DNA of 52,449 bases, taken from contig JANYJA010000103.1 in NCBI GenBank assembly GCA_025358575.1, forward strand, positions 1-52,449, read 5' to 3'. Below, piece by piece: positions 1 through 52,449 of the stretch (its first letter is position 1; every line of letters starts with the position of its first letter). Origin of the DNA: Terriglobia bacterium (GTDB lineage: Bacteria > Acidobacteriota > Terriglobia > Bryobacterales > Bryobacteraceae). The translations under genes were made by a program, and so were the position numbers. The notes below the pieces were generated by a model. The model saw nothing but the letters and a program-made list of their open reading frames with translations, was not told where the DNA came from and made no database searches.

Positions 1-908
1 TTTTCGTCCGTCGTGCCATGGCGCTTGTAAGTCGTCGTCGCGGCAGCACGTCGCAACACCGTCAATGATCCACCGTAAGGCCCATTACGCGCCGGGTCCG
101 TCGGCCCAAAAATCGCGACTCCCGGTTTGCCCAGCGCCGCCGCCAAATGCATGGGGCCACTGTCAACTCCAATTACCGCGCTGGCACACCGTGTCGCATG
201 GATCAACCCGGCAAGGCCACCCGTGTTCACGCGCACTCCGGGCACCGCCGCCAATAAGTCGCGCGCTTCCGGCGGCCCATTCAACAGCAGCACTGTGCCG
301 CAATCATTTCGCAGTCGCCGCGCCAGCTCCGCATAGTGTTCGAGAGGCCACTGCTTGCTTTTCCATCCGGCCAGCGGACTCGCGAGCACGAAATCGCCCT
401 CGGGCAAATTGCCCTCGGCAACGCCCTTTGGAATCGCAAACGTCTTCAGAAGATTTGTCGCACCCGCCGCCACCGCTAAATCCAAATTCCGATCCACCAC
501 GTGCGCCGACTCGCTCAATACCCGGTTGGAATAGAACAACGCCGCTGGCCGCTCACGCACTTGCGATTGATGAAATCCCACAATGCGTTCCGGTCGCGCC
601 AACGACGCCGTCAACGCCGATTTGATCAGTCCCTGAAAATCTACAGCGATCGCGTATGCCCGACTTCGCAATGTTGCGCGCGCCTCGCGCCACGACCCGG
701 GATGCCTCCGATCGAACAACACCAAATTATCAACGAACGGATTGTCGTCCAGCAAAGGAGCCCATCGCGGATCTACAATCCACGTCACCTCCGCCGCTGG
801 AAAACTGTGCTTCAGTGACGCCACCGCTGGCAATGCGTGAATCACATCGCCCATTGCGCCGAGCCGCACCACTAAAATGCCGCTAGCTTTTGTACTTCTG
901 CTGGACAT
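1..908 (-). CDS. Heptosyltransferase I-like glycosyltransferase (GT9), C-terminus cut by window edge
   Basis: A GT9 (ADP-heptose:LPS heptosyltransferase) protein that would add a heptose to the inner core of lipopolysaccharide at the cytoplasmic face of the inner membrane. The ATG at 908 gives MSSRSTKASG and then the family's N-terminal ILVVRLGAMGDVIHALPA, the nucleotide-sugar glycosyltransferase 'GDV' motif. Near the visible end is the donor-binding stretch IGVDSGPMHLAAALGKP followed by FGPTDPARNGPYG, as in WaaC. About 302 codons are visible; the usual family length is 320-350, so only the C-terminal tail is missing. The start lies inside the upstream gene (26 nt overlap), so translation is probably coupled. 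WaaC rather than WaaF is suggested by the GPTDP motif and by the clear WaaF-like gene upstream; the acceptor is inferred. Confidence 0.85.
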   Translation of the reverse strand, partial: MSSRSTKASGILVVRLGAMGDVIHALPAVASLKHSFPAAEVTWIVDPRWAPLLDDNPFVDNLVLFDRRHPGSWREARATLRSRAYAIAVDFQGLIKSALTASLARPERIVGFHQSQVRERPAALFYSNRVLSESAHVVDRNLDLAVAAGATNLLKTFAIPKGVAEGNLPEGDFVLASPLAGWKSKQWPLEHYAELARRLRNDCGTVLLLNGPPEARDLLAAVPGVRVNTGGLAGLIHATRCASAVIGVDSGPMHLAAALGKPGVAIFGPTDPARNGPYGGSLTVLRRAAATTTYKRHGTTDE

Positions 909-1278
909 GCTGAATCAATTCTGCCGCGCGCCGCTGGTCGGCCAATTCCTCGCTGATTACTTGAATAGGTTTAATCGCGCGAAGCAACTCGGTCGCATCG
1001 TCAGCCACGGGCACAACGTAGTCTACCACTTCTAAACCCGCCGCCAGCTCTGCGCGGGCACGGGCCGAAAGCAGCGGCGCGGGAGGGTTGAGAACCACAG
1101 CAAGTACCATCGATGGACCTTTCGAAATCCCCCGGAACGCCTGAACTAGTCCCGCCTGTAGCACATCGAAATGACCCGTCACTACAACCACATGACGGCC
1201 GTCACTGGCCACTTCAACGGCGCGCTCGGCGCTAATAATCTTCGTTCTGGTGTCCACTACCGTTCCCACTCCGCGCAA
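883..1278 (-). CDS. RfaE/HldE-like nucleotidyltransferase domain protein with degenerate active site
   Basis: A 131-residue protein resembling the adenylyltransferase half of HldE/RfaE, which makes ADP-heptose. The N-terminus has the family pattern TKIIS..RAVE followed by VVVVTGHFDVLQAGLVQAF. In active members this loop reads GCFDLLHAGH, and both histidines of HxGH are needed for catalysis. Here the positions are Gln and Leu (QAGL), so the protein is probably inactive as a nucleotidyltransferase. The rest (VLAVVLNPP, LEVVDYVVP) follows the Rossmann-like fold. No ATG is available; TTG at 1278 (33 nt after waaF) is taken as start, with GTG at 1269 an alternative. It sits between two heptosyltransferase genes, so a structural or regulatory role in heptose metabolism is inferred. 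Confidence 0.6.
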   Translation of the reverse strand: MRGVGTVVDTRTKIISAERAVEVASDGRHVVVVTGHFDVLQAGLVQAFRGISKGPSMVLAVVLNPPAPLLSARARAELAAGLEVVDYVVPVADDATELLRAIKPIQVISEELADQRRAAELIQHVQQKYKS

Positions 1279-1311
1279 TTTCGATAAAACATCGTTGCCC
1301 TGGTCGCGGCG

Positions 1312-2322
1312 CTACTTCACCAACTGCAATGCCGCTTCCGCGACGCGCTCAGCCGACACCCGAGTCATGCACCGATGATCGATGGGACACTCGCGCAGCA
1401 TGCACGGACTGCACTCCACCGGCTCTCGAATCACTCGCGCCTTCGCTCCCGTTGGCCCCGTGGTCAGATCGTTTGTCGCGCCGAACACCGTCACCGTCGG
1501 CACGTCCAGCGCGCTCGCTATGTGCATGGCGCCCGAATCGTTAGTCAACACCACGCGGCAGGCGGCCGTCATATCGATGAATTCACGAAGCGTCGTCCGC
1601 CCCGCGAAATTATGGACCGGCCGCGTTGCCATCCGCGCCACTTGCTCGCACAAAGAGCGCTCCCCTTCCGATCCGAACAGCGCCACCTCCGCACCCAACT
1701 CCGACGCCACTCGCGACGCCGCCTCCGCGAAGCGTTCCGGCAACCAGCGCTTCGCATGGCCATACGCCGCACCCGGATTCACGCCCACCACTGGCATCGC
1801 GACGCCGCGCGAATCGAACAACTCCCGGCCCGCCGCGGCCGCTTCAGGGATGCCTTCCAACCGGATCGGCTCCGACTCCACCGGCAACACCGGAATCAGT
1901 TTGGCCCGTCGCAGCAGCTCCAAATAGTAGAAGCGCTCATGCGCGGGAATTTCGCCCTCTTTCGGCACCGCAATTGCTTCCGTCAGCAGCCATCCGCGCC
2001 CATCGCGCGAATATCCGATTCGCCGCGGAATGTCGGCCACGCGCGCCACCATCGCCGCTTCGAACGCGTTCTGGAAAAGAATGGCCCAATCGAAATGTTC
2101 GTCCCGCAGCTTCCAACCCTCACGCAATTTTTCGCTGATATTGCTCGGTGCATATGGAATCACCCGAGAAATTGCCGTTTCTCGCGCATATAAATCCGCA
2201 ACCCACGGCCGTGCAAGCACCGCAATATCCGCGCCGGGAAAAGCACCGGCCACCGCTCGCACCGCCGGCAGCGACATCACCGCATCCCCGACCCAATTCG
2301 TCGCGCGAATCAGAACTCGCAT
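1312..2322 (-). CDS. waaF: Lipopolysaccharide heptosyltransferase II
   Basis: GT9 enzyme of 336 residues transferring the second L-glycero-D-manno-heptose from ADP-heptose onto the LPS inner core. It starts MRVLIRATNWVGDAVMSLPA, the standard WaaF N-terminus (NWxGD), continues with RRIGYSRDGRGWLLT, then VNPGAAYGHAKRWLPERFA, and has the C-terminal donor site TNDSGAMHIASALDVPTVTVFG and the Cys-rich CSPCMLRECPIDHRCM typical of WaaF. The ATG at 2322 is chosen over a longer open frame because it matches the family start and because the stop of the upstream phosphoesterase overlaps it (TGATG). It precedes a degenerate RfaE-like gene and a second GT9 gene, forming an LPS core cluster. Confidence 0.93.
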   Translation of the reverse strand: MRVLIRATNWVGDAVMSLPAVRAVAGAFPGADIAVLARPWVADLYARETAISRVIPYAPSNISEKLREGWKLRDEHFDWAILFQNAFEAAMVARVADIPRRIGYSRDGRGWLLTEAIAVPKEGEIPAHERFYYLELLRRAKLIPVLPVESEPIRLEGIPEAAAAGRELFDSRGVAMPVVGVNPGAAYGHAKRWLPERFAEAASRVASELGAEVALFGSEGERSLCEQVARMATRPVHNFAGRTTLREFIDMTAACRVVLTNDSGAMHIASALDVPTVTVFGATNDLTTGPTGAKARVIREPVECSPCMLRECPIDHRCMTRVSAERVAEAALQLVK

Positions 2323-3185
2323 CACGTGCCCTTGCCCTTCGCCCGTTCGACCAAGCCAGCCTTGCCCCAGTCTCGCGGGTTCGTAACACGCCCCCGTCCG
2401 TAAGGCGCGCTCACTTCTTTTACTCGCATCCGCACATCCGCGCCGCGCACTTCCACCGCTGTGTGCGCGAAGAACCACCCGTCCTCGTACTTCTTCGACG
2501 CCCTTAAGTGCCCGCCCGCGCTCGGCATTGAAAGATACTCCACGCCATCCAACTCCGCGCGAATCATTTGATGCACGTGTCCCGCGATCACGCATTGCAC
2601 GCCGTATTTTTTCGCCAGCCGCTGCACCGCAAAGTTCGGGTTCCCCAGAAACACATCCAGCACCCACGACGGCCGGTGCGACACAATGAATTTCATCAGC
2701 TGCCCCGCATGTGCACGCAAATCGGCCTCCAGGAACATTAGTTCTTCCGAAGAAATCTGTTCCGACCGGCTGTTATCCAGAACCGTGAAATGTGCCTGCC
2801 GGTAATCGAAGCTGTAGTGCGGCGCGTGCCCCGCGTTCGCGCGAAACAGCGCCTCCGAATCCTCGGACCAGATGTCGTGATTCCCCGGTGCCAAGTACAG
2901 AGCAATCCGCCGATAGGGAGCCAGAATGCGCTTCACCTGCGCCCATTCCGCCTCCGCGCTCTCATCGTGCAGTCCCTGAATGGTGTCGCCAACCGTGAGC
3001 ACGAATGCTGGGTCGTCAGTCGCCGTCTCCTTCCAGATCTGCTCGTAGACACCTCGCTGCGTCTCCCCAGTCCGGTCCCCCAGAATCACAAATCGAAACG
3101 AATCGGACGGCGACCGTGCCGCTACATTCGCCAGCCCCGCCGCAACCACCACTGCGGCGAATGCAAACGCACTCCACATGCACAC
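2322..3185 (-). CDS. Exported calcineurin-like metallophosphoesterase
   Basis: A 287-residue metallophosphoesterase with an N-terminal hydrophobic segment (WSAFAFAAVVVAAGLANVAA), read as a signal peptide or membrane anchor. The metal-binding motifs of the calcineurin-like family appear in order: GDRTG (partial GDxxG form), TVGDT, APGNHDIW, VSHRP and AGHVHQ. The substrate cannot be told from sequence. It begins 5 nt after rpsA and its stop overlaps the waaF start by 1 nt, so it is part of the rpsA-led minus-strand operon. A role in envelope phosphate-ester hydrolysis is an inference from location only. Confidence 0.85.
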   Translation of the reverse strand: MCMWSAFAFAAVVVAAGLANVAARSPSDSFRFVILGDRTGETQRGVYEQIWKETATDDPAFVLTVGDTIQGLHDESAEAEWAQVKRILAPYRRIALYLAPGNHDIWSEDSEALFRANAGHAPHYSFDYRQAHFTVLDNSRSEQISSEELMFLEADLRAHAGQLMKFIVSHRPSWVLDVFLGNPNFAVQRLAKKYGVQCVIAGHVHQMIRAELDGVEYLSMPSAGGHLRASKKYEDGWFFAHTAVEVRGADVRMRVKEVSAPYGRGRVTNPRDWGKAGLVERAKGKGT

Positions 3186-3190
3186 GCGCT

Positions 3191-4918
3191 TTAACTCGCG
3201 ATTTCAAGCTCGATGCGCTTCTTCTCCGCGTCCAATCGCGTAATCCGGAAACTGCGCACCTCACCCGCCCGCGCCGGCTCGCGCCGCGCCGGTCCCGATT
3301 CCGCGCCCTGCCCCAGCTTCCACTTGCTCGCCAGCATCGAGCTCAACGCCGAGACATCCGTCTTCGCATCTTTGCTCTGCTTTTCCGGTTTCGCATCCCC
3401 GCCCACATTGCATGAAACGCGAATCCCCTCGCCCAGCTCAACCGTCGCTTTGCCGCCGCTCTTGACGTCTGCCACGCGCCCGGTCACCACATCGCCTTCC
3501 TTATGTTCAGCAATGTATTCGTCCACCGACGTCGGCTGAAGCTGCTTCATCCCCAGCCGCAGTCTCCGCTTCGCGCGATCCATCTCCAGCACCACCGCGC
3601 GCAGTTCCTGCCCCACCTTCACCACGTCTTGTGGATGATTGATGCGTTTCTCCGCCACCAGATCGCCCACGTGGATCATGCCTTCGATGTCTTCCGCCAA
3701 CTGCACGAACGCGCCGAATTTCGTCAGGCTCGTCACCTTGCCTTCAACGATCGTCCCCGAAGCGAATCGCGTCTCGGCGTCTTGCCACGGATCTCCTAGC
3801 GCTTGCTTCAGCCCCAGCGAAATTCGCTTGTCCGCCGGATTCACGCCCAGCACCACCACTTCCACCAGATCCCCGGGCTTCAGCACATCGCTCGGTTTCC
3901 GAATCTTCTTCGACCAGGACATTTCCGAAAGATGAATTAGCCCGTCCAGCCCCGGAATCAGTTCCACGAACGCGCCAAAGTCCGTCACCCGTGAAACCGT
4001 TCCCTTCACGCGATCGCCCGGGGTGAATTTTTCCGCCGCCAGCGACCATGGGTCCGGCTGCAATTGTTTCATGCCCAGCGAAATCCGCCGCTTCTTCGCG
4101 TCCACCTTCAGTATTTGAACGTCCACCTTCTGTCCCACCGTTAGCACGTCCGCCGGCTTATTGACGCGGCCCCAAGAAATCTCCGCCACGTGCATCATCC
4201 CGTCAACGCCGCCAATGTCGATGAACGCGCCATAATCCATCAGGCTTCGCACGGTTCCGTTGACCACCATGCCTTCGTGCAGCTCCGTGAACAGTTTCTC
4301 CTTCGCGGTGGCTTCCCGCTCTTCCAGCACCACGCGACGGTCCACCACCACATCCTCATCCGCCGCATCCACCTTGATGATCTTGCACGAAATTTCCTGG
4401 CCCACCAGCTTTTGCATCTCGGCTGCATCTTTCGCGCCGCTGCGCGATGCCGGCATAAACGCGCGCACGCCGATGTCGACGGTTAGCCCGCCCTTCACCA
4501 CGCCCGTCACCGTGCCTGCAATTTCGCGCTTCGCTTCCATCGCCTGCTCAAGGGAAGTCCAATCTTTCGGGCGGTCCACCTTTATAAGGGATAGCCGGTA
4601 ATACCCCTCCGGATCGCGCCCGGTGATGGCTACGCGCATCTTGTCACCGGCCTTCATCTCCACCGTGCCGCTTGCATCGCGCACCGCCGCCGCGGGAATA
4701 ATTCCCTCGGTCTTCATGCCGATATCGAGAAAAACGGAATCTCCCGAAACCGCGATCACCGTCGCCTCTCTGCCCTCACCGCCGCCCTCGGACTTCTTCG
4801 GATGCGACTGTTCGAATGCGTTGAGGAGATCGCCGAATGACGTGTCCGACGCTCCGTCGGCTTGTTCAGACACAGTTTGGGCTTCATTCGGACGATCCAG
4901 CGATGATTGATTGGGCAT
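3191..4918 (-). CDS. rpsA: 30S ribosomal protein S1
   Basis: A 575-residue protein with six S1/OB-fold RNA-binding repeats, the usual length and number for bacterial S1. Repeats 3-5 are the most canonical, each with a GAF(V/I)xx core (DYGAFIDIGGVDGMMHVAEISW, DFGAFVELIPGLDGLIHLSEMSW, KFGAFVQLAEDIEGMIHVGDL) and a closing RRISLGMKQL-type strand. Repeats 1 and 2 are divergent ribosome-docking domains. Repeat 6 is interrupted by a charged, low-complexity insertion (KPEKQSKDAKTD). It binds mRNA leaders at the 30S subunit. ATG at 4918 is only 46 nt from the divergent histidine kinase start. Downstream genes follow at 5 nt spacing, so S1 probably leads the LPS cluster. Confidence 0.93.
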   Translation of the reverse strand: MPNQSSLDRPNEAQTVSEQADGASDTSFGDLLNAFEQSHPKKSEGGGEGREATVIAVSGDSVFLDIGMKTEGIIPAAAVRDASGTVEMKAGDKMRVAITGRDPEGYYRLSLIKVDRPKDWTSLEQAMEAKREIAGTVTGVVKGGLTVDIGVRAFMPASRSGAKDAAEMQKLVGQEISCKIIKVDAADEDVVVDRRVVLEEREATAKEKLFTELHEGMVVNGTVRSLMDYGAFIDIGGVDGMMHVAEISWGRVNKPADVLTVGQKVDVQILKVDAKKRRISLGMKQLQPDPWSLAAEKFTPGDRVKGTVSRVTDFGAFVELIPGLDGLIHLSEMSWSKKIRKPSDVLKPGDLVEVVVLGVNPADKRISLGLKQALGDPWQDAETRFASGTIVEGKVTSLTKFGAFVQLAEDIEGMIHVGDLVAEKRINHPQDVVKVGQELRAVVLEMDRAKRRLRLGMKQLQPTSVDEYIAEHKEGDVVTGRVADVKSGGKATVELGEGIRVSCNVGGDAKPEKQSKDAKTDVSALSSMLASKWKLGQGAESGPARREPARAGEVRSFRITRLDAEKKRIELEIAS

Positions 4919-4964
4919 GGGGATTACTCTCGTTATTTTGGCACAGTGCGGCTAAGATAGCACC

Positions 4965-6161
4965 GTGGCCCACCGCCGTCCGAGCCCGCAGGACATCGTC
5001 CTCATCCTCCTGTTCGCGGGCATGGCCGCCGTCAGCCCCACGCACGATTTCTGGGAAGTGGCCATGATCGCCAGCTTGGCCGCCCTTCAAATTGCGGAAT
5101 CAAAGCTCGCGCTGCTCGAGTCCACGCAGGGCCGCGTCATGTGGATCATGCTCAAGCTCACGCTTGCCTATCTGCTCATCGGTTACACCGGCGGCCTCGC
5201 CAGTAGTTACTACCTCATGCTACTGCTCCCCATCGTGTCCGCCGCCAGTTACCTCGGCGTGTGGGCCACGCTCGCCTTCAGCCTGCTCGCCTGCGCCACC
5301 TATCTTTCATTCATTCTGTTTGTCGATTGGAACCAGTTCCACATCGATCCCGACCAGACCCGCATCCTCATACACCGCCTTCTCTTCCTCGCCGTCGCCG
5401 GCAATCTGGTGAATGCATTCGCTCAAGCGCTTCGCGTGCAAGCCGAGCAGCTCGCCGCCGCCAATGTCAACCTCAGTGAAGCGGAAGCCGCCGTCCGCCG
5501 CACGGAACGGCTCGCGGCTCTGGGACAACTTTCCGCCGGCCTCGCGCATGAGCTTCGCAATCCACTCGGTACCATCAAAGCGTCGGCCGAGATGCTCTCC
5601 AGGCACGTCTCCGAAGGCGACGAAATCACGCGCGAAATGGCTGGCTTCATCTCTTCCGAAGTTGATCGCACCAACTCACTCGTTACCCGTTTTCTCGATT
5701 TTGCGCGGCCGCTCCATCCCAGACTGGCTCCCACCATGATCTCGACCGTAATTGAACGCGCCATTCAAATGAGCGCGCGCGATGCGGAGAATGGCCGAGT
5801 GGTCGTTTCAAGAGACCTCACGAGCTTCCCCCCAGTCCCCCTCGACGCCGAGTTGATGGAGCGCGTCTTCTACAATCTTCTGCTCAACGCCATCCAAGCC
5901 TCGCCCTCCGGGGAAACCGTCACCGTGAAGGCGCGCCTTCTCGATCGCATTCTCGAAGTCTGCGTCATCGATCACGGCTCTGGCATCGATCCCGCGCGGA
6001 TCGAGACCATCTTCAACCCCTTCGTCACCACTAAACCCGAAGGCGTCGGCCTCGGTCTAGCTATCGTTTCCAAAATCGTCGACGGCCACGGCGGTAAAAT
6101 GTCGGTCGAGAGCGAACCCGGCAAAGGCAGCTCCTTTCGCGTCTCTCTTCCCCTCTTATGA
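4965..6161 (+). CDS. Membrane sensor histidine kinase (NtrB-like)
   Basis: A 398-residue kinase. The first ~150 residues hold about five hydrophobic membrane segments with no periplasmic sensor domain. A short linker follows, then HisKA with the phospho-acceptor His195 in LAHELRNPLG, and a HATPase domain with N box NLLLNAIQAS, G1 DHGSGI, F box FNPFVTTK and G2 GVGLGLAIV. It presumably phosphorylates the NtrC-type regulator encoded next, whose start overlaps its stop by 4 nt (ATGA). GTG at 4965 is taken as start. The signal sensed is unknown; the integral membrane input domain suggests an intramembrane or envelope cue. Confidence 0.9.
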   Translation: MAHRRPSPQDIVLILLFAGMAAVSPTHDFWEVAMIASLAALQIAESKLALLESTQGRVMWIMLKLTLAYLLIGYTGGLASSYYLMLLLPIVSAASYLGVWATLAFSLLACATYLSFILFVDWNQFHIDPDQTRILIHRLLFLAVAGNLVNAFAQALRVQAEQLAAANVNLSEAEAAVRRTERLAALGQLSAGLAHELRNPLGTIKASAEMLSRHVSEGDEITREMAGFISSEVDRTNSLVTRFLDFARPLHPRLAPTMISTVIERAIQMSARDAENGRVVVSRDLTSFPPVPLDAELMERVFYNLLLNAIQASPSGETVTVKARLLDRILEVCVIDHGSGIDPARIETIFNPFVTTKPEGVGLGLAIVSKIVDGHGGKMSVESEPGKGSSFRVSLPLL

Positions 6162-7507
6162 AACAGCGCATCCTGGTCGTCGAAGACGAAGAGAAACTTC
6201 GCCGCGTCATCGAGCTCCAGTTGCTCTCGGCCGGCTTTGAAGTGGAGAAGGCCGGATCCGCCGAAGAAGCCCTTCCTCTTCTGGATCGTGCCAGCCTCAT
6301 CCTCACCGACCTCCGCCTGCCCGGCATGAGCGGCATGGAAATGCTCACGCTCATTCAGAAGCAAAACACCCGCGCGCCAGTCATCATCATGACCGCATAC
6401 GGCACCATTGAAGACGCCGTGCAAGCCATGAAAGCCGGCGCCGTCGACTTCCTCCCCAAGCCCTTTTCGCTCGATCACCTGATGGCCGTAGTCAACAAGG
6501 CTGTCGAGATGCGATCTTTGCGTGACGAGAATCGCCAGCTTCGCGAAGAGCTGGGCCGCCGGTATGAGTTCGACAACATCGTCGGCCGCAGTCCCGCCAT
6601 GCAAGAGATTTTCGGCACCATTCTGCGCGTCGCTCCCACGCGCGCGACGGTGCTGCTTGCGGGCGAAAGCGGCGTGGGCAAGGATCTCATCGCCCGCGCA
6701 ATTCACTTCCACTCCCCGCGGGCGGAGCGGCCCCTCGTCAAAATCAATTGCACCGCGCTTCCCGAAAATCTGATGGAGAGTGAGCTCTTCGGCTACGAAA
6801 AGGGCGCGTTCACCGGAGCCATGACTTCCAAACCCGGCAAGTTCGAACAAGCCGACACTGGCACTGTTTTTCTCGATGAGATCGGCGACGTTCCGCTGGC
6901 CGTTCAAGTCAAGCTTCTTCGTATTCTGCAGGAGCGCGAGTTCGAGCGCCTCGGCAGTAACAAGACCCGCCACATTGACGTGCGCATCATCGCCGCCACT
7001 AATCAGGATCTCCGCGCCGCTCTTGAACAAGGCACTTTTCGCGAAGATTTGTTTTATCGCCTCAATGTCGTGCCTATTGAAATTCCGCCTTTGCGCGAGC
7101 GCAAGGTCGATATCAAATCGCTGGCCGAGCACTTCGTCCAAAAGCTCGCCGCCGATTCCGGCAGCCAAGTGCAATCCATCGCCACTGAAGCCCTCGACAA
7201 GCTGCTCTCCTATGACTGGCCCGGCAATGTCCGCGAACTCGAAAACGTAATCGAGCGCAGTCTCGTCATGTGCAGCGGCACCGCCCTTGACGCCAAGGAC
7301 ATCCGCCTGGATCTAAACCCCCGATCCCGCCACTCGGCCAGCGACTTCGGCATACCCGATGGCCTAAGCCTCGACCAATATGAGCAGGAGCTCATCAAGC
7401 AAGCTCTGAAAAAAGCCGACGGCAACAAAAGCCAAGCCGCCCGTCTATTGGGCCTCACCCGCAACGCACTCCGCTACCGCCTCACGCAAATGGGTTTGGA
7501 GTCTTAA
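6158..7507 (+). CDS. Sigma54-dependent response regulator (NtrC family)
   Basis: A 449-residue activator with three domains. The receiver (1-120) has acidic residues VVEDEE, phospho-acceptor Asp51 ([11 protein letters not shown]), switch Thr (MTAYG) and Lys (PKPF). The AAA+ domain has Walker A GESGVGKD, the sigma54-contacting loop GAFTGA, Walker B FLDEIGD and the arginine-finger region [16 protein letters not shown]. The C-terminal Fis-type helix-turn-helix ([20 protein letters not shown]) binds enhancer DNA. It is translationally coupled to the kinase upstream. The regulon is not visible; no good -24/-12 promoter was found nearby. Confidence 0.95.
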
Positions 7508-7614
7508 ATCTTTTCGCCTAACTTGGAGAAGCGTCAAAAAGCTCACACGGGCCGCCTTTTGGCGATTTCCGTGATTTAGAGTGATAACCTTAATGTCGAT
7601 TAAGGAGACTAGAT

Positions 7615-9558
7615 ATGCGCCTTTTACGCGTTTCGTTATTCGCCCTGTTATCCATCCCCGTTCAAGCTGCGGTCACCGCTTATATATCCAATTGCTGTAA
7701 TGCGTCGTCCGTAGTAGGTGTGTTCAATACCACGAATTTATCCAAGACGGCCCAGTTTCCGGCAGGCAACGGCGCGTTCGACGCTGTATTTACGCCGGAC
7801 GGGCTGTACGTCTACATCAGTAATTACGTTTCGCAGACGGTGTCGGTGGTGCAGACGTCGACATGGACGCCCGTTGCCACCATCGCGGTTGGCTACGCCG
7901 TGCAGTGGATGGCGATGAGTCCGGACGGAACCAAAGTCTATGTGGGCTCATTCGACGCAGCAAACTCCACGCACCTGGTTTCAATAAGCACCGCGACCAA
8001 CACGGTTCAGAAAACGCTTAGCCTGAACGGCTTCCAGAGCGCGATGGTGATTAGTCCAGACGGCAAGCGATTGTATCTGAATTACCAAGCCAATAACGGC
8101 ACATTGATTGCGGTCGATACGCAATCGCTCACCGTGTTGGGGATGATTCCAAGTCTCTCGGGCATCAGTGTGGCGCTCAGCCATGACGGAAAGTTAGCGT
8201 ACGTTCCGCGCGTGAATAGCGGGACGCCGCTGACTTTCAGCGTTGCGATTGTCGACACATCCACGATGACCATCGTGAACTCGATTGCCTTGAGCAGCCA
8301 GCTCTCGCCCCAGATGGCGGCGATTTCGCCGGATGGCACGATGCTGTACGTTGCTGAAACGCCTTATGTCGCGGGCACATCGTCGTCTATCGTCGTGATT
8401 CAGACCAGCACCAACAAAATTGCCGGAACGATCGCTCTGCCCGCAAAAGCGCAGCCGGGCTTTATCGTATTTTTACCAAACGGGGTTCACGCGTTAGTCA
8501 CGGACTTTACGCGATCAGGCATCGATGTAATCAACGTGGCGCAAAATAAAGTCGTCGCGACGGTGGGTACTAGCGGAACCGTCAACGGTCTCGCGATCAG
8601 TCCGAACGGCGCCACATTGCTGGTGCCGAATGAAGGCAATTCGCAAGCAGCCGTTGTCGACACATCGGGAAACGTGACGGCGCGAGCTTCCATCGGGAGC
8701 ATGGGGAACTCGGCGTCATTTCCGCGAAATGGCGCTGCCGCGGTAAGTCCCGACGGGACCCGGGCGTACTTCACGAACCTGTTCTCGAACAATATTTCGG
8801 TGATGGACACGGCGTCAAAAACGGTAATCGCAAACGTTTATACCGGCTCCGAACCGTTGGGAATTGTTTTGTCTCCAGACGGATCGCGAGCGTATGTCGC
8901 GAATTCGTTCGACAACACCATGGCCGTCGTGAACACGACCACTTTCGCGATAACTACCATCGCGATGCCAAAGAGCGGCTACCCGACGTCGATTGCGATC
9001 ACGCCCGATGGCCGGCATGTGTACATGACGGTCGACAACATCGTGCCGGATTTCGGCAGTTCGCCCGGTTTTGTGTTCGTGGTGGACACAACGTCGAATG
9101 CGGTTGTGCAGACCGTCCTCGCGCCATACCCTATGGGCGTTGCCATTTCGGCGGACGGGTCGAAGGCGTACATAGTGAGCGAGTACAGCGGCTCAACCCT
9201 TCACACAATGTCGACTTCGACTTACAAGTACACTGCCGCACTACCATTAGGGGGAGGGGGTGCGCTTGGGCCGACTAGTGCGGGGATCGCGGTCACTCCC
9301 GACGGCAAGAACATCTTCGTCGACGATTCGTCCGGGAGCGTGGTTTGGAAGATCGATACCGCGACGAACACGCTGGTGAAAACAATACCGGCGGGAACGG
9401 TTCCGGGACAGCTCGCGGTGACGCCTGATGGGACTCAGGTTTACGCGGCCGATTACCAAAATACCTCCGCGTCGGTCATTGACGTGGTCAGTGGATCCGT
9501 CGTCAAAGCGATTCCGCTGGGAAGCCCCTCATACGGCGTCGCGCTGGCGGCGAACTAG
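7615..9558 (+). CDS. Secreted YVTN-family beta-propeller protein
   Basis: A 647-residue exported protein. The signal peptide LLRVSLFALLSIPVQA is followed by repeated blades with the pattern 'ISPDGxxxYV.N....TVSVVDT.T', for example DGLYVYISNYVSQTVSVV, DGSRAYVANSFDNTMAVVNT and DGTQVYAADYQNTSASVID, amounting to a long or double propeller. Such proteins are usually surface or periplasmic with unknown ligands. A strong Shine-Dalgarno (AAGGAG at 7602-7607) precedes the ATG. Codons are less GC-biased than in the neighbours. It ends 4 nt before the convergent zinc-ribbon gene. Confidence 0.88.
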   Translation: MRLLRVSLFALLSIPVQAAVTAYISNCCNASSVVGVFNTTNLSKTAQFPAGNGAFDAVFTPDGLYVYISNYVSQTVSVVQTSTWTPVATIAVGYAVQWMAMSPDGTKVYVGSFDAANSTHLVSISTATNTVQKTLSLNGFQSAMVISPDGKRLYLNYQANNGTLIAVDTQSLTVLGMIPSLSGISVALSHDGKLAYVPRVNSGTPLTFSVAIVDTSTMTIVNSIALSSQLSPQMAAISPDGTMLYVAETPYVAGTSSSIVVIQTSTNKIAGTIALPAKAQPGFIVFLPNGVHALVTDFTRSGIDVINVAQNKVVATVGTSGTVNGLAISPNGATLLVPNEGNSQAAVVDTSGNVTARASIGSMGNSASFPRNGAAAVSPDGTRAYFTNLFSNNISVMDTASKTVIANVYTGSEPLGIVLSPDGSRAYVANSFDNTMAVVNTTTFAITTIAMPKSGYPTSIAITPDGRHVYMTVDNIVPDFGSSPGFVFVVDTTSNAVVQTVLAPYPMGVAISADGSKAYIVSEYSGSTLHTMSTSTYKYTAALPLGGGGALGPTSAGIAVTPDGKNIFVDDSSGSVVWKIDTATNTLVKTIPAGTVPGQLAVTPDGTQVYAADYQNTSASVIDVVSGSVVKAIPLGSPSYGVALAAN

Positions 9559-9562
9559 GTGG

Positions 9563-10012
9563 TTAGTGCTCAGCGGCGGAGCGCTGGGCGAGTTCGCCGA
9601 TCACGGGAAGGACGTAGGCTTCTTCATGGCTGGCTTTGACGATCATAAAGATCCACAGGCCCAAAATTAAGGCTTGTAGCAAAAGATCCACACGGACCAT
9701 GTGGTCGGGCAAAGAGCGGAAGAACGGCTTGACGGCCCAATCCACAAATAGCCACGCGGCGAAAAGATAGAGGCCCTGAAATGCGTGGAAACGGACGACC
9801 CGATCCTGGCGAAAGCGCTGCGCGGCCAGTATGATCACCGCTGCAATCCAGCCGATCACGGGGATGTAGCAGAGTACGGAAGCCGTTCGCGGCGTCACCC
9901 CCGCGAAGGGATCGACTGCTGGCGCGGCGCGAACCGGTTGAGCGGCTCCGCAATGGGCGCAGAAGATATTGCGCTCGTGCGACGGCTGTCCGCAATTGCT
10001 GCAAAAGGGCAT
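9563..10012 (-). CDS. Zinc-ribbon membrane protein (DUF4870-like)
   Basis: A 149-residue protein with an N-terminal zinc ribbon (C4-x2-C7 and C18-x2-C21, MPFCSNCGQPS..IFCAHCG) and a DUF4870-like membrane domain. Three hydrophobic segments are visible: ASVLCYIPVIGWIAAVIILA, FQGLYLFAAWLFVDW and LLLQALILGLWIFMIVKAS, with the characteristic VRFHAFQGLYL linker. The function is unknown; the zinc ribbon faces the cytoplasm by inference. It is transcribed divergently from the M16 protease gene, with 99 nt between starts. Confidence 0.8.
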   Translation of the reverse strand: MPFCSNCGQPSHERNIFCAHCGAAQPVRAAPAVDPFAGVTPRTASVLCYIPVIGWIAAVIILAAQRFRQDRVVRFHAFQGLYLFAAWLFVDWAVKPFFRSLPDHMVRVDLLLQALILGLWIFMIVKASHEEAYVLPVIGELAQRSAAEH

Positions 10013-10111
10013 CTATTTGTAAATACGCGCGACGGGCGACCTTTGTTCCCCGAAGCCGCTATCAGGAAATTACGATACCATGATCGCTTACCCAGATTCC
10101 AAGGAGAACGT

Positions 10112-12868
10112 ATGCGTAAATTATTGCCCCTTTTGCTTTTGGCGGGTGCCTATGCGTGGAGTGGCTTAGCCCAGACGGACGTGGATATTCCTTACCAGAA
10201 GTTCGTCCTTTCCAATGGGCTCACGCTGATAGTGCACGAGGATCACAACGCGCCGATCGTTTCGGTGAATACCTGGTATCACGTGGGTTCGAAGAACGAA
10301 AAGGTTGGCAAGACCGGCTTCGCGCACCTTTTCGAGCACCTGATGTTCGGTGGCAGCGAGAACTTCAAAGGCAGCTTTATTAAGGCCGCGGAAAAAGTGG
10401 GCGCAACCACGCTAAACGGAACCACCAATTCGGACCGGACCAACTATTTCGAGACGGTGCCGACATCGGCTCTCGATTATACGCTGTGGCTGGAATCGGA
10501 CCGCATGGGGCATCTGCTGGGGTCGTTCGACAAGGGCGTGCTGGATCAGCAGCGGGGAGTGGTGCAAAACGAGAAGAGGCAAGGCGAGAATCAGCCGTAC
10601 GGCGTAACCCGCGTGTTGATCCCGCTGAACACTTATCCGGCGGGGCACCCTTATTCCTGGACCACGATCGGGTCGATGGAAGACTTGAATGCAGCGTCGC
10701 TGGACGACGTGAAGGAATGGTTCCGAACTTACTATGGGCCGTCGAACACGGTGCTTGTGATCGCGGGTGATATCGACGCCAAGACGGCAAAAGCAAAAGT
10801 GGAAAAGTATTACGGCGACATTCCTCCCGGGCCACCGGTAGCTCACCAACAGGTCTGGATCGCCAAGATGTCGGGCACGCATCGTGAGCGCGTGCAAGAC
10901 CGGGTTCCGCAAGAGCGCGTCTTTGAAGTTTGGAACGTTCCACCGGCTTTCAGCGCGGACTTGGATTACCTTGATTTAGCGACGGACGTTCTGTCGGAAG
11001 GGAAGACATCGCGGCTGTTCAAGCGGCTGGTCTATGACGATCAAGTGGCGACCGACGCGGGGGCGGGCGTGAGTCCGGATGAAATCGGCAGCCAGGTTTT
11101 TGTACAAGCCTCAGCGCGACCTGGGCAGAGCCTGGCAAAGGTGGAAGCGGACATTGATGAAGAACTTGCGCGCTTCATCAAGGAAGGACCCACGCCGGAA
11201 GAGTTGCAGCGCGTGAAGACGCAATATATGGCGAACAAGATTCGCGGCCTGGAGCGTTCGGGTGGCTTCGGCGGGAAGTCAGACGCTCTGGCCCGGTCGG
11301 AGGTATTCACCGGCAATCCGGATGCGTGGAAAATCAGCATGAAACGCATTCAAGGGGCGACCGCCGAAGATTTGCGAGGGGCCGCGGCCCGTTGGCTGAC
11401 CGATGGAGTTTTTGTGCTCGAAGTGGTTCCTTTCCCGGACTACAAAGCCTCAACGGCGGGATATGACCGCAAGATTCCGCCGCCGCTGGGAGCGCCGCCG
11501 GAGCTGAAGCTGCCCAAGCTCCAGCACATGACGCTGTCAAACGGGCTCAAAGTTATTTTGGCTGAGAGGCACGAGCTTCCTTTGGTGAACTTGTGGCTTT
11601 CAACGGACGCCGGTTTTGCGGCGGACCAGTTTGCGATTCCGGGCACGGCGAATCTTACGACGGGCATGCTCACCAGCGGCACCAAGACGCGCGATGCGCT
11701 GCAGATCAGCGACCAAGTGGCATCGCTGGGGGCAGATCTGGATGCGCAGGCGAATCTGGATCGCTCGGTGGTGCATCTTTCCGCTCTAAAGGCGAACCTT
11801 GACCGATCGCTCGATCTGTTCGCAGACGTGATTTTGCATCCGTCGTTCCCGCAAGCCGATTTCGACCGGCAGAAGAAGCGGCAGCTTGCCGGCATACAGC
11901 GCGAGAAGGCCGACCCCACTGGCGTGGCGATGCGCGTGATGCCGGCTCTGGTGTATGGCAAGGGGCATCCATATGGCTTTCCGTTGAGCGGTTCCGGGTC
12001 GGAGGGGAATCTCGAAAAGATCACCCGCGCGGACCTGGTGCAGTTTCATGAGAAGTGGTTTCATCCGAACAACGCGACGCTGGTGATTGTAGGCGATGAG
12101 ACGCTGGCGGATATGGGGCCGCGTTTAGAGAAGCTGTTTGCGCAGTGGAAGCCAGCCAATGTGCCGGTCAAGAAAATCGCCACGGTCAAGCTGGCGGACA
12201 AGCCTTCGGTATACCTGATCGACCGGCCGGGCGCGCAGCAGACCCTGATCATGACTGGGAACGTAGCCCCTCCTAAAAACAATTCCCAAGAAGCCGCGAT
12301 CGGGGTGATGAACGATGTTCTTGGCGGAACATTCAGCTCTCGGATGAACATGAATCTGCGTGAAGACAAGCACTGGTCCTACGGTGCTCACGCGATGCTG
12401 CCGCCCGCGGTCGCGCAGCGGGCGCTAGTGGCGTTCGCGCCGGTGCAGACGGACAAGACCAAGGAATCTATAGCGGAAATGTTCAAAGAGATGCGGGGCA
12501 TCGTGGGCGATAAGCCCATTACCGCGGACGAGATGAAGATGGCACAGGACGCCGAAACGCTGAAGCTTCCGGGATCTTACGAGACGATGGACGAGGTGGG
12601 CGCATCCATCCGAAATATCGTGCAGTTTGGGTTGCCGGAGGATTACTACGAGAAGTTCGCGGGCCGCGTGATGGCGTTGAAGAGCTCGGACGTGAAGGAC
12701 GCCGCCGAAGTGGTGGTGCATCCGAATAGCTTGATCTGGCTGGTGGTCGGCGACCGAAGCAAGATTGAGGCCGGGGTACGGGAGCTGGCGATTGGCGATG
12801 TCCACGTGATCGACACGGATGGCAAGCCGGTGGTTGGTTCGACGGCGCCACCCACATCCGTTCAATGA
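10112..12868 (+). CDS. M16-family zinc protease, tandem-domain (pitrilysin-like)
   Basis: A 918-residue exported metalloprotease with signal peptide MRKLLPLLLLAGAYAWSGLAQ. The N-terminal M16 unit has the inverted zinc motif H72-L-F-E75-H76 (GFAHLFEHLMFGG) and the later third-ligand region LESDRMGHLL. The C-terminal unit (from about residue 470, LSNGLKVILAERHELPLV) lacks HxxEH and should be the inactive partner that completes the clam-shell. An open frame continues upstream to 9785, but the signal peptide and the Shine-Dalgarno AAGGAGA at 10101-10107 fix the start at 10112. It overlaps the next gene by 4 nt (ATGA). Confidence 0.93.
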   Translation: MRKLLPLLLLAGAYAWSGLAQTDVDIPYQKFVLSNGLTLIVHEDHNAPIVSVNTWYHVGSKNEKVGKTGFAHLFEHLMFGGSENFKGSFIKAAEKVGATTLNGTTNSDRTNYFETVPTSALDYTLWLESDRMGHLLGSFDKGVLDQQRGVVQNEKRQGENQPYGVTRVLIPLNTYPAGHPYSWTTIGSMEDLNAASLDDVKEWFRTYYGPSNTVLVIAGDIDAKTAKAKVEKYYGDIPPGPPVAHQQVWIAKMSGTHRERVQDRVPQERVFEVWNVPPAFSADLDYLDLATDVLSEGKTSRLFKRLVYDDQVATDAGAGVSPDEIGSQVFVQASARPGQSLAKVEADIDEELARFIKEGPTPEELQRVKTQYMANKIRGLERSGGFGGKSDALARSEVFTGNPDAWKISMKRIQGATAEDLRGAAARWLTDGVFVLEVVPFPDYKASTAGYDRKIPPPLGAPPELKLPKLQHMTLSNGLKVILAERHELPLVNLWLSTDAGFAADQFAIPGTANLTTGMLTSGTKTRDALQISDQVASLGADLDAQANLDRSVVHLSALKANLDRSLDLFADVILHPSFPQADFDRQKKRQLAGIQREKADPTGVAMRVMPALVYGKGHPYGFPLSGSGSEGNLEKITRADLVQFHEKWFHPNNATLVIVGDETLADMGPRLEKLFAQWKPANVPVKKIATVKLADKPSVYLIDRPGAQQTLIMTGNVAPPKNNSQEAAIGVMNDVLGGTFSSRMNMNLREDKHWSYGAHAMLPPAVAQRALVAFAPVQTDKTKESIAEMFKEMRGIVGDKPITADEMKMAQDAETLKLPGSYETMDEVGASIRNIVQFGLPEDYYEKFAGRVMALKSSDVKDAAEVVVHPNSLIWLVVGDRSKIEAGVRELAIGDVHVIDTDGKPVVGSTAPPTSVQ

Positions 12869-13818
12869 CGCGAAGAACGTTGATGACGTCTCTGGCGGCC
12901 GCCGCTTCGGTGTCGGCGCCGTCGGCGAGCGCGAAATCGTGGCGGCCCAAGCTGGGACTTCTTGGGAACTACTCTGAAGCGAATATCAATTTCGCGAAAG
13001 AGGAGGGCTTCGCCAGCATCGGACTGTGGGCGCGGCCGGGCACGAGCCTAGACCCGACGCAGATTGGGGAGCCATTCATCGAGATCGTGCGGGAGTCGGT
13101 GCGAAAATCCGGGCTGTATTTGTCGGTGGTGGGAAATACCATGAACCACATCGCCGCTGACTCGGAGATTCGGAAGAAGAACAACGACTACTTCGTGAAG
13201 GTGATCGAACTGGCGGGCAAGCTGGGCGCACCGTATGTTGGCTCGGGGTCGGGCGGAATGCAGGGCAAGACGCTAGATCAACAGGTGAGCGAGATTGTTC
13301 GCGTATATACCGAGCAATACTTTCCGATGTGCCAAAAGTACAATGTTCGGATTTTATGGGAGCCGTATCCGGGAAGCCCGAATGTAGCGACGGGACCGGT
13401 GGGTTACGATGCGCTGTTCAAGGCGTTCGGGAACTCGCCCTATGTGGGGCTGCAGTACGATCCGTCGCACCTGGTTTGGCAGATGATGGACCCAATCCAG
13501 ACAGCGCGCGATTATGTGGACAAGATCTACGACGTGCATCTGAAGGACACCGAGATCCGCTACGACGTGTTGAAGCGCGTGGGCATTCATCCGCTTAACG
13601 ACGCCAGGTGGTGGCGATACCGGCTTCCCGGCCTGGGGCTGATCGATTGGCCGGCTTTCTTTACGGTGCTGATGAATGCTGGCTATTCAGGCGCGATGAA
13701 TATCGAGCATGAGGATCCGACCTATGGCGATCCGAATCATGGAAACGAATTCGCCGAGGATTATAAGCAGGGTTTCCGGATGGCGCATCGGTATCTGCGG
13801 CAGTTCGTTCCGGCCTAG
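12865..13818 (+). CDS. Tat-exported sugar phosphate isomerase/epimerase-like TIM barrel
   Basis: A 317-residue member of the xylose-isomerase-like TIM-barrel superfamily. The N-terminus MTRRTLMTSLAAAASVSAPSASA is a twin-arginine-type signal. Metal-site style motifs follow: ILWEPYPGSPN, LQYDPSHLVW, YDVHLKDTEI and MNIEHEDPTYGD. Members with these barrels act on sugars or inositol derivatives, but the substrate cannot be read from sequence. Export implies a periplasmic role. ATGA overlap with the M16 protease gene indicates coupling. Confidence 0.82.
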   Translation: MTRRTLMTSLAAAASVSAPSASAKSWRPKLGLLGNYSEANINFAKEEGFASIGLWARPGTSLDPTQIGEPFIEIVRESVRKSGLYLSVVGNTMNHIAADSEIRKKNNDYFVKVIELAGKLGAPYVGSGSGGMQGKTLDQQVSEIVRVYTEQYFPMCQKYNVRILWEPYPGSPNVATGPVGYDALFKAFGNSPYVGLQYDPSHLVWQMMDPIQTARDYVDKIYDVHLKDTEIRYDVLKRVGIHPLNDARWWRYRLPGLGLIDWPAFFTVLMNAGYSGAMNIEHEDPTYGDPNHGNEFAEDYKQGFRMAHRYLRQFVPA

Positions 13819-13827
13819 GGGCGCGCG

Positions 13828-14565
13828 TTGACAAGCAAAGAACAGGTAATTGAAGTCCCCGCGCCGCCGGCGGACGCGCGCATTTCTTATGGGGATGGCG
13901 AGCATCAGTTTGGGGATTTGCGGATACCCGCGGGCCCTGGCCCCTACCCGGTGGCGATCGTAATTCACGGCGGATACTGGCGGGCGATGCGAAATCTGGA
14001 ATACATCGGACATCTCGCGGCGGCGCTCACGAAGCTGGGCTTGGCAACGTGGAATGTGGAATACCGGCGCATCGGCCATGCGGGTGGAGGGTGGCCCGGG
14101 ACATTTGAAGATGTCTCGGCGGCGGCTCAGCATCTGACGAAACTGCCGTATCCGTTCGATATGAGTTGCGTCTCGGCCATCGGGCATTCGGCCGGAGGAC
14201 AACTCGCGTTCTGCTTGGCGAAGCGGCTTCCGTGGGTGAAGAAAGTAATCACTTTAGGCGGCGTTTGCGATTTGCGGAAAGCCTGGGAGCGGCACCTGGG
14301 TGATGGAGTGGTGGAACAGTTTCTAAATTGCAACATCGACTTATGCCGCGAGGCGTCGCCACGGGAACTTCTGCCGCTTGGGAAGCATCAGATAGTTATG
14401 CACGGGACAGAGGACGACACAGTGCCTTTTGCCATGGCGCGGGACTATGTGGCGGCAGCGCGCGCCGCTGGCGACAATGCACGACTTGTTACCGTCGAAG
14501 GCGGCGATCACTTCGATGTTGTGTTGCCGCGTTTTGCCGAGCGTATCAGGCTATACTCCAAATAG
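13828..14565 (+). CDS. Alpha/beta hydrolase (kynurenine formamidase-like fold)
   Basis: A 245-residue cytoplasmic alpha/beta hydrolase. The oxyanion-hole motif VIHGGYWRA, nucleophile elbow GHSAGGQLA (Ser), acid GTEDDTVPF (Asp) and final histidine GGDHFDVV form a full catalytic triad. HGGxW and SAGG together are typical of the BD-FAE/kynurenine formamidase-like esterases. TTG at 13828 is the probable start, 9 nt after the upstream stop. The substrate is unknown, and the sugar-isomerase context does not settle it. Confidence 0.82.
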   Translation: MTSKEQVIEVPAPPADARISYGDGEHQFGDLRIPAGPGPYPVAIVIHGGYWRAMRNLEYIGHLAAALTKLGLATWNVEYRRIGHAGGGWPGTFEDVSAAAQHLTKLPYPFDMSCVSAIGHSAGGQLAFCLAKRLPWVKKVITLGGVCDLRKAWERHLGDGVVEQFLNCNIDLCREASPRELLPLGKHQIVMHGTEDDTVPFAMARDYVAAARAAGDNARLVTVEGGDHFDVVLPRFAERIRLYSK

Positions 14566-14685
14566 CTTAGTAGTCATCTCGCCCCGGCCTTGCTGCCATT
14601 CTTGTTCCTGTTGCCGCTCTGATAGCACTCTCTCAGTTTTCCACGTGGTTCTCTGAGCGAAAGTCATTTAAGGAGATCCATATCT

Positions 14686-15510
14686 ATGAATCAAATCGTT
14701 CAAAAACCTAAGCATTTTCTGTTAGCTAGTGACTTCGACCAGACGTTGAGTTTCAACGATTCCGGGCTGATTTTAAGTGAACTGATCGGTAGTTCGAGCT
14801 TCGTCGAGAAAGTTGCAGGCCTGTCACGCATGCACTTCGTCCAGCAGGGTGGCGAACTCGCATACCTGCTGCTGCACGATCCTGAATTTCGCTGTGTACG
14901 TAAAGAACATCTCATCGAAGTTGGCAAGAGAGTTCGGCTGAAACAGAACATCCAACTTCTATCCAAGTTATTGGACAACCTTGAGGGATACCGATTCTCT
15001 TTTTATGTCATATCCGCGGCTCCGGAAGAAGTCATTCAGTCGGCGCTCGAAGGAATCGTGCCGATAGAAAATATCTATGGGACGCGCTTTGCGTACGACC
15101 CCTCATCGGGGGAGATTCAATCGGTCATTCGAGTACCGGCAGGATACGGAAAGGTAGCCGTACTCGAGCAACTCCAAGATAGCTTACAGATCAGCGGCGA
15201 TCGGGTTGTGTATGTGGGTGACGGAAGTTCCGATATTCACGTGATGCTGCATGTGAATCGATGCGATGGATTGACGGTTGCGGTTTCCGAGACTAAGTAC
15301 GTAACCCAGATCGCCAAACGGAACGTGCTCAGCGACGACGCGCTTTCGGTTCTAGTTCCGATCCTGGAAGAGATTTTGGGCTGGGAGTCTCCTAAGATTC
15401 GCGAGTTATTCGAAGCGCACGGGTTTGTGCTGCGGGATTGGGATAAGGTCAGCACGGACTGGCTTACGATTCGGGAAAGCGTAACGGACATCTCGCCAGT
15501 GGCGGCTTAG
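14686..15510 (+). CDS. HAD-superfamily phosphatase (phosphoserine phosphatase-like)
   Basis: A 274-residue HAD hydrolase. Motif I is SDFDQTLS (nucleophile Asp and Asp+2), motif II is VISAAP, and motifs III/IV are a Lys in [11 protein letters not shown] and [14 protein letters not shown]. The cap sequence resembles SerB/MtnX-type small-molecule phosphatases. Length and C-terminal extension ([21 protein letters not shown]) exceed SerB, so substrate assignment is open. Shine-Dalgarno AAGGAG at 14670-14675. The next gene starts 2 nt after its stop. Confidence 0.8.
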
Positions 15511-15512
15511 GC

Positions 15513-15737
15513 ATGCTGGACTCCATTGGTTGGGTGGCGACAGCATTGTTCGCGAGTTCATATTTCTGCAAGGAAGCGGGGACGCTGCGGCGCGTGCAGG
15601 CGATGGCGGCAGTGCTCTGGATCGCTTACGGAACGTTCATCCACGCGCTGCCGGTGATTGTGGCAAATGTTGTGGTGGCCGCGGTGGCTATTTATTCTTC
15701 GTTCGGCTCCGCTGTGGTGCGCAAATCGCAGACCTGA
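15513..15737 (+). CDS. Small three-helix membrane protein (YgjV/SemiSWEET-like)
   Basis: A 74-residue integral membrane protein with three hydrophobic helices (IGWVATALFASSYFC, QAMAAVLWIAYGTFI, LPVIVANVVVAAVAIYSS). The spacing and residues (LRR..A..LW..YG....LP....N) resemble one unit of YgjV-type proteins and SemiSWEET-size transporters. No transport activity can be deduced. It is coupled to the HAD phosphatase gene (2 nt gap) and converges with the GH95 gene 16 nt away. Confidence 0.65.
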   Translation: MLDSIGWVATALFASSYFCKEAGTLRRVQAMAAVLWIAYGTFIHALPVIVANVVVAAVAIYSSFGSAVVRKSQT

Positions 15738-15753
15738 ACACCGTGTGCCGCGG

Positions 15754-18186
15754 CTACGCAAAGCGAACCGTGTGGACCTTTCCCGCCTTCAGTTGCACGC
15801 GCGTGACGTCGGAACCGCCGGCAAATTGCTGGCCTGCGGGCGCGCGGAGTTGGTGCCCGCGCGAGACTGTTGGATGCAAGACGGCACTTACGGCGCGACC
15901 CTCAGCCCAGCTAATATCGACCTCCACGCCACCGCGAGCGCGAAGTCCCGTGACGGTTCCGGCTGGCCAAGCTGGGGGGAGCGCGGGCAAGAAATTGATC
16001 TCAGATTCGTGGCTGTGCAGAAGCATCTCAGCCACTGATGCGGTGCCCCCGAAGTTTCCGTCGATTTGAAATATCCAGCCTTTCCCCGCCGGATGCGTAT
16101 CGAATAGGTTGGGCCCGGTGCTGTGATCGAGCAGGCGACATAAGGATTCGTGAGCCTTCTCGCCATCGCACAACCGCGCCCAGAAATTGATGGCCCACGC
16201 ACGGCTCCAACCGGTATACGCTCCACCCGCGGTGAGCCTACGTTCCAGAGAAACGCGCGCCGCTTTCCAGAATGCGGGCATCTTGCGCGGCGTGAATTCA
16301 CTGCCCGGATAGAGCGGGTACATGTGAGACATGTGGCGCTGCCCGGGTTCGGGCTCGTCGAAGTCTTTGGACCACTCCTGAAGCTGTCCGTGCTTTCCGA
16401 TTTGATAGACGGGCAGGCGCACGCGTGTTTCGTCGAGATGCTTGCTGAACTCGGCGTCGGTGCCAAGAACCCCGGCGGCGGAAATGCAATTGGCGAAAAG
16501 TTCGCGGATGAGCGCGATATCCATGGTGCAGCCCGCGCTGGCATCGGCCCGTTTTCCGTCGAGCGCGGTAAATGAATTTTCCGTCGAAATCGACGGGCAG
16601 GTCGTGAGTTTCCCCTCCTTGTCGGTAACTAACCAATCCAAACAGAACTCCGCCGATCCCTTCATCAGCGGGTAAACGCGGCCCAGAAATTGTTTATCTT
16701 CCGTGAAAAGATAATGCTCCCAGAGATGCGCGCAGAACCACGGGCCGCTCATCTGCCAGTTGGCCCAGGTAACGCCGCCCGATCCAAAGTTTCCCACGGG
16801 TGCAGACTGACGCCACAGGTCGACGTTGTGATGCGATACCCAGCCGCGCGCGCCGTAATTCACCGCTGCCGTATGCTTTCCGTTCTGGCTCAAGCCGGTG
16901 ATCAGATCGAAGAGCGGCTCGTGCAATTCTGACAAATTGCAGGTTTCGACCGGCCAGTAATTCATCTGCACGTTGATGTTGGCGGTCCAATTGGAACTCC
17001 ACGGCGGACGGACCAGTTCACTCCAGATGCCTTGAAGATTGGCGGGCTGCGTTCCAGGACGAGAACTTCCAATCAGCAGGTAGCGGCCATATTGAAAGTA
17101 CAAAACTAAGAGCGCTTGATCGTCGGGATCGGACTGAAACTTCTTTAGCCGCTCGTCGGTGGGAAGAGATCCGCGGCTGCTGGGGCCGAGGTCTAGGCTC
17201 ACGCGCCGGAAAAGTTTCCGATGATCGGCGACGTGCTCGGAGCGCATGCGAGAGTAGAGCTTCGCCGACGCGGCATCGAGGTGATTGCGGCATGGGGCGG
17301 CGATCTCGTCCGCGCTCTTATCGGGCGCGTGATTGAAGCCCTTAAATCCGGTTCCACCCGCAATCAGCAGCGTCGCGACGTTGGCCCCCTCCACTGAAAT
17401 TCCATCGGGCCCGCTGGTTAAAGCCCCGCCTTCAGCGAGTACTCGCAGCCAGCACTCGAAGCGCATGGCTTTACCATTCGTGTCGTCGTAAACCACCGGG
17501 TTATCGGATCTGACGTAATTGGGGTCGACATTTTCGGGCGCTTTGCCTTGCAGGCGCAGCGTGTTGTTGCCGACGGCGGAGGCATTAGAATGCAGCAAGC
17601 TATCGAGCCCGGCGACAAAGCTGAGCTGGCCGGGTTTATCGGCGGTGAGCCGGACCACGATGACCTGATCCACCGCGGAGGAAAAAACTTCTCGCGTGAA
17701 CGATGCGGAGTCGTTCGAATACGCGACCGTGGCGATAGCGCTATCAAGATCGAGCTGCCGTCGATAATTTGAGAACGAAGCCGCTTTCTTAAACTTCAAC
17801 GACAGGTTTGCGAGCGGCTGGTACGACTGGTTGTACGGGCCCTGCATCTTTTTGCAGAGAGCGTCGGCTTCGTGGTATTTCTCTTCTTCGATGATGAGGC
17901 GACGAACCTCGGGCAGATGCTTCTTGGCTTCTGAATTGTTCCAGTCTCGCGGCGCACCGGACCAAAGCGTATCTTCGTTCAGTTGCAGCCGCTCGGTTTC
18001 AACACCACCGAACACCATCGCGCCGAGGCGTCCATTGCCGACGGGAAGAGCATCGGTCCAGATCGTGGCCGGTTGCTTGTACCAGAGCGTGAGATCGCCC
18101 GCGGCGGGTGTTGCGGTCAACGCCTTGGCGGCAACGGCAAGCGCTGGAATGGTTCCTAGAAAATCACGTCTTGTAAATCGGCTCAT
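15754..18186 (-). CDS. Glycoside hydrolase family 95 (alpha-L-fucosidase-like), Tat-exported
   Basis: An 810-residue GH95 enzyme, expected to release alpha-1,2-linked L-fucose or L-galactose from glycans in the periplasm. The N-terminal [20 protein letters not shown] is a twin-arginine signal. Family hallmarks follow: [30 protein letters not shown] near the start, the [12 protein letters not shown] segment of the (alpha/alpha)6 barrel, [10 protein letters not shown] carrying the probable general acid Glu, and [17 protein letters not shown] near the C-terminus. Length matches the family. The start overlaps the stop of the upstream sugar-isomerase-like gene by 4 nt. Confidence 0.92.
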
Positions 18187-19025
18187 GCGCGCAGCTTCTT
18201 CCAGTTATCGAGGCAGCGCTTTGCGGTTTCGAGCGGCGGATACCGGCTGCCCTCTTGCTCGATAAGATAAAATTCCGCGCCACCCGTCTTCTCCGCGGCC
18301 GAAAGGACCTTGGTCCACTCTCCCGCGCCTTCGCCAAATAAGACCTGGAAGCCTTTTCCCTCACCGGGCGCCCAATCTTTCAGATGCAGCGAGTTGATGC
18401 GTCCTGGATTGGCCTTGATCCAAGCGACAGGGTCGTCACCGGCTTCGAGACAAGTGCCGACGTCAAACTGCAGCATCACGTCCTTAGGTGTATTGGCAGC
18501 CAAAACTTCCATAGGCCGCTTGCCTTGGAGCGGTTTAAATTCGACGAGGTGGTTGTGGTAGCCGGCTCGCAAGCCGAGGGGCTTCAACGACTCGGAAGCG
18601 CGCGCGAGCGTGTCGGCTACGCTCTTCCATCCATCCAGGCCTTCGACTTTTCCGGAAGACGCCATCACGATATACTTTGACCCAAGAATTTTGTTGAGCT
18701 CGATACCTTTTTGGAGACCCTCGGGCGTAAAGGAGTTCGCATTGTTGTGCGTGGAGTGGCAGCGAATTCCGAGGTCGTCCATCAGCTTGCGGACTTCCTT
18801 GGCGCGATCAGTTGTCCAACTGTAATAGGGCGCGTAGAATTCCACGACTTCGTAACCCATTTTCGCGACGGCGGTAACGGTGCCGGTGAGGTCTTTGGCC
18901 AGATCCTCGCGAACGGAATAAAGTTCGAGTCCGATTGGAATGTGTTTCTGACGAGAAGCGGCAAAAGCCATCGGGGCGGCGGCGGCTGTCGTCAGAAAGG
19001 AACGCCGGGAGGTAGCGCGAATCAT
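18183..19025 (-). CDS. Tat-exported sugar phosphate isomerase/epimerase-like protein
   Basis: A 280-residue TIM-barrel protein of the xylose-isomerase-like superfamily with Tat signal [19 protein letters not shown]. Visible motifs include [36 protein letters not shown] and [16 protein letters not shown], typical of the IolE/sugar epimerase branch. It is upstream of and overlapping the GH95 fucosidase gene, so a job on released sugar is plausible but inferred. The start lies 44 nt from the divergent gluconate-dehydrogenase-like gene. Confidence 0.83.
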
Positions 19026-19069
19026 TTCACGAAAGATATCACAAGAGCCTTGATATCATGACCCTAAAT

Positions 19070-19702
19070 ATGAAACGCCGCGGTTTCGTGAAGGCATTGT
19101 TTGTGGCGCCCGCCGCGCCCGCTTTATTCGCTCAGCAGCCCGCTCCCGGTGTTTCCGCGAATCCCGCGCCGGGCGTTCCGCTGAATCCCACGCAGCCGGT
19201 TCCGCCACCCACGGTTTCGAACGAGATTCCGAAGCTCGACACCATGGTGCCTGACGCAGCCGCCGAACCCATTCCGCATTTTTTCACGCATGCTGAGTTT
19301 GGCGCATTACGGAAGCTGAGCGGAATGCTGATGCCTTCGGTTAACGGAATGGCGGGAGCGCTCGAGGCAAAAGCGCCGGAGTTTTTGGATTTTCTGATTG
19401 GAGATTCGCCCGCAGGCCGTCAGCAGGTCTATCGCGCTGGGCTCGATGCGTTGAACGCTGGGTCCAGTAAGCGTTTCGGCAAAGCTTTTGCCGAACTGGA
19501 CGCGACGCAGGCCGACGCCGTTCTCGCGCCGCTGCACCAGCCGTGGACGTATGAGGAACCGGCGGACCCGCTGGCGCGATTTCTGCGCGAAGCCAAAGCG
19601 GATATTCGAACCGCGACCGTCAATTCTCGCGAGTACAACACGGCATCGGCGGGCGGGCGGCGCTTCGGCGGCAGCGGCACGTATTGGTATCCACTCGATT
19701 AA
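19070..19702 (+). CDS. Gluconate 2-dehydrogenase subunit 3-like protein
   Basis: A 210-residue exported small subunit that normally escorts a GMC-type flavin dehydrogenase. The Tat signal [20 protein letters not shown] is followed by a Pro-rich linker (about residues 22-60) and the subunit-3 domain ([20 protein letters not shown]...[12 protein letters not shown]...[19 protein letters not shown]). An in-frame ATG at 19058 exists, but 19070 places the twin arginines properly. The GMC oxidoreductase gene starts 8 nt downstream. No cytochrome c subunit is encoded beside them. Confidence 0.8.
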
Positions 19703-19710
19703 AACAAATT

Positions 19711-21285
19711 ATGGCTCCGAAAGATTACGACGTTCTCATAATTGGTTCAGGTGCGTCCGGTGGTATGGCGGCGTACACACTCGCCAAGAAAGGCATCTCA
19801 TGCCTCATGCTGGATGCCGGGCCGCTGGTGGATTTCAATCGTGTGCGTGGCCCGAAGCCAGTCTACGAGCTTCCGTATCGCGGTTTCGGTAAACCCGGAC
19901 GTTTGCCGCATGTGATGCAGGCTAATGAATTCAACGCGAATCAATGGGTGGATGAGACCGAGGTTCCGTACACGCACGATCCCAAGAGCCCGTACAACTG
20001 GGTGCGGGTGCGCATGATCGGTGGAAAATCGCTTTTCTGGGCGCGTATGTCGTTCCGATTGAGCGACTACGAATTCAAGGGCAAAGACCACGACGGCTTT
20101 GGCGAGAACTGGCCCATCAGCTACGCCGACTTGAAGCCTTATTACGATCGCGTGGAGCCGATTTTTCGCGTGGCCGGGCGCAACGAGGGCTACAGCCAGC
20201 TTCCGGACGGCGTCTTTCTGGAAGACGATTCACCCTGGAGCGGCGCGATGAAGCGCTTCATCGGCGCGGCGAGTAAACGCGATATTCCCGTTACGAAGAT
20301 GCGAAGGGCAACTGGTCGCGGTCAGTTCGCCAGCTCCTTCAATCTGCTGTTGCCGGATGCGCTCGATTCCGGCAACCTAACAATCGTGCCCAATGCCGTA
20401 GTGCGCGACATAACAATCGACAAGAACACTGGACTCGCGAACGGGGTCAATTTTCTCGATCGCCATTCGAAGCGTGAGATGCACGCGAAGGCGCGGATAG
20501 TCGTTGTGGGCGCGTCATGTCTGGAGAGCACGCGCATTCTGCTGAACTCGAAGATTGCGAATTCGAGCGGCGTGCTGGGGCATTATCTGCACGATCAGAC
20601 TTACATCACGCAAGGCGTACAGGCAATCGTGCCCGAAGCGAAGGACGGAAAAGCGCCGCGCGGGCTTATGGGCGGCGGTGGTTATTCGCCGCGCTTTGTG
20701 AATCTGAAATCCGGCAAGGAGCAGAATTTCATTCGGGGTTACGCTTTCGATTTCAGCACGGGCGGAACTCCCGATCCGAAATTCATTCCGGCGTACGGCG
20801 CCGAGCTCGACAAAGCGCTTAAGAGCTATAGCGGTGCGGGTGTGTCCGTCACGCTGATGGGCGAGGTCCTCCCGCGTTACGAGAACTTCGCGGCGATCGA
20901 CAAGAACGTGGTGGATGCGTGGGGCATTCCGGCGCTGCACATACAGGCGCGCTACAGCGAGAACGAATTCAACATGATGAAACATGCGACCAACACTTTC
21001 GAAGAGGTGTGTCAAGACGCCGGCTTCGAGATTCTGGCCAAGCATGACAAGATGCTGCCTCCGGGATACAGCATCCATGAGTTGGGAACTTGTCGCATGG
21101 GCGACAATCCGAAAACGAGCGTGCTGAACAAGTGGAACCAAAGTCATGACATCAAAAATCTATTCGTCGTTGATGGCAGCAGCTTTGTCACCGGCGGGTA
21201 TCAGAACCCGACGATAACGATTCTTTCGCTAAGTATGCGGGCGTCGGAATACATGATGGAACAAATGCGCGCGGGCAATCTTTGA
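19711..21285 (+). CDS. GMC-family FAD oxidoreductase (gluconate 2-dehydrogenase-like large subunit)
   Basis: A 524-residue flavoprotein. The FAD-binding Rossmann motif is [19 protein letters not shown] at the N-terminus, followed by [13 protein letters not shown]. The C-terminal catalytic part is [14 protein letters not shown] (His) and [20 protein letters not shown] (Asn). It should oxidise a sugar or sugar acid and pass electrons through its small subunit partner. It lacks its own signal peptide, so co-export with the Tat-tagged subunit 3 (hitchhiking) is likely. The ATG at 19711 is chosen because the upstream frame overlaps the previous gene and the FAD motif begins directly after it. Confidence 0.9.
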
Positions 21286-21367
21286 GAGTCGCGCTAGCCG
21301 CTTCTACCAGCATGGACTGCGCTTTCCGCCACCAACGGCAGCGAGCTCTCTGAGATAGAATTCCAAC

Positions 21368-22480
21368 GTGAACGCCGAACTTTCTCGAAGAACACTGATG
21401 CAAGTCGCCGGGGCGGCGGCGCTGGCGGGCCCGGTTGGCGCGGCTGCCAGTGTTCCCGGTCCGCGTGTGGAAGCTAAGGACACGCCCAAAATCTGCCTGG
21501 AAATGGGCAACGGACCGTTAGCCGCGGGCACTGTCGACGAGGCCGGAATGCGGCGAGTTGCGCAGCTCGGCGTTGCGCACGTGCTAAGCGGTTTGCCGCG
21601 AATTCCCTGGACTGAAGCGCAGTTGAAAGAACTGATCGATCGTTTGAAAGGCGGCGGACTCACACTCGGAAATCTGATGATCGGCGGATTTCCGAATACC
21701 ATCTATGGACGCGCGGGCCGCGACGAAGAGATTGAAAAGGTGATTCAATCCATCCGCGCCGCGGGTAAGGCTGGATTGTTGGTGATCGAGTACAACTTCT
21801 ACGCCCATCGTGCTATGGAAGGCTACTACGAAGAGACTGGGCGCGCTGGCGCTGGACTCACGGGCTTCGACTACGAGCGCATGAGAGATCTGCCGCCGCT
21901 TCCTCAGGAGGGCGCGCACAATTTGGAGGAAATGTGGGGCAACATCACTTACTTCCTGAAGGCGGTGGTGCCGGTTGCGGAGCAAGCGGGCGTGCGCCTC
22001 GCGCTGCATCCGAACGATCCGCCAGCGCCGCTGAGCCGCGGCTCGCAGCAAATTATGGGAACGGTAGATGGGTGGAAGCGCCTCATCGAAATAGTGAAAA
22101 GTCCTTCGAATGGGATCACATTCGATTGCGGCGTGACGCGCGAAATGGGAGAGGATCCAGTTACCGTTTGCCAGTACTTCGGATCGCGCGATTGCATCAA
22201 CCACGTTCATTACCGCAATGTGCGGGTGACCAAGCCTTACGAGAAGTACGCTGAAGTTTTTATCGATGAAGGCGTGAATGACATGTTTGCCATTATGCGC
22301 GAACTGGTGAAGCAGAAGTATCCGCGAATGCTTTATCCGGAGCATCCGCGCGCTATCGACTACGATCGCGAGCATCCCAATTTCAAGCCGATGTATCCGG
22401 GGGGCGGAGGATATGCGGGTTTCGCTTTTAACGTCGGCTACGCGCGTGCCATGATGCAGGCCGCAATGTCGTTGACTTAA
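21368..22480 (+). CDS. Mannonate dehydratase-like protein with Tat signal
   Basis: A 370-residue UxuA-like protein (D-mannonate to 2-keto-3-deoxygluconate in the hexuronate pathway). UxuA signatures include MWGNITYFLKAVVPVAEQAG, LALHPNDPPAPLSRG, ITFDCGVTREM, INHVHYRNV and GGYAGFAFNVGYARAMMQA. Unlike cytoplasmic UxuA it carries ELSRRTLMQVAGAAALAGPVGAAA at the N-terminus, a twin-arginine export signal. GTG at 21368 is the probable start. It is followed 12 nt later by the RraA-like gene. Enzyme activity is inferred. Confidence 0.82.
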   Translation: MNAELSRRTLMQVAGAAALAGPVGAAASVPGPRVEAKDTPKICLEMGNGPLAAGTVDEAGMRRVAQLGVAHVLSGLPRIPWTEAQLKELIDRLKGGGLTLGNLMIGGFPNTIYGRAGRDEEIEKVIQSIRAAGKAGLLVIEYNFYAHRAMEGYYEETGRAGAGLTGFDYERMRDLPPLPQEGAHNLEEMWGNITYFLKAVVPVAEQAGVRLALHPNDPPAPLSRGSQQIMGTVDGWKRLIEIVKSPSNGITFDCGVTREMGEDPVTVCQYFGSRDCINHVHYRNVRVTKPYEKYAEVFIDEGVNDMFAIMRELVKQKYPRMLYPEHPRAIDYDREHPNFKPMYPGGGGYAGFAFNVGYARAMMQAAMSLT

Positions 22481-22492
22481 GGACAGACAACT

Positions 22493-23395
22493 ATGGCTTT
22501 TAAAACAACACTAATCGCGGCGGCGTTCGTTGCTTCAGTAGCGCTAACCGCAGCACCGCTTTCCGCGCAGGTTTTCAGCATGACCAAGGAAGAGCTGATT
22601 GAGTTCACCCCCGGAAATCCGTTCGAGCGTTTTCCCGATGGACGCCCCATGGTGCCGGACAGCATCATCCTACGCGCGAAAGGAATGTCCGCTGAAGAGG
22701 TGTGGGCCGTGTTGCCGGGCAAAGGATTTCGCAACCAGTATGAGGACGGCTTTCAGGTCGTCTTCCCGGAGAAGAAACTCGTAGGACGGGCCTTCACCGT
22801 GCAGTTCATGCCGGTGCGCCCCGATGTCGAAGGTGTTGCGGCCAATCGCGCCAAGGCGAAGGGTGGAATGAAACTGGGCAATCAGATGGCGCTCGATATG
22901 CTGCAACCCGGCGACGTTCTGGTAGTCGATATTTTTGGCAAGAAGGACGGCGGCACCATTGTCGGAGACAATCTCTTTTACTACGTCAACAAAGCGACGC
23001 ATGGGGGCGGCATGGTTGTGGATGGAGCGGTTCGCGATCTCGACGGAATTTCGGAAATGGGCATGCCCGCTTATGTGCGCGGTGTTCATCCAAGCGCGAT
23101 CGCCAATGTGATGCTGACTGGGATCAATATTCCGGTGCGCATCGGCAATGTGACCGTGATGCCCGGGGACCTTGTGTTCGGGGATCGGGAGGGCGTGTAT
23201 TTCATTCCGCCTTCGCTGGCGAAACAGGTTGTCGATAATGCCGACGAAGTGCATGTACACGACGAATGGACGCGCAAGAAGTTCGATGAGGGGAAGTATA
23301 AGTCGAGCGACATCTATCCCTCGCCGAAAGATCCAAACCTAAAGAAGGAATATCAGGACTATCTAAAGAAGCGGTTGCAGGAAATCCGCAAATGA
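22493..23395 (+). CDS. Exported RraA-family protein
   Basis: A 300-residue RraA/HMG-aldolase-fold protein with a Sec-type signal peptide (TTLIAAAFVASVALTAAPLSAQ). Core RraA motifs are GRAFTVQFMPVRPD, PGDVLVVDIFGKKDGGTIVGDNL, GGMVVDGAVRDLDGI and MPGDLVFGDREGVYFIPP. RraA itself is a cytoplasmic RNase E inhibitor, but many relatives are 4-hydroxy-4-methyl-2-oxoglutarate aldolases. Export and sugar-acid context favour an aldolase-like role here. It overlaps the following gene by 4 nt. Confidence 0.83.
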   Translation: MAFKTTLIAAAFVASVALTAAPLSAQVFSMTKEELIEFTPGNPFERFPDGRPMVPDSIILRAKGMSAEEVWAVLPGKGFRNQYEDGFQVVFPEKKLVGRAFTVQFMPVRPDVEGVAANRAKAKGGMKLGNQMALDMLQPGDVLVVDIFGKKDGGTIVGDNLFYYVNKATHGGGMVVDGAVRDLDGISEMGMPAYVRGVHPSAIANVMLTGINIPVRIGNVTVMPGDLVFGDREGVYFIPPSLAKQVVDNADEVHVHDEWTRKKFDEGKYKSSDIYPSPKDPNLKKEYQDYLKKRLQEIRK

Positions 23396-24525
23396 CCGCG
23401 CGTGCAAGCTCCCAGTTGTTCATATTGGCAGGCTATTGCGCGCTTGTTCACGGCGAAGCGCCTATTGGAATTTTCGAAGGACATGGCGATGTCGGCGCGG
23501 TTCTGCACGCGGGTTCGGCGGAGTATGATGCCGCCACGCGCAGCTACAGCCTCAGCGGCAGCGGCGAGAACATGTGGTCAACCGCGGACGAGTTCCACTA
23601 CGTCTGGAAGAAAGTTTCGGGCGACGCCACGCTCACCGCGAATATCGCGTTCACCACTGAAGGTGGTGATCCGCACAAGAAGGCGATGCTTGTGATTCGG
23701 CAGAGTCTCAACGCCGGAAGCGCGTATGCCGACGCCGCGCTTGACGGGGACGGACTTACCTCGCTCCAATGGCGCGAGACGACGGGCGCGGCCACCCACG
23801 AGATCCAAAGCAATATTTCCGCTCCCAAGCGCGTGACAATCGAAAAGCGCGGCGAGTATTTCTATTTGTCTGTATCTGCCGATGCCGCTGATTCGCGCTT
23901 TTCGGGCGCGGGGATGCGCGTCCCTCTCACCGATCCCTTCTACATCGGCATCGGCGTTTGCGCGCACCACAAAGAATCTCTTGAATCCGCTGTGTTTTCG
24001 AACGTCGCTCTGAATAAACCGGGCCTCTCGGTCTTCTCTCCATCCGGACTCTATCGAACTCTGGAAACCATCACAGTTGAATCGACAGACCGTCGCGTGG
24101 CATACACTGCCGCTGAAGATATCGAATCTCCCACGTGGACTCCAGATGGGAAATCGCTGCTGTTTACAACCGATGGCGCACTCCGCAGGATTTCGATCGA
24201 CGGCGGCGGCCCGGTGGCTGCGGCCGCAAGTTCGCGCTTACCGCCCGACAGCAAGAACGGGGTGCCCGATGTGGTTACCGAAGACGGGCTCTCCAACATG
24301 TTTCCGCTTCTTTCTCCCGATGGCATACGACTTGCGTTTCAGTCTTATCCACGTGCTCGCGAATATCCGGTTTCGAATCGTGAGGTGATGTTGCGCGTCA
24401 TGCTGTTGAGCGACAAGAGCGTGAGAACACTCGCAAAGTTCTATGCGGGCGGAAGTTCGTTCAACCTGCCTTCGTGGTCACCCGACAGCAAAAAACTCGC
24501 ATTCGTAAGTTACCAATTCCATTGA
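23392..24525 (+). CDS. TolB-like beta-propeller (PD40) protein with N-terminal jelly-roll
   Basis: A 377-residue exported protein. After a hydrophobic N-terminus (SQLFILAGYCALVHG) it has a concanavalin-like region (SGSGENMWSTADEFHYVWKKVSGDATLTANI...MLVIRQSL). The second half has PD40 repeats (SPTWTPDGKSLLFTTDG, FPLLSPDGIRLAFQSYP, PSWSPDSKKLAFVSYQ). Such proteins are annotated as TolB-like, but this is not the TolB of the Tol-Pal system. ATGA overlap with the RraA-like gene shows coupling; the ligand is unknown, a carbohydrate being plausible from context. Confidence 0.78.
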   Translation: MTARASSQLFILAGYCALVHGEAPIGIFEGHGDVGAVLHAGSAEYDAATRSYSLSGSGENMWSTADEFHYVWKKVSGDATLTANIAFTTEGGDPHKKAMLVIRQSLNAGSAYADAALDGDGLTSLQWRETTGAATHEIQSNISAPKRVTIEKRGEYFYLSVSADAADSRFSGAGMRVPLTDPFYIGIGVCAHHKESLESAVFSNVALNKPGLSVFSPSGLYRTLETITVESTDRRVAYTAAEDIESPTWTPDGKSLLFTTDGALRRISIDGGGPVAAAASSRLPPDSKNGVPDVVTEDGLSNMFPLLSPDGIRLAFQSYPRAREYPVSNREVMLRVMLLSDKSVRTLAKFYAGGSSFNLPSWSPDSKKLAFVSYQFH

Positions 24526-24533
24526 GAACCTGA

Positions 24534-25364
24534 GTGTCTATTCTGAACGCTCAATCACGCCGCCGTTTCCTGAGCGTCACCGCCGCCGCTGCCGGTGCAT
24601 CCTGGCTGCAGGGCATGCAGCGACCCGACGAATTCGGGATCGACGCGCTGATTGACGGAGTCAGCATGACGAAGATTCCTGCGGGCGAATTTGTGATGGG
24701 ATCGAATTTCGGCAATAGCGATGAGCAGCCGCAGCACCGGGTGCGCATCACTCGATCATTCGAGATGAGCAAATTTGAAGTCACGCAGGCGCAATGGGAG
24801 ACCGTGATGCTGGATCCGCATGCGCCGAGTGCCCAGCGCTTCACTCCTCAGGGTGTTGCAGTGAGCACGGCACCGAGTCATTTTAAAGGCGCGAATCTGC
24901 CGGTGGAAGGCGTGTCGTGGGACGACATCCAAGTTTTTCTCTCGCGATTGAACGCGCGAGACATCGCCCATATTTATCGTCTTCCGACGGAAGCCGAGTG
25001 GGAATACGCATGCAAAGCGGGCAAGCGGGGTTCCGGTTCAGGAGGTCTCGAAAAAACCGCGTGGGACAAATCCAACTCGCGCGATCAGACCCAGCCCGTT
25101 GGCCAGAAGGAGCCCAACGCCTGGGGTCTGCACGATATGCGCGGGAACGTCAGCGAATGGGTGGAGGATTGGTACCGCGCCGATTATTATGCGCTAAGCC
25201 CCGCCGCCGATCCTCCGGGCCCGGAGCCTGGTTCGTACCGCGTGTACCGGGGAGGTTGCTGGTTCGATGCTGAAGAATACTGCCGTCCCGCGCTGCGCCG
25301 CTTCGATTTTCCCAGTAGCCGGTTTTACAATGTGGGGTTCCGATTAGTGCGAAATTCGCGCTAG
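24534..25364 (+). CDS. SUMF1/formylglycine-generating-enzyme-fold protein, Tat signal
   Basis: A 276-residue SUMF1-domain protein. N-terminal SRRRFLSVTAAAAGASWLQG is a twin-arginine signal. The fold is shown by IPAGEFVMGSN, EVTQAQWETVM, PVEGVSWDDIQVFLSRLN, YRLPTEAEWEYACKAG, NAWGLHDMRGNVSEWVEDW and RVYRGGCWFDAEEYCRPALR..NVGFRLVR. True FGE uses a Cys-x4-Cys pair near the end; here the second Cys is present (EEYCR) but the first position is Asp. It is therefore probably a binding or modified-function SUMF domain rather than a sulfatase activator. No sulfatase gene is in the window. Confidence 0.87.
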   Translation: MSILNAQSRRRFLSVTAAAAGASWLQGMQRPDEFGIDALIDGVSMTKIPAGEFVMGSNFGNSDEQPQHRVRITRSFEMSKFEVTQAQWETVMLDPHAPSAQRFTPQGVAVSTAPSHFKGANLPVEGVSWDDIQVFLSRLNARDIAHIYRLPTEAEWEYACKAGKRGSGSGGLEKTAWDKSNSRDQTQPVGQKEPNAWGLHDMRGNVSEWVEDWYRADYYALSPAADPPGPEPGSYRVYRGGCWFDAEEYCRPALRRFDFPSSRFYNVGFRLVRNSR

Positions 25365-26278
25365 TATACTCGCAGATCCTGGCCGCTGACGATTGGGCCT
25401 GAATAGCTTTCGCGGATTTCCGTGACCAAGTCCACTTCGTCCTTCGCACCGAAGTAGAGTTGGTGATAAAGCACCAGCAGCTTGGGTTTGCACTTTGCAG
25501 CTATTTCGGCCAACTCGCGCGTTGAAGTGTGGAAGCTGGCGTGGTATGTTTTAGCACTCGCTGGAAAAAGCGCGAAACGGGCCGCCGAATATACTTCATG
25601 AACCAAAACATCGCATTGCTGGCACGCGTCGGCGAGCGCGGGGCAGGGCGCGGTATCGCCAGAGATCAAGATGCGGCGGCCTCCGGCTTCTACGGCGTAA
25701 CCGAAGGCCTGCTTCCACGAGCCATGGCATACGGGAATCGCGCGCACGGTCACGTTCGCATCGCGATAGACAATGCCTTTCTCGATCTCATGCACGTTGA
25801 CCTTCAACCCATCCCGCGGAAGATGCTCGAGACCTTCGGAACGCATCCGGATGTCTTCGCTATAGGCCAGCTTCATGTTCTCGACCATCGCGGCAGTGCC
25901 CTTCGGACCGAAGACTTCAAGCGGCTGGGTGCGGCCTACGACCCACGGCGTCAACATCACGTCGGGAAGCCCCAGCGTATGGTCGGAATGCAAATGGGTA
26001 ATGAAAAGACGTGTGAGATTGAACGCCTGGAGTTCGGGGATTCCATGTTTCTCCGCGGCTTCCTGCGCGCGGCGCACCACGCCCGCGCCGGCGTCAAACA
26101 GATAAGCTTGGCCGTTGACGACGATTGCGACCGCGGGCCCGGAACTGGCGGGGTCGGGTATTGGCGTTCCCGATCCCAGCATCACTACGCGTGCCATGTT
26201 GGATGGATGGGCCAATGGAATCGTGAGCGCGAACGCCATCCAGAGGGCTGCCTTGCGAGCGCCAATGTACACCGGCAT
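25361..26278 (-). CDS. MBL-fold metallo-hydrolase (RNase Z/arylsulfatase-like), exported
   Basis: A 305-residue metallo-beta-lactamase-fold hydrolase. The binuclear zinc motif is FITHLHSDHTLGLPD (HxHxDH); further ligands are CHGSW, SGDTAPC and the terminal LVLYHQL. The N-terminus MPVYIGARKAALWMAFALTIPLAHP is hydrophobic and looks like a signal peptide. ATG at 26278 is preferred over an open frame reaching 26335, because the longer form would overlap the divergent MFS gene and bury the signal. The closest known families are ElaC/RNase Z-like and alkylsulfatase-type hydrolases; an exported member is unlikely to process tRNA. Confidence 0.82.
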   Translation of the reverse strand: MPVYIGARKAALWMAFALTIPLAHPSNMARVVMLGSGTPIPDPASSGPAVAIVVNGQAYLFDAGAGVVRRAQEAAEKHGIPELQAFNLTRLFITHLHSDHTLGLPDVMLTPWVVGRTQPLEVFGPKGTAAMVENMKLAYSEDIRMRSEGLEHLPRDGLKVNVHEIEKGIVYRDANVTVRAIPVCHGSWKQAFGYAVEAGGRRILISGDTAPCPALADACQQCDVLVHEVYSAARFALFPASAKTYHASFHTSTRELAEIAAKCKPKLLVLYHQLYFGAKDEVDLVTEIRESYSGPIVSGQDLRVY

Positions 26279-26292
26279 GAGTGTACCAGTAA

Positions 26293-27744
26293 ATGACGCT
26301 TCATTCTTCGGGAACCGCGCAGCCGGCACCCGCAATTGAACTCGACGCGAATCGTTGGCGATCGCTGACGGTGATTTTGTTCGCCGCCTTCCTGGTCGCG
26401 CTCGATTTCTTTGTGGTGAATGTGGCGATCCCTTCCATCAAAGCGGATCTGCACGCCAGCTTCTCGCAGATTCAGCTTGTAATCGCAAGCTACGGGCTCA
26501 CGTACGCGGTGCTGCTGATTTCCGGCGGGCGGCTCGGCGATATCTACGGGCGAAAGCGGATGTTCATGCTGGGGATCGCGGGGTTCATCGTGACTTCGCT
26601 GTTTTGCGGATTAGCCCGGAGCCCAGGAGTGCTGATTGGGGCGCGCGCGCTGCAAGGAATCACCGGCGCCCTTCTATTTCCGCAGGTGCTTTCGATCATT
26701 CAGGTGACGTTTCCCGGCAAAGAGCGCGCCGCGGCATTCGGTTTCTTTGGAATGACGATTGGCATGGCATCTTTCAGCGGAAATGTGCTGGGGGGTCTGC
26801 TAGTCTACGCGAACATTCTTGGATTGGGCTGGCGCCCCATCTTCTTGATTAATCTGCCAATCGGATTGATCACCCTCTGTGCGGCTGTCAGCATGGTGAA
26901 GGAATCGCGATCGCCGAAGGCCAAACGGCTGGATTTGGGCGGGGTCGCGATGGTTTCGGCCGCCCTATCGATGCTGTTGTATCCGCTGATCGCCGGGAGG
27001 GATGCGGGTTGGCCGCCGTGGACCTTTGCGTCCTTAGCTGGATCCGTTGCAATGCTTGCGGTGTTCGTGCGGTTCGAGAAATTCGTCTCGGCGCGCGGCG
27101 GTTCCCCACTGGTGGAACTTTCGCTATTCCACGATCGAGTGTTCGTGACGGGCCTGTTCAGCGGAATCTGTTTCTTCAACAGCGCGGCGGCGTTTTTTTT
27201 GATCTCAACCATATTTCTACAGAACGGATTAGGCTACTCGTCCAAAGATGCCGGCCTCGCCTTTGCATCGTTCGCCGCCGCGTTCCTGTTCAGTTCACTC
27301 TCGTCGGCGCGCATCCAGCCCAAATTGGGAAGCCGGATCATCAACTTGGGAGCCTTTCTCATGATTGTCGGATTAGTGATTTTGTTGAGGCTGACAAGGA
27401 TGTACGGCGCGGCATTGACGGGGCTTGAACTGGCTCCCGCGTTACTGATCTATGGAACGGGGCAGGGCTTTGTGATGCCCACGCTCATAAGCACGATCTT
27501 GATCAACATCAAAGGCAGCGACGCGGGCTCGGCGTCGGGCGTGCTGACGACGGTCCAACAGGTTTCGTTCGCCATGGGTGTTGCGGTAATCGGCACGGTA
27601 TTCTTCGGGGCGTTGGGTTCAGGTACCGATGTAGCCAGTTTCGTTCATGCGCTGCGCACTGCTTTTACGGTGAATATCTGCCTGCTGACCGTTACCTTTC
27701 TGCTGGTTCTGCGTATCCCGCGATTTCCTACTAAAGCGGCCTAG
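26293..27744 (+). CDS. MFS multidrug/solute exporter (DHA2-type, 14 helices)
   Basis: A 483-residue inner-membrane transporter. DHA2 (EmrB/QacA) signatures are clear: LDFFVVNVAIPSIKADLHAS in helix 1, GGRLGDIYGRKRMFMLGI (motif A) between helices 2 and 3, GARALQGITGALLFPQVLSII (motif B) and GxxxGGLL-type helix 5. Hydrophobicity supports 14 segments. No membrane-fusion partner or TetR regulator is adjacent. Only 14 nt separate its ATG from the divergent MBL-hydrolase start, so its promoter must lie within that gene. Confidence 0.92.
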   Translation: MTLHSSGTAQPAPAIELDANRWRSLTVILFAAFLVALDFFVVNVAIPSIKADLHASFSQIQLVIASYGLTYAVLLISGGRLGDIYGRKRMFMLGIAGFIVTSLFCGLARSPGVLIGARALQGITGALLFPQVLSIIQVTFPGKERAAAFGFFGMTIGMASFSGNVLGGLLVYANILGLGWRPIFLINLPIGLITLCAAVSMVKESRSPKAKRLDLGGVAMVSAALSMLLYPLIAGRDAGWPPWTFASLAGSVAMLAVFVRFEKFVSARGGSPLVELSLFHDRVFVTGLFSGICFFNSAAAFFLISTIFLQNGLGYSSKDAGLAFASFAAAFLFSSLSSARIQPKLGSRIINLGAFLMIVGLVILLRLTRMYGAALTGLELAPALLIYGTGQGFVMPTLISTILINIKGSDAGSASGVLTTVQQVSFAMGVAVIGTVFFGALGSGTDVASFVHALRTAFTVNICLLTVTFLLVLRIPRFPTKAA

Positions 27745-27771
27745 AAATTAACTTGTGACATACTGTGCTGA

Positions 27772-29604
27772 ATGCTTACGTTCCTCTTGCGCTTTTTGTT
27801 TTTAGCTTTATTCTGCCTTGCGGCTTGGGCCGAGCCGATTAAACTTCAAGTTCTCTCCAACGTTCCGTCGCCGCAGCCAGTCGGCACTAGCATCGGGCTT
27901 CAGTCTCGGATCGAGAAGATGAAGAGGATTAAGTACGTGTTTCAATACAGTGCCAGCGTCAACGGCGGGGCGTACCATGTCATTCGAGACTTCAGTCAGG
28001 ATTCTTCTTTCATCTGGACGCCGCCTCTTTTTGAGCACCAAGCTCAAGTGCGGCTCGCGGTGAAGAATGACGCCGGCGAAACCGGGGAAGCGGTGCTCCC
28101 ATTTCGCATTTTGTCGCGACTCAAGAATTCCGTGACGCCCACGGGCCATCCTCTCGTCGCGTTATTCAGCGCGCCTCCCTGCCCCGAGAATAGCCAGATC
28201 CGCGTGGCATTTCGCACCGCCGAATCTTCCAAGGCTAGTTCGACCCCCTGGGAGGGCTGCCGCGGCGGTGTAGGCAATAATCTTTACGTGGCCGGGATGC
28301 GCGCGGACACCGCGTATCAAATGCGGGCGGAAGTGCTCGGCGGATCGAAAGTAGTCGGCGGCGATTGGTTGTCTTTTCACACGGGCCTCCTTGATGGTAA
28401 TTTCCCATTAGTCACAACCACCAAGGCCGCCGCCAAAATGAGCGACATGAGCGAGCCATTTCTGGTGCATAGCGTGGTGAACGAAACTTTTCCCCGATCT
28501 CTGGCAACGGACTTGGATGGCAACATCGTCTGGTATTTGCGGCAAAACGCTTTCATGACACGAATGGTGAAAGGGGGCCATTTTCTGTCGCTGTCGGATG
28601 GAACTAACTCTGTCAACGACATGCACCGGCTGCAGATACTCCGGGAGTTCGATCTAGCCGGAAACGTGGTTCGGGAAACTAACATTGGCCGAGTAGCGGA
28701 GCAACTGGAATCGCGTGGAATCAAGTCCGGTTGCAAGAAGGGAGGGGAAGAGTGCGTGGACAGCTTCCATCATGAAGCTATTCGTCTGACTAACGGCCAT
28801 ACGTTAGTAGTGGCTGGTTTGGAGCGAATGTTTCCCGCGGGCACACAGGGCGCTAAGGAGCGTGTAGATGTGATCGGCGATCTCGTCATCGATCTCGACG
28901 AAGACTTGCAAGTAAAGTGGGTCTGGAATGCGTTCGACTATCTGGACCTAAAGAGACCCTCTCTCGCCGACGAGAAGTGCAAAATCGGGCCTGGGGACGA
29001 CGGCTGTCCGGCGGTGTTTTTGGCCGATACCGGCAACGGCTGGCTGCACTCCAACTCTCTGAACTATGTGCCCTCCGATGGCAGTCTACTGCTCTCGATG
29101 CCCGAGCAAGATTGGGTCATTAAAGTTGATTATCAAAATGGCGCTGGATCGGGAAAGGTCCTATGGCGGTTGGGTGAGGGGGGCGATTTCACTGTAAAGT
29201 CTAACGATCCCGACCCTTGGTTTTCCTACCAGCATGACGCGGGGTTCGAGCCGGTCGGTTCCGACATGCTTTCCCTGATTGACGATGGACATGCACGCAA
29301 GAAAAAACATCCGGAAGCAAACAACCGGGGGCAAGTTTGGAAGCTGGATGAGAAAGCCAAAACCGCGGAGCTCGTTTACAATGCCGATCTCGGCGTCTAC
29401 TCTTTCGCGGTAGGTTCCGCGCAAAAGCTTTCGAACGGCGGGTATAGCTTTGAGGCGGGCTTGCTGAATCCCGGCCCGGGAATGTTTGCGCGTGCGATTG
29501 AAACGTCCGCTGACGGTAAAGTCGCGTATACACAGCAATTAGACGGCATGATTGTATATCGAAGCTTTCGCGTTGCCGATCTTTATTCAGCGCCGACGAA
29601 GTGA
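27772..29604 (+). CDS. Aryl-sulfate sulfotransferase-like protein, copy 1
   Basis: A 610-residue exported protein with signal peptide FLLRFLFLALFCLAAWAEP. An N-terminal Ig-like part is followed by an ASST-type six-bladed propeller: ATDLDGNIVWYLR, REFDLAGNVVRETN, SFHHEAIRLTNGHTLVVAG (candidate catalytic His region), LVIDLDEDLQVKWVWNAFDYLD, WLHSNSLNYVPSDGSLLLSMPEQDWVIKVDY and WRLGEGGDF. ASST enzymes transfer sulfate between phenolic compounds in the periplasm. It is followed 4 nt later by a close paralog. Activity is inferred. Confidence 0.85.
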   Translation: MLTFLLRFLFLALFCLAAWAEPIKLQVLSNVPSPQPVGTSIGLQSRIEKMKRIKYVFQYSASVNGGAYHVIRDFSQDSSFIWTPPLFEHQAQVRLAVKNDAGETGEAVLPFRILSRLKNSVTPTGHPLVALFSAPPCPENSQIRVAFRTAESSKASSTPWEGCRGGVGNNLYVAGMRADTAYQMRAEVLGGSKVVGGDWLSFHTGLLDGNFPLVTTTKAAAKMSDMSEPFLVHSVVNETFPRSLATDLDGNIVWYLRQNAFMTRMVKGGHFLSLSDGTNSVNDMHRLQILREFDLAGNVVRETNIGRVAEQLESRGIKSGCKKGGEECVDSFHHEAIRLTNGHTLVVAGLERMFPAGTQGAKERVDVIGDLVIDLDEDLQVKWVWNAFDYLDLKRPSLADEKCKIGPGDDGCPAVFLADTGNGWLHSNSLNYVPSDGSLLLSMPEQDWVIKVDYQNGAGSGKVLWRLGEGGDFTVKSNDPDPWFSYQHDAGFEPVGSDMLSLIDDGHARKKKHPEANNRGQVWKLDEKAKTAELVYNADLGVYSFAVGSAQKLSNGGYSFEAGLLNPGPGMFARAIETSADGKVAYTQQLDGMIVYRSFRVADLYSAPTK

Positions 29605-29608
29605 GTTC

Positions 29609-31447
29609 ATGTATTCACGCATTCTTTGTCTAACTTTTTTCTGCCTCGCGGTTTGGGCCGAGCCGCTTAAGGTTCAACTTCTCTCAAGTGTGCCTTCGCC
29701 ACAAGCCGTAGGCACCAGTGTCGGGTTATTGCCGCGGATTGAGAACCCCCAAAAGGGAACGTATGTCTTTCGCTATAGCGTCAGCGTGAACGGCGTTGCG
29801 TTCCATGTGGTTCGAGATTTCAGCCAAGCTGCCGCTTTTGTTTGGACTCCGATGCTGTTTGAACATGATGCGAGCGTGCGCCTCACGGTAAGAAACAATG
29901 AAACTCGGGAAACAATAGACGCGGACCTGCCCTTTCGCATCGTTTCGCGTGTCAAAAATTCGGGAGCGGTAGTCTCACCCACTTCCCATCCGCTCGTTGC
30001 TCTCTTCAGTGCCCCCGCATGCCAGGAGGGCAGTCAGATTCGAATTACTTTGCGGGCTTCCGAGTCTTCGCCGACCAGTCATACTTCGCTTCAGCCGTGC
30101 CGGGGGACAGTTAGCACGAATGTCTATGTCGCGGGCATGCTCGCGGATTCCGTCTATCAGATGCGGGATGAAGTGGTCACGAAGTCCGGAATAAAGTCCG
30201 GCGACTGGAAAACTTTTCACACTGGCATTTTGGACGGAAATTTCATGCCTGTCAGTGTTCCGGTACCTGCGCCTTCCGGCCGCGTAGTGGCTGAACCTGT
30301 TTTAGTGCATAGCGTAGCCTCGATCAGCGGCCAGATGCGGCCTTTCGCGACTGATCTTGACGGAAACATCATCTGGTATCTGCGCCAACCTGCGTTTCTC
30401 ACGCGAATGGTTCCGGGAGGAAAATTCCTCGCGCTCTCCGAGGGCGCCAACTCCGCCAACGATATGCAGCGTTTGCAACTCGTGCGCGAATTCGACCTCG
30501 CGGGCAATGTCCTGCGGGAGACGAACATAAGCCGCGTTGCCGAACAGCTTGATTCGCGCGGTATCAAGTCGGACTGCAAAAAAGGCGGTGAAGAGTGCGT
30601 GCCCAGCTTCCATCATGAAGCGGTTCGATTAGCAAATGGCCACACCCTGGTGCTGGCAGGCATTGAGCGCATGTTTCCGGCTGGCACTCAGGGCGCCAAG
30701 GAGCGCATCGATATTTTGGGCGACCTGATTATCGATCTCGATGAGGACCTTCAAGTGGCCTGGGTCTGGAATTCGTTCGATTATATGGATTTGAAGCGGG
30801 CTTCGCGGGCGGATGCCAAGTGTAAGATCGGACCCGGCAGCGGTGGCTGCACCGCCATATTTCTCGCGGACTCCGCCAATGGATGGCTTCACAGCAACTC
30901 GCTCAATTATGTGGCATCCGACGGGAGTCTGCTCATCTCGATGCCGGAGCAAAACTGGGTGCTAAAGGTTGACTATCAAAACGGCAAAGGCAGCGGCAAA
31001 GTGATCTGGCGGCTCGGCGAGGGTGGCGATTTTGCGGCGAAAAGCGCCGATCCGGAGCCGTGGTTCTCATTCCAGCACGACGCGGGATTCGATCCGCCGG
31101 GCTCAAACTTTTTTTCGATTCTCGATGACGGCCACGAGCGCAAAAAAAAGAATGCTGCAGCCAATAATCGCGGCCAAGTTTGGAAGCTTGACGAGAAGAC
31201 CAAAAGTGCGGAATTGATCTACAATGCGGATCTTGGTATCTACTCGATAGCCGTAGGTTCGGCGCAGAAGCTCGCCAGTGGGGGTTATAGCTTCGAGGCC
31301 GGTTTCATTAACCCGGGACCGTCTCCATTTGCGCGCGCCGTGGAAACTTCGGCGGAAGGCAAGGTTGTTTATATTCAACAGGTGGACGGAGCGGTCGAGT
31401 ATCGCACTTTCCGCGTTACGGATCTCTATTCCGCTCCTTTAAAGTAA
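29609..31447 (+). CDS. Aryl-sulfate sulfotransferase-like protein, copy 2
   Basis: A 612-residue paralog of the preceding gene, alignable along its full length, including signal peptide YSRILCLTFFCLAVWAEP and the SFHHEAVRLANGHTLVLAG, WLHSNSLNYVASDGSLLISMPEQNWVLKVDY and WRLGEGGDF segments. The middle (between the N-terminal domain and the propeller) is the most divergent. The ATG at 29609 matches the paralog's start; a longer frame from 29552 overlaps copy 1. The pair is a tandem duplication followed by divergence, and both copies are intact. Substrate differences cannot be seen. Confidence 0.85.
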   Translation: MYSRILCLTFFCLAVWAEPLKVQLLSSVPSPQAVGTSVGLLPRIENPQKGTYVFRYSVSVNGVAFHVVRDFSQAAAFVWTPMLFEHDASVRLTVRNNETRETIDADLPFRIVSRVKNSGAVVSPTSHPLVALFSAPACQEGSQIRITLRASESSPTSHTSLQPCRGTVSTNVYVAGMLADSVYQMRDEVVTKSGIKSGDWKTFHTGILDGNFMPVSVPVPAPSGRVVAEPVLVHSVASISGQMRPFATDLDGNIIWYLRQPAFLTRMVPGGKFLALSEGANSANDMQRLQLVREFDLAGNVLRETNISRVAEQLDSRGIKSDCKKGGEECVPSFHHEAVRLANGHTLVLAGIERMFPAGTQGAKERIDILGDLIIDLDEDLQVAWVWNSFDYMDLKRASRADAKCKIGPGSGGCTAIFLADSANGWLHSNSLNYVASDGSLLISMPEQNWVLKVDYQNGKGSGKVIWRLGEGGDFAAKSADPEPWFSFQHDAGFDPPGSNFFSILDDGHERKKKNAAANNRGQVWKLDEKTKSAELIYNADLGIYSIAVGSAQKLASGGYSFEAGFINPGPSPFARAVETSAEGKVVYIQQVDGAVEYRTFRVTDLYSAPLK

Positions 31448-31501
31448 CTCGGCACTCCTCGCGATTTGGGTGTAGACTGATTATCGCTCTGGCAGACTTC
31501 T

Positions 31502-31518
31502 CTTGACTCTCAGTCAAG
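31502..31518. repeat. Perfect inverted repeat CTTGACT-CTC-AGTCAAG
   Basis: Seven-base arms with a 3-nt centre lie 55-71 nt after the second sulfotransferase gene and upstream of a broken GloVer repeat gene. No T-run follows, so it is not a classic terminator. It could be an operator of the degraded gene or chance. Confidence 0.3.
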
Positions 31519-31544
31519 TACGTCGCTTGTTTTCCAAAACCTGA

Positions 31545-32027
31545 GCGGAAGGAATTCTTACGCCGAAGGGTAAAGAAGTCGGCTGCTCACACCGACCTTC
31601 AGGTCTTCAATGGGTCGCGTGCGCGCTAGCCTTTATATTCTCGGCCCCGGCGCAAGCAGCGACAAGAACGATCATACATAATTTCGCGGCGACCCCGACG
31701 GGGGCAAATCCCACAGCGGGCGTGATCCGCGATGCCGCAGGCAACCTTTATGGGACGGCTACCCTCGGCGGCACCGCCAACGCAGGCGTCATTTACAAGA
31801 TGGATGCAACGGGCCACGAGACCGTGCTGTACAACTTCATTGGAGGGGCGGACGGGTTGTACCCAGAGGCCAACGTGATCCGCGATGCAGCAGGCAATCT
31901 TTACGGCACTACCAATCAGGGTGGCGGCGCCGCGAGCGCAGGAGTGGTGTTCAAACTGGATTCAACCGGTCACGAAACTGTGCTCTACTGTTCATCGCGA
32001 ATCTTCATGCCGGTTGTGAGACTTTGA
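31545..32027 (+). pseudogene. GloVer-type repeat (TIGR03803-like) gene remnant
   Basis: The 715-nt space between the sulfotransferase and DUF2911 genes holds a broken gene. A frame open from 31545 encodes a signal-like segment from 31611 (WVACALAFIFSAPAQA), then RTIIHNF and repeats with the family signature VIRDAAGNLYGTATLGG and VIRDAAGNLYGTTNQGGG, each followed by VxYKxDxTGHETVLY. No ATG, GTG or TTG start precedes the signal segment. The protein diverges abruptly after the second GHETVLY (about 31988) and stops at 32027, whereas intact relatives have many more repeats. The following 110 nt up to the DUF2911 promoter region look unrelated. Confidence 0.7.
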
Positions 32028-32162
32028 TGGGAACTTCTCGCATCGATACGTTGTAGAACCAGCCGGTTGCCCTCTTGAGCGGCTTGGCGCAAATCCCGCC
32101 GCCCTGCCCCAGCCGACGCTTGAACATTCCATTAGCGGCTAAGCTAAGAGAAGGAGACTTCC

Positions 32163-32696
32163 ATGCAGAGACTCGCACTTTTCCTTTCGTTAATTGCCGC
32201 GGTGACCGCGGCCGAGGCTGGCGTTCGTCAGCAGCCCCCGAATAAGCTAAGTCCCGAAGCCAGCACCAGCGTAACGCTAGGCGGCAAGAATGTGACGATC
32301 GAATACAGCGCGCCCTCGGCACGGGGACGCAAGGTGGAGGGCGGCCTCATCCCTTACGGAAAGGTGTGGCGCACCGGCGCGGATTCGGCAACGACCTTAA
32401 TCACCGAAGCGGACTTAACGATTGGCGATTTGCGCGTTGCGAAGGGGACTTACACGATCTATACGTTTGCGACGGATGGCGATTGGAAATTGGCGATCAG
32501 TAAGCAGACGGGGCAGTGGGGCACCGAGTATAACGAGCCGCAGGATTTGGGGCGGACAAGTTTGAGCCTGAAGAAGCTAGGGGCACCGGTTGAGAAGTTC
32601 GCGATGGCGCTGACGGCTGCGGGCTCGAATGCGGCGACGCTGACGCTGCGGTGGGGGATGACGGAAGCTAGTGTCGCGGTGAAACTGGCGGAGTGA
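32163..32696 (+). CDS. DUF2911 exported protein
   Basis: A 177-residue secreted protein with signal peptide RLALFLSLIAAVTAAEAG and a DUF2911 domain: VTIEYSAPSARGRKVEGGLIPYGKVWRTGADSATTL, then ADLTIGDLRVAKGTYTIYTF and DWKLAISKQTGQWGTEYN. The family is widespread in Bacteroidetes and Acidobacteria and has no known function. A strong Shine-Dalgarno AAGGAG lies at 32151-32156. Its stop overlaps the GTG start of the next small gene (GTGA). Confidence 0.87.
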   Translation: MQRLALFLSLIAAVTAAEAGVRQQPPNKLSPEASTSVTLGGKNVTIEYSAPSARGRKVEGGLIPYGKVWRTGADSATTLITEADLTIGDLRVAKGTYTIYTFATDGDWKLAISKQTGQWGTEYNEPQDLGRTSLSLKKLGAPVEKFAMALTAAGSNAATLTLRWGMTEASVAVKLAE

Positions 32697-32953
32697 CTGA
32701 TCGGCCTGAACGCGGCTGGCGCGAAATCACCGAAGAATACGGCATCCGAGAATTGATGACGGTTTTCGGCAACTTCCACGATGGCTGTATTCGAAAGATC
32801 CATGTTGCCACGGGACATACGGTGGGCCAGGACCTTTCCATGCACTGTGATTGGCGGATGAAGGCGCATATGCTGGTTCAGCGGCAGCGCCGTGATCCCT
32901 CGGCGATTGATCGCCGCGCGGGAAGGTCTGGTGGCGTGATTGTCCCAAAGTAG
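32693..32953 (+). CDS. Small hypothetical protein, probably C-terminally truncated
   Basis: An 86-residue cytoplasmic protein beginning TDRPERGWREITEEYGIRELM and TVFGNFHDGCIRKIHVATGH, then LSMHCDWRMKAHMLVQRQ. The FHD-C-I-x-x-x-H pattern and the MLVQRQ strand look like a real conserved fold. The end (DPSAIDRRAGRSGGVIVPK) loses this character and runs into anonymous sequence, which suggests a frameshift or truncation near residue 70. It is coupled to the DUF2911 gene by a GTGA overlap. I do not recognise the family. Confidence 0.5.
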   Translation: MTDRPERGWREITEEYGIRELMTVFGNFHDGCIRKIHVATGHTVGQDLSMHCDWRMKAHMLVQRQRRDPSAIDRRAGRSGGVIVPK

Positions 32954-33187
32954 CGACCCCGGCGCGCGTCCGTGCAAGGTTATGTGACTTCACGCCTTCC
33001 AACCTAAGCGTCGCAGGTTCTACAAATCAACAACTTCACTGGGCACAACGGTTGACCAAGGTTGCCTAGGGTTGATTGTTTCATCAGTTTTGAGCGTTCG
33101 AAGGAATCGAGGCTGAATAGACCTGATTAAGCCGGATGCGCGGTTCCATGTATACTGTTCGCAAATGAACGCGGCGAGGTTCGAACA

Positions 33188-33559
33188 TTGACTGCAGGGA
33201 GTGCATTTTCGGGTACTTCGGGTCAACACAGACTACCACTGAAACCTGGAACTGGACGAAAGATTTTCTTAATCTTCGTCGGATTTGCGTGCGCAGCGTG
33301 GTTTCTTGCCCTGGTCTTACCGTCACCTTCGAGCACATCACACTACCCTGAGCGAAGCCCGTTGATGGCGGATGGGTCGCACGACTATGACCTCGTAACT
33401 CCCGCTGATGCGACTGAAGCGCGGGCTTTTTTGAGGCGGAACAACATCACAAAACTTGCCGGTCGTCCCATTGAAACGATGACGGATCGGCAGGTAGTCG
33501 CACATGAGGATTCCGTGCAGCACTTAGCGCGAGGTTTAGGCCAGAACGACCCGCACTGA
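33188..33559 (+). CDS. Hypothetical single-pass membrane protein
   Basis: A 123-residue open frame from TTG 33188, with one hydrophobic helix (IFLIFVGFACAAWFLALVLP, about residues 26-45) and a polar tail (DYDLVTPADATEARAFLRRNNITKLAGRP). No relative recognised. The start codon is weak and there is no clear Shine-Dalgarno. The 234 nt before it (32954-33187) show no gene I can support. Confidence 0.35.
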   Translation: MTAGSAFSGTSGQHRLPLKPGTGRKIFLIFVGFACAAWFLALVLPSPSSTSHYPERSPLMADGSHDYDLVTPADATEARAFLRRNNITKLAGRPIETMTDRQVVAHEDSVQHLARGLGQNDPH

Positions 33560-33627
33560 CTAGGGGAACGAAGTACCCACGAGTCTGCGTTGATTCATCT
33601 TAATAGTCGCTATTGTGAAGGTTTATC

Positions 33628-33704
33628 TGGTAGGCGCGGCAGGACTCGAACCTGCGACCCTTAGCTTAGAAGGCTAATGCTCTATCCAACTGAGCTACGC
33701 GCCC
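33628..33704 (-). tRNA. tRNA-Arg (anticodon TCT)
   Basis: The 77-nt minus-strand sequence folds as a standard tRNA. The acceptor arm is GGGCGCG paired with CGCGCCT (one G-U), the D-loop is AGTTGGATAGAGC, the anticodon stem is TTAGC/GCTAA with loop CTTCTAA (anticodon TCT, reading AGA/AGG), and the T-arm is GCAGG TTCGAGT CCTGC. Discriminator A is followed by an encoded CCA at 33628-33630. Its first 10 nt overlap the 3' end of thiE, whose TAG stop lies in the tRNA. Confidence 0.96.
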
Positions 33705-34291
33705 GTGACGCCGAACTGATTCCGAGTATAGCGAACGCTCTGAAATAGCGTGATTCCGGCGATGCCCGACGCGCCGGAATCCACGCATTGAGCAATGCGG
33801 TCTTCGCGAATTCCTCCTAAAGCCAAGACGGGGATGCGAACTGCTTTCGCCGCCTGCGCGAGGATTTCCAGGCCCAGAGGCGGCCCGAAAGGCGCTTTAG
33901 ACGGCGTCTCAAATATGGGACCCAAAACGACGAAGTCGGCGCCTTCGGACTCGGCACGGACTACATCCTTGAGGGAATGGCAGGAGACGGCAACTTCCAG
34001 CAACGGAGTGATTGTTTTTATGCGCGCGGGTGATATGGCGTTCGAAGGCAAGTGGACTCCGTGCGCACCGAATGCAAGGGCGATGTCGGCACGCGTGTTG
34101 ATCAGAATGCGCGCGGCATGCGGGTTGGGTAATTGCAGAACGCGTTCGGTGAGCGCGACGAGTTCGCGCGCATTTATATCCTTTTCACGGATCTGAATGC
34201 GCTCGACGCCAGTGCGCAGAGCTTCTTGAATGTAACCTAGCAATGCGACTTCGCCGCCCGCGGCAATTCGATCGGTGATGTAGTAGCGCAT
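33695..34291 (-). CDS. thiE: Thiamine-phosphate synthase
   Basis: A 198-residue TIM barrel joining the thiazole and HMP-pyrophosphate moieties to give thiamine phosphate. It starts MRYYITDR, the family N-terminus, and shows GVERIQIREKD, RILINTRADIALAFGAHGVHLPS, VSCHSLKDVVRAESEGADFVVLGPIFETPSK, PVLALGGI and GASGIAGITLFQS. The catalytic Arg/Lys and pyrophosphate-binding residues are present. ATG at 34291, 4 nt after the fmdE stop, is preferred over an upstream alternative start that overlaps fmdE. Some residues (ILINTRAD) resemble the TenI branch, so a TenI-like role is possible. Its stop codon lies inside tRNA-Arg. Confidence 0.83.
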   Translation of the reverse strand: MRYYITDRIAAGGEVALLGYIQEALRTGVERIQIREKDINARELVALTERVLQLPNPHAARILINTRADIALAFGAHGVHLPSNAISPARIKTITPLLEVAVSCHSLKDVVRAESEGADFVVLGPIFETPSKAPFGPPLGLEILAQAAKAVRIPVLALGGIREDRIAQCVDSGASGIAGITLFQSVRYTRNQFGVTGA

Positions 34292-34295
34292 CACG

Positions 34296-34880
34296 TCAGA
34301 GCACGGTGTAGTAACGCTCACCAGCGCAAGATTTGCAGAGCACTTGGCCGTGGCGTTCTACCTGTCGCTCGAAGTTGATACCTTCGCCGCACTCCTCGCA
34401 AGTAATGCGCGCGCCTTTGTAGCCGGGAAACTCCTCGGGATTCATCGCAACCTTCACCCACTGCACGCTAAACAAATTGGATGCGGGCATCTCGCGATAG
34501 GCCCGCATCTGCTGCTGGTTTTTGTCGGCGATGCCGGGAAACAATTCACGCGCACGCTGTTTGGAAGATTCCAGGGCGGCGACGCGCACGGCGCGGTCCG
34601 TGTAGAGATCGCAAAAGGTGGCGGCGACTTTCCCGAAGTCGCGGAACTTCAGCGCGCGCTTGCCGAGGCGGCAGCCCGTCACCACAGGGATGGCATCCGT
34701 GGCGCAGCGGTCGATTTCGACGAAGGTCACCAGGCGCTTGCGATCTTTCCCAGTAGGATCTTCGATGCCGAGCAGTTCCACGCCGTGGATGGCCATGCGC
34801 AGGCCCAGGATCTGACCCGCGCAAATGTGTCCGTGGGCTTGTTCGGCCAGCTCCACATACTCATCGAAGGTCTTCATCAT
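34296..34880 (-). CDS. FmdE-family protein (formylmethanofuran dehydrogenase subunit E-like)
   Basis: A 194-residue protein with the FmdE N-terminal signature HGHICAGQILGLRMA, the metal/cofactor region FVEIDRCATDAIPVVTGCRLGKR, and a C-terminal zinc ribbon (CEECGEGINF...LCKSCAGERYY). Family members accompany molybdenum or tungsten enzymes in methanogens and in many bacteria without methanofuran; their exact role is unsettled. The start overlaps the modC stop (ATGATG), so it is made with the molybdate transporter, consistent with a molybdenum-related function. Confidence 0.88.
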   Translation of the reverse strand: MMKTFDEYVELAEQAHGHICAGQILGLRMAIHGVELLGIEDPTGKDRKRLVTFVEIDRCATDAIPVVTGCRLGKRALKFRDFGKVAATFCDLYTDRAVRVAALESSKQRARELFPGIADKNQQQMRAYREMPASNLFSVQWVKVAMNPEEFPGYKGARITCEECGEGINFERQVERHGQVLCKSCAGERYYTVL

Positions 34881-35944
34881 TTTCCAATCGGGCGGAAGGC
34901 GTCGGGAGGAAGCTCCAGATACCACTCCTGATTGTCCCTCTGCTGCGAGTAATCGTATCGGGAGACGTCGGCGACGAGGCCATCCGCAAATTCGAGCCGC
35001 ACGCCGCGGGGCTGTTCGACCACGCGGCTGAGTTTCGCGGGCATGCGATTGTCTCCGGGCGCGGAATGCACCCGCACGTCGCCAGAGCGGACGCCGAGGG
35101 CAATGCGAGCGCCGAGCAAATGCCCGGGGAAGTAAGTGGCGTAAAATTCCCGGTCACGCGCGCGGATGCGGCTGGTATTGCGGCCGGGGTCGAGCGCCAG
35201 GATTTCGGCGTCGAAGACGTTCCCGAAACCGAGCAGGCGGGCAACATCGGAACTTGCAGGACGGTCGAGCGCTTTTTGGGGCGGACCGCTTTGGATAATG
35301 CGGCCAGAGTCGTAGATCAGAAGCGTGTCACCGAGCGCGAAGCACTCCTCCAGATCGTGGGTGACGAGCAGGATGGGGATGCGGAAGTCGGCGCGGAGCG
35401 CACGAATCAGGGTGTAGAGTTCGGCGCGCAAGGAAGCGTCAAGGCCGCGCGCGGGTTCATCGAGCAGCAGAACTTTGGGGCTGCCAATGAGAGCGCGGGC
35501 GAGGGAACAGCGCTGCTTTTGGCCGCCGGAGAGTTCATGGGGACGGCGTCCGGCGAGCTCCACCAGATGGAAGCGCTCCATCATCTCGGCCACGCGGCGG
35601 TGCCGCTCCAGGCGCGGCTGAGGCTCCGCGGCGAAGGCGAGATTCTGGCGCACAGTCATGTGGGGGAACAACGCGTAGTTTTGGAATACGTAACCGCAGT
35701 GACGATCCTGAGGGCGCAAGTTGACAGATGCGGCAGCGTCGAAGACGATCTTATCGTCGAGCAGGATACGGCCGGTGTCCGGCTTGCTGAATCCAGCGAT
35801 CGAATCCAGGGTTAGAGTTTTGCCAGCGCCGCTGGCGCCAAAGAGCACGGTAACGCCGGGTTGCGCTTCAAACTCGATATCGAGCGAGAAGCCGGCCGAA
35901 TCAGGCGCGGGAGCGAAACGTTTGGAGATGCGGGCGAGGATCAT
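34877..35944 (-). CDS. modC: Molybdate/tungstate ABC transporter ATP-binding protein
   Basis: A 355-residue ATPase. Walker A is FGASGAGKT (residues 36-43), the signature is ELSGGQKQR, Walker B is VLLLDEPARGLD, and the switch is LVTHD. After the nucleotide-binding domain comes a C-terminal regulatory TOBE/MOP-like part (FDAEILALDPGRNTSRIRAR...RIALGVRSGDVRV). The overall pattern is ModC, coupling ATP hydrolysis to oxyanion import. It is translationally coupled to modB (ATGA). A tungstate-specific version cannot be excluded. Confidence 0.9.
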   Translation of the reverse strand: MILARISKRFAPAPDSAGFSLDIEFEAQPGVTVLFGASGAGKTLTLDSIAGFSKPDTGRILLDDKIVFDAAASVNLRPQDRHCGYVFQNYALFPHMTVRQNLAFAAEPQPRLERHRRVAEMMERFHLVELAGRRPHELSGGQKQRCSLARALIGSPKVLLLDEPARGLDASLRAELYTLIRALRADFRIPILLVTHDLEECFALGDTLLIYDSGRIIQSGPPQKALDRPASSDVARLLGFGNVFDAEILALDPGRNTSRIRARDREFYATYFPGHLLGARIALGVRSGDVRVHSAPGDNRMPAKLSRVVEQPRGVRLEFADGLVADVSRYDYSQQRDNQEWYLELPPDAFRPIGK

Positions 35945-36609
35945 ACGGCGGGCTGCCGGTGCTCCAGGCGGTTCGCCATATAAACAATGCCGATGGTGAG
36001 AACCGAGAGCACCAGCACGAGCACGCGCGCGACGAGTGTGTTGCCGCTCTCGACGGCGTCGTAAATGGCGACGGCTGAAGTTTGCGTGCGGCCCGGGATG
36101 TCACCGGCAATCATGAGCGTGGTGCCGAAATCGCCAAGCGAACGGGCGAAGGCGAGGACGGTGGCGGCGACAACGGAGCGTCTGGAGAGGGGCAGCGTCA
36201 CCCGCCAAAACAGACGCCATTCGGAAACGCCGAGCGTTCGCGCGGCTCTCTCCAAACTGTGATCGACGCTCTGAAACGCGGCGCGCGACGATTTCACAAG
36301 GAGCGGGACGGCGTGCAGCGTGGACGCAATGACGGCGGCTTGCCAAGTGAAGACAAGCGGCGCGCCGAAAACGCTCTCGTACACTTTCCCGAGCGGGCTC
36401 ATGCGGCCCAGCGAGACCAGAAGATAGTAGCCGAGCACGGTGGGCGGCAGCACCAGCGGCAGCGTGACGACGGCGTCGACCAGTTCCTTGCCGCGAAACT
36501 GCCGGTTCGCGAGGACGTATGCGATCCAGAGCCCGAGGAGAAAAGAGATTCCGGTCGCGAGGGCGGCTACGCGAAGGCTTAGCCAGAGCGGAAACCAATC
36601 GACGCTCAT
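35941..36609 (-). CDS. modB: Molybdate/tungstate ABC transporter permease
   Basis: A 222-residue inner-membrane permease with about five helices. It begins WFPLWLSLRVAALATGISFLLG and has VVTLPLVLPPTVLGYYLLV, characteristic of ModB, followed by the EAA loop (ERAARTLGVSEWRLFWRVTLPLSR) that contacts ModC, and ARSLGDFGTTLMIAGDIPGRTQT. The start overlaps the tnaA stop by 4 nt. No modA (periplasmic binding protein) gene is adjacent, which is unusual. Confidence 0.92.
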   Translation of the reverse strand: MSVDWFPLWLSLRVAALATGISFLLGLWIAYVLANRQFRGKELVDAVVTLPLVLPPTVLGYYLLVSLGRMSPLGKVYESVFGAPLVFTWQAAVIASTLHAVPLLVKSSRAAFQSVDHSLERAARTLGVSEWRLFWRVTLPLSRRSVVAATVLAFARSLGDFGTTLMIAGDIPGRTQTSAVAIYDAVESGNTLVARVLVLVLSVLTIGIVYMANRLEHRQPAV

Positions 36610-37967
36610 GTCGGCACGGGGCTGAGCGGGCGGAAACGCGCGCTGAAATGGCGGAGATAAGGCGGCTCCTCGGTAATTTCGAAGCCGCGGATTTGGTCGC
36701 GCTTTTGATTCACTTCCAGGATGGATTCGACGACGTAATCAATGTGACTTTGCGTGTAGACGCGGCGCGGGATGGCGAGACGAAGCAATTCATGACGCGC
36801 CGACTTGCCAAACATAACGGAACCAATTTCGACGGAGCGAATACCGGCGTGGCGGTATAACTCAACGGCGAGCGCCTGGGCTGGAAACCGCTCGCGAGGG
36901 ATGTGCGGCAGCATGCGGGCGCAATCGATATAGATGGCGTGGCCGCCGGGCGGTTCGACAATGGGGACACCGGCGTCGGCGATGTGGCGGCCAAGATAGC
37001 CGGTGGACGCGATGCGGTATTGCAAATAGTCGGGATCGAGAATTTCCTCGAGTCCGACGGCGATTGCTTCCAGATCGCGACCGGCAAGTCCGCCATAGGT
37101 TGGAAAGCCTTCGGTCAAGATGAGCAGGTTGGTCTCGAGCGTGGCGAGCCGGTCGTCATTGGTGCAGAGGAGACCGCCAATGTTGGCGAAGGCATCTTTC
37201 TTGGCGGAGAAGGTGCAGCCATCGGCCAGCGCGAACATTCGTTGGGCGATTTGTTTGGGCGAAAGATGGGCGCATTTGGGATCGCGCAGCCGGATGAACC
37301 AAGCGTTTTCAGCGAAGCGGCACGCGTCTAAATAGAGCGGGATGCCATGCCTCGCGGTGACGGCCTTGACGGCGGCCAAATTATCGAGCGAGACGGGCTG
37401 ACCGCCGCCGGAGTTGTTGGTCACGGTCACCATGACCAACGGGATATTCGTTGCGCCTTCACGCTGAATCAGTTCTTCGAGCGCGGCAACGTCCATGTTG
37501 CCTTTGAAATCGAGATAGAGCTGGGTATCGGCGGCTTCGGGCAGCGGGAGGTCCACGGCGCGAGCACCCATAAACTCGATGTTCGCGCGGGTGGTGTCAA
37601 AGTGAGTGTTGTTTGGGACGACGTGTCCGGGACGGCACAGCACGGTGAAGAGGATGTGCTCGGCGGCGCGGCCCTGATGGGTCGGGATGACATGGCGGAA
37701 GCCGGTGAGATCCTGAACGACACGCTGCAAACGGAAGAAGCTTTCGCCGCCGGCGTAGGATTCGTCGCCGCGCATCATCGCGGCCCACTGTTCAGTGGAC
37801 ATGGCCGACGTGCCGGAATCGGTGAGCAGATCGATCAGGATGTCGCGCGCCGGAATTAGGAAGAGATTGAAACCAGCGTCATGCAGGATTCGTTCACGCT
37901 CCTCGCGCGAGGTGTGACGCAGAGGTTCCACGCTCTTGATTCGGAACGGCTCAATGATCGTCTGCAC
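36606..37967 (-). CDS. tnaA: Tryptophanase (L-tryptophan indole-lyase)
   Basis: A 453-residue PLP-dependent beta-eliminating lyase. PTHQGRAAEHIL (PLP-phosphate site), VTNNSGGGQPVS, YLDACRFAENA and TFSAKKDAFANIGG with the Schiff-base Lys257 define the tryptophanase/tyrosine phenol-lyase family. Three features favour tryptophanase: VEIG at 379-382, where phenol-lyase has MERG with its phenol-binding Arg; YTQSHID; and His440 in YLRHFSARF, where phenol-lyase has Phe. GTG at 37967 is the start. It heads an overlapping run with modB-modC-fmdE-thiE. A 51-codon peptide ORF lies 77 nt upstream; it is not a TnaC-like leader (no Trp). Confidence 0.87.
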   Translation of the reverse strand: MQTIIEPFRIKSVEPLRHTSREERERILHDAGFNLFLIPARDILIDLLTDSGTSAMSTEQWAAMMRGDESYAGGESFFRLQRVVQDLTGFRHVIPTHQGRAAEHILFTVLCRPGHVVPNNTHFDTTRANIEFMGARAVDLPLPEAADTQLYLDFKGNMDVAALEELIQREGATNIPLVMVTVTNNSGGGQPVSLDNLAAVKAVTARHGIPLYLDACRFAENAWFIRLRDPKCAHLSPKQIAQRMFALADGCTFSAKKDAFANIGGLLCTNDDRLATLETNLLILTEGFPTYGGLAGRDLEAIAVGLEEILDPDYLQYRIASTGYLGRHIADAGVPIVEPPGGHAIYIDCARMLPHIPRERFPAQALAVELYRHAGIRSVEIGSVMFGKSARHELLRLAIPRRVYTQSHIDYVVESILEVNQKRDQIRGFEITEEPPYLRHFSARFRPLSPVPT

Positions 37968-38044
37968 AGACTCTGATTATGGAGGGCAGAGCAACCCGCG
38001 GCAACAAGGAGACCGGCGCACCGCCAATCTCCGCGGCGGCTGCT

Positions 38045-38200
38045 TTACTTGTGCGAACGATGGCTGCCGCTTCGGTGACTGCCACTCCGATGGTTGCCGC
38101 TGGCGCGGTGTCCGGAACTGGCGCGGCCCCTCGCCACGGCGCTGGTAACTGTTCCGAGGAGCATGGCAGCCCCCAGGAGACAAACTGTAAGCATCTTCAT
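38045..38200 (-). CDS. Small secreted Ser/Gly/His/Arg repeat peptide
   Basis: A 51-codon frame in the roughly 300-nt space between tnaA and the divergent chlorite-dismutase-like gene. It encodes a convincing Sec signal peptide (MKMLTVCLLGAAMLLGTVTS then AVA) followed by a 28-residue basic tail built of S-G-N/S-H-R units (SGHRASGNHRSGSHRSG and on to SHK). It is on the same strand as tnaA, ends 77 nt before it and may be cotranscribed. The Shine-Dalgarno is weak. The clean signal-peptide/repeat architecture is the main evidence. Function unknown; metal binding through the histidines is a guess. Confidence 0.5.
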   Translation of the reverse strand: MKMLTVCLLGAAMLLGTVTSAVARGRASSGHRASGNHRSGSHRSGSHRSHK

Positions 38201-38268
38201 GCGAGGTAAGTGCGTCGCGGTCGGGATTTGTCGCAGCCTAATCGGCAGCCTGTGTTAATTGTGGAGTT

Positions 38269-38973
38269 ATGGAAGAACTCGACCTTCGAGAAAAAGGCGG
38301 AGTGCGCGACGGGGAACGGCAAACGTCGGACCAGCGCCTGTTCATGCATCTGCTGGCGTTCGGCGATTGCAGCCAGACAGATCCGGTGAAGGAAGCGCTG
38401 GATTACGCTGGGATCGACGGTGTTCTCTATGAGGATGCAAATGACCCCCTGGGTATCGCACTGCTGACCTGGTCCGATAATCCGGAGTTTTTTCTTACCA
38501 AAGTCCGGGGCATTCTGCACCAACCGCCGTTTACCTCGCTCACGCCCAAGCTCGAATACTCGATGATGGGCCGTACTTATGCGATCGGCCACGAACCCGA
38601 TCTTAAAGACTGGTTGATGGACAAACCGCGCCGGAGTGTCACCAGTCCCGAATGGCCTTGGGCGATCTGGTATCCGCTACGACGGAAGGGCGAGTTCGCG
38701 AACATTCCGCCTGAGGAGCAGGGTCCAATTCTGAGCGAGCACGGAAAAATCGGTCACGCGTTTGGGACGGCGGGTTACGCACAGGATGTCCGCCTGGCGT
38801 GCTTCGGCCTCGATAAAAATGACAATGATTTTGTGATTGGATTGATTGGCAAGGAGCTATATCCGCTTTCGGCATGCATTCAGGCAATGCGGAAAACCAA
38901 GCAAACCTCGCGCTATATACAGGAGATGGGGCCGTTCTTCGTGGGCCGGGCGGTGTGGCAGAAGACGAAGTGA
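38269..38973 (+). CDS. Chlorite dismutase/HemQ-family protein
   Basis: A 234-residue protein whose C-terminal half follows the chlorite dismutase/HemQ pattern: EHGKIGHAFGTAG (candidate haem-ligand His segment), DVRLACFGLDKNDNDFVIGLIGKELYPLSACIQAMRKTKQTSRYIQEMGPFFVGRAVW. HemQ (coproheme decarboxylase) ends similarly with emR..e.s.ryae.GPFFvG. The N-terminal domain is divergent (FMHLLAFGDCSQTDPVKEALDYAG). It could be a HemQ-like haem enzyme or a family member without haem; no haem-synthesis gene is adjacent. Confidence 0.7.
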   Translation: MEELDLREKGGVRDGERQTSDQRLFMHLLAFGDCSQTDPVKEALDYAGIDGVLYEDANDPLGIALLTWSDNPEFFLTKVRGILHQPPFTSLTPKLEYSMMGRTYAIGHEPDLKDWLMDKPRRSVTSPEWPWAIWYPLRRKGEFANIPPEEQGPILSEHGKIGHAFGTAGYAQDVRLACFGLDKNDNDFVIGLIGKELYPLSACIQAMRKTKQTSRYIQEMGPFFVGRAVWQKTK

Positions 38974-39020
38974 GAGCGGTTCTCTCTTCAAATGCCCGGA
39001 GTTACAATAAAAGTAACCCT

Positions 39021-39326
39021 ATGAAGACCGCAATATTCCTGCTTGCCGCATCCTCGCTGTGTGTGGCGGCCGATAAGACCTTCACCGGCACCATAACCGA
39101 TTCCATGTGCGGTGCCGATCACAAAATGATGGGAGTCACCCCGGATTCCAAGTGCGTTCTCGATTGCGTAAAAGCCGGGTCCAAGTACGCCCTTCTCGAA
39201 GGCACGAATGTTTATGAGCTTTCCGACCAGACGCTGCCCGGGAAATTTGCTGGCAAGAAAGTGAAAGTTACAGGAGATCTCAAGGACAAAACCATCCAGG
39301 TGAAGTCCATCGTTGCCGCAAAGTAA
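39021..39326 (+). CDS. Small exported Cys-containing protein (DUF5818-like)
   Basis: A 101-residue secreted protein with signal peptide MKTAIFLLAASSLCVAA and a short OB-like domain: FTGTITDSMCGADHKMM, SKCVLDCVKAGSKYALLEG, NVYELSDQTLPGKFAGKKVKVTGDLKDKTIQVKSI. The three mature cysteines (SMCG, KCVLDC) are conserved in this acidobacterial family; function unknown. The start is set by the signal peptide; the frame is open further upstream, into the previous gene. It ends 18 nt before gcvT and may share its transcript. Confidence 0.8.
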   Translation: MKTAIFLLAASSLCVAADKTFTGTITDSMCGADHKMMGVTPDSKCVLDCVKAGSKYALLEGTNVYELSDQTLPGKFAGKKVKVTGDLKDKTIQVKSIVAAK

Positions 39327-39344
39327 AATCTCCATTGCGGCAAA

Positions 39345-40445
39345 ATGGATACCTCGATTCTGAGACGCACTCCGTTGAACGATGTGCATCGGGCGCTCGG
39401 TGCGCGCATGGTCGATTTTGGCGGCTGGGATATGCCTGTTCAGTATTCCGGCGTGGTCGATGAGCATCATGCCGTCCGCAAATCGGTCGGACTGTTCGAC
39501 GTCAGCCACATGGGTGAGATCGAAATCGTTGGGCCGGAAGCCGGGGCGCTGGTCGATCGCATCACAACCAACTGGGCTGCGAAATTAAAAATTGGCCAGG
39601 CGCATTATTCAGGCCTTCTCTACGAACATGGCGGTTTCGTCGACGATATCCTGGTCCACAAGGTTGCCGACGACTTTTTTTTCATCTGCGTGAACGCGTC
39701 AAATCAGGATAAGGATTACGCGCACATGCGCGCCTTCAACCGTTTCGACGCAAAAGTGAATTTTGTTAGCGACGCCTACGCGCAGTTGGCCATTCAGGGC
39801 CCCAATGGCCTGGCGACGCTGCAGAAACTCACGCCGGTGGAACTCAGCGCCATCAAATATTATTGGTTCACCGAAGGCTCAGTATGCGGCACTAAGGCTC
39901 GCATCGCTCGTACTGGTTATACGGGTGAAGGCGGTTTCGAAATATACATCCCCCCCGCGGACGCGGCCTGGATATGGAGCGAAATTTTGGAAGCGGGACG
40001 CGAATTTGGCATAAAGCCGTGCGGGCTGGGCGCGCGCAACACGCTTCGGCTCGAATCGAAGATGGCGCTCTACGGCCATGAGATTCACGCGTCGATCACG
40101 CCGCTTGAGGCCGATCTAAATTGGATCGTGAAGTTCGACAAGGGCGATTTCGTCGGAAGCACCGCGCTCCGCCAGCAGAAAGAGACCGGCATCAAGCGCA
40201 AGCTGGTCGGCTTCGAAATGCTTGGCCGGGGAATTGGGCGCGATGGTTACGAAGTCCAAATTGAGGGGACGCCCGCCGGGTGGGTGACCAGCGGTTCGCC
40301 ATCGCCCACACTCAATAAAAACATCGGGCTGTGTTATCTTCCGGTGGAGAAAGCGGTGGCCGGACAGCCGATTCAGGTCATGGTGCGGAACCAGCCGGTC
40401 GACGCAAAGGTCGTCGATACTCCTTTTTATAAGAGGCCGAAATGA
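39345..40445 (+). CDS. gcvT: Glycine cleavage system T protein (aminomethyltransferase)
   Basis: A 366-residue folate-dependent aminomethyltransferase releasing ammonia from aminomethyl-lipoyl-GcvH and forming methylene-THF. Motifs: RTPLNDVHRALGARMVDFGGWDMPVQY, GLFDVSHMGEIEIVGP, ARTGYTGEGGFEIYIP (folate site), GLGARNTLRLESKMALYGHEI and the C-terminal GWVTSGSPSPTLNKNIGLCY. Full family length. No glycine riboswitch can fit in the 18-nt upstream gap. It overlaps gcvH by 4 nt. Confidence 0.96.
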   Translation: MDTSILRRTPLNDVHRALGARMVDFGGWDMPVQYSGVVDEHHAVRKSVGLFDVSHMGEIEIVGPEAGALVDRITTNWAAKLKIGQAHYSGLLYEHGGFVDDILVHKVADDFFFICVNASNQDKDYAHMRAFNRFDAKVNFVSDAYAQLAIQGPNGLATLQKLTPVELSAIKYYWFTEGSVCGTKARIARTGYTGEGGFEIYIPPADAAWIWSEILEAGREFGIKPCGLGARNTLRLESKMALYGHEIHASITPLEADLNWIVKFDKGDFVGSTALRQQKETGIKRKLVGFEMLGRGIGRDGYEVQIEGTPAGWVTSGSPSPTLNKNIGLCYLPVEKAVAGQPIQVMVRNQPVDAKVVDTPFYKRPK

Positions 40446-40831
40446 GCACGTATCCGGAGAACTTTCGATACACCAAAGAACACGAGTGGGCGCATTTGGA
40501 AGGCGGGGTCGCGACCATAGGCATCACCGATCACGCGCAGGCGGAGCTTGGCGATATTGTTTACGTGGACCTGCCCAAAGTGGGCACGAAGCTGGAAAAA
40601 GGCCACTCTATCGGTTCCGTGGAATCGGTGAAAGCCGTTTCCGATATCTACTCGCCGTTGACGGGCGAGGTGATTGAGGTGAACGAAGGGCTCGCCTCTA
40701 CGCCAGAGCAACTCAATCACGATCCGCACGGCGCGGCGTGGCTGGTAAAGCTCCGAGTGACGGGCGACGACGAAATAAAGAAGCTGATGTCGGCTTCAGA
40801 ATATCAAGAATATGTGGGAGCTGAAGGTTAG
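40442..40831 (+). CDS. gcvH: Glycine cleavage system H protein
   Basis: A 129-residue lipoyl carrier that shuttles the aminomethyl group between P, T and L proteins. The hammerhead fold is seen as FRYTKEHEWAHLEGGVATIGITDHAQAELGDIVYVDLP, with the lipoylated Lys64 in GSVESVKAVSDIYSP, and ends LMSASEYQEYV. It is coupled to gcvT (ATGA) and directly followed by gcvPA with no spacer (TAG then TTG). Confidence 0.97.
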   Translation: MSTYPENFRYTKEHEWAHLEGGVATIGITDHAQAELGDIVYVDLPKVGTKLEKGHSIGSVESVKAVSDIYSPLTGEVIEVNEGLASTPEQLNHDPHGAAWLVKLRVTGDDEIKKLMSASEYQEYVGAEG

Positions 40832-42151
40832 TTGCGATATCTTCCTAAGTCGGATTCAGAGCGCCAACGGATGCTGGCTGCCTGTGGCGTGGAGTCGCTG
40901 GAAGATCTTTTCGCACACCTGCCAAAGGAAGCTCAACTCGGGCGGCCGCTCAATATGGCTCCCGGTATCTCCGAATACGAGATTATCGACTTCTTCAAAG
41001 CGCGTTCCAACGATAACGCAACGGGATACACATCTTTTCTGGGCGCGGGAGTGTATCAGCACTATCGTCCCGTGCTTATCGACACGATTGTTTCTCGCGG
41101 CGAATTTTTGACGTCGTACACGCCATACCAAGCTGAAATTTCTCAGGGCACGCTTACGGCGATCTTCGAATTCCAGACTATGATTTGCCAGCTTACCGGC
41201 ATGGATGTCGCCAACGCGTCGATGTATGACGGTTCGACCGCGGTGCCGGAAGCCGCCATGATGGCAGTGCGCATCACCGGAAAAAGTAAAGTACTGGTTT
41301 CGCGAGTGGTTCATCCTGAATATCGCGAAGTGCTGCGGACCTATGCCAAGCACCAGGGAATCCCAGTAGAAGAATTCGGGTACGACGCGGAATCGGGCCA
41401 ACTCGATCTGGAAGATCTGGAGAGAAGACTCGATGGCGAAACCGCTGCCGTGATCGTGCAATCCCCTAATTTTTTCGGCATCGTAGAAAATGTGAAAGCA
41501 GCCGCCGATCTGGCGCACAAACGCGGCGCGCTGCTGATCTTCGTGTTCACGGAAGCAGTTTCACTCGGGATTCTGGAACCACCGCATGAAGCGGATATCG
41601 TGGCGGGCGAACTGCAGTCATTCGCAATTTCGCCGAGCTACGGCGGGCCCTACGCCGGCATCATCGCAGCGAAAGAAAAGTACATTCGTCAGCTGCCTGG
41701 CCGCCTTGTGGGCGAGACTCTTGACGCGCGCGGCAATCGCGCTTTTTGCCTTACGCTCTCCACGCGCGAGCAGCACATCCGTCGCGAGAAGGCGACGTCC
41801 AACATCTGCACTAACCAAGCGCTGATCGCTCTGATGGCCACCGTGTTCATGACCATTTACGGGAAGGCCGGATTGCGCGAGCTCGCCGAGCAGAACCTCG
41901 CGAAGGCGCATTACCTCAGTTCGAAAATCAAGCCGCGCTTTTCGGGTCCGTTCTTCAACGAATTCGTCGCCGCAACCAACGGGAGCGCCCCCGAGCCGCT
42001 TAACCAGAAGCTTCTCGAAAACAAAATTATCGGCGGCCTTCCGCTCCGTAAGTTCTATCCCGAACTTGGCAACGCCGTTCTGCTGTGCGCCACCGAAATG
42101 ACCGCGCGCGCCCACATGGATACGCTGGCGGAGGCAGTTTCCATCCAATGA
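40832..42151 (+). CDS. gcvPA: Glycine dehydrogenase (decarboxylating) subunit 1
   Basis: A 439-residue alpha subunit of split P protein, the PLP enzyme that decarboxylates glycine. It begins [21 protein letters not shown] and shows [85 protein letters not shown] and [21 protein letters not shown], all typical of GcvPA. TTG at 40832 immediately after the gcvH stop is the start. Its stop overlaps the gcvPB start by 4 nt. Confidence 0.95.
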
Positions 42152-43650
42152 TCCGAAAAGTTCGCCAGCACATTTCGCAAAACGAAGCACTCATTTTCGA
42201 AGAGAGTTCTCCCGGCAAGAGCGGCTACCAGCTTCCGCCGCTAGATGTGCCGGCTATCGACCCAGCCGCTGCCTTGGGTAAGCAAAACGTGCGCGATGAA
42301 ATTGAGGGTTTCCCGGAGATCAGCGAAGTCGAAACGATCCGCCATTTTACGCGCCTCTCCACTTGGAATTACGCGATCGACCTCGGTCTTTATCCGCTCG
42401 GATCGTGCACCATGAAGTACAACCCGCGGGTGAATGAGTTTGTGGCGCGTCTCGATGGTCTCGCTTGGGCGCATCCGTATCAGCCGGAGTCTCTTTCGCA
42501 GGGTGCGCTCCAGGTAATTTCGGACCTCGAAGCCGCCATGCTCGAAATCACGGGGATGGATGCCGTGACGCTTCAACCCGCCGCTGGCGCGCATGGCGAG
42601 TTCACCGGAATTCTGCTGGTGCGCGCGCTGCTAGAATCTCGCGGCAATCCGCGCAAACGCATTCTCGTTCCCGATTCCGCCCACGGCACGAACCCGGCGA
42701 CCGCAGCCATGGCGGGGTATACGGTCCAAAATATCAAGTCCAACGAGCAAGGACTGATGGACGTGGAGGCGCTCGCGCGATTTGTCGATGAAGACGTGGC
42801 CGCGCTGATGGTCACCAACCCGAATACGCTCGGTGTTTTTGAAGAAAATATCGTCCAATGCGCGAAGATTCTGCACGACAAAGGCGCGATGGTTTACATG
42901 GACGGCGCCAACATGAATGCGCTGGTGGGACTGGCGCGTCCGGGCGATTTTGGCGTGGATGTGATGCACATCAACCTGCATAAGACTTTCTCCACCCCGC
43001 ATGGAGGCGGCGGTCCGGGCGGGGGTCCGGTCGCGGTAAAGAGCTGGCTAGAGCCGTTTCTGCCCATCCCGCGTCTGGCCCGCAAGAACGACCAATGGCA
43101 CCTCGACTACGATCGCCCGCAGAGCATTGGCCGCGTGCGCGCGTTTTACGGAAATTTCGGCGTCCTGGTCCGCGCGCTGGCTTACATCCTGGCGCATGGC
43201 TGCGACGGACTCCGCAACGCCACGCTCGACGCTCTGCTGAACGCCAACTACATCCGCCACAAGCTCGCGCCGTATTTCGATCTCCCCTACACCAGCCCCA
43301 ACATGCACGAAGTGGTCTTCAGCGATGAACGCCAAGCCAAGCGCGGCGTGAAGACCGGCGACATTGCCAAGCGCCTGATCGACTACGGCTTCCATCCGTA
43401 CACCGTAAGTTTCCCCACGATCGTGCACGGCGCGCTGATGATCGAGCCCACTGAAACGGAGAGCTTGCGCGAGATCGATCTCTTCATCGACTCCATGATC
43501 TCCATTGCGAAGGAAATCGAAACCGACCCAAAAATGGTTTTGGGCGCGCCGTATGACACGCGCACCAACAAAGTCGACGAGGTCGGGGCGGCACGCCGTC
43601 CCGTGGTTCGATGGAAACCCGAACGCCCCGCCAGCAAAGCGGCGGATTGA
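42148..43650 (+). CDS. gcvPB: Glycine dehydrogenase (decarboxylating) subunit 2
   Basis: A 500-residue beta subunit of P protein carrying the PLP. Motifs: [62 protein letters not shown] and the Schiff-base Lys279 in [23 protein letters not shown]. The ATG at 42148 (ATGA overlap with gcvPA) fits the family N-terminus [16 protein letters not shown]. The frame ends with a short Ala/Arg/Lys tail overlapping the next gene. The L protein (lpd) is not in the window. Confidence 0.96.
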
Positions 43651-45428
43651 ACGGCACGGCCAAACCGGTTTTGTGGATCGTCGCAGTGATCTTTTTGCTG
43701 CGCGTCCCTTTCCTTAACCAAGCCATTCAAGGCGACGACGTTTACTACATCGCCGCGGCGCAGCACGCGCAAATCGAACCGCTGCATCCCAACCACATTC
43801 ACTACGTCTTCGAAGGTCGCGAAGTCGATTTCCGCGGCTTCCCGCATCCGCCGCTTAACGCTTGGATACTCGCCGGACTGACCGCTCTCTTCGGCGACGT
43901 TCACGAAATTCCGTTTCACTTCGCCTACATGGCGTTCTCGTTGATCGCGGCTTTGTCGATGTACTCGCTAGCGCTGAGATTCTCGCCCCACCCGATATGG
44001 TCGACGCTTCTATTCATCGCCGCGCCTGCATTCGTGGTCAACGGAAACTCGCTTGAATCCGATATTCCGTTTCTTGCTTTCTGGATGGCGGGCATCGCGC
44101 TGTTCGTCGCTCGGCGCTATGCGTGGGCAGCAGTGTGCCTCACACTCGCTGCCATGGGGGCCGTGCAAGCGGTGGCGGCAATACCCGTTCTCGCGCTGTA
44201 TACCTGGTTGAATGAACGTCGCAATCGCGCCGCGTGGGCGACGGCGTTAACTCCTATCGCTGGCATTATTGGATGGCAGGTCTTCGAATTCATATCCAGC
44301 GGCCAATTTCCGGCTGCCGTAGCCGCGGGGTATCAGCAAAGTTATGGCTACCAGCGCTGGGCGCTCAAGGTTCGCAACGCCGGTGCGCTTGCGGTGCACG
44401 CCTGCTTCCTGGTCTGCCCCCTCTTGCTGCCAGTCGCCTGGCGGACTTCGCGCAGACGCCGCGATCCCGACACGCTATTCCTGGCAGGGTGGATCGCTCT
44501 GTTTTTCGCCAGCGCCCTGGTCTTCTTCTATGCGGGTTCGGCGCGGTATCTGCTTCCCATGGTTGCCCCCGTTGCGTTGCTTGTTTCGCGCATCCGGACT
44601 CCATGGCTCGCGGCCGGGTTCGCCATCCAAATCGCCCTTTCGCTGGGGCTCGCCATCGTCAGCTATCAGCACTGGGGCGCTTATCGCGACTTCGCCGCGC
44701 AGCTTCCCAACGCCGAACACCGACGCGTTTGGGTGAACGCCGAATGGGGGCTGCGCTACTACCTGGAATCAAGAGGGGCGCTTCCGCTCCACCGCGATCA
44801 ATTCGTGCCCACCGGCGATCTGGTCGTCGAAAGCGAACTGGCCTATCCTGTTCCGTACCAGCGCCAGTTGCGCGCCCTGATCCCAGTTATGGATCACACC
44901 ATCGCTCCGCGAATCCCGCTGCGTATCATCGGCCTCGACTCGCATTCCGGATATTCCACCGTCGACAAAGGCTTGCTGCCATTCGGAATTTCGCGCGGGC
45001 CTATCGACCGCGTTCATGCCGCGATTTTGGAAGATCGTCAACCGTCACTTTCCTACCTGCCCATGAACGCCCCCCAGGCAGCCGAACAGATTCTGTACGG
45101 TATCTACGCGCTCGAAAGCGATCGCTGGCGATGGATGTCGGACAAAGCCGCTATTGTCCTGAAATCGCCGCCAAGTGCATGGCCCGTCCATGTTGCACTA
45201 TACATCCCCGACCCAGACCCCGCCCGCAAGGTTTCCATCTTCATCGATGGCAGACTCGTGCTCACGAAAACTTTTCCAGCACCCGGCAGTTACTCGATAG
45301 ATACCGAGCCGATCACTCTGACCCGCCCCGCCGCCCTTCTGCAGATTGCCGTCGACCGCACTTGGTCCGTGCCCGGCGACAACCGAAAATTAGGGATCAT
45401 CCTGACCGAAGCCGGATTTCGGAAGTAG
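43611..45428 (+). CDS. Membrane glycosyltransferase of the GT-C/ArnT type
   Basis: A 605-residue polytopic protein. It starts with a membrane helix, VLWIVAVIFLLRVPFL, then the first-loop acidic motif QAIQGDDVYYIAAAQH that in PMT/ArnT-type enzymes binds the lipid-phosphate sugar donor. About ten helices follow (AFSLIAALSMYSLAL, AIPVLALYTWL, VFFYAGSARYLLPMVAPVALLVS and others) and a soluble C-terminal periplasmic domain of about 200 residues with a beta-rich end. Donor and acceptor are unknown. ATG at 43611 lies 40 nt inside gcvPB; TTG at 43647 (TTGA overlap) is an alternative start 12 codons later. The link with the gcv operon is translational only, as far as can be seen. Confidence 0.8.
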   Translation: METRTPRQQSGGLNGTAKPVLWIVAVIFLLRVPFLNQAIQGDDVYYIAAAQHAQIEPLHPNHIHYVFEGREVDFRGFPHPPLNAWILAGLTALFGDVHEIPFHFAYMAFSLIAALSMYSLALRFSPHPIWSTLLFIAAPAFVVNGNSLESDIPFLAFWMAGIALFVARRYAWAAVCLTLAAMGAVQAVAAIPVLALYTWLNERRNRAAWATALTPIAGIIGWQVFEFISSGQFPAAVAAGYQQSYGYQRWALKVRNAGALAVHACFLVCPLLLPVAWRTSRRRRDPDTLFLAGWIALFFASALVFFYAGSARYLLPMVAPVALLVSRIRTPWLAAGFAIQIALSLGLAIVSYQHWGAYRDFAAQLPNAEHRRVWVNAEWGLRYYLESRGALPLHRDQFVPTGDLVVESELAYPVPYQRQLRALIPVMDHTIAPRIPLRIIGLDSHSGYSTVDKGLLPFGISRGPIDRVHAAILEDRQPSLSYLPMNAPQAAEQILYGIYALESDRWRWMSDKAAIVLKSPPSAWPVHVALYIPDPDPARKVSIFIDGRLVLTKTFPAPGSYSIDTEPITLTRPAALLQIAVDRTWSVPGDNRKLGIILTEAGFRK

Positions 45429-45455
45429 TATCCTGAAGTTTACGAGGATGACCAA

Positions 45456-45782
45456 ATGGGCTGCGGCAGTGGTGGGATGAATCTTTCGACGATAGCTCCA
45501 GCTAACGGGCACAAAGTGTTCTGTGTGAAGTTCCAGAAGGAGATGCCCGGCCTGGATGAAATTCCGTTTGAAGGACATCCGCTCGGACAGAAGGTTTACG
45601 ACAATGTCTCGAAAGAGGCCTGGAAATTGTGGGTCGAGCACATGAAGATGCTCATGAACGAGTACCGCTTGAACTTGGGCACCGCCGAAGCCCAGGAATT
45701 CCTCATTAAGCAGATGGACGACTATTTCTTCGGCGCGGGGGCAGCTTTGCCGGAAGGCTACGTTCCGCCGCAATCGAAATAA
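45456..45782 (+). CDS. YggX-like Fe(II)-trafficking/oxidative-damage protection protein
   Basis: A 108-residue protein whose core matches YggX: KVFCVKFQKEMPGLDEIPFEGHPLGQKVYDNVSKEAWKLWVEHMKMLMNEYRLNLGTAEAQEFLIKQMDDYFF. YggX protects Fe-S enzymes and moves iron; the Cys in VFC is the conserved one. The N-terminus is about 16 residues longer than usual and Cys/Gly-containing (MGCGSGG); ATG at 45477 would give a form closer to the family. It converges with the ATP-grasp gene, with adjacent stop codons. A supporting role for nearby radical SAM/Fe-S enzymes (three in 5 kb) is a possible link. Confidence 0.8.
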   Translation: MGCGSGGMNLSTIAPANGHKVFCVKFQKEMPGLDEIPFEGHPLGQKVYDNVSKEAWKLWVEHMKMLMNEYRLNLGTAEAQEFLIKQMDDYFFGAGAALPEGYVPPQSK

Positions 45783-47027
45783 TTATTGGACCACTGCCAG
45801 CGTAGTGGCGATCTGAAATTCCAATCTTTTGTGCGCTTCGCGAAGCGCATGGTCCACCTGCTCGGCGAACACGCCGTGTGCAAAAATGAAGCCCAGATAA
45901 CTTGCCCCTTCGGGCAACGGCTCCAGAATCTGCCCCACCTTCGCCGTGATAATTAATTCGTGAACGCCTCTTACGTCGCGCGCGAACTCTTCCCCGCGGA
46001 CACCGTTGTAGGTGCCACCGTGCGGAATTGGAATCATCATCACTCCGGAAGCCGCATCCATCAGGGTGGGCGAAGGGATTGTCGAACCGATGGCATGGCA
46101 CACAATCAGCTCCTCCAGCGACAGGTCGCCCTCAAAGCGCAGCACCTTGCTGCACAGTCCGCCAATCGGGCGTGCCGCAACTTCCAGCATCCAAACGCCG
46201 TCTTCGTTTACGCGCATCTCGGCGTGAATGGGACCATGCCGCAGTCCGAGGGCGCGAACCGCGGCACGGGCGGTCTCTTCAATCGCCACTTGTACTTCCG
46301 AATCTTCGCGCGACGGAGTTACGTAGATTGTCTCTTCGAAATACGGTCCATCCAGGGGATCAGGCTTATCGAAGATTGCGAGAACTTCCAATTCACCCCC
46401 GGTCACCAACCCTTCGAGCGCGAATTCGCGCCCTGGGATGAAGGTCTCGACCTGCAAATATCGGCTCTGGTCTTCCTGAAAAATTTGGATCCGTGGATCG
46501 GCTAGAAGTTTGCGAATGCGCTCGAACGCCGCGATGAATTCCGCCTTGTTGTCAGCCCGAATCACTCCCCGGCTGGCCGAAAGCCCGAGCGGCTTTAGCA
46601 CACAGGGATACTTGGCCCAATAGGCCGCCTGCTCGGGAGAGTCACTCAAAGGAACACGAAAGTGTGCTGGCACCAGCAGGTCAGCTTTGGCAAGCATCGT
46701 TCGTGAAAGATGTTTGTCGCGGCACGCCTCCACGGCGGCAAGTGGATGAAACGCGAGTCCCAACAGTTCCGCGGCACGGGCGGCCACGACGGCGGCGCGG
46801 TCCCCGACAGCCACAATGCCATCGAACGGACCTTCCGCGGCGATCCTCTCCGCAGCACCGGCGACCTCGCCGAAGCGAATGGCGATTGCCTGGTCGCCCC
46901 AGGGGTCGTCAAGAATGTGGCACCGGTCCGTGGCCAGAACGGGCACGAGGTCCAGCCGCCGCGCCGCATCGGCGAATGCGCGCGTCTGGTAGCCGGTAGT
47001 GGCGGCAACAATGAGGAGACGCTTCAA
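45783..47027 (-). CDS. ATP-grasp carboxylate-amine ligase-like protein
   Basis: A 414-residue ATP-grasp protein. A preATP-grasp Rossmann part (RLLIVAATTGYQTRAFADAARRLDLVPVLATDRC) leads to the ATP-binding core: DKHLSRTMLAKADLLVP, YPCVLKPLGLSASRGVIRADN, VETFIPGREFALEGLV, GPIHAEMRVNEDGVWMLEVAARPIGGLCSKVL. These resemble L-amino-acid ligases and carboxylate-amine ligases that join an acid to an amine via acyl phosphate. TTG at 47027 is the start, 15 nt after the true end of the upstream selenoprotein radical SAM gene. Substrates unknown; a joint pathway with the radical SAM enzyme is inferred. Confidence 0.85.
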   Translation of the reverse strand: MKRLLIVAATTGYQTRAFADAARRLDLVPVLATDRCHILDDPWGDQAIAIRFGEVAGAAERIAAEGPFDGIVAVGDRAAVVAARAAELLGLAFHPLAAVEACRDKHLSRTMLAKADLLVPAHFRVPLSDSPEQAAYWAKYPCVLKPLGLSASRGVIRADNKAEFIAAFERIRKLLADPRIQIFQEDQSRYLQVETFIPGREFALEGLVTGGELEVLAIFDKPDPLDGPYFEETIYVTPSREDSEVQVAIEETARAAVRALGLRHGPIHAEMRVNEDGVWMLEVAARPIGGLCSKVLRFEGDLSLEELIVCHAIGSTIPSPTLMDAASGVMMIPIPHGGTYNGVRGEEFARDVRGVHELIITAKVGQILEPLPEGASYLGFIFAHGVFAEQVDHALREAHKRLEFQIATTLAVVQ

Positions 47028-47042
47028 AATAGTAGATCCCGT

Positions 47043-48386
47043 TTATACAAGAGCAACCTGCTCTTCAGTGGGCTCGGCTCAACAGTACCAAGGCTCCGTC
47101 AAATACGGCACGGTGGCCCGCGCCGCAAGATGGAAATCCATCCCACGCTCGCCGCCAAAAGCCAGCTTCCAGATTCTCTCAAAGGTCTGGCTACGCGATT
47201 CGCTCGTCGTTTTCTGAACCACGCGTTGCACCGCGACGCAAAGGGCATCGACATCCGGGTCCTCGTGCTTCCATCGGTAGCACAGCGCCTCGGAATCAAA
47301 CTCCGGTGCCGCCCGACGGATTTCGTCGAGTTCCATCAGCCGCGACCCCGCGGGGAGCAGCAGCCGGATACCCAACTGAATCGGAGCGGTGCTTTCAATC
47401 AGATCCAGATCAGTGATGCACTGCAACAGCTCGCGATAACTGGCGCGGGTCGTCCAGGGCGTAAAGGGCAGAAACGTTGGCGAGACTTGCAGAGCCGCTC
47501 CACGAGTCAGGCGCAGCGCCTCGACAAAATCCGCGCGCGTGTGACCCTTATCCAGCTTTTCCAGAACCGCATCATCCACTGATTCAACGGCACTCACGAT
47601 GAACAGGCACCCCGTCGTTTTCAGCGTCCGCAAAAATTCGCGATGTTTAAGCAGATGTTCGATCTTGATGGTTACGTCATAAGTAACTTTAGGAAATTCC
47701 GCGTGTAACTGGTCCACCAGCGGAATAGCGTGTCCAATTCCGTTGAAAAAGTCAGGATCGCCAAACGTAATGTGTTGCGCGCCGGCCAATACCTGCTGTC
47801 GAATGTCGGCCATCACCACATCCGGCTGCACCACGCGGAACACCCCGTTATAAACCGGCACGATCGGGCAGTGGCGGCACAAATGCTTGCACCCTCGCGA
47901 TGCCTCCGTGTAACCCACGGTTTTGCGGACGCCGTCGTCCATCAAACCCGCGTAGTTGCCAAGCGAAGGCAACCCGGTCCGATCCGGCAAGATAAATTGT
48001 TGCCGGGCGAGAGACAAGAATACCGGCGCTAGTCCCCGCGCTACATCGCACAAGCCCTGTTCGAACTCGCCACCTATGATAAACTCAACGCCAAGCCCGC
48101 GCAAATAGGGCTCGTTCATGGGCGCGTACAGCCCGTAACAGCAAAGCTTCGCGGCCGGATTCGCCTTCCGAACCCTCGCGATCACCGGCACGGCAAGGCG
48201 AGTGGCGGTATGCATCGGCAGATGAAACGCGACGAGGTCCGCCGACGACACTTCATCGCCCAGAACGCCGCAGGAAAGATCGGCCACGGTGACCCGATGC
48301 CCGTCCGACCGAAGCCACGCCGCAGGCGAAGCTAAGCCGAAAGGCTGGCGGCCTAAGTCGAACGTAGATAGGAGAATGATCCGCAC
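47043..48386 (-). CDS. Radical SAM selenoprotein with CUAEP tail
   Basis: A 447-residue protein if the in-frame TGA at 47079-47081 is read as selenocysteine. Residues 1-130 form a B12-binding-like Rossmann domain (RIILLSTFDLGRQPFGLASPAAWL, SADLVAFHLPMHTATRLAVPVI). The radical SAM core has C166-x3-C170-x2-C173 (RGCKHLCRHCPIVPVYNG) and GDPDFFNG. After TEPWYC the codons TGT-TGA-GCC-GAG-CCC give C-U436-A-E-P, then TEEQVALV and TAA at 47043. From memory, a radical SAM family is named for this CUAEP/CCAEP tail, and its reaction is not known. GTG at 48386 is the start. Stopping at TGA would yield a 435-residue product lacking the conserved tail. Divergent from nadA (56 nt). Confidence 0.85.
47049..47065 (-). 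promoter_or_regulatory. SECIS-like hairpin for selenocysteine insertion
   Basis: On the coding (minus) strand, AAGAGC-AGGTT-GCTCTT forms a perfect 6-bp stem with a 5-nt loop. The stem starts 13 nt, and the loop 19 nt, after the UGA, within the spacing used by bacterial SECIS elements. The loop AGGUU on a GC-closed stem closely resembles the SelB-binding AGGUCU loop of E. coli fdhF mRNA. It lies inside the codons for the post-Sec residues. Confidence 0.75.
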
Positions 48387-48442
48387 GAGCCTGCGACCAT
48401 TGTCCCAAATGTTAAAATCAGGTCAGAACTTCTCTTCCGCCC

Positions 48443-49372
48443 ATGTTGGCCACCCAAACCATCACTGAAGAAATTCTCGAACTCAAGAAGGACCGCCGCG
48501 CCCTCCTTCTGGCCCACCACTATCAGGAAGCCGAGATCCAGGATCTCGCCGATATCGTTGGCGATAGCCTTGAGCTGGCGCGCAAGGCCCGCGACTTCCA
48601 GGGCGACGTCATCGCTTTCTGCGGCGTGTGGTTTATGGCGGAAACGGCGAAGGTCCTGAATCCGGACCGCATAGTGATTGTGCCCGACAAAGCGGCGAGC
48701 TGCAGTCTGGTCGAAAGCTGCCCGATCGAGCCTATTCGCGAATATCGCCGACGCAATCCGGATCATGTCATCGTCAGCTACATCAATACTTCCGTGGAGG
48801 TGAAGGCCGAGAGCGATATTCTCTGCACCTCGCGCAATGCGGTGCAGGTTGTGAACTCCATCCCGCCAGACAAGACCGTTCTGTTCCTGCCGGATCGCAA
48901 TCTCGGAAATTACGTCAAGAAGCAGACTGGAAGACAGAATATGAAAATCTGGCAGGGCACTTGCATCGTGCATGCCACGTTCCCGGTGCGTCGCGTTCTG
49001 GATGCGATGGCGGAGCATCCACAAGCTATCGTGGTGGCGCATCCCGAGTGTCCCGAGACCGTTCTCGCCCAAGCGGAATTCATTGGCTCCACTTCCGCCC
49101 TGATAGACTACTGCGTCAACAGCCCCGCGCAGGAGTTTATTGTAATGACAGAGAGCGGCGTCAACTATTCGCTCCAGAAAAACGCGCCGTCGAAAAAGTT
49201 TTATTACGTCAATAACGAAAACTGCAATTGCAGCGAATGTCCCTACATGCGTCTCAACACGCTCGAAAAGCTTCGAGACGCTCTTATAAATTTAGAACCG
49301 CGTGTTGAAATTTCGGGCGACCTGCTGCGCCGCGCTCTCGTTCCCATTGAGCGAATGCTGGCGGTGCGGTGA
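48443..49372 (+). CDS. nadA: Quinolinate synthase A
   Basis: A 309-residue [4Fe-4S] enzyme condensing iminoaspartate with dihydroxyacetone phosphate to quinolinate for NAD synthesis. Family motifs: LLAHHYQEAEIQDLADIVGDSL, FCGVWFMAETAKVL, PDKAASCSLVESCP (Cys87), NTSVEVKAESDILCTSRNA, WQGTCIVH (Cys174), HPECPETV, GSTSALIDY, TESGVNYSL and NCSECPYMRLNTLEKL (Cys266). The three cysteines match known cluster ligands in spacing. nadB and nadC are not in the window. It overlaps moaA by 4 nt (GTGA). Confidence 0.95.
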   Translation: MLATQTITEEILELKKDRRALLLAHHYQEAEIQDLADIVGDSLELARKARDFQGDVIAFCGVWFMAETAKVLNPDRIVIVPDKAASCSLVESCPIEPIREYRRRNPDHVIVSYINTSVEVKAESDILCTSRNAVQVVNSIPPDKTVLFLPDRNLGNYVKKQTGRQNMKIWQGTCIVHATFPVRRVLDAMAEHPQAIVVAHPECPETVLAQAEFIGSTSALIDYCVNSPAQEFIVMTESGVNYSLQKNAPSKKFYYVNNENCNCSECPYMRLNTLEKLRDALINLEPRVEISGDLLRRALVPIERMLAVR

Positions 49373-50373
49373 GCACTCTCGCCGCTGCGCCGCTGGTCGA
49401 TTCCTTCGGTCGCGTTCACAACAATCTTCGCATCAGCATCACCGACCGCTGCAACGTGCGGTGCTTTTACTGCATGCCTGAAAAGGGCGTAGAATTCATG
49501 CCCCGCTCCGAGATTCTCACTTTCGAAGAGATCGAGCGGTTTGTCCGCGTCGCTGTTACGCTGGGCGTTAATAAGATCCGCATCACTGGCGGCGAGCCCC
49601 TGGTGCGCAAGGATCTGCCGGTGCTGCTTCGTAAGCTCATCGATATTCCCGGCGTGAACGATATCGCGCTCACGACCAATGGAGTGCTGCTTCCAAAACT
49701 CGCTGGCCCGCTGTACGACGCCGGTTTGCGGCGTCTCAACATCCATCTCGATACGCTGGATCGCGATCGCTTCTTTCACATCACGCGCCGCGACGATCTA
49801 GGGAAAGTCCTGGACGGCATTGCGCTCGCGCGGCGGCTTGGATTCGGTCCAATCAAGCTTAACGCCGTCGCCGTAAAGAATCTGGTCGAGGAAGACATTG
49901 TGCCGATTGCGCGATTCTGCCGCGAAAATAGGATCGAGCCGCGATTCATCGAGTTTATGCCGCTCGATGCCCAGCAGTTGTGGAACAAATCGAAAGTGCT
50001 CACCGCGGATGAAATTATTGAAACTCTGTCGCGTGAGGTCGCGCCGCTTGTGCCCGTGGCGGACCCCGATCCGCGCGCTCCCGCGACGGAATACGTCTAC
50101 ACCGACGGAGGAGGGACTGTTGGTTTCATCTCATCGGTGAGCAAGCCGTTCTGCATGAATTGCAATCGGCTGCGGATCACATCGGATGGCAAGCTTCGCT
50201 ACTGCTTATTCGCCATCGAGGAAACCGACGTGCGCGGGATTCTCCGCAGCGGCACCGACGAAGAGCTCGCCCGGACTATCCGCGAAACCGTTTCAAAAAA
50301 ATGGATTGGGCACGAAATCAACAGCTCCCGATTTGTTGCGCCGCCGCGGCCCATGTACGCGATCGGCGGATGA
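49369..50373 (+). CDS. moaA: GTP 3',8-cyclase (molybdenum cofactor biosynthesis)
   Basis: A 334-residue radical SAM enzyme that starts Moco synthesis from GTP. The N-terminal cluster motif is DRCNVRCFYCMPEKG (Cys28, 32, 35), followed by VNKIRITGGEPLVRKDLP. The C-terminal second cluster is FCMNCNRLRITSDGKLRYCL, and the protein ends in the conserved Gly-Gly (YAIGG) needed for activity. GTG start overlaps the nadA stop. It ties in with the modBC/fmdE genes 12 kb away as molybdenum metabolism. Confidence 0.96.
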   Translation: MSTLAAAPLVDSFGRVHNNLRISITDRCNVRCFYCMPEKGVEFMPRSEILTFEEIERFVRVAVTLGVNKIRITGGEPLVRKDLPVLLRKLIDIPGVNDIALTTNGVLLPKLAGPLYDAGLRRLNIHLDTLDRDRFFHITRRDDLGKVLDGIALARRLGFGPIKLNAVAVKNLVEEDIVPIARFCRENRIEPRFIEFMPLDAQQLWNKSKVLTADEIIETLSREVAPLVPVADPDPRAPATEYVYTDGGGTVGFISSVSKPFCMNCNRLRITSDGKLRYCLFAIEETDVRGILRSGTDEELARTIRETVSKKWIGHEINSSRFVAPPRPMYAIGG

Positions 50374-50395
50374 TACGCTAAACCCCGGAGGCCAC

Positions 50396-50497
50396 ATGGT
50401 CGAAACGCTGGTATCGGTTGAGGAGTATCTGGGTACCGCCTTGCGGTGGCCCCCTGAGGTGAGACAAGCAGTTAAGACACTGCTTACCGTTCGATGA
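50396..50497 (+). pseudogene. Remnant of a Uma2-family nuclease gene start
   Basis: A good Shine-Dalgarno (CGGAGG) precedes an ATG that encodes MVETLVSVEEYLGTA, the typical N-terminus of Uma2 (DUF820) putative nucleases, where it would continue with SY.PDxEYVDG. Instead it switches to LRWPPEVRQAVKTLLTVR and stops, so only about 15 codons remain. A 26-codon frame (50494-50574) overlaps the stop but has no recognisable content. This and the IS next to it mark a rearranged spot. Confidence 0.45.
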
Positions 50498-50603
50498 AAA
50501 AACACTCGGCTGGCAAGACGACTTTAGCGCAGAATGAAGCGGGCAATGCAGGAGTGCAACCCGCCGAGGAATAACCAACTGGAAACTTATCGAGACGATG
50601 AGG

Positions 50604-50631
50604 CCGGGGACGGCGTTGAAGCCGTTCCCGG
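50604..50631. repeat. 11-bp hairpin near the IS element
   Basis: CCGGGGACGGC, loop GTTGAA, GCCGTTCCCGG pairs with one G-U. No T-run follows on either strand, so it is not an obvious terminator. It lies in the 310-nt stretch between moaA and the transposase, which otherwise holds only the Uma2 remnant. Confidence 0.4.
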
Positions 50632-50671
50632 ACCGATCGAATCACATCGGATCGAAAGATTTCCCGATGCC

Positions 50672-51646
50672 TGGAAAAACTCATCAAGAAAGCTGCCGCT
50701 CAGCGGCTTCCTTTTGTTGTCTGATGAGTTGAGCTTCGAACTCCGCGGGCGGCACATAGCCGAGCGCGGAATGCAGCCGTTTCTGGTTATAGATCTTTTC
50801 GAGAAACTCGCGGATCATGGAACGCGCTTCGGCCAGATTCCGGTATTCGTCGCGGTGGACCTCCTCGTACTTCAGGGTTTTCATGAACGACTCGCAGGCC
50901 GCGTTGTCCCACGGATTGCCTTTGCGCGACATGCTGATGGCGATGCCGTTTTCCTGGAGCAGATCCGTGTAATCCCAGCTGGCATATTGCGAGCCGCGGT
51001 CGGAATGGCGGACCAGGTCAGGTCCCACCACCCGCCGTGACAGTGCCATGCGTAACGCGCTGAGAGTCAGGCTGTCTTCCATCGTCCGGTCCAGCGCCCA
51101 ACCGATCACCCGGCGCGAGCAGGCATCCAGGATCACAGCCACGAAGATAAACTCCTCGCGCAGCCGGACGTAGGTGATGTCCGCTCGCCACAGCTGATCC
51201 ATGCCCGTCAGCACCATCGTTCCTGCCAGATTCGGATAGACTCTCCGACCGTGGTTGGAATCGGTGGTGACAATGAACTTGCGCTTGCGGACACAGAGAA
51301 GATTGTCCTCGCGCATCAACCGGTAGACCCGCTTCGGGTTCACCGTCCATTTCTGCCGACGAAGTTCCGCCGTGATGCGCCGCCGTCCGTAGCTGGGCCA
51401 TTCCAAAGCGATTCGCTGAATCGCGTCCCGCAAGTCCAGGTCTGGATCGGGACCGCCTTCCGCGTTCTCGTCAAAGCGATAGAAGCTGGCGCGACTCGGA
51501 TTGACTTCCAATCCCCGCGCCACCTCCGCAATCGAAACCCCTTGCTCCAGCCGCCGGACGGCGGCCAGATTAAACTCCTTCGTGAACAGCCTGCATTTCA
51601 ACCCCATGACTCAATTCTCCGTTTAATGGATTTTGAGTCTTAACCA
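50672..51646 (-). mobile_element. IS3-family element, internally deleted
   Basis: The element is defined by its transposase gene. Candidate ends are TGGAAAA-ACTCATC at 50672 and, read from the other side, TGGTTAAGACTCAAA ending at 51646. They share TGG..AA..ACTCA with one gap. No flanking direct repeat is apparent, so the boundaries are tentative. At under 1 kb it is shorter than typical IS3 elements (1.2-1.5 kb), in keeping with the deletion described for its gene. Confidence 0.4.
50684..51607 (-). CDS. IS3-family transposase, OrfA-OrfB fusion by internal deletion
   Basis: A 307-residue frame. Residues 1-37 are the helix-turn-helix start of OrfA (FTKEFNLAAVRRLEQGVSIAEVARGLEVNP). From SRASFYRFDENAEGGPDPDLDLRDAIQRIA onward it is OrfB, with DDE catalytic residues in WRADITYV, RHSDRGSQYAS and NAACESFMKTLKYEEV and the end NQKRLHSALGYVPPAEFE. 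Normal elements encode OrfA and OrfB in two frames with a leucine zipper and frameshift site between. Here that section is missing and the two parts are joined in frame, so autonomous transposition is doubtful. Confidence 0.85.
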   Translation of the reverse strand: MGLKCRLFTKEFNLAAVRRLEQGVSIAEVARGLEVNPSRASFYRFDENAEGGPDPDLDLRDAIQRIALEWPSYGRRRITAELRRQKWTVNPKRVYRLMREDNLLCVRKRKFIVTTDSNHGRRVYPNLAGTMVLTGMDQLWRADITYVRLREEFIFVAVILDACSRRVIGWALDRTMEDSLTLSALRMALSRRVVGPDLVRHSDRGSQYASWDYTDLLQENGIAISMSRKGNPWDNAACESFMKTLKYEEVHRDEYRNLAEARSMIREFLEKIYNQKRLHSALGYVPPAEFEAQLIRQQKEAAERQLS

Positions 51647-51667
51647 CGTATGGGAGTTGAAAACGTC

Positions 51668-51682
51668 CGGGTCTTGGACCCG
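51668..51682. repeat. Short inverted repeat CGGGTC-TTG-GACCCG
   Basis: A 6-bp perfect stem in the 195-nt stretch between the IS element and the RND pump gene. No gene is visible in that stretch. The hairpin could end transcription from the pump side only weakly, as no T-run follows. Confidence 0.25.
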
Positions 51683-51802
51683 CTTCAAAAGATCTCCTAC
51701 ATCTGCGAATTATGTGGCGGATGGCAAGCCGCTGCCGGTCGGATTGCCACACGGGACGGGCGGATTTCGTTTTCTCTCGAGACGATTTTCGGCTGATTCT
51801 GG

Positions 51803-52449
51803 CTATGCCCGCTCCGGAACCGGTTCAATTCTCTTCCGTTTAAAACTGCTTTCCGCCCACAAGCGGAAGCGATCCATATACAGGTAGATCACCGGCGTCG
51901 TAAACAGTGTCAGTGCCTGACTCACGATTAGTCCGCCTACGATCGTGATGCCGAGAGGACGCCGCAATTCAGATCCCACACCGCCGCCGATGGCCAAGGG
52001 AAGCCCGCCAAGCAGCGCCGCCATCGTGGTCATCATGATGGGACGAAATCGGAGCAGACAGGCTTCGTAAATCGCATCGCGTGAATTCTTGCCCTCATTG
52101 CGCTCAGCGGCTAGTGCAAAGTCGATCATCATGATCGCGTTCTTCTTCACAATGCCGATCAGCAAAATAATGCCGATCAGCGCAATCACACTCAAGTCCA
52201 CATGGAACAGCAGCAGCGCCAGGATCGCGCCCACACCCGCCGAAGGCAGAGTCGACAGAATCGTAATCGGGTGAATGTAGCTCTCGTACAACACGCCCAA
52301 CACAATGTAGACCACAATCAGCGCCGCCAGAATCAATAGCGGCTCATTCTGCAGAGACGCCTCAAACGACCTCGCCGATCCCTGGAACTCCGCATTCACG
52401 CTCGGCGGCATATTCAACTCCGCCTTCGCCTTGTTCACCGCATTTACTG
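51803..52449 (-). CDS. RND efflux transporter permease (HAE1/MdtBC-like), C-terminal part
   Basis: The last ~215 residues of an inner-membrane RND pump; the frame is open to the window edge, so the N-terminal ~800 residues are missing. The visible part starts in the second periplasmic loop ([21 protein letters not shown]) and contains the final helices: [98 protein letters not shown] and [19 protein letters not shown]. The [14 protein letters not shown] signature is typical of AcrB/MdtB-type multidrug pumps. Confidence 0.93.

Follow-up and report, generated by a model that had tools for sequence, protein, structure and literature searches.

A predicted selenocysteine-containing radical SAM protein of the CUAEP/CCAEP-tail family in a Terriglobia genome, its exchangeable tail pair and its gene neighbours

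The NCBIfam collection holds a curated family, NF040546 (rSAM_CUAEP), named 'CUAEP/CCAEP-tail radical SAM (seleno)protein'. A literature search under the family names gave, in the portions of text that it covered, no paper on rSAM_CUAEP; work by Haft and co-authors may treat it. In passages of a review on prokaryotic selenoproteins from 2026 (PMC13188914) the string NF040546 does not occur. Among characterised families the closest is ArsL, an enzyme of arsinothricin biosynthesis that uses a 3-amino-3-carboxypropyl group from SAM, according to passages of PMC8552651 and PMC12159101; the arsQML pathway appears in a passage of the former as three genes. Among solved structures, the closest in fold and in sequence is AprD4, a radical SAM dehydratase (PDB 6fd2).

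The window analysed here is a stretch of 52,449 nucleotides from a Terriglobia bacterium (Acidobacteriota; contig JANYJA010000103.1). On its minus strand it carries a gene with the following features.

47043..48386, minus strand: putative rSAM_CUAEP selenoprotein gene, GTG start (48386) to TAA stop (ending at 47043), 447 aa with Sec436; matches NF040546
47868..47891, minus strand: radical SAM CX3CX2C motif, C166/C170/C173; PF04055, invariant columns in family alignments
47070..47084, minus strand: C-U-A-E-P tail pentapeptide, residues 435-439, from the frame reading and family alignments
47079..47081, minus strand: in-frame TGA, almost certainly read as Sec (U436); TGA, TGC and TGT exchange at this alignment column

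Up to the TGA the frame encodes 435 aa ending in TEPWYC; past it, AEPTEEQVALV follows before a TAA, for a total of 447 aa. The preliminary description had reported this continuation of the frame as UAEPTEEQVALV, and coordinates and translation agree with it. It had also given CUAEP as the tail that names a radical SAM family, which is indeed NF040546. The window protein scores 591.4 bits against this profile (cut-off 500), aligns with positions 1-467 of 468, and has in TEPWYC-U-AEP the C-U/C-A-E-P tail that the family requires, with the TGA inside the tail. It shows no difference from the family; some Chloroflexota relatives above the cut-off, however, end in UUAEP or UCAEP, forms missing from the family name. 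Because the match is full length and above the curated cut-off, the selenoprotein is of a kind already known. The term 'hidden', in the sense of unknown, is not supported: the family was already curated. What is added to the family name is Sec at the first position of the pair, frequent interchange of Sec and Cys, an ATP-grasp partner, and iron and Fe-S neighbours.

Pfam finds Radical_SAM (PF04055) alone in the window protein, at 37.4 bits (cut-off 29.5). The AlphaFold2 model of A2 has a mean pLDDT of 91.3, with a low-confidence tail (mean 63 for residues 431-440). In the PDB its fold is matched best by AprD4 and by radical SAM enzymes of the cobalamin type, so the predicted structure supports a radical SAM fold. 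AprD4 comes first (E 6.5e-18, TM-score 0.67-0.70) and is also the top PDB sequence match, but identity in the fold alignment is 19 per cent.

How close is the protein to ArsL? ArsL (NF040542) is its second-ranked NCBIfam family, but the score of 248.2 bits is far below the cut-off of 450, and the window protein lacks the RCCLKC tail. A tblastn search of plasmids gave 18 matching records; identity to the ArsL-type matches H2-H17 is 28-34 per cent, and CX3CX2C and a C-terminal vicinal Cys pair are common features. Two of these ArsL proteins end in KRCCLKC; the alignment puts CC opposite CU, but with a gapped region ahead of it, so that homology of the residues is not proven. In the two ArsL-type loci viewed (L187 and L188) an ATP-grasp gene lies about 2.3 kb upstream, and its product is a distant relative of the window's ATP-grasp protein (about 23-27 per cent).

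The kinship with ArsL, the vicinal pair that ends both kinds of protein and the ATP-grasp gene near both raise the alternative of an arsenic enzyme, whose Cys-Sec pair would bind As(III) and whose product would be an arsenic amino acid. The gene neighbourhood argues against this, as does the score far under the ArsL cut-off. When 12 proteins of the two ArsL clusters were compared with 143 CUAEP loci by tblastn, the ATP-grasp protein matched in 70 loci and ArsM in two, both weakly; ArsR, ArsI, ArsN1 and aquaporin had no match in the 143 loci, the search being confined to the proteins of these two clusters. We consider an arsenic enzyme decidedly improbable, and an arsenic function deduced from the neighbourhood was set aside as unsupported, since the arsenic genes of ArsL clusters are nearly absent near CUAEP loci. 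As an observation on the plasmids themselves (Priestia and Alicyclobacillus), L187 and L188 carry, beside arsenic genes, the ATP-grasp gene and a carboxymuconolactone decarboxylase-family gene, neither of which belongs to the three-gene arsQML pathway.

A sample of the window's phylum (396 genomes, the window's own among them) yields 61 with an NF040546 match above the cut-off. In the Chloroflexota class to which locus L146 belongs, 35 of 298 sampled genomes have a match, 34 of them above the cut-off. The phylum set consists of 66 loci (matches above the cut-off together with partial matches), and the tail motif is readable in 61. One of these, L020, has an in-frame TAG further upstream in the gene and was retained in the count; among loci without the motif, L021/L174, L031, L064 and L065 are cut or missing it, and L061 appears by eye to have an altered frame at the tail.

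Is the TGA simply a stop, with the protein ending at Cys435 and the CUAEP frame a relic? Standard gene calling ends the protein there, and so does a listed coding sequence of Thermomicrobium roseum, a record that bears out the preliminary description's statement that gene calling truncates such proteins. The tail, however, is conserved as protein across genes with either codon type, and Cys codons stand at the same column: the 61 readable tails of the phylum divide into 51 with TGA (the window included) and 10 with TGC. In a second collection, the best 80 of at least 565 relatives from genome_contigs, 76 tails have 58 TGA, 14 TGC and 4 TGT, codon shares that are biased since the Cys tail served as one of the two patterns searched for; the remaining four have TGA at the first position of the pair (UU or UC). 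Homologs with Cys at the Sec site, the check that had been proposed, thus amount to 10 of 61 and 18 of 76 tails. The phylum and second sets overlap in part (same or close loci), and one exact duplicate was removed before tree building.

The stretch just past the TGA also bears on the matter.

47049..47065, minus strand: candidate bSECIS-type hairpin, 6-bp stem AAGAGC/GCUCUU, loop AGGUU, 13 nt past the UGA

The hairpin had been described in these terms and is reproduced, an alternative count being 7 bp with loop GGU. In folding energy the 61-nt stretch past the UGA does not stand out (z 0.16; 112 of 200 shuffled versions fold equally well or better), and this measure carries no signal, so the evidence for the hairpin rests on comparison across relatives. 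For this, 135 of the 139 motif-bearing tails were used, four being duplicates or too short; the stem was scored in two fixed registers against 500 synonymous-codon recodings. Of the 108 Sec genes, 83 have a stem of at least six pairs, against an average of 3.9 and at most 10 for the recodings; the count is 0-6 when the registers are slid by 3 or 6 nt. Only 2 of 27 Cys genes have such a stem (null mean 0.4, maximum 4). The 25 Sec genes below six pairs in the fixed registers include some with a shifted or bulged hairpin, as judged by eye. Across an alignment of 60 sequences, pairing holds in 88.9 per cent of cells, and four of six stem pairs show base changes on both sides, a result matched by 5 of 500 shuffles; the covariation score is 0.327 versus 0.187 for shuffled sequences (none of 500 reaches it) and at most 0.237 for slid registers. 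From these comparisons, Sec genes retain a putative bSECIS hairpin past the UGA, with base changes on both sides of the stem, whereas most Cys genes lack it. L055 and L057, the tails of genomes G327 and G263, read CUSEPL followed by TAG; here the hairpin lies beyond the stop, outside the coding sequence.

The preliminary description had proposed a search for selA, selB, selC and selD, and all four are present in the window's own genome. Profile searches give 308.8 bits for selB, 483.5 for selA and 364.1 for selD, and tRNA-Sec scores 70.6 bits (Rfam) with anticodon tca by ARAGORN, i.e. UCA. The selD gene (L075, contig 196) itself contains an in-frame TGA (context AAGUASK) and encodes a second probable selenoprotein. 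A survey of 64 genomes, 61 with a readable tail (51 CU, 10 CC), finds selB above cut-off in 48 of 51 CU versus 5 of 10 CC genomes (Fisher p 0.0019, kinship ignored). With a limit of 55 bits, tRNA-Sec is found in 45 of 51 versus 5 of 10 (Fisher p 0.012, kinship ignored), a contrast that depends on this limit, which is our own choice, because Rfam's cut-off of 47 bits passes most CC genomes too: at 47 bits 60 of 64 genomes have a match, the ones that miss it are two CC and two CU genomes, and there is no clear contrast. The exceptions among CU genomes, 3 of 51 without selB above cut-off and 6 of 51 without a 55-bit tRNA-Sec, have a completeness of 75-97 per cent. The selB gene was found above cut-off in all seven additional genomes searched, namely those of L142, L146, L148 and L149 and three more.

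A true stop at the TGA is exceedingly improbable in view of the conserved tail, the hairpin retained mainly in Sec genes and the presence of the Sec machinery. Decoding of the TGA as Sec appears almost certain from the comparative evidence. Very probably, the window gene as a whole is a Sec-containing member of NF040546, in which SelB, tRNA-Sec and the hairpin decode the UGA to give a 447-aa radical SAM enzyme with Cys435-Sec436 near its end. Sec status appears secure enough for gene models to be corrected, as these otherwise drop the residue most likely to do the chemistry. The T. roseum coding sequence (TGA at L186:9369-9371) is a case in point of nomenclature: it is named CUAEP/CCAEP-tail radical SAM protein and is modelled without its name-giving tail.

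The tail pair varies in both positions. Three Chloroflexota loci have two consecutive TGA codons and read WYUUAEP (L146:9372-9377, L148:7553-7558 and L149:9354-9359), and in two others, L142 (WYUCAEP) and L256, only the first codon of the pair is TGA. Among 30 loci of the Chloroflexota class, 28 are CU, one UC and one UU, the last being from L146's own genome. Wording for adjacent Sec residues is absent from the papers among the matches listed in a literature search. In a rapidly built tree with 137 rows of the family and two ArsL, the four UU/UC rows form one side of a branch with support 83. At the second position this tree needs at least 16 changes between Sec and Cys, and the group I CC label requires 14, of which 10 are forced by well-supported branches. 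Sec and Cys thus seem to swap often at the tail pair, as far as the tree of these sequences can tell.

What surrounds the gene? In the window the neighbours are as follows.

45456..45782, plus strand: YggX-type Fe(2+) trafficking/oxidative damage protection gene, convergent; PF04362, NF003817; a recurrent neighbour
45783..47027, minus strand: L-amino acid ligase-type ATP-grasp gene, 15 nt downstream; PF13535, PF18603; the commonest family partner
48443..49372, plus strand: NadA quinolinate synthase, divergent neighbour; TIGR00550, 350 bits
49369..50373, plus strand: MoaA, a second radical SAM enzyme, adjoining NadA; TIGR02666, 374 bits

The ATP-grasp gene begins with TTG at 47027; 51 nt separate it from the TGA and 15 nt from the TAA, so the shortening of the gap by read-through, as previously pointed out, is reproduced. 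Among solved structures, the ATP-grasp protein is closest to L-amino acid ligase BL00235 (PDB 3vot; E 2.8e-37). A profile built from 48 of the CUAEP loci themselves shows, for 105 group I loci with enough DNA, an ATP-grasp gene that follows immediately on the same strand in 62, lies elsewhere in 14 and is not seen in 29. For the 21 loci of group II, which have tails of the RLTExWFCU kind, it is elsewhere in 13 and not seen in 8. The same profile has no match in 39 control stretches.

Neighbour counts are from profile searches; counts of longest open reading frames were dropped, as these can be in the wrong frame, e.g. an antisense frame over YggX. Within 4 kb of the gene in 139 loci there are YggX in 55, Nfu in 33, aconitase in 20, a POT peptide symporter in 18 and NadA in 10. 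Nfu lies upstream on the same strand in 25 of its 33 loci, and these are from MAGs named as several phyla. Of the 139 loci, 98 have at least one of YggX, Nfu, aconitase and NadA inside this 4-kb range, versus 1 of 39 control stretches (an aconitase), a comparison that is not a measure of significance because the profiles were chosen for recurrence, many loci are related and the controls (351 kb in all) come from genomes of the window's phylum alone. PALP/CBS and aminotransferase genes were set aside as a neighbour signal, being present in 2 and 1 of the 39 controls. Pfam tallies are led by NifU (7), Fe-S_biosyn (6) and ATP-grasp_4 (4) in 16 non-acidobacterial loci (71 of 88 called proteins), and by ATP-grasp_4 and LAL_C2 (10 each) in group II, followed by NifU, PALP and CBS at 4 each (64 of 86 proteins). 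In the 30 Chloroflexota-class loci, which are outside the profile set, 8 have YggX on the same strand, 39-129 nt ahead of the gene; the flanks up to 1.5 kb have ATP-grasp in 2, PALP/CBS in 1 and Nfu and the rest in none. None of nine neighbour profiles matches the flanks up to 1.5 kb in 21 of these 30 loci, nor do the nine match at the UU/UC loci L142, L146, L148 and L149. Taken as a whole, the gene neighbours point to iron-sulphur metabolism.

The neighbouring aconitase was also considered as a self-resistance copy. Of 17 genomes, 14 have one AcnA match above cut-off and 3 have none; one or no match per genome therefore favours housekeeping copies in general, and that candidate was rejected. 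Genomes G265, G132, G169, G263 and G327 have weaker aconitase-family matches on the CUAEP contig, and there a self-resistance copy is conceivable.

These elements can be assembled into a putative mechanism. SAM would be cleaved at the CX3CX2C cluster to give a carbon radical, by analogy with what is proposed for ArsL, where it is the 3-amino-3-carboxypropyl radical. The C-terminal Cys-Sec pair (Cys-Cys, Sec-Cys or Sec-Sec in relatives) would hold or reduce a soft acceptor atom, and the ATP-grasp ligase encoded next to the enzyme might then join the resulting unusual amino acid to another one. The recurrence of YggX, Nfu, aconitase and NadA near the gene suggests a part in iron and Fe-S upkeep for the product or for the cluster of the enzyme itself. 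A radical transfer as in ArsL, with a soft acceptor at the tail and a tie to Fe-S upkeep, is at best a tentative proposal.

Two other functions compete with it. The enzyme might insert sulphur (or selenium) in the manner of lipoyl synthase, with a consumed cluster rebuilt by Nfu and the Cys-Sec pair handling sulphur or ligating a second cluster. NfuA serves lipoyl synthase, and the frequency and same-strand upstream position of Nfu near CUAEP genes are consistent with this idea, but Nfu is found in none of the 30 Chloroflexota-class loci. The CX3CX2C cysteines and the tail pair are invariant, and C260 is so in one family alignment but not in another, few invariant cysteines for a normal auxiliary cluster. 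Sulphur insertion appears quite unlikely. Alternatively, the pair could be purely redox, re-reducing the enzyme or shielding its cluster from oxidation around otherwise ordinary radical chemistry. The occurrence of CC, CU, UC and UU, the frequent Sec/Cys exchange and the YggX neighbours favour such a role; but the conserved motif is the whole of W-Y/F-C-U/C-A-E-P rather than the pair alone, and ArsL ends with a comparable pair. We regard a solely redox function as unlikely, if a little less so than sulphur insertion.

In a wider version of the radical transfer proposal, a widespread pathway that uses selenium would maintain iron and Fe-S clusters. In it, the CUAEP enzyme with its swappable pair (CC, CU, UC or UU) would produce an unusual amino acid, the ATP-grasp protein would convert this to a dipeptide, and the YggX, Nfu, aconitase and NadA products would be beneficiaries or suppliers of clusters. 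This wider scheme is speculative and on the doubtful side. If it is true, the tandem Sec-Sec tail would be a naturally occurring active site in which a diselenide could form. The kinship with ArsL, the ATP-grasp partner and the iron and Fe-S neighbours offer concrete function hypotheses for the CUAEP family.

Elsewhere in the window, at 27772-31447 on the plus strand, there are two large tandem open reading frames of 610 and 631 aa that are similar by eye and may be paralogues.
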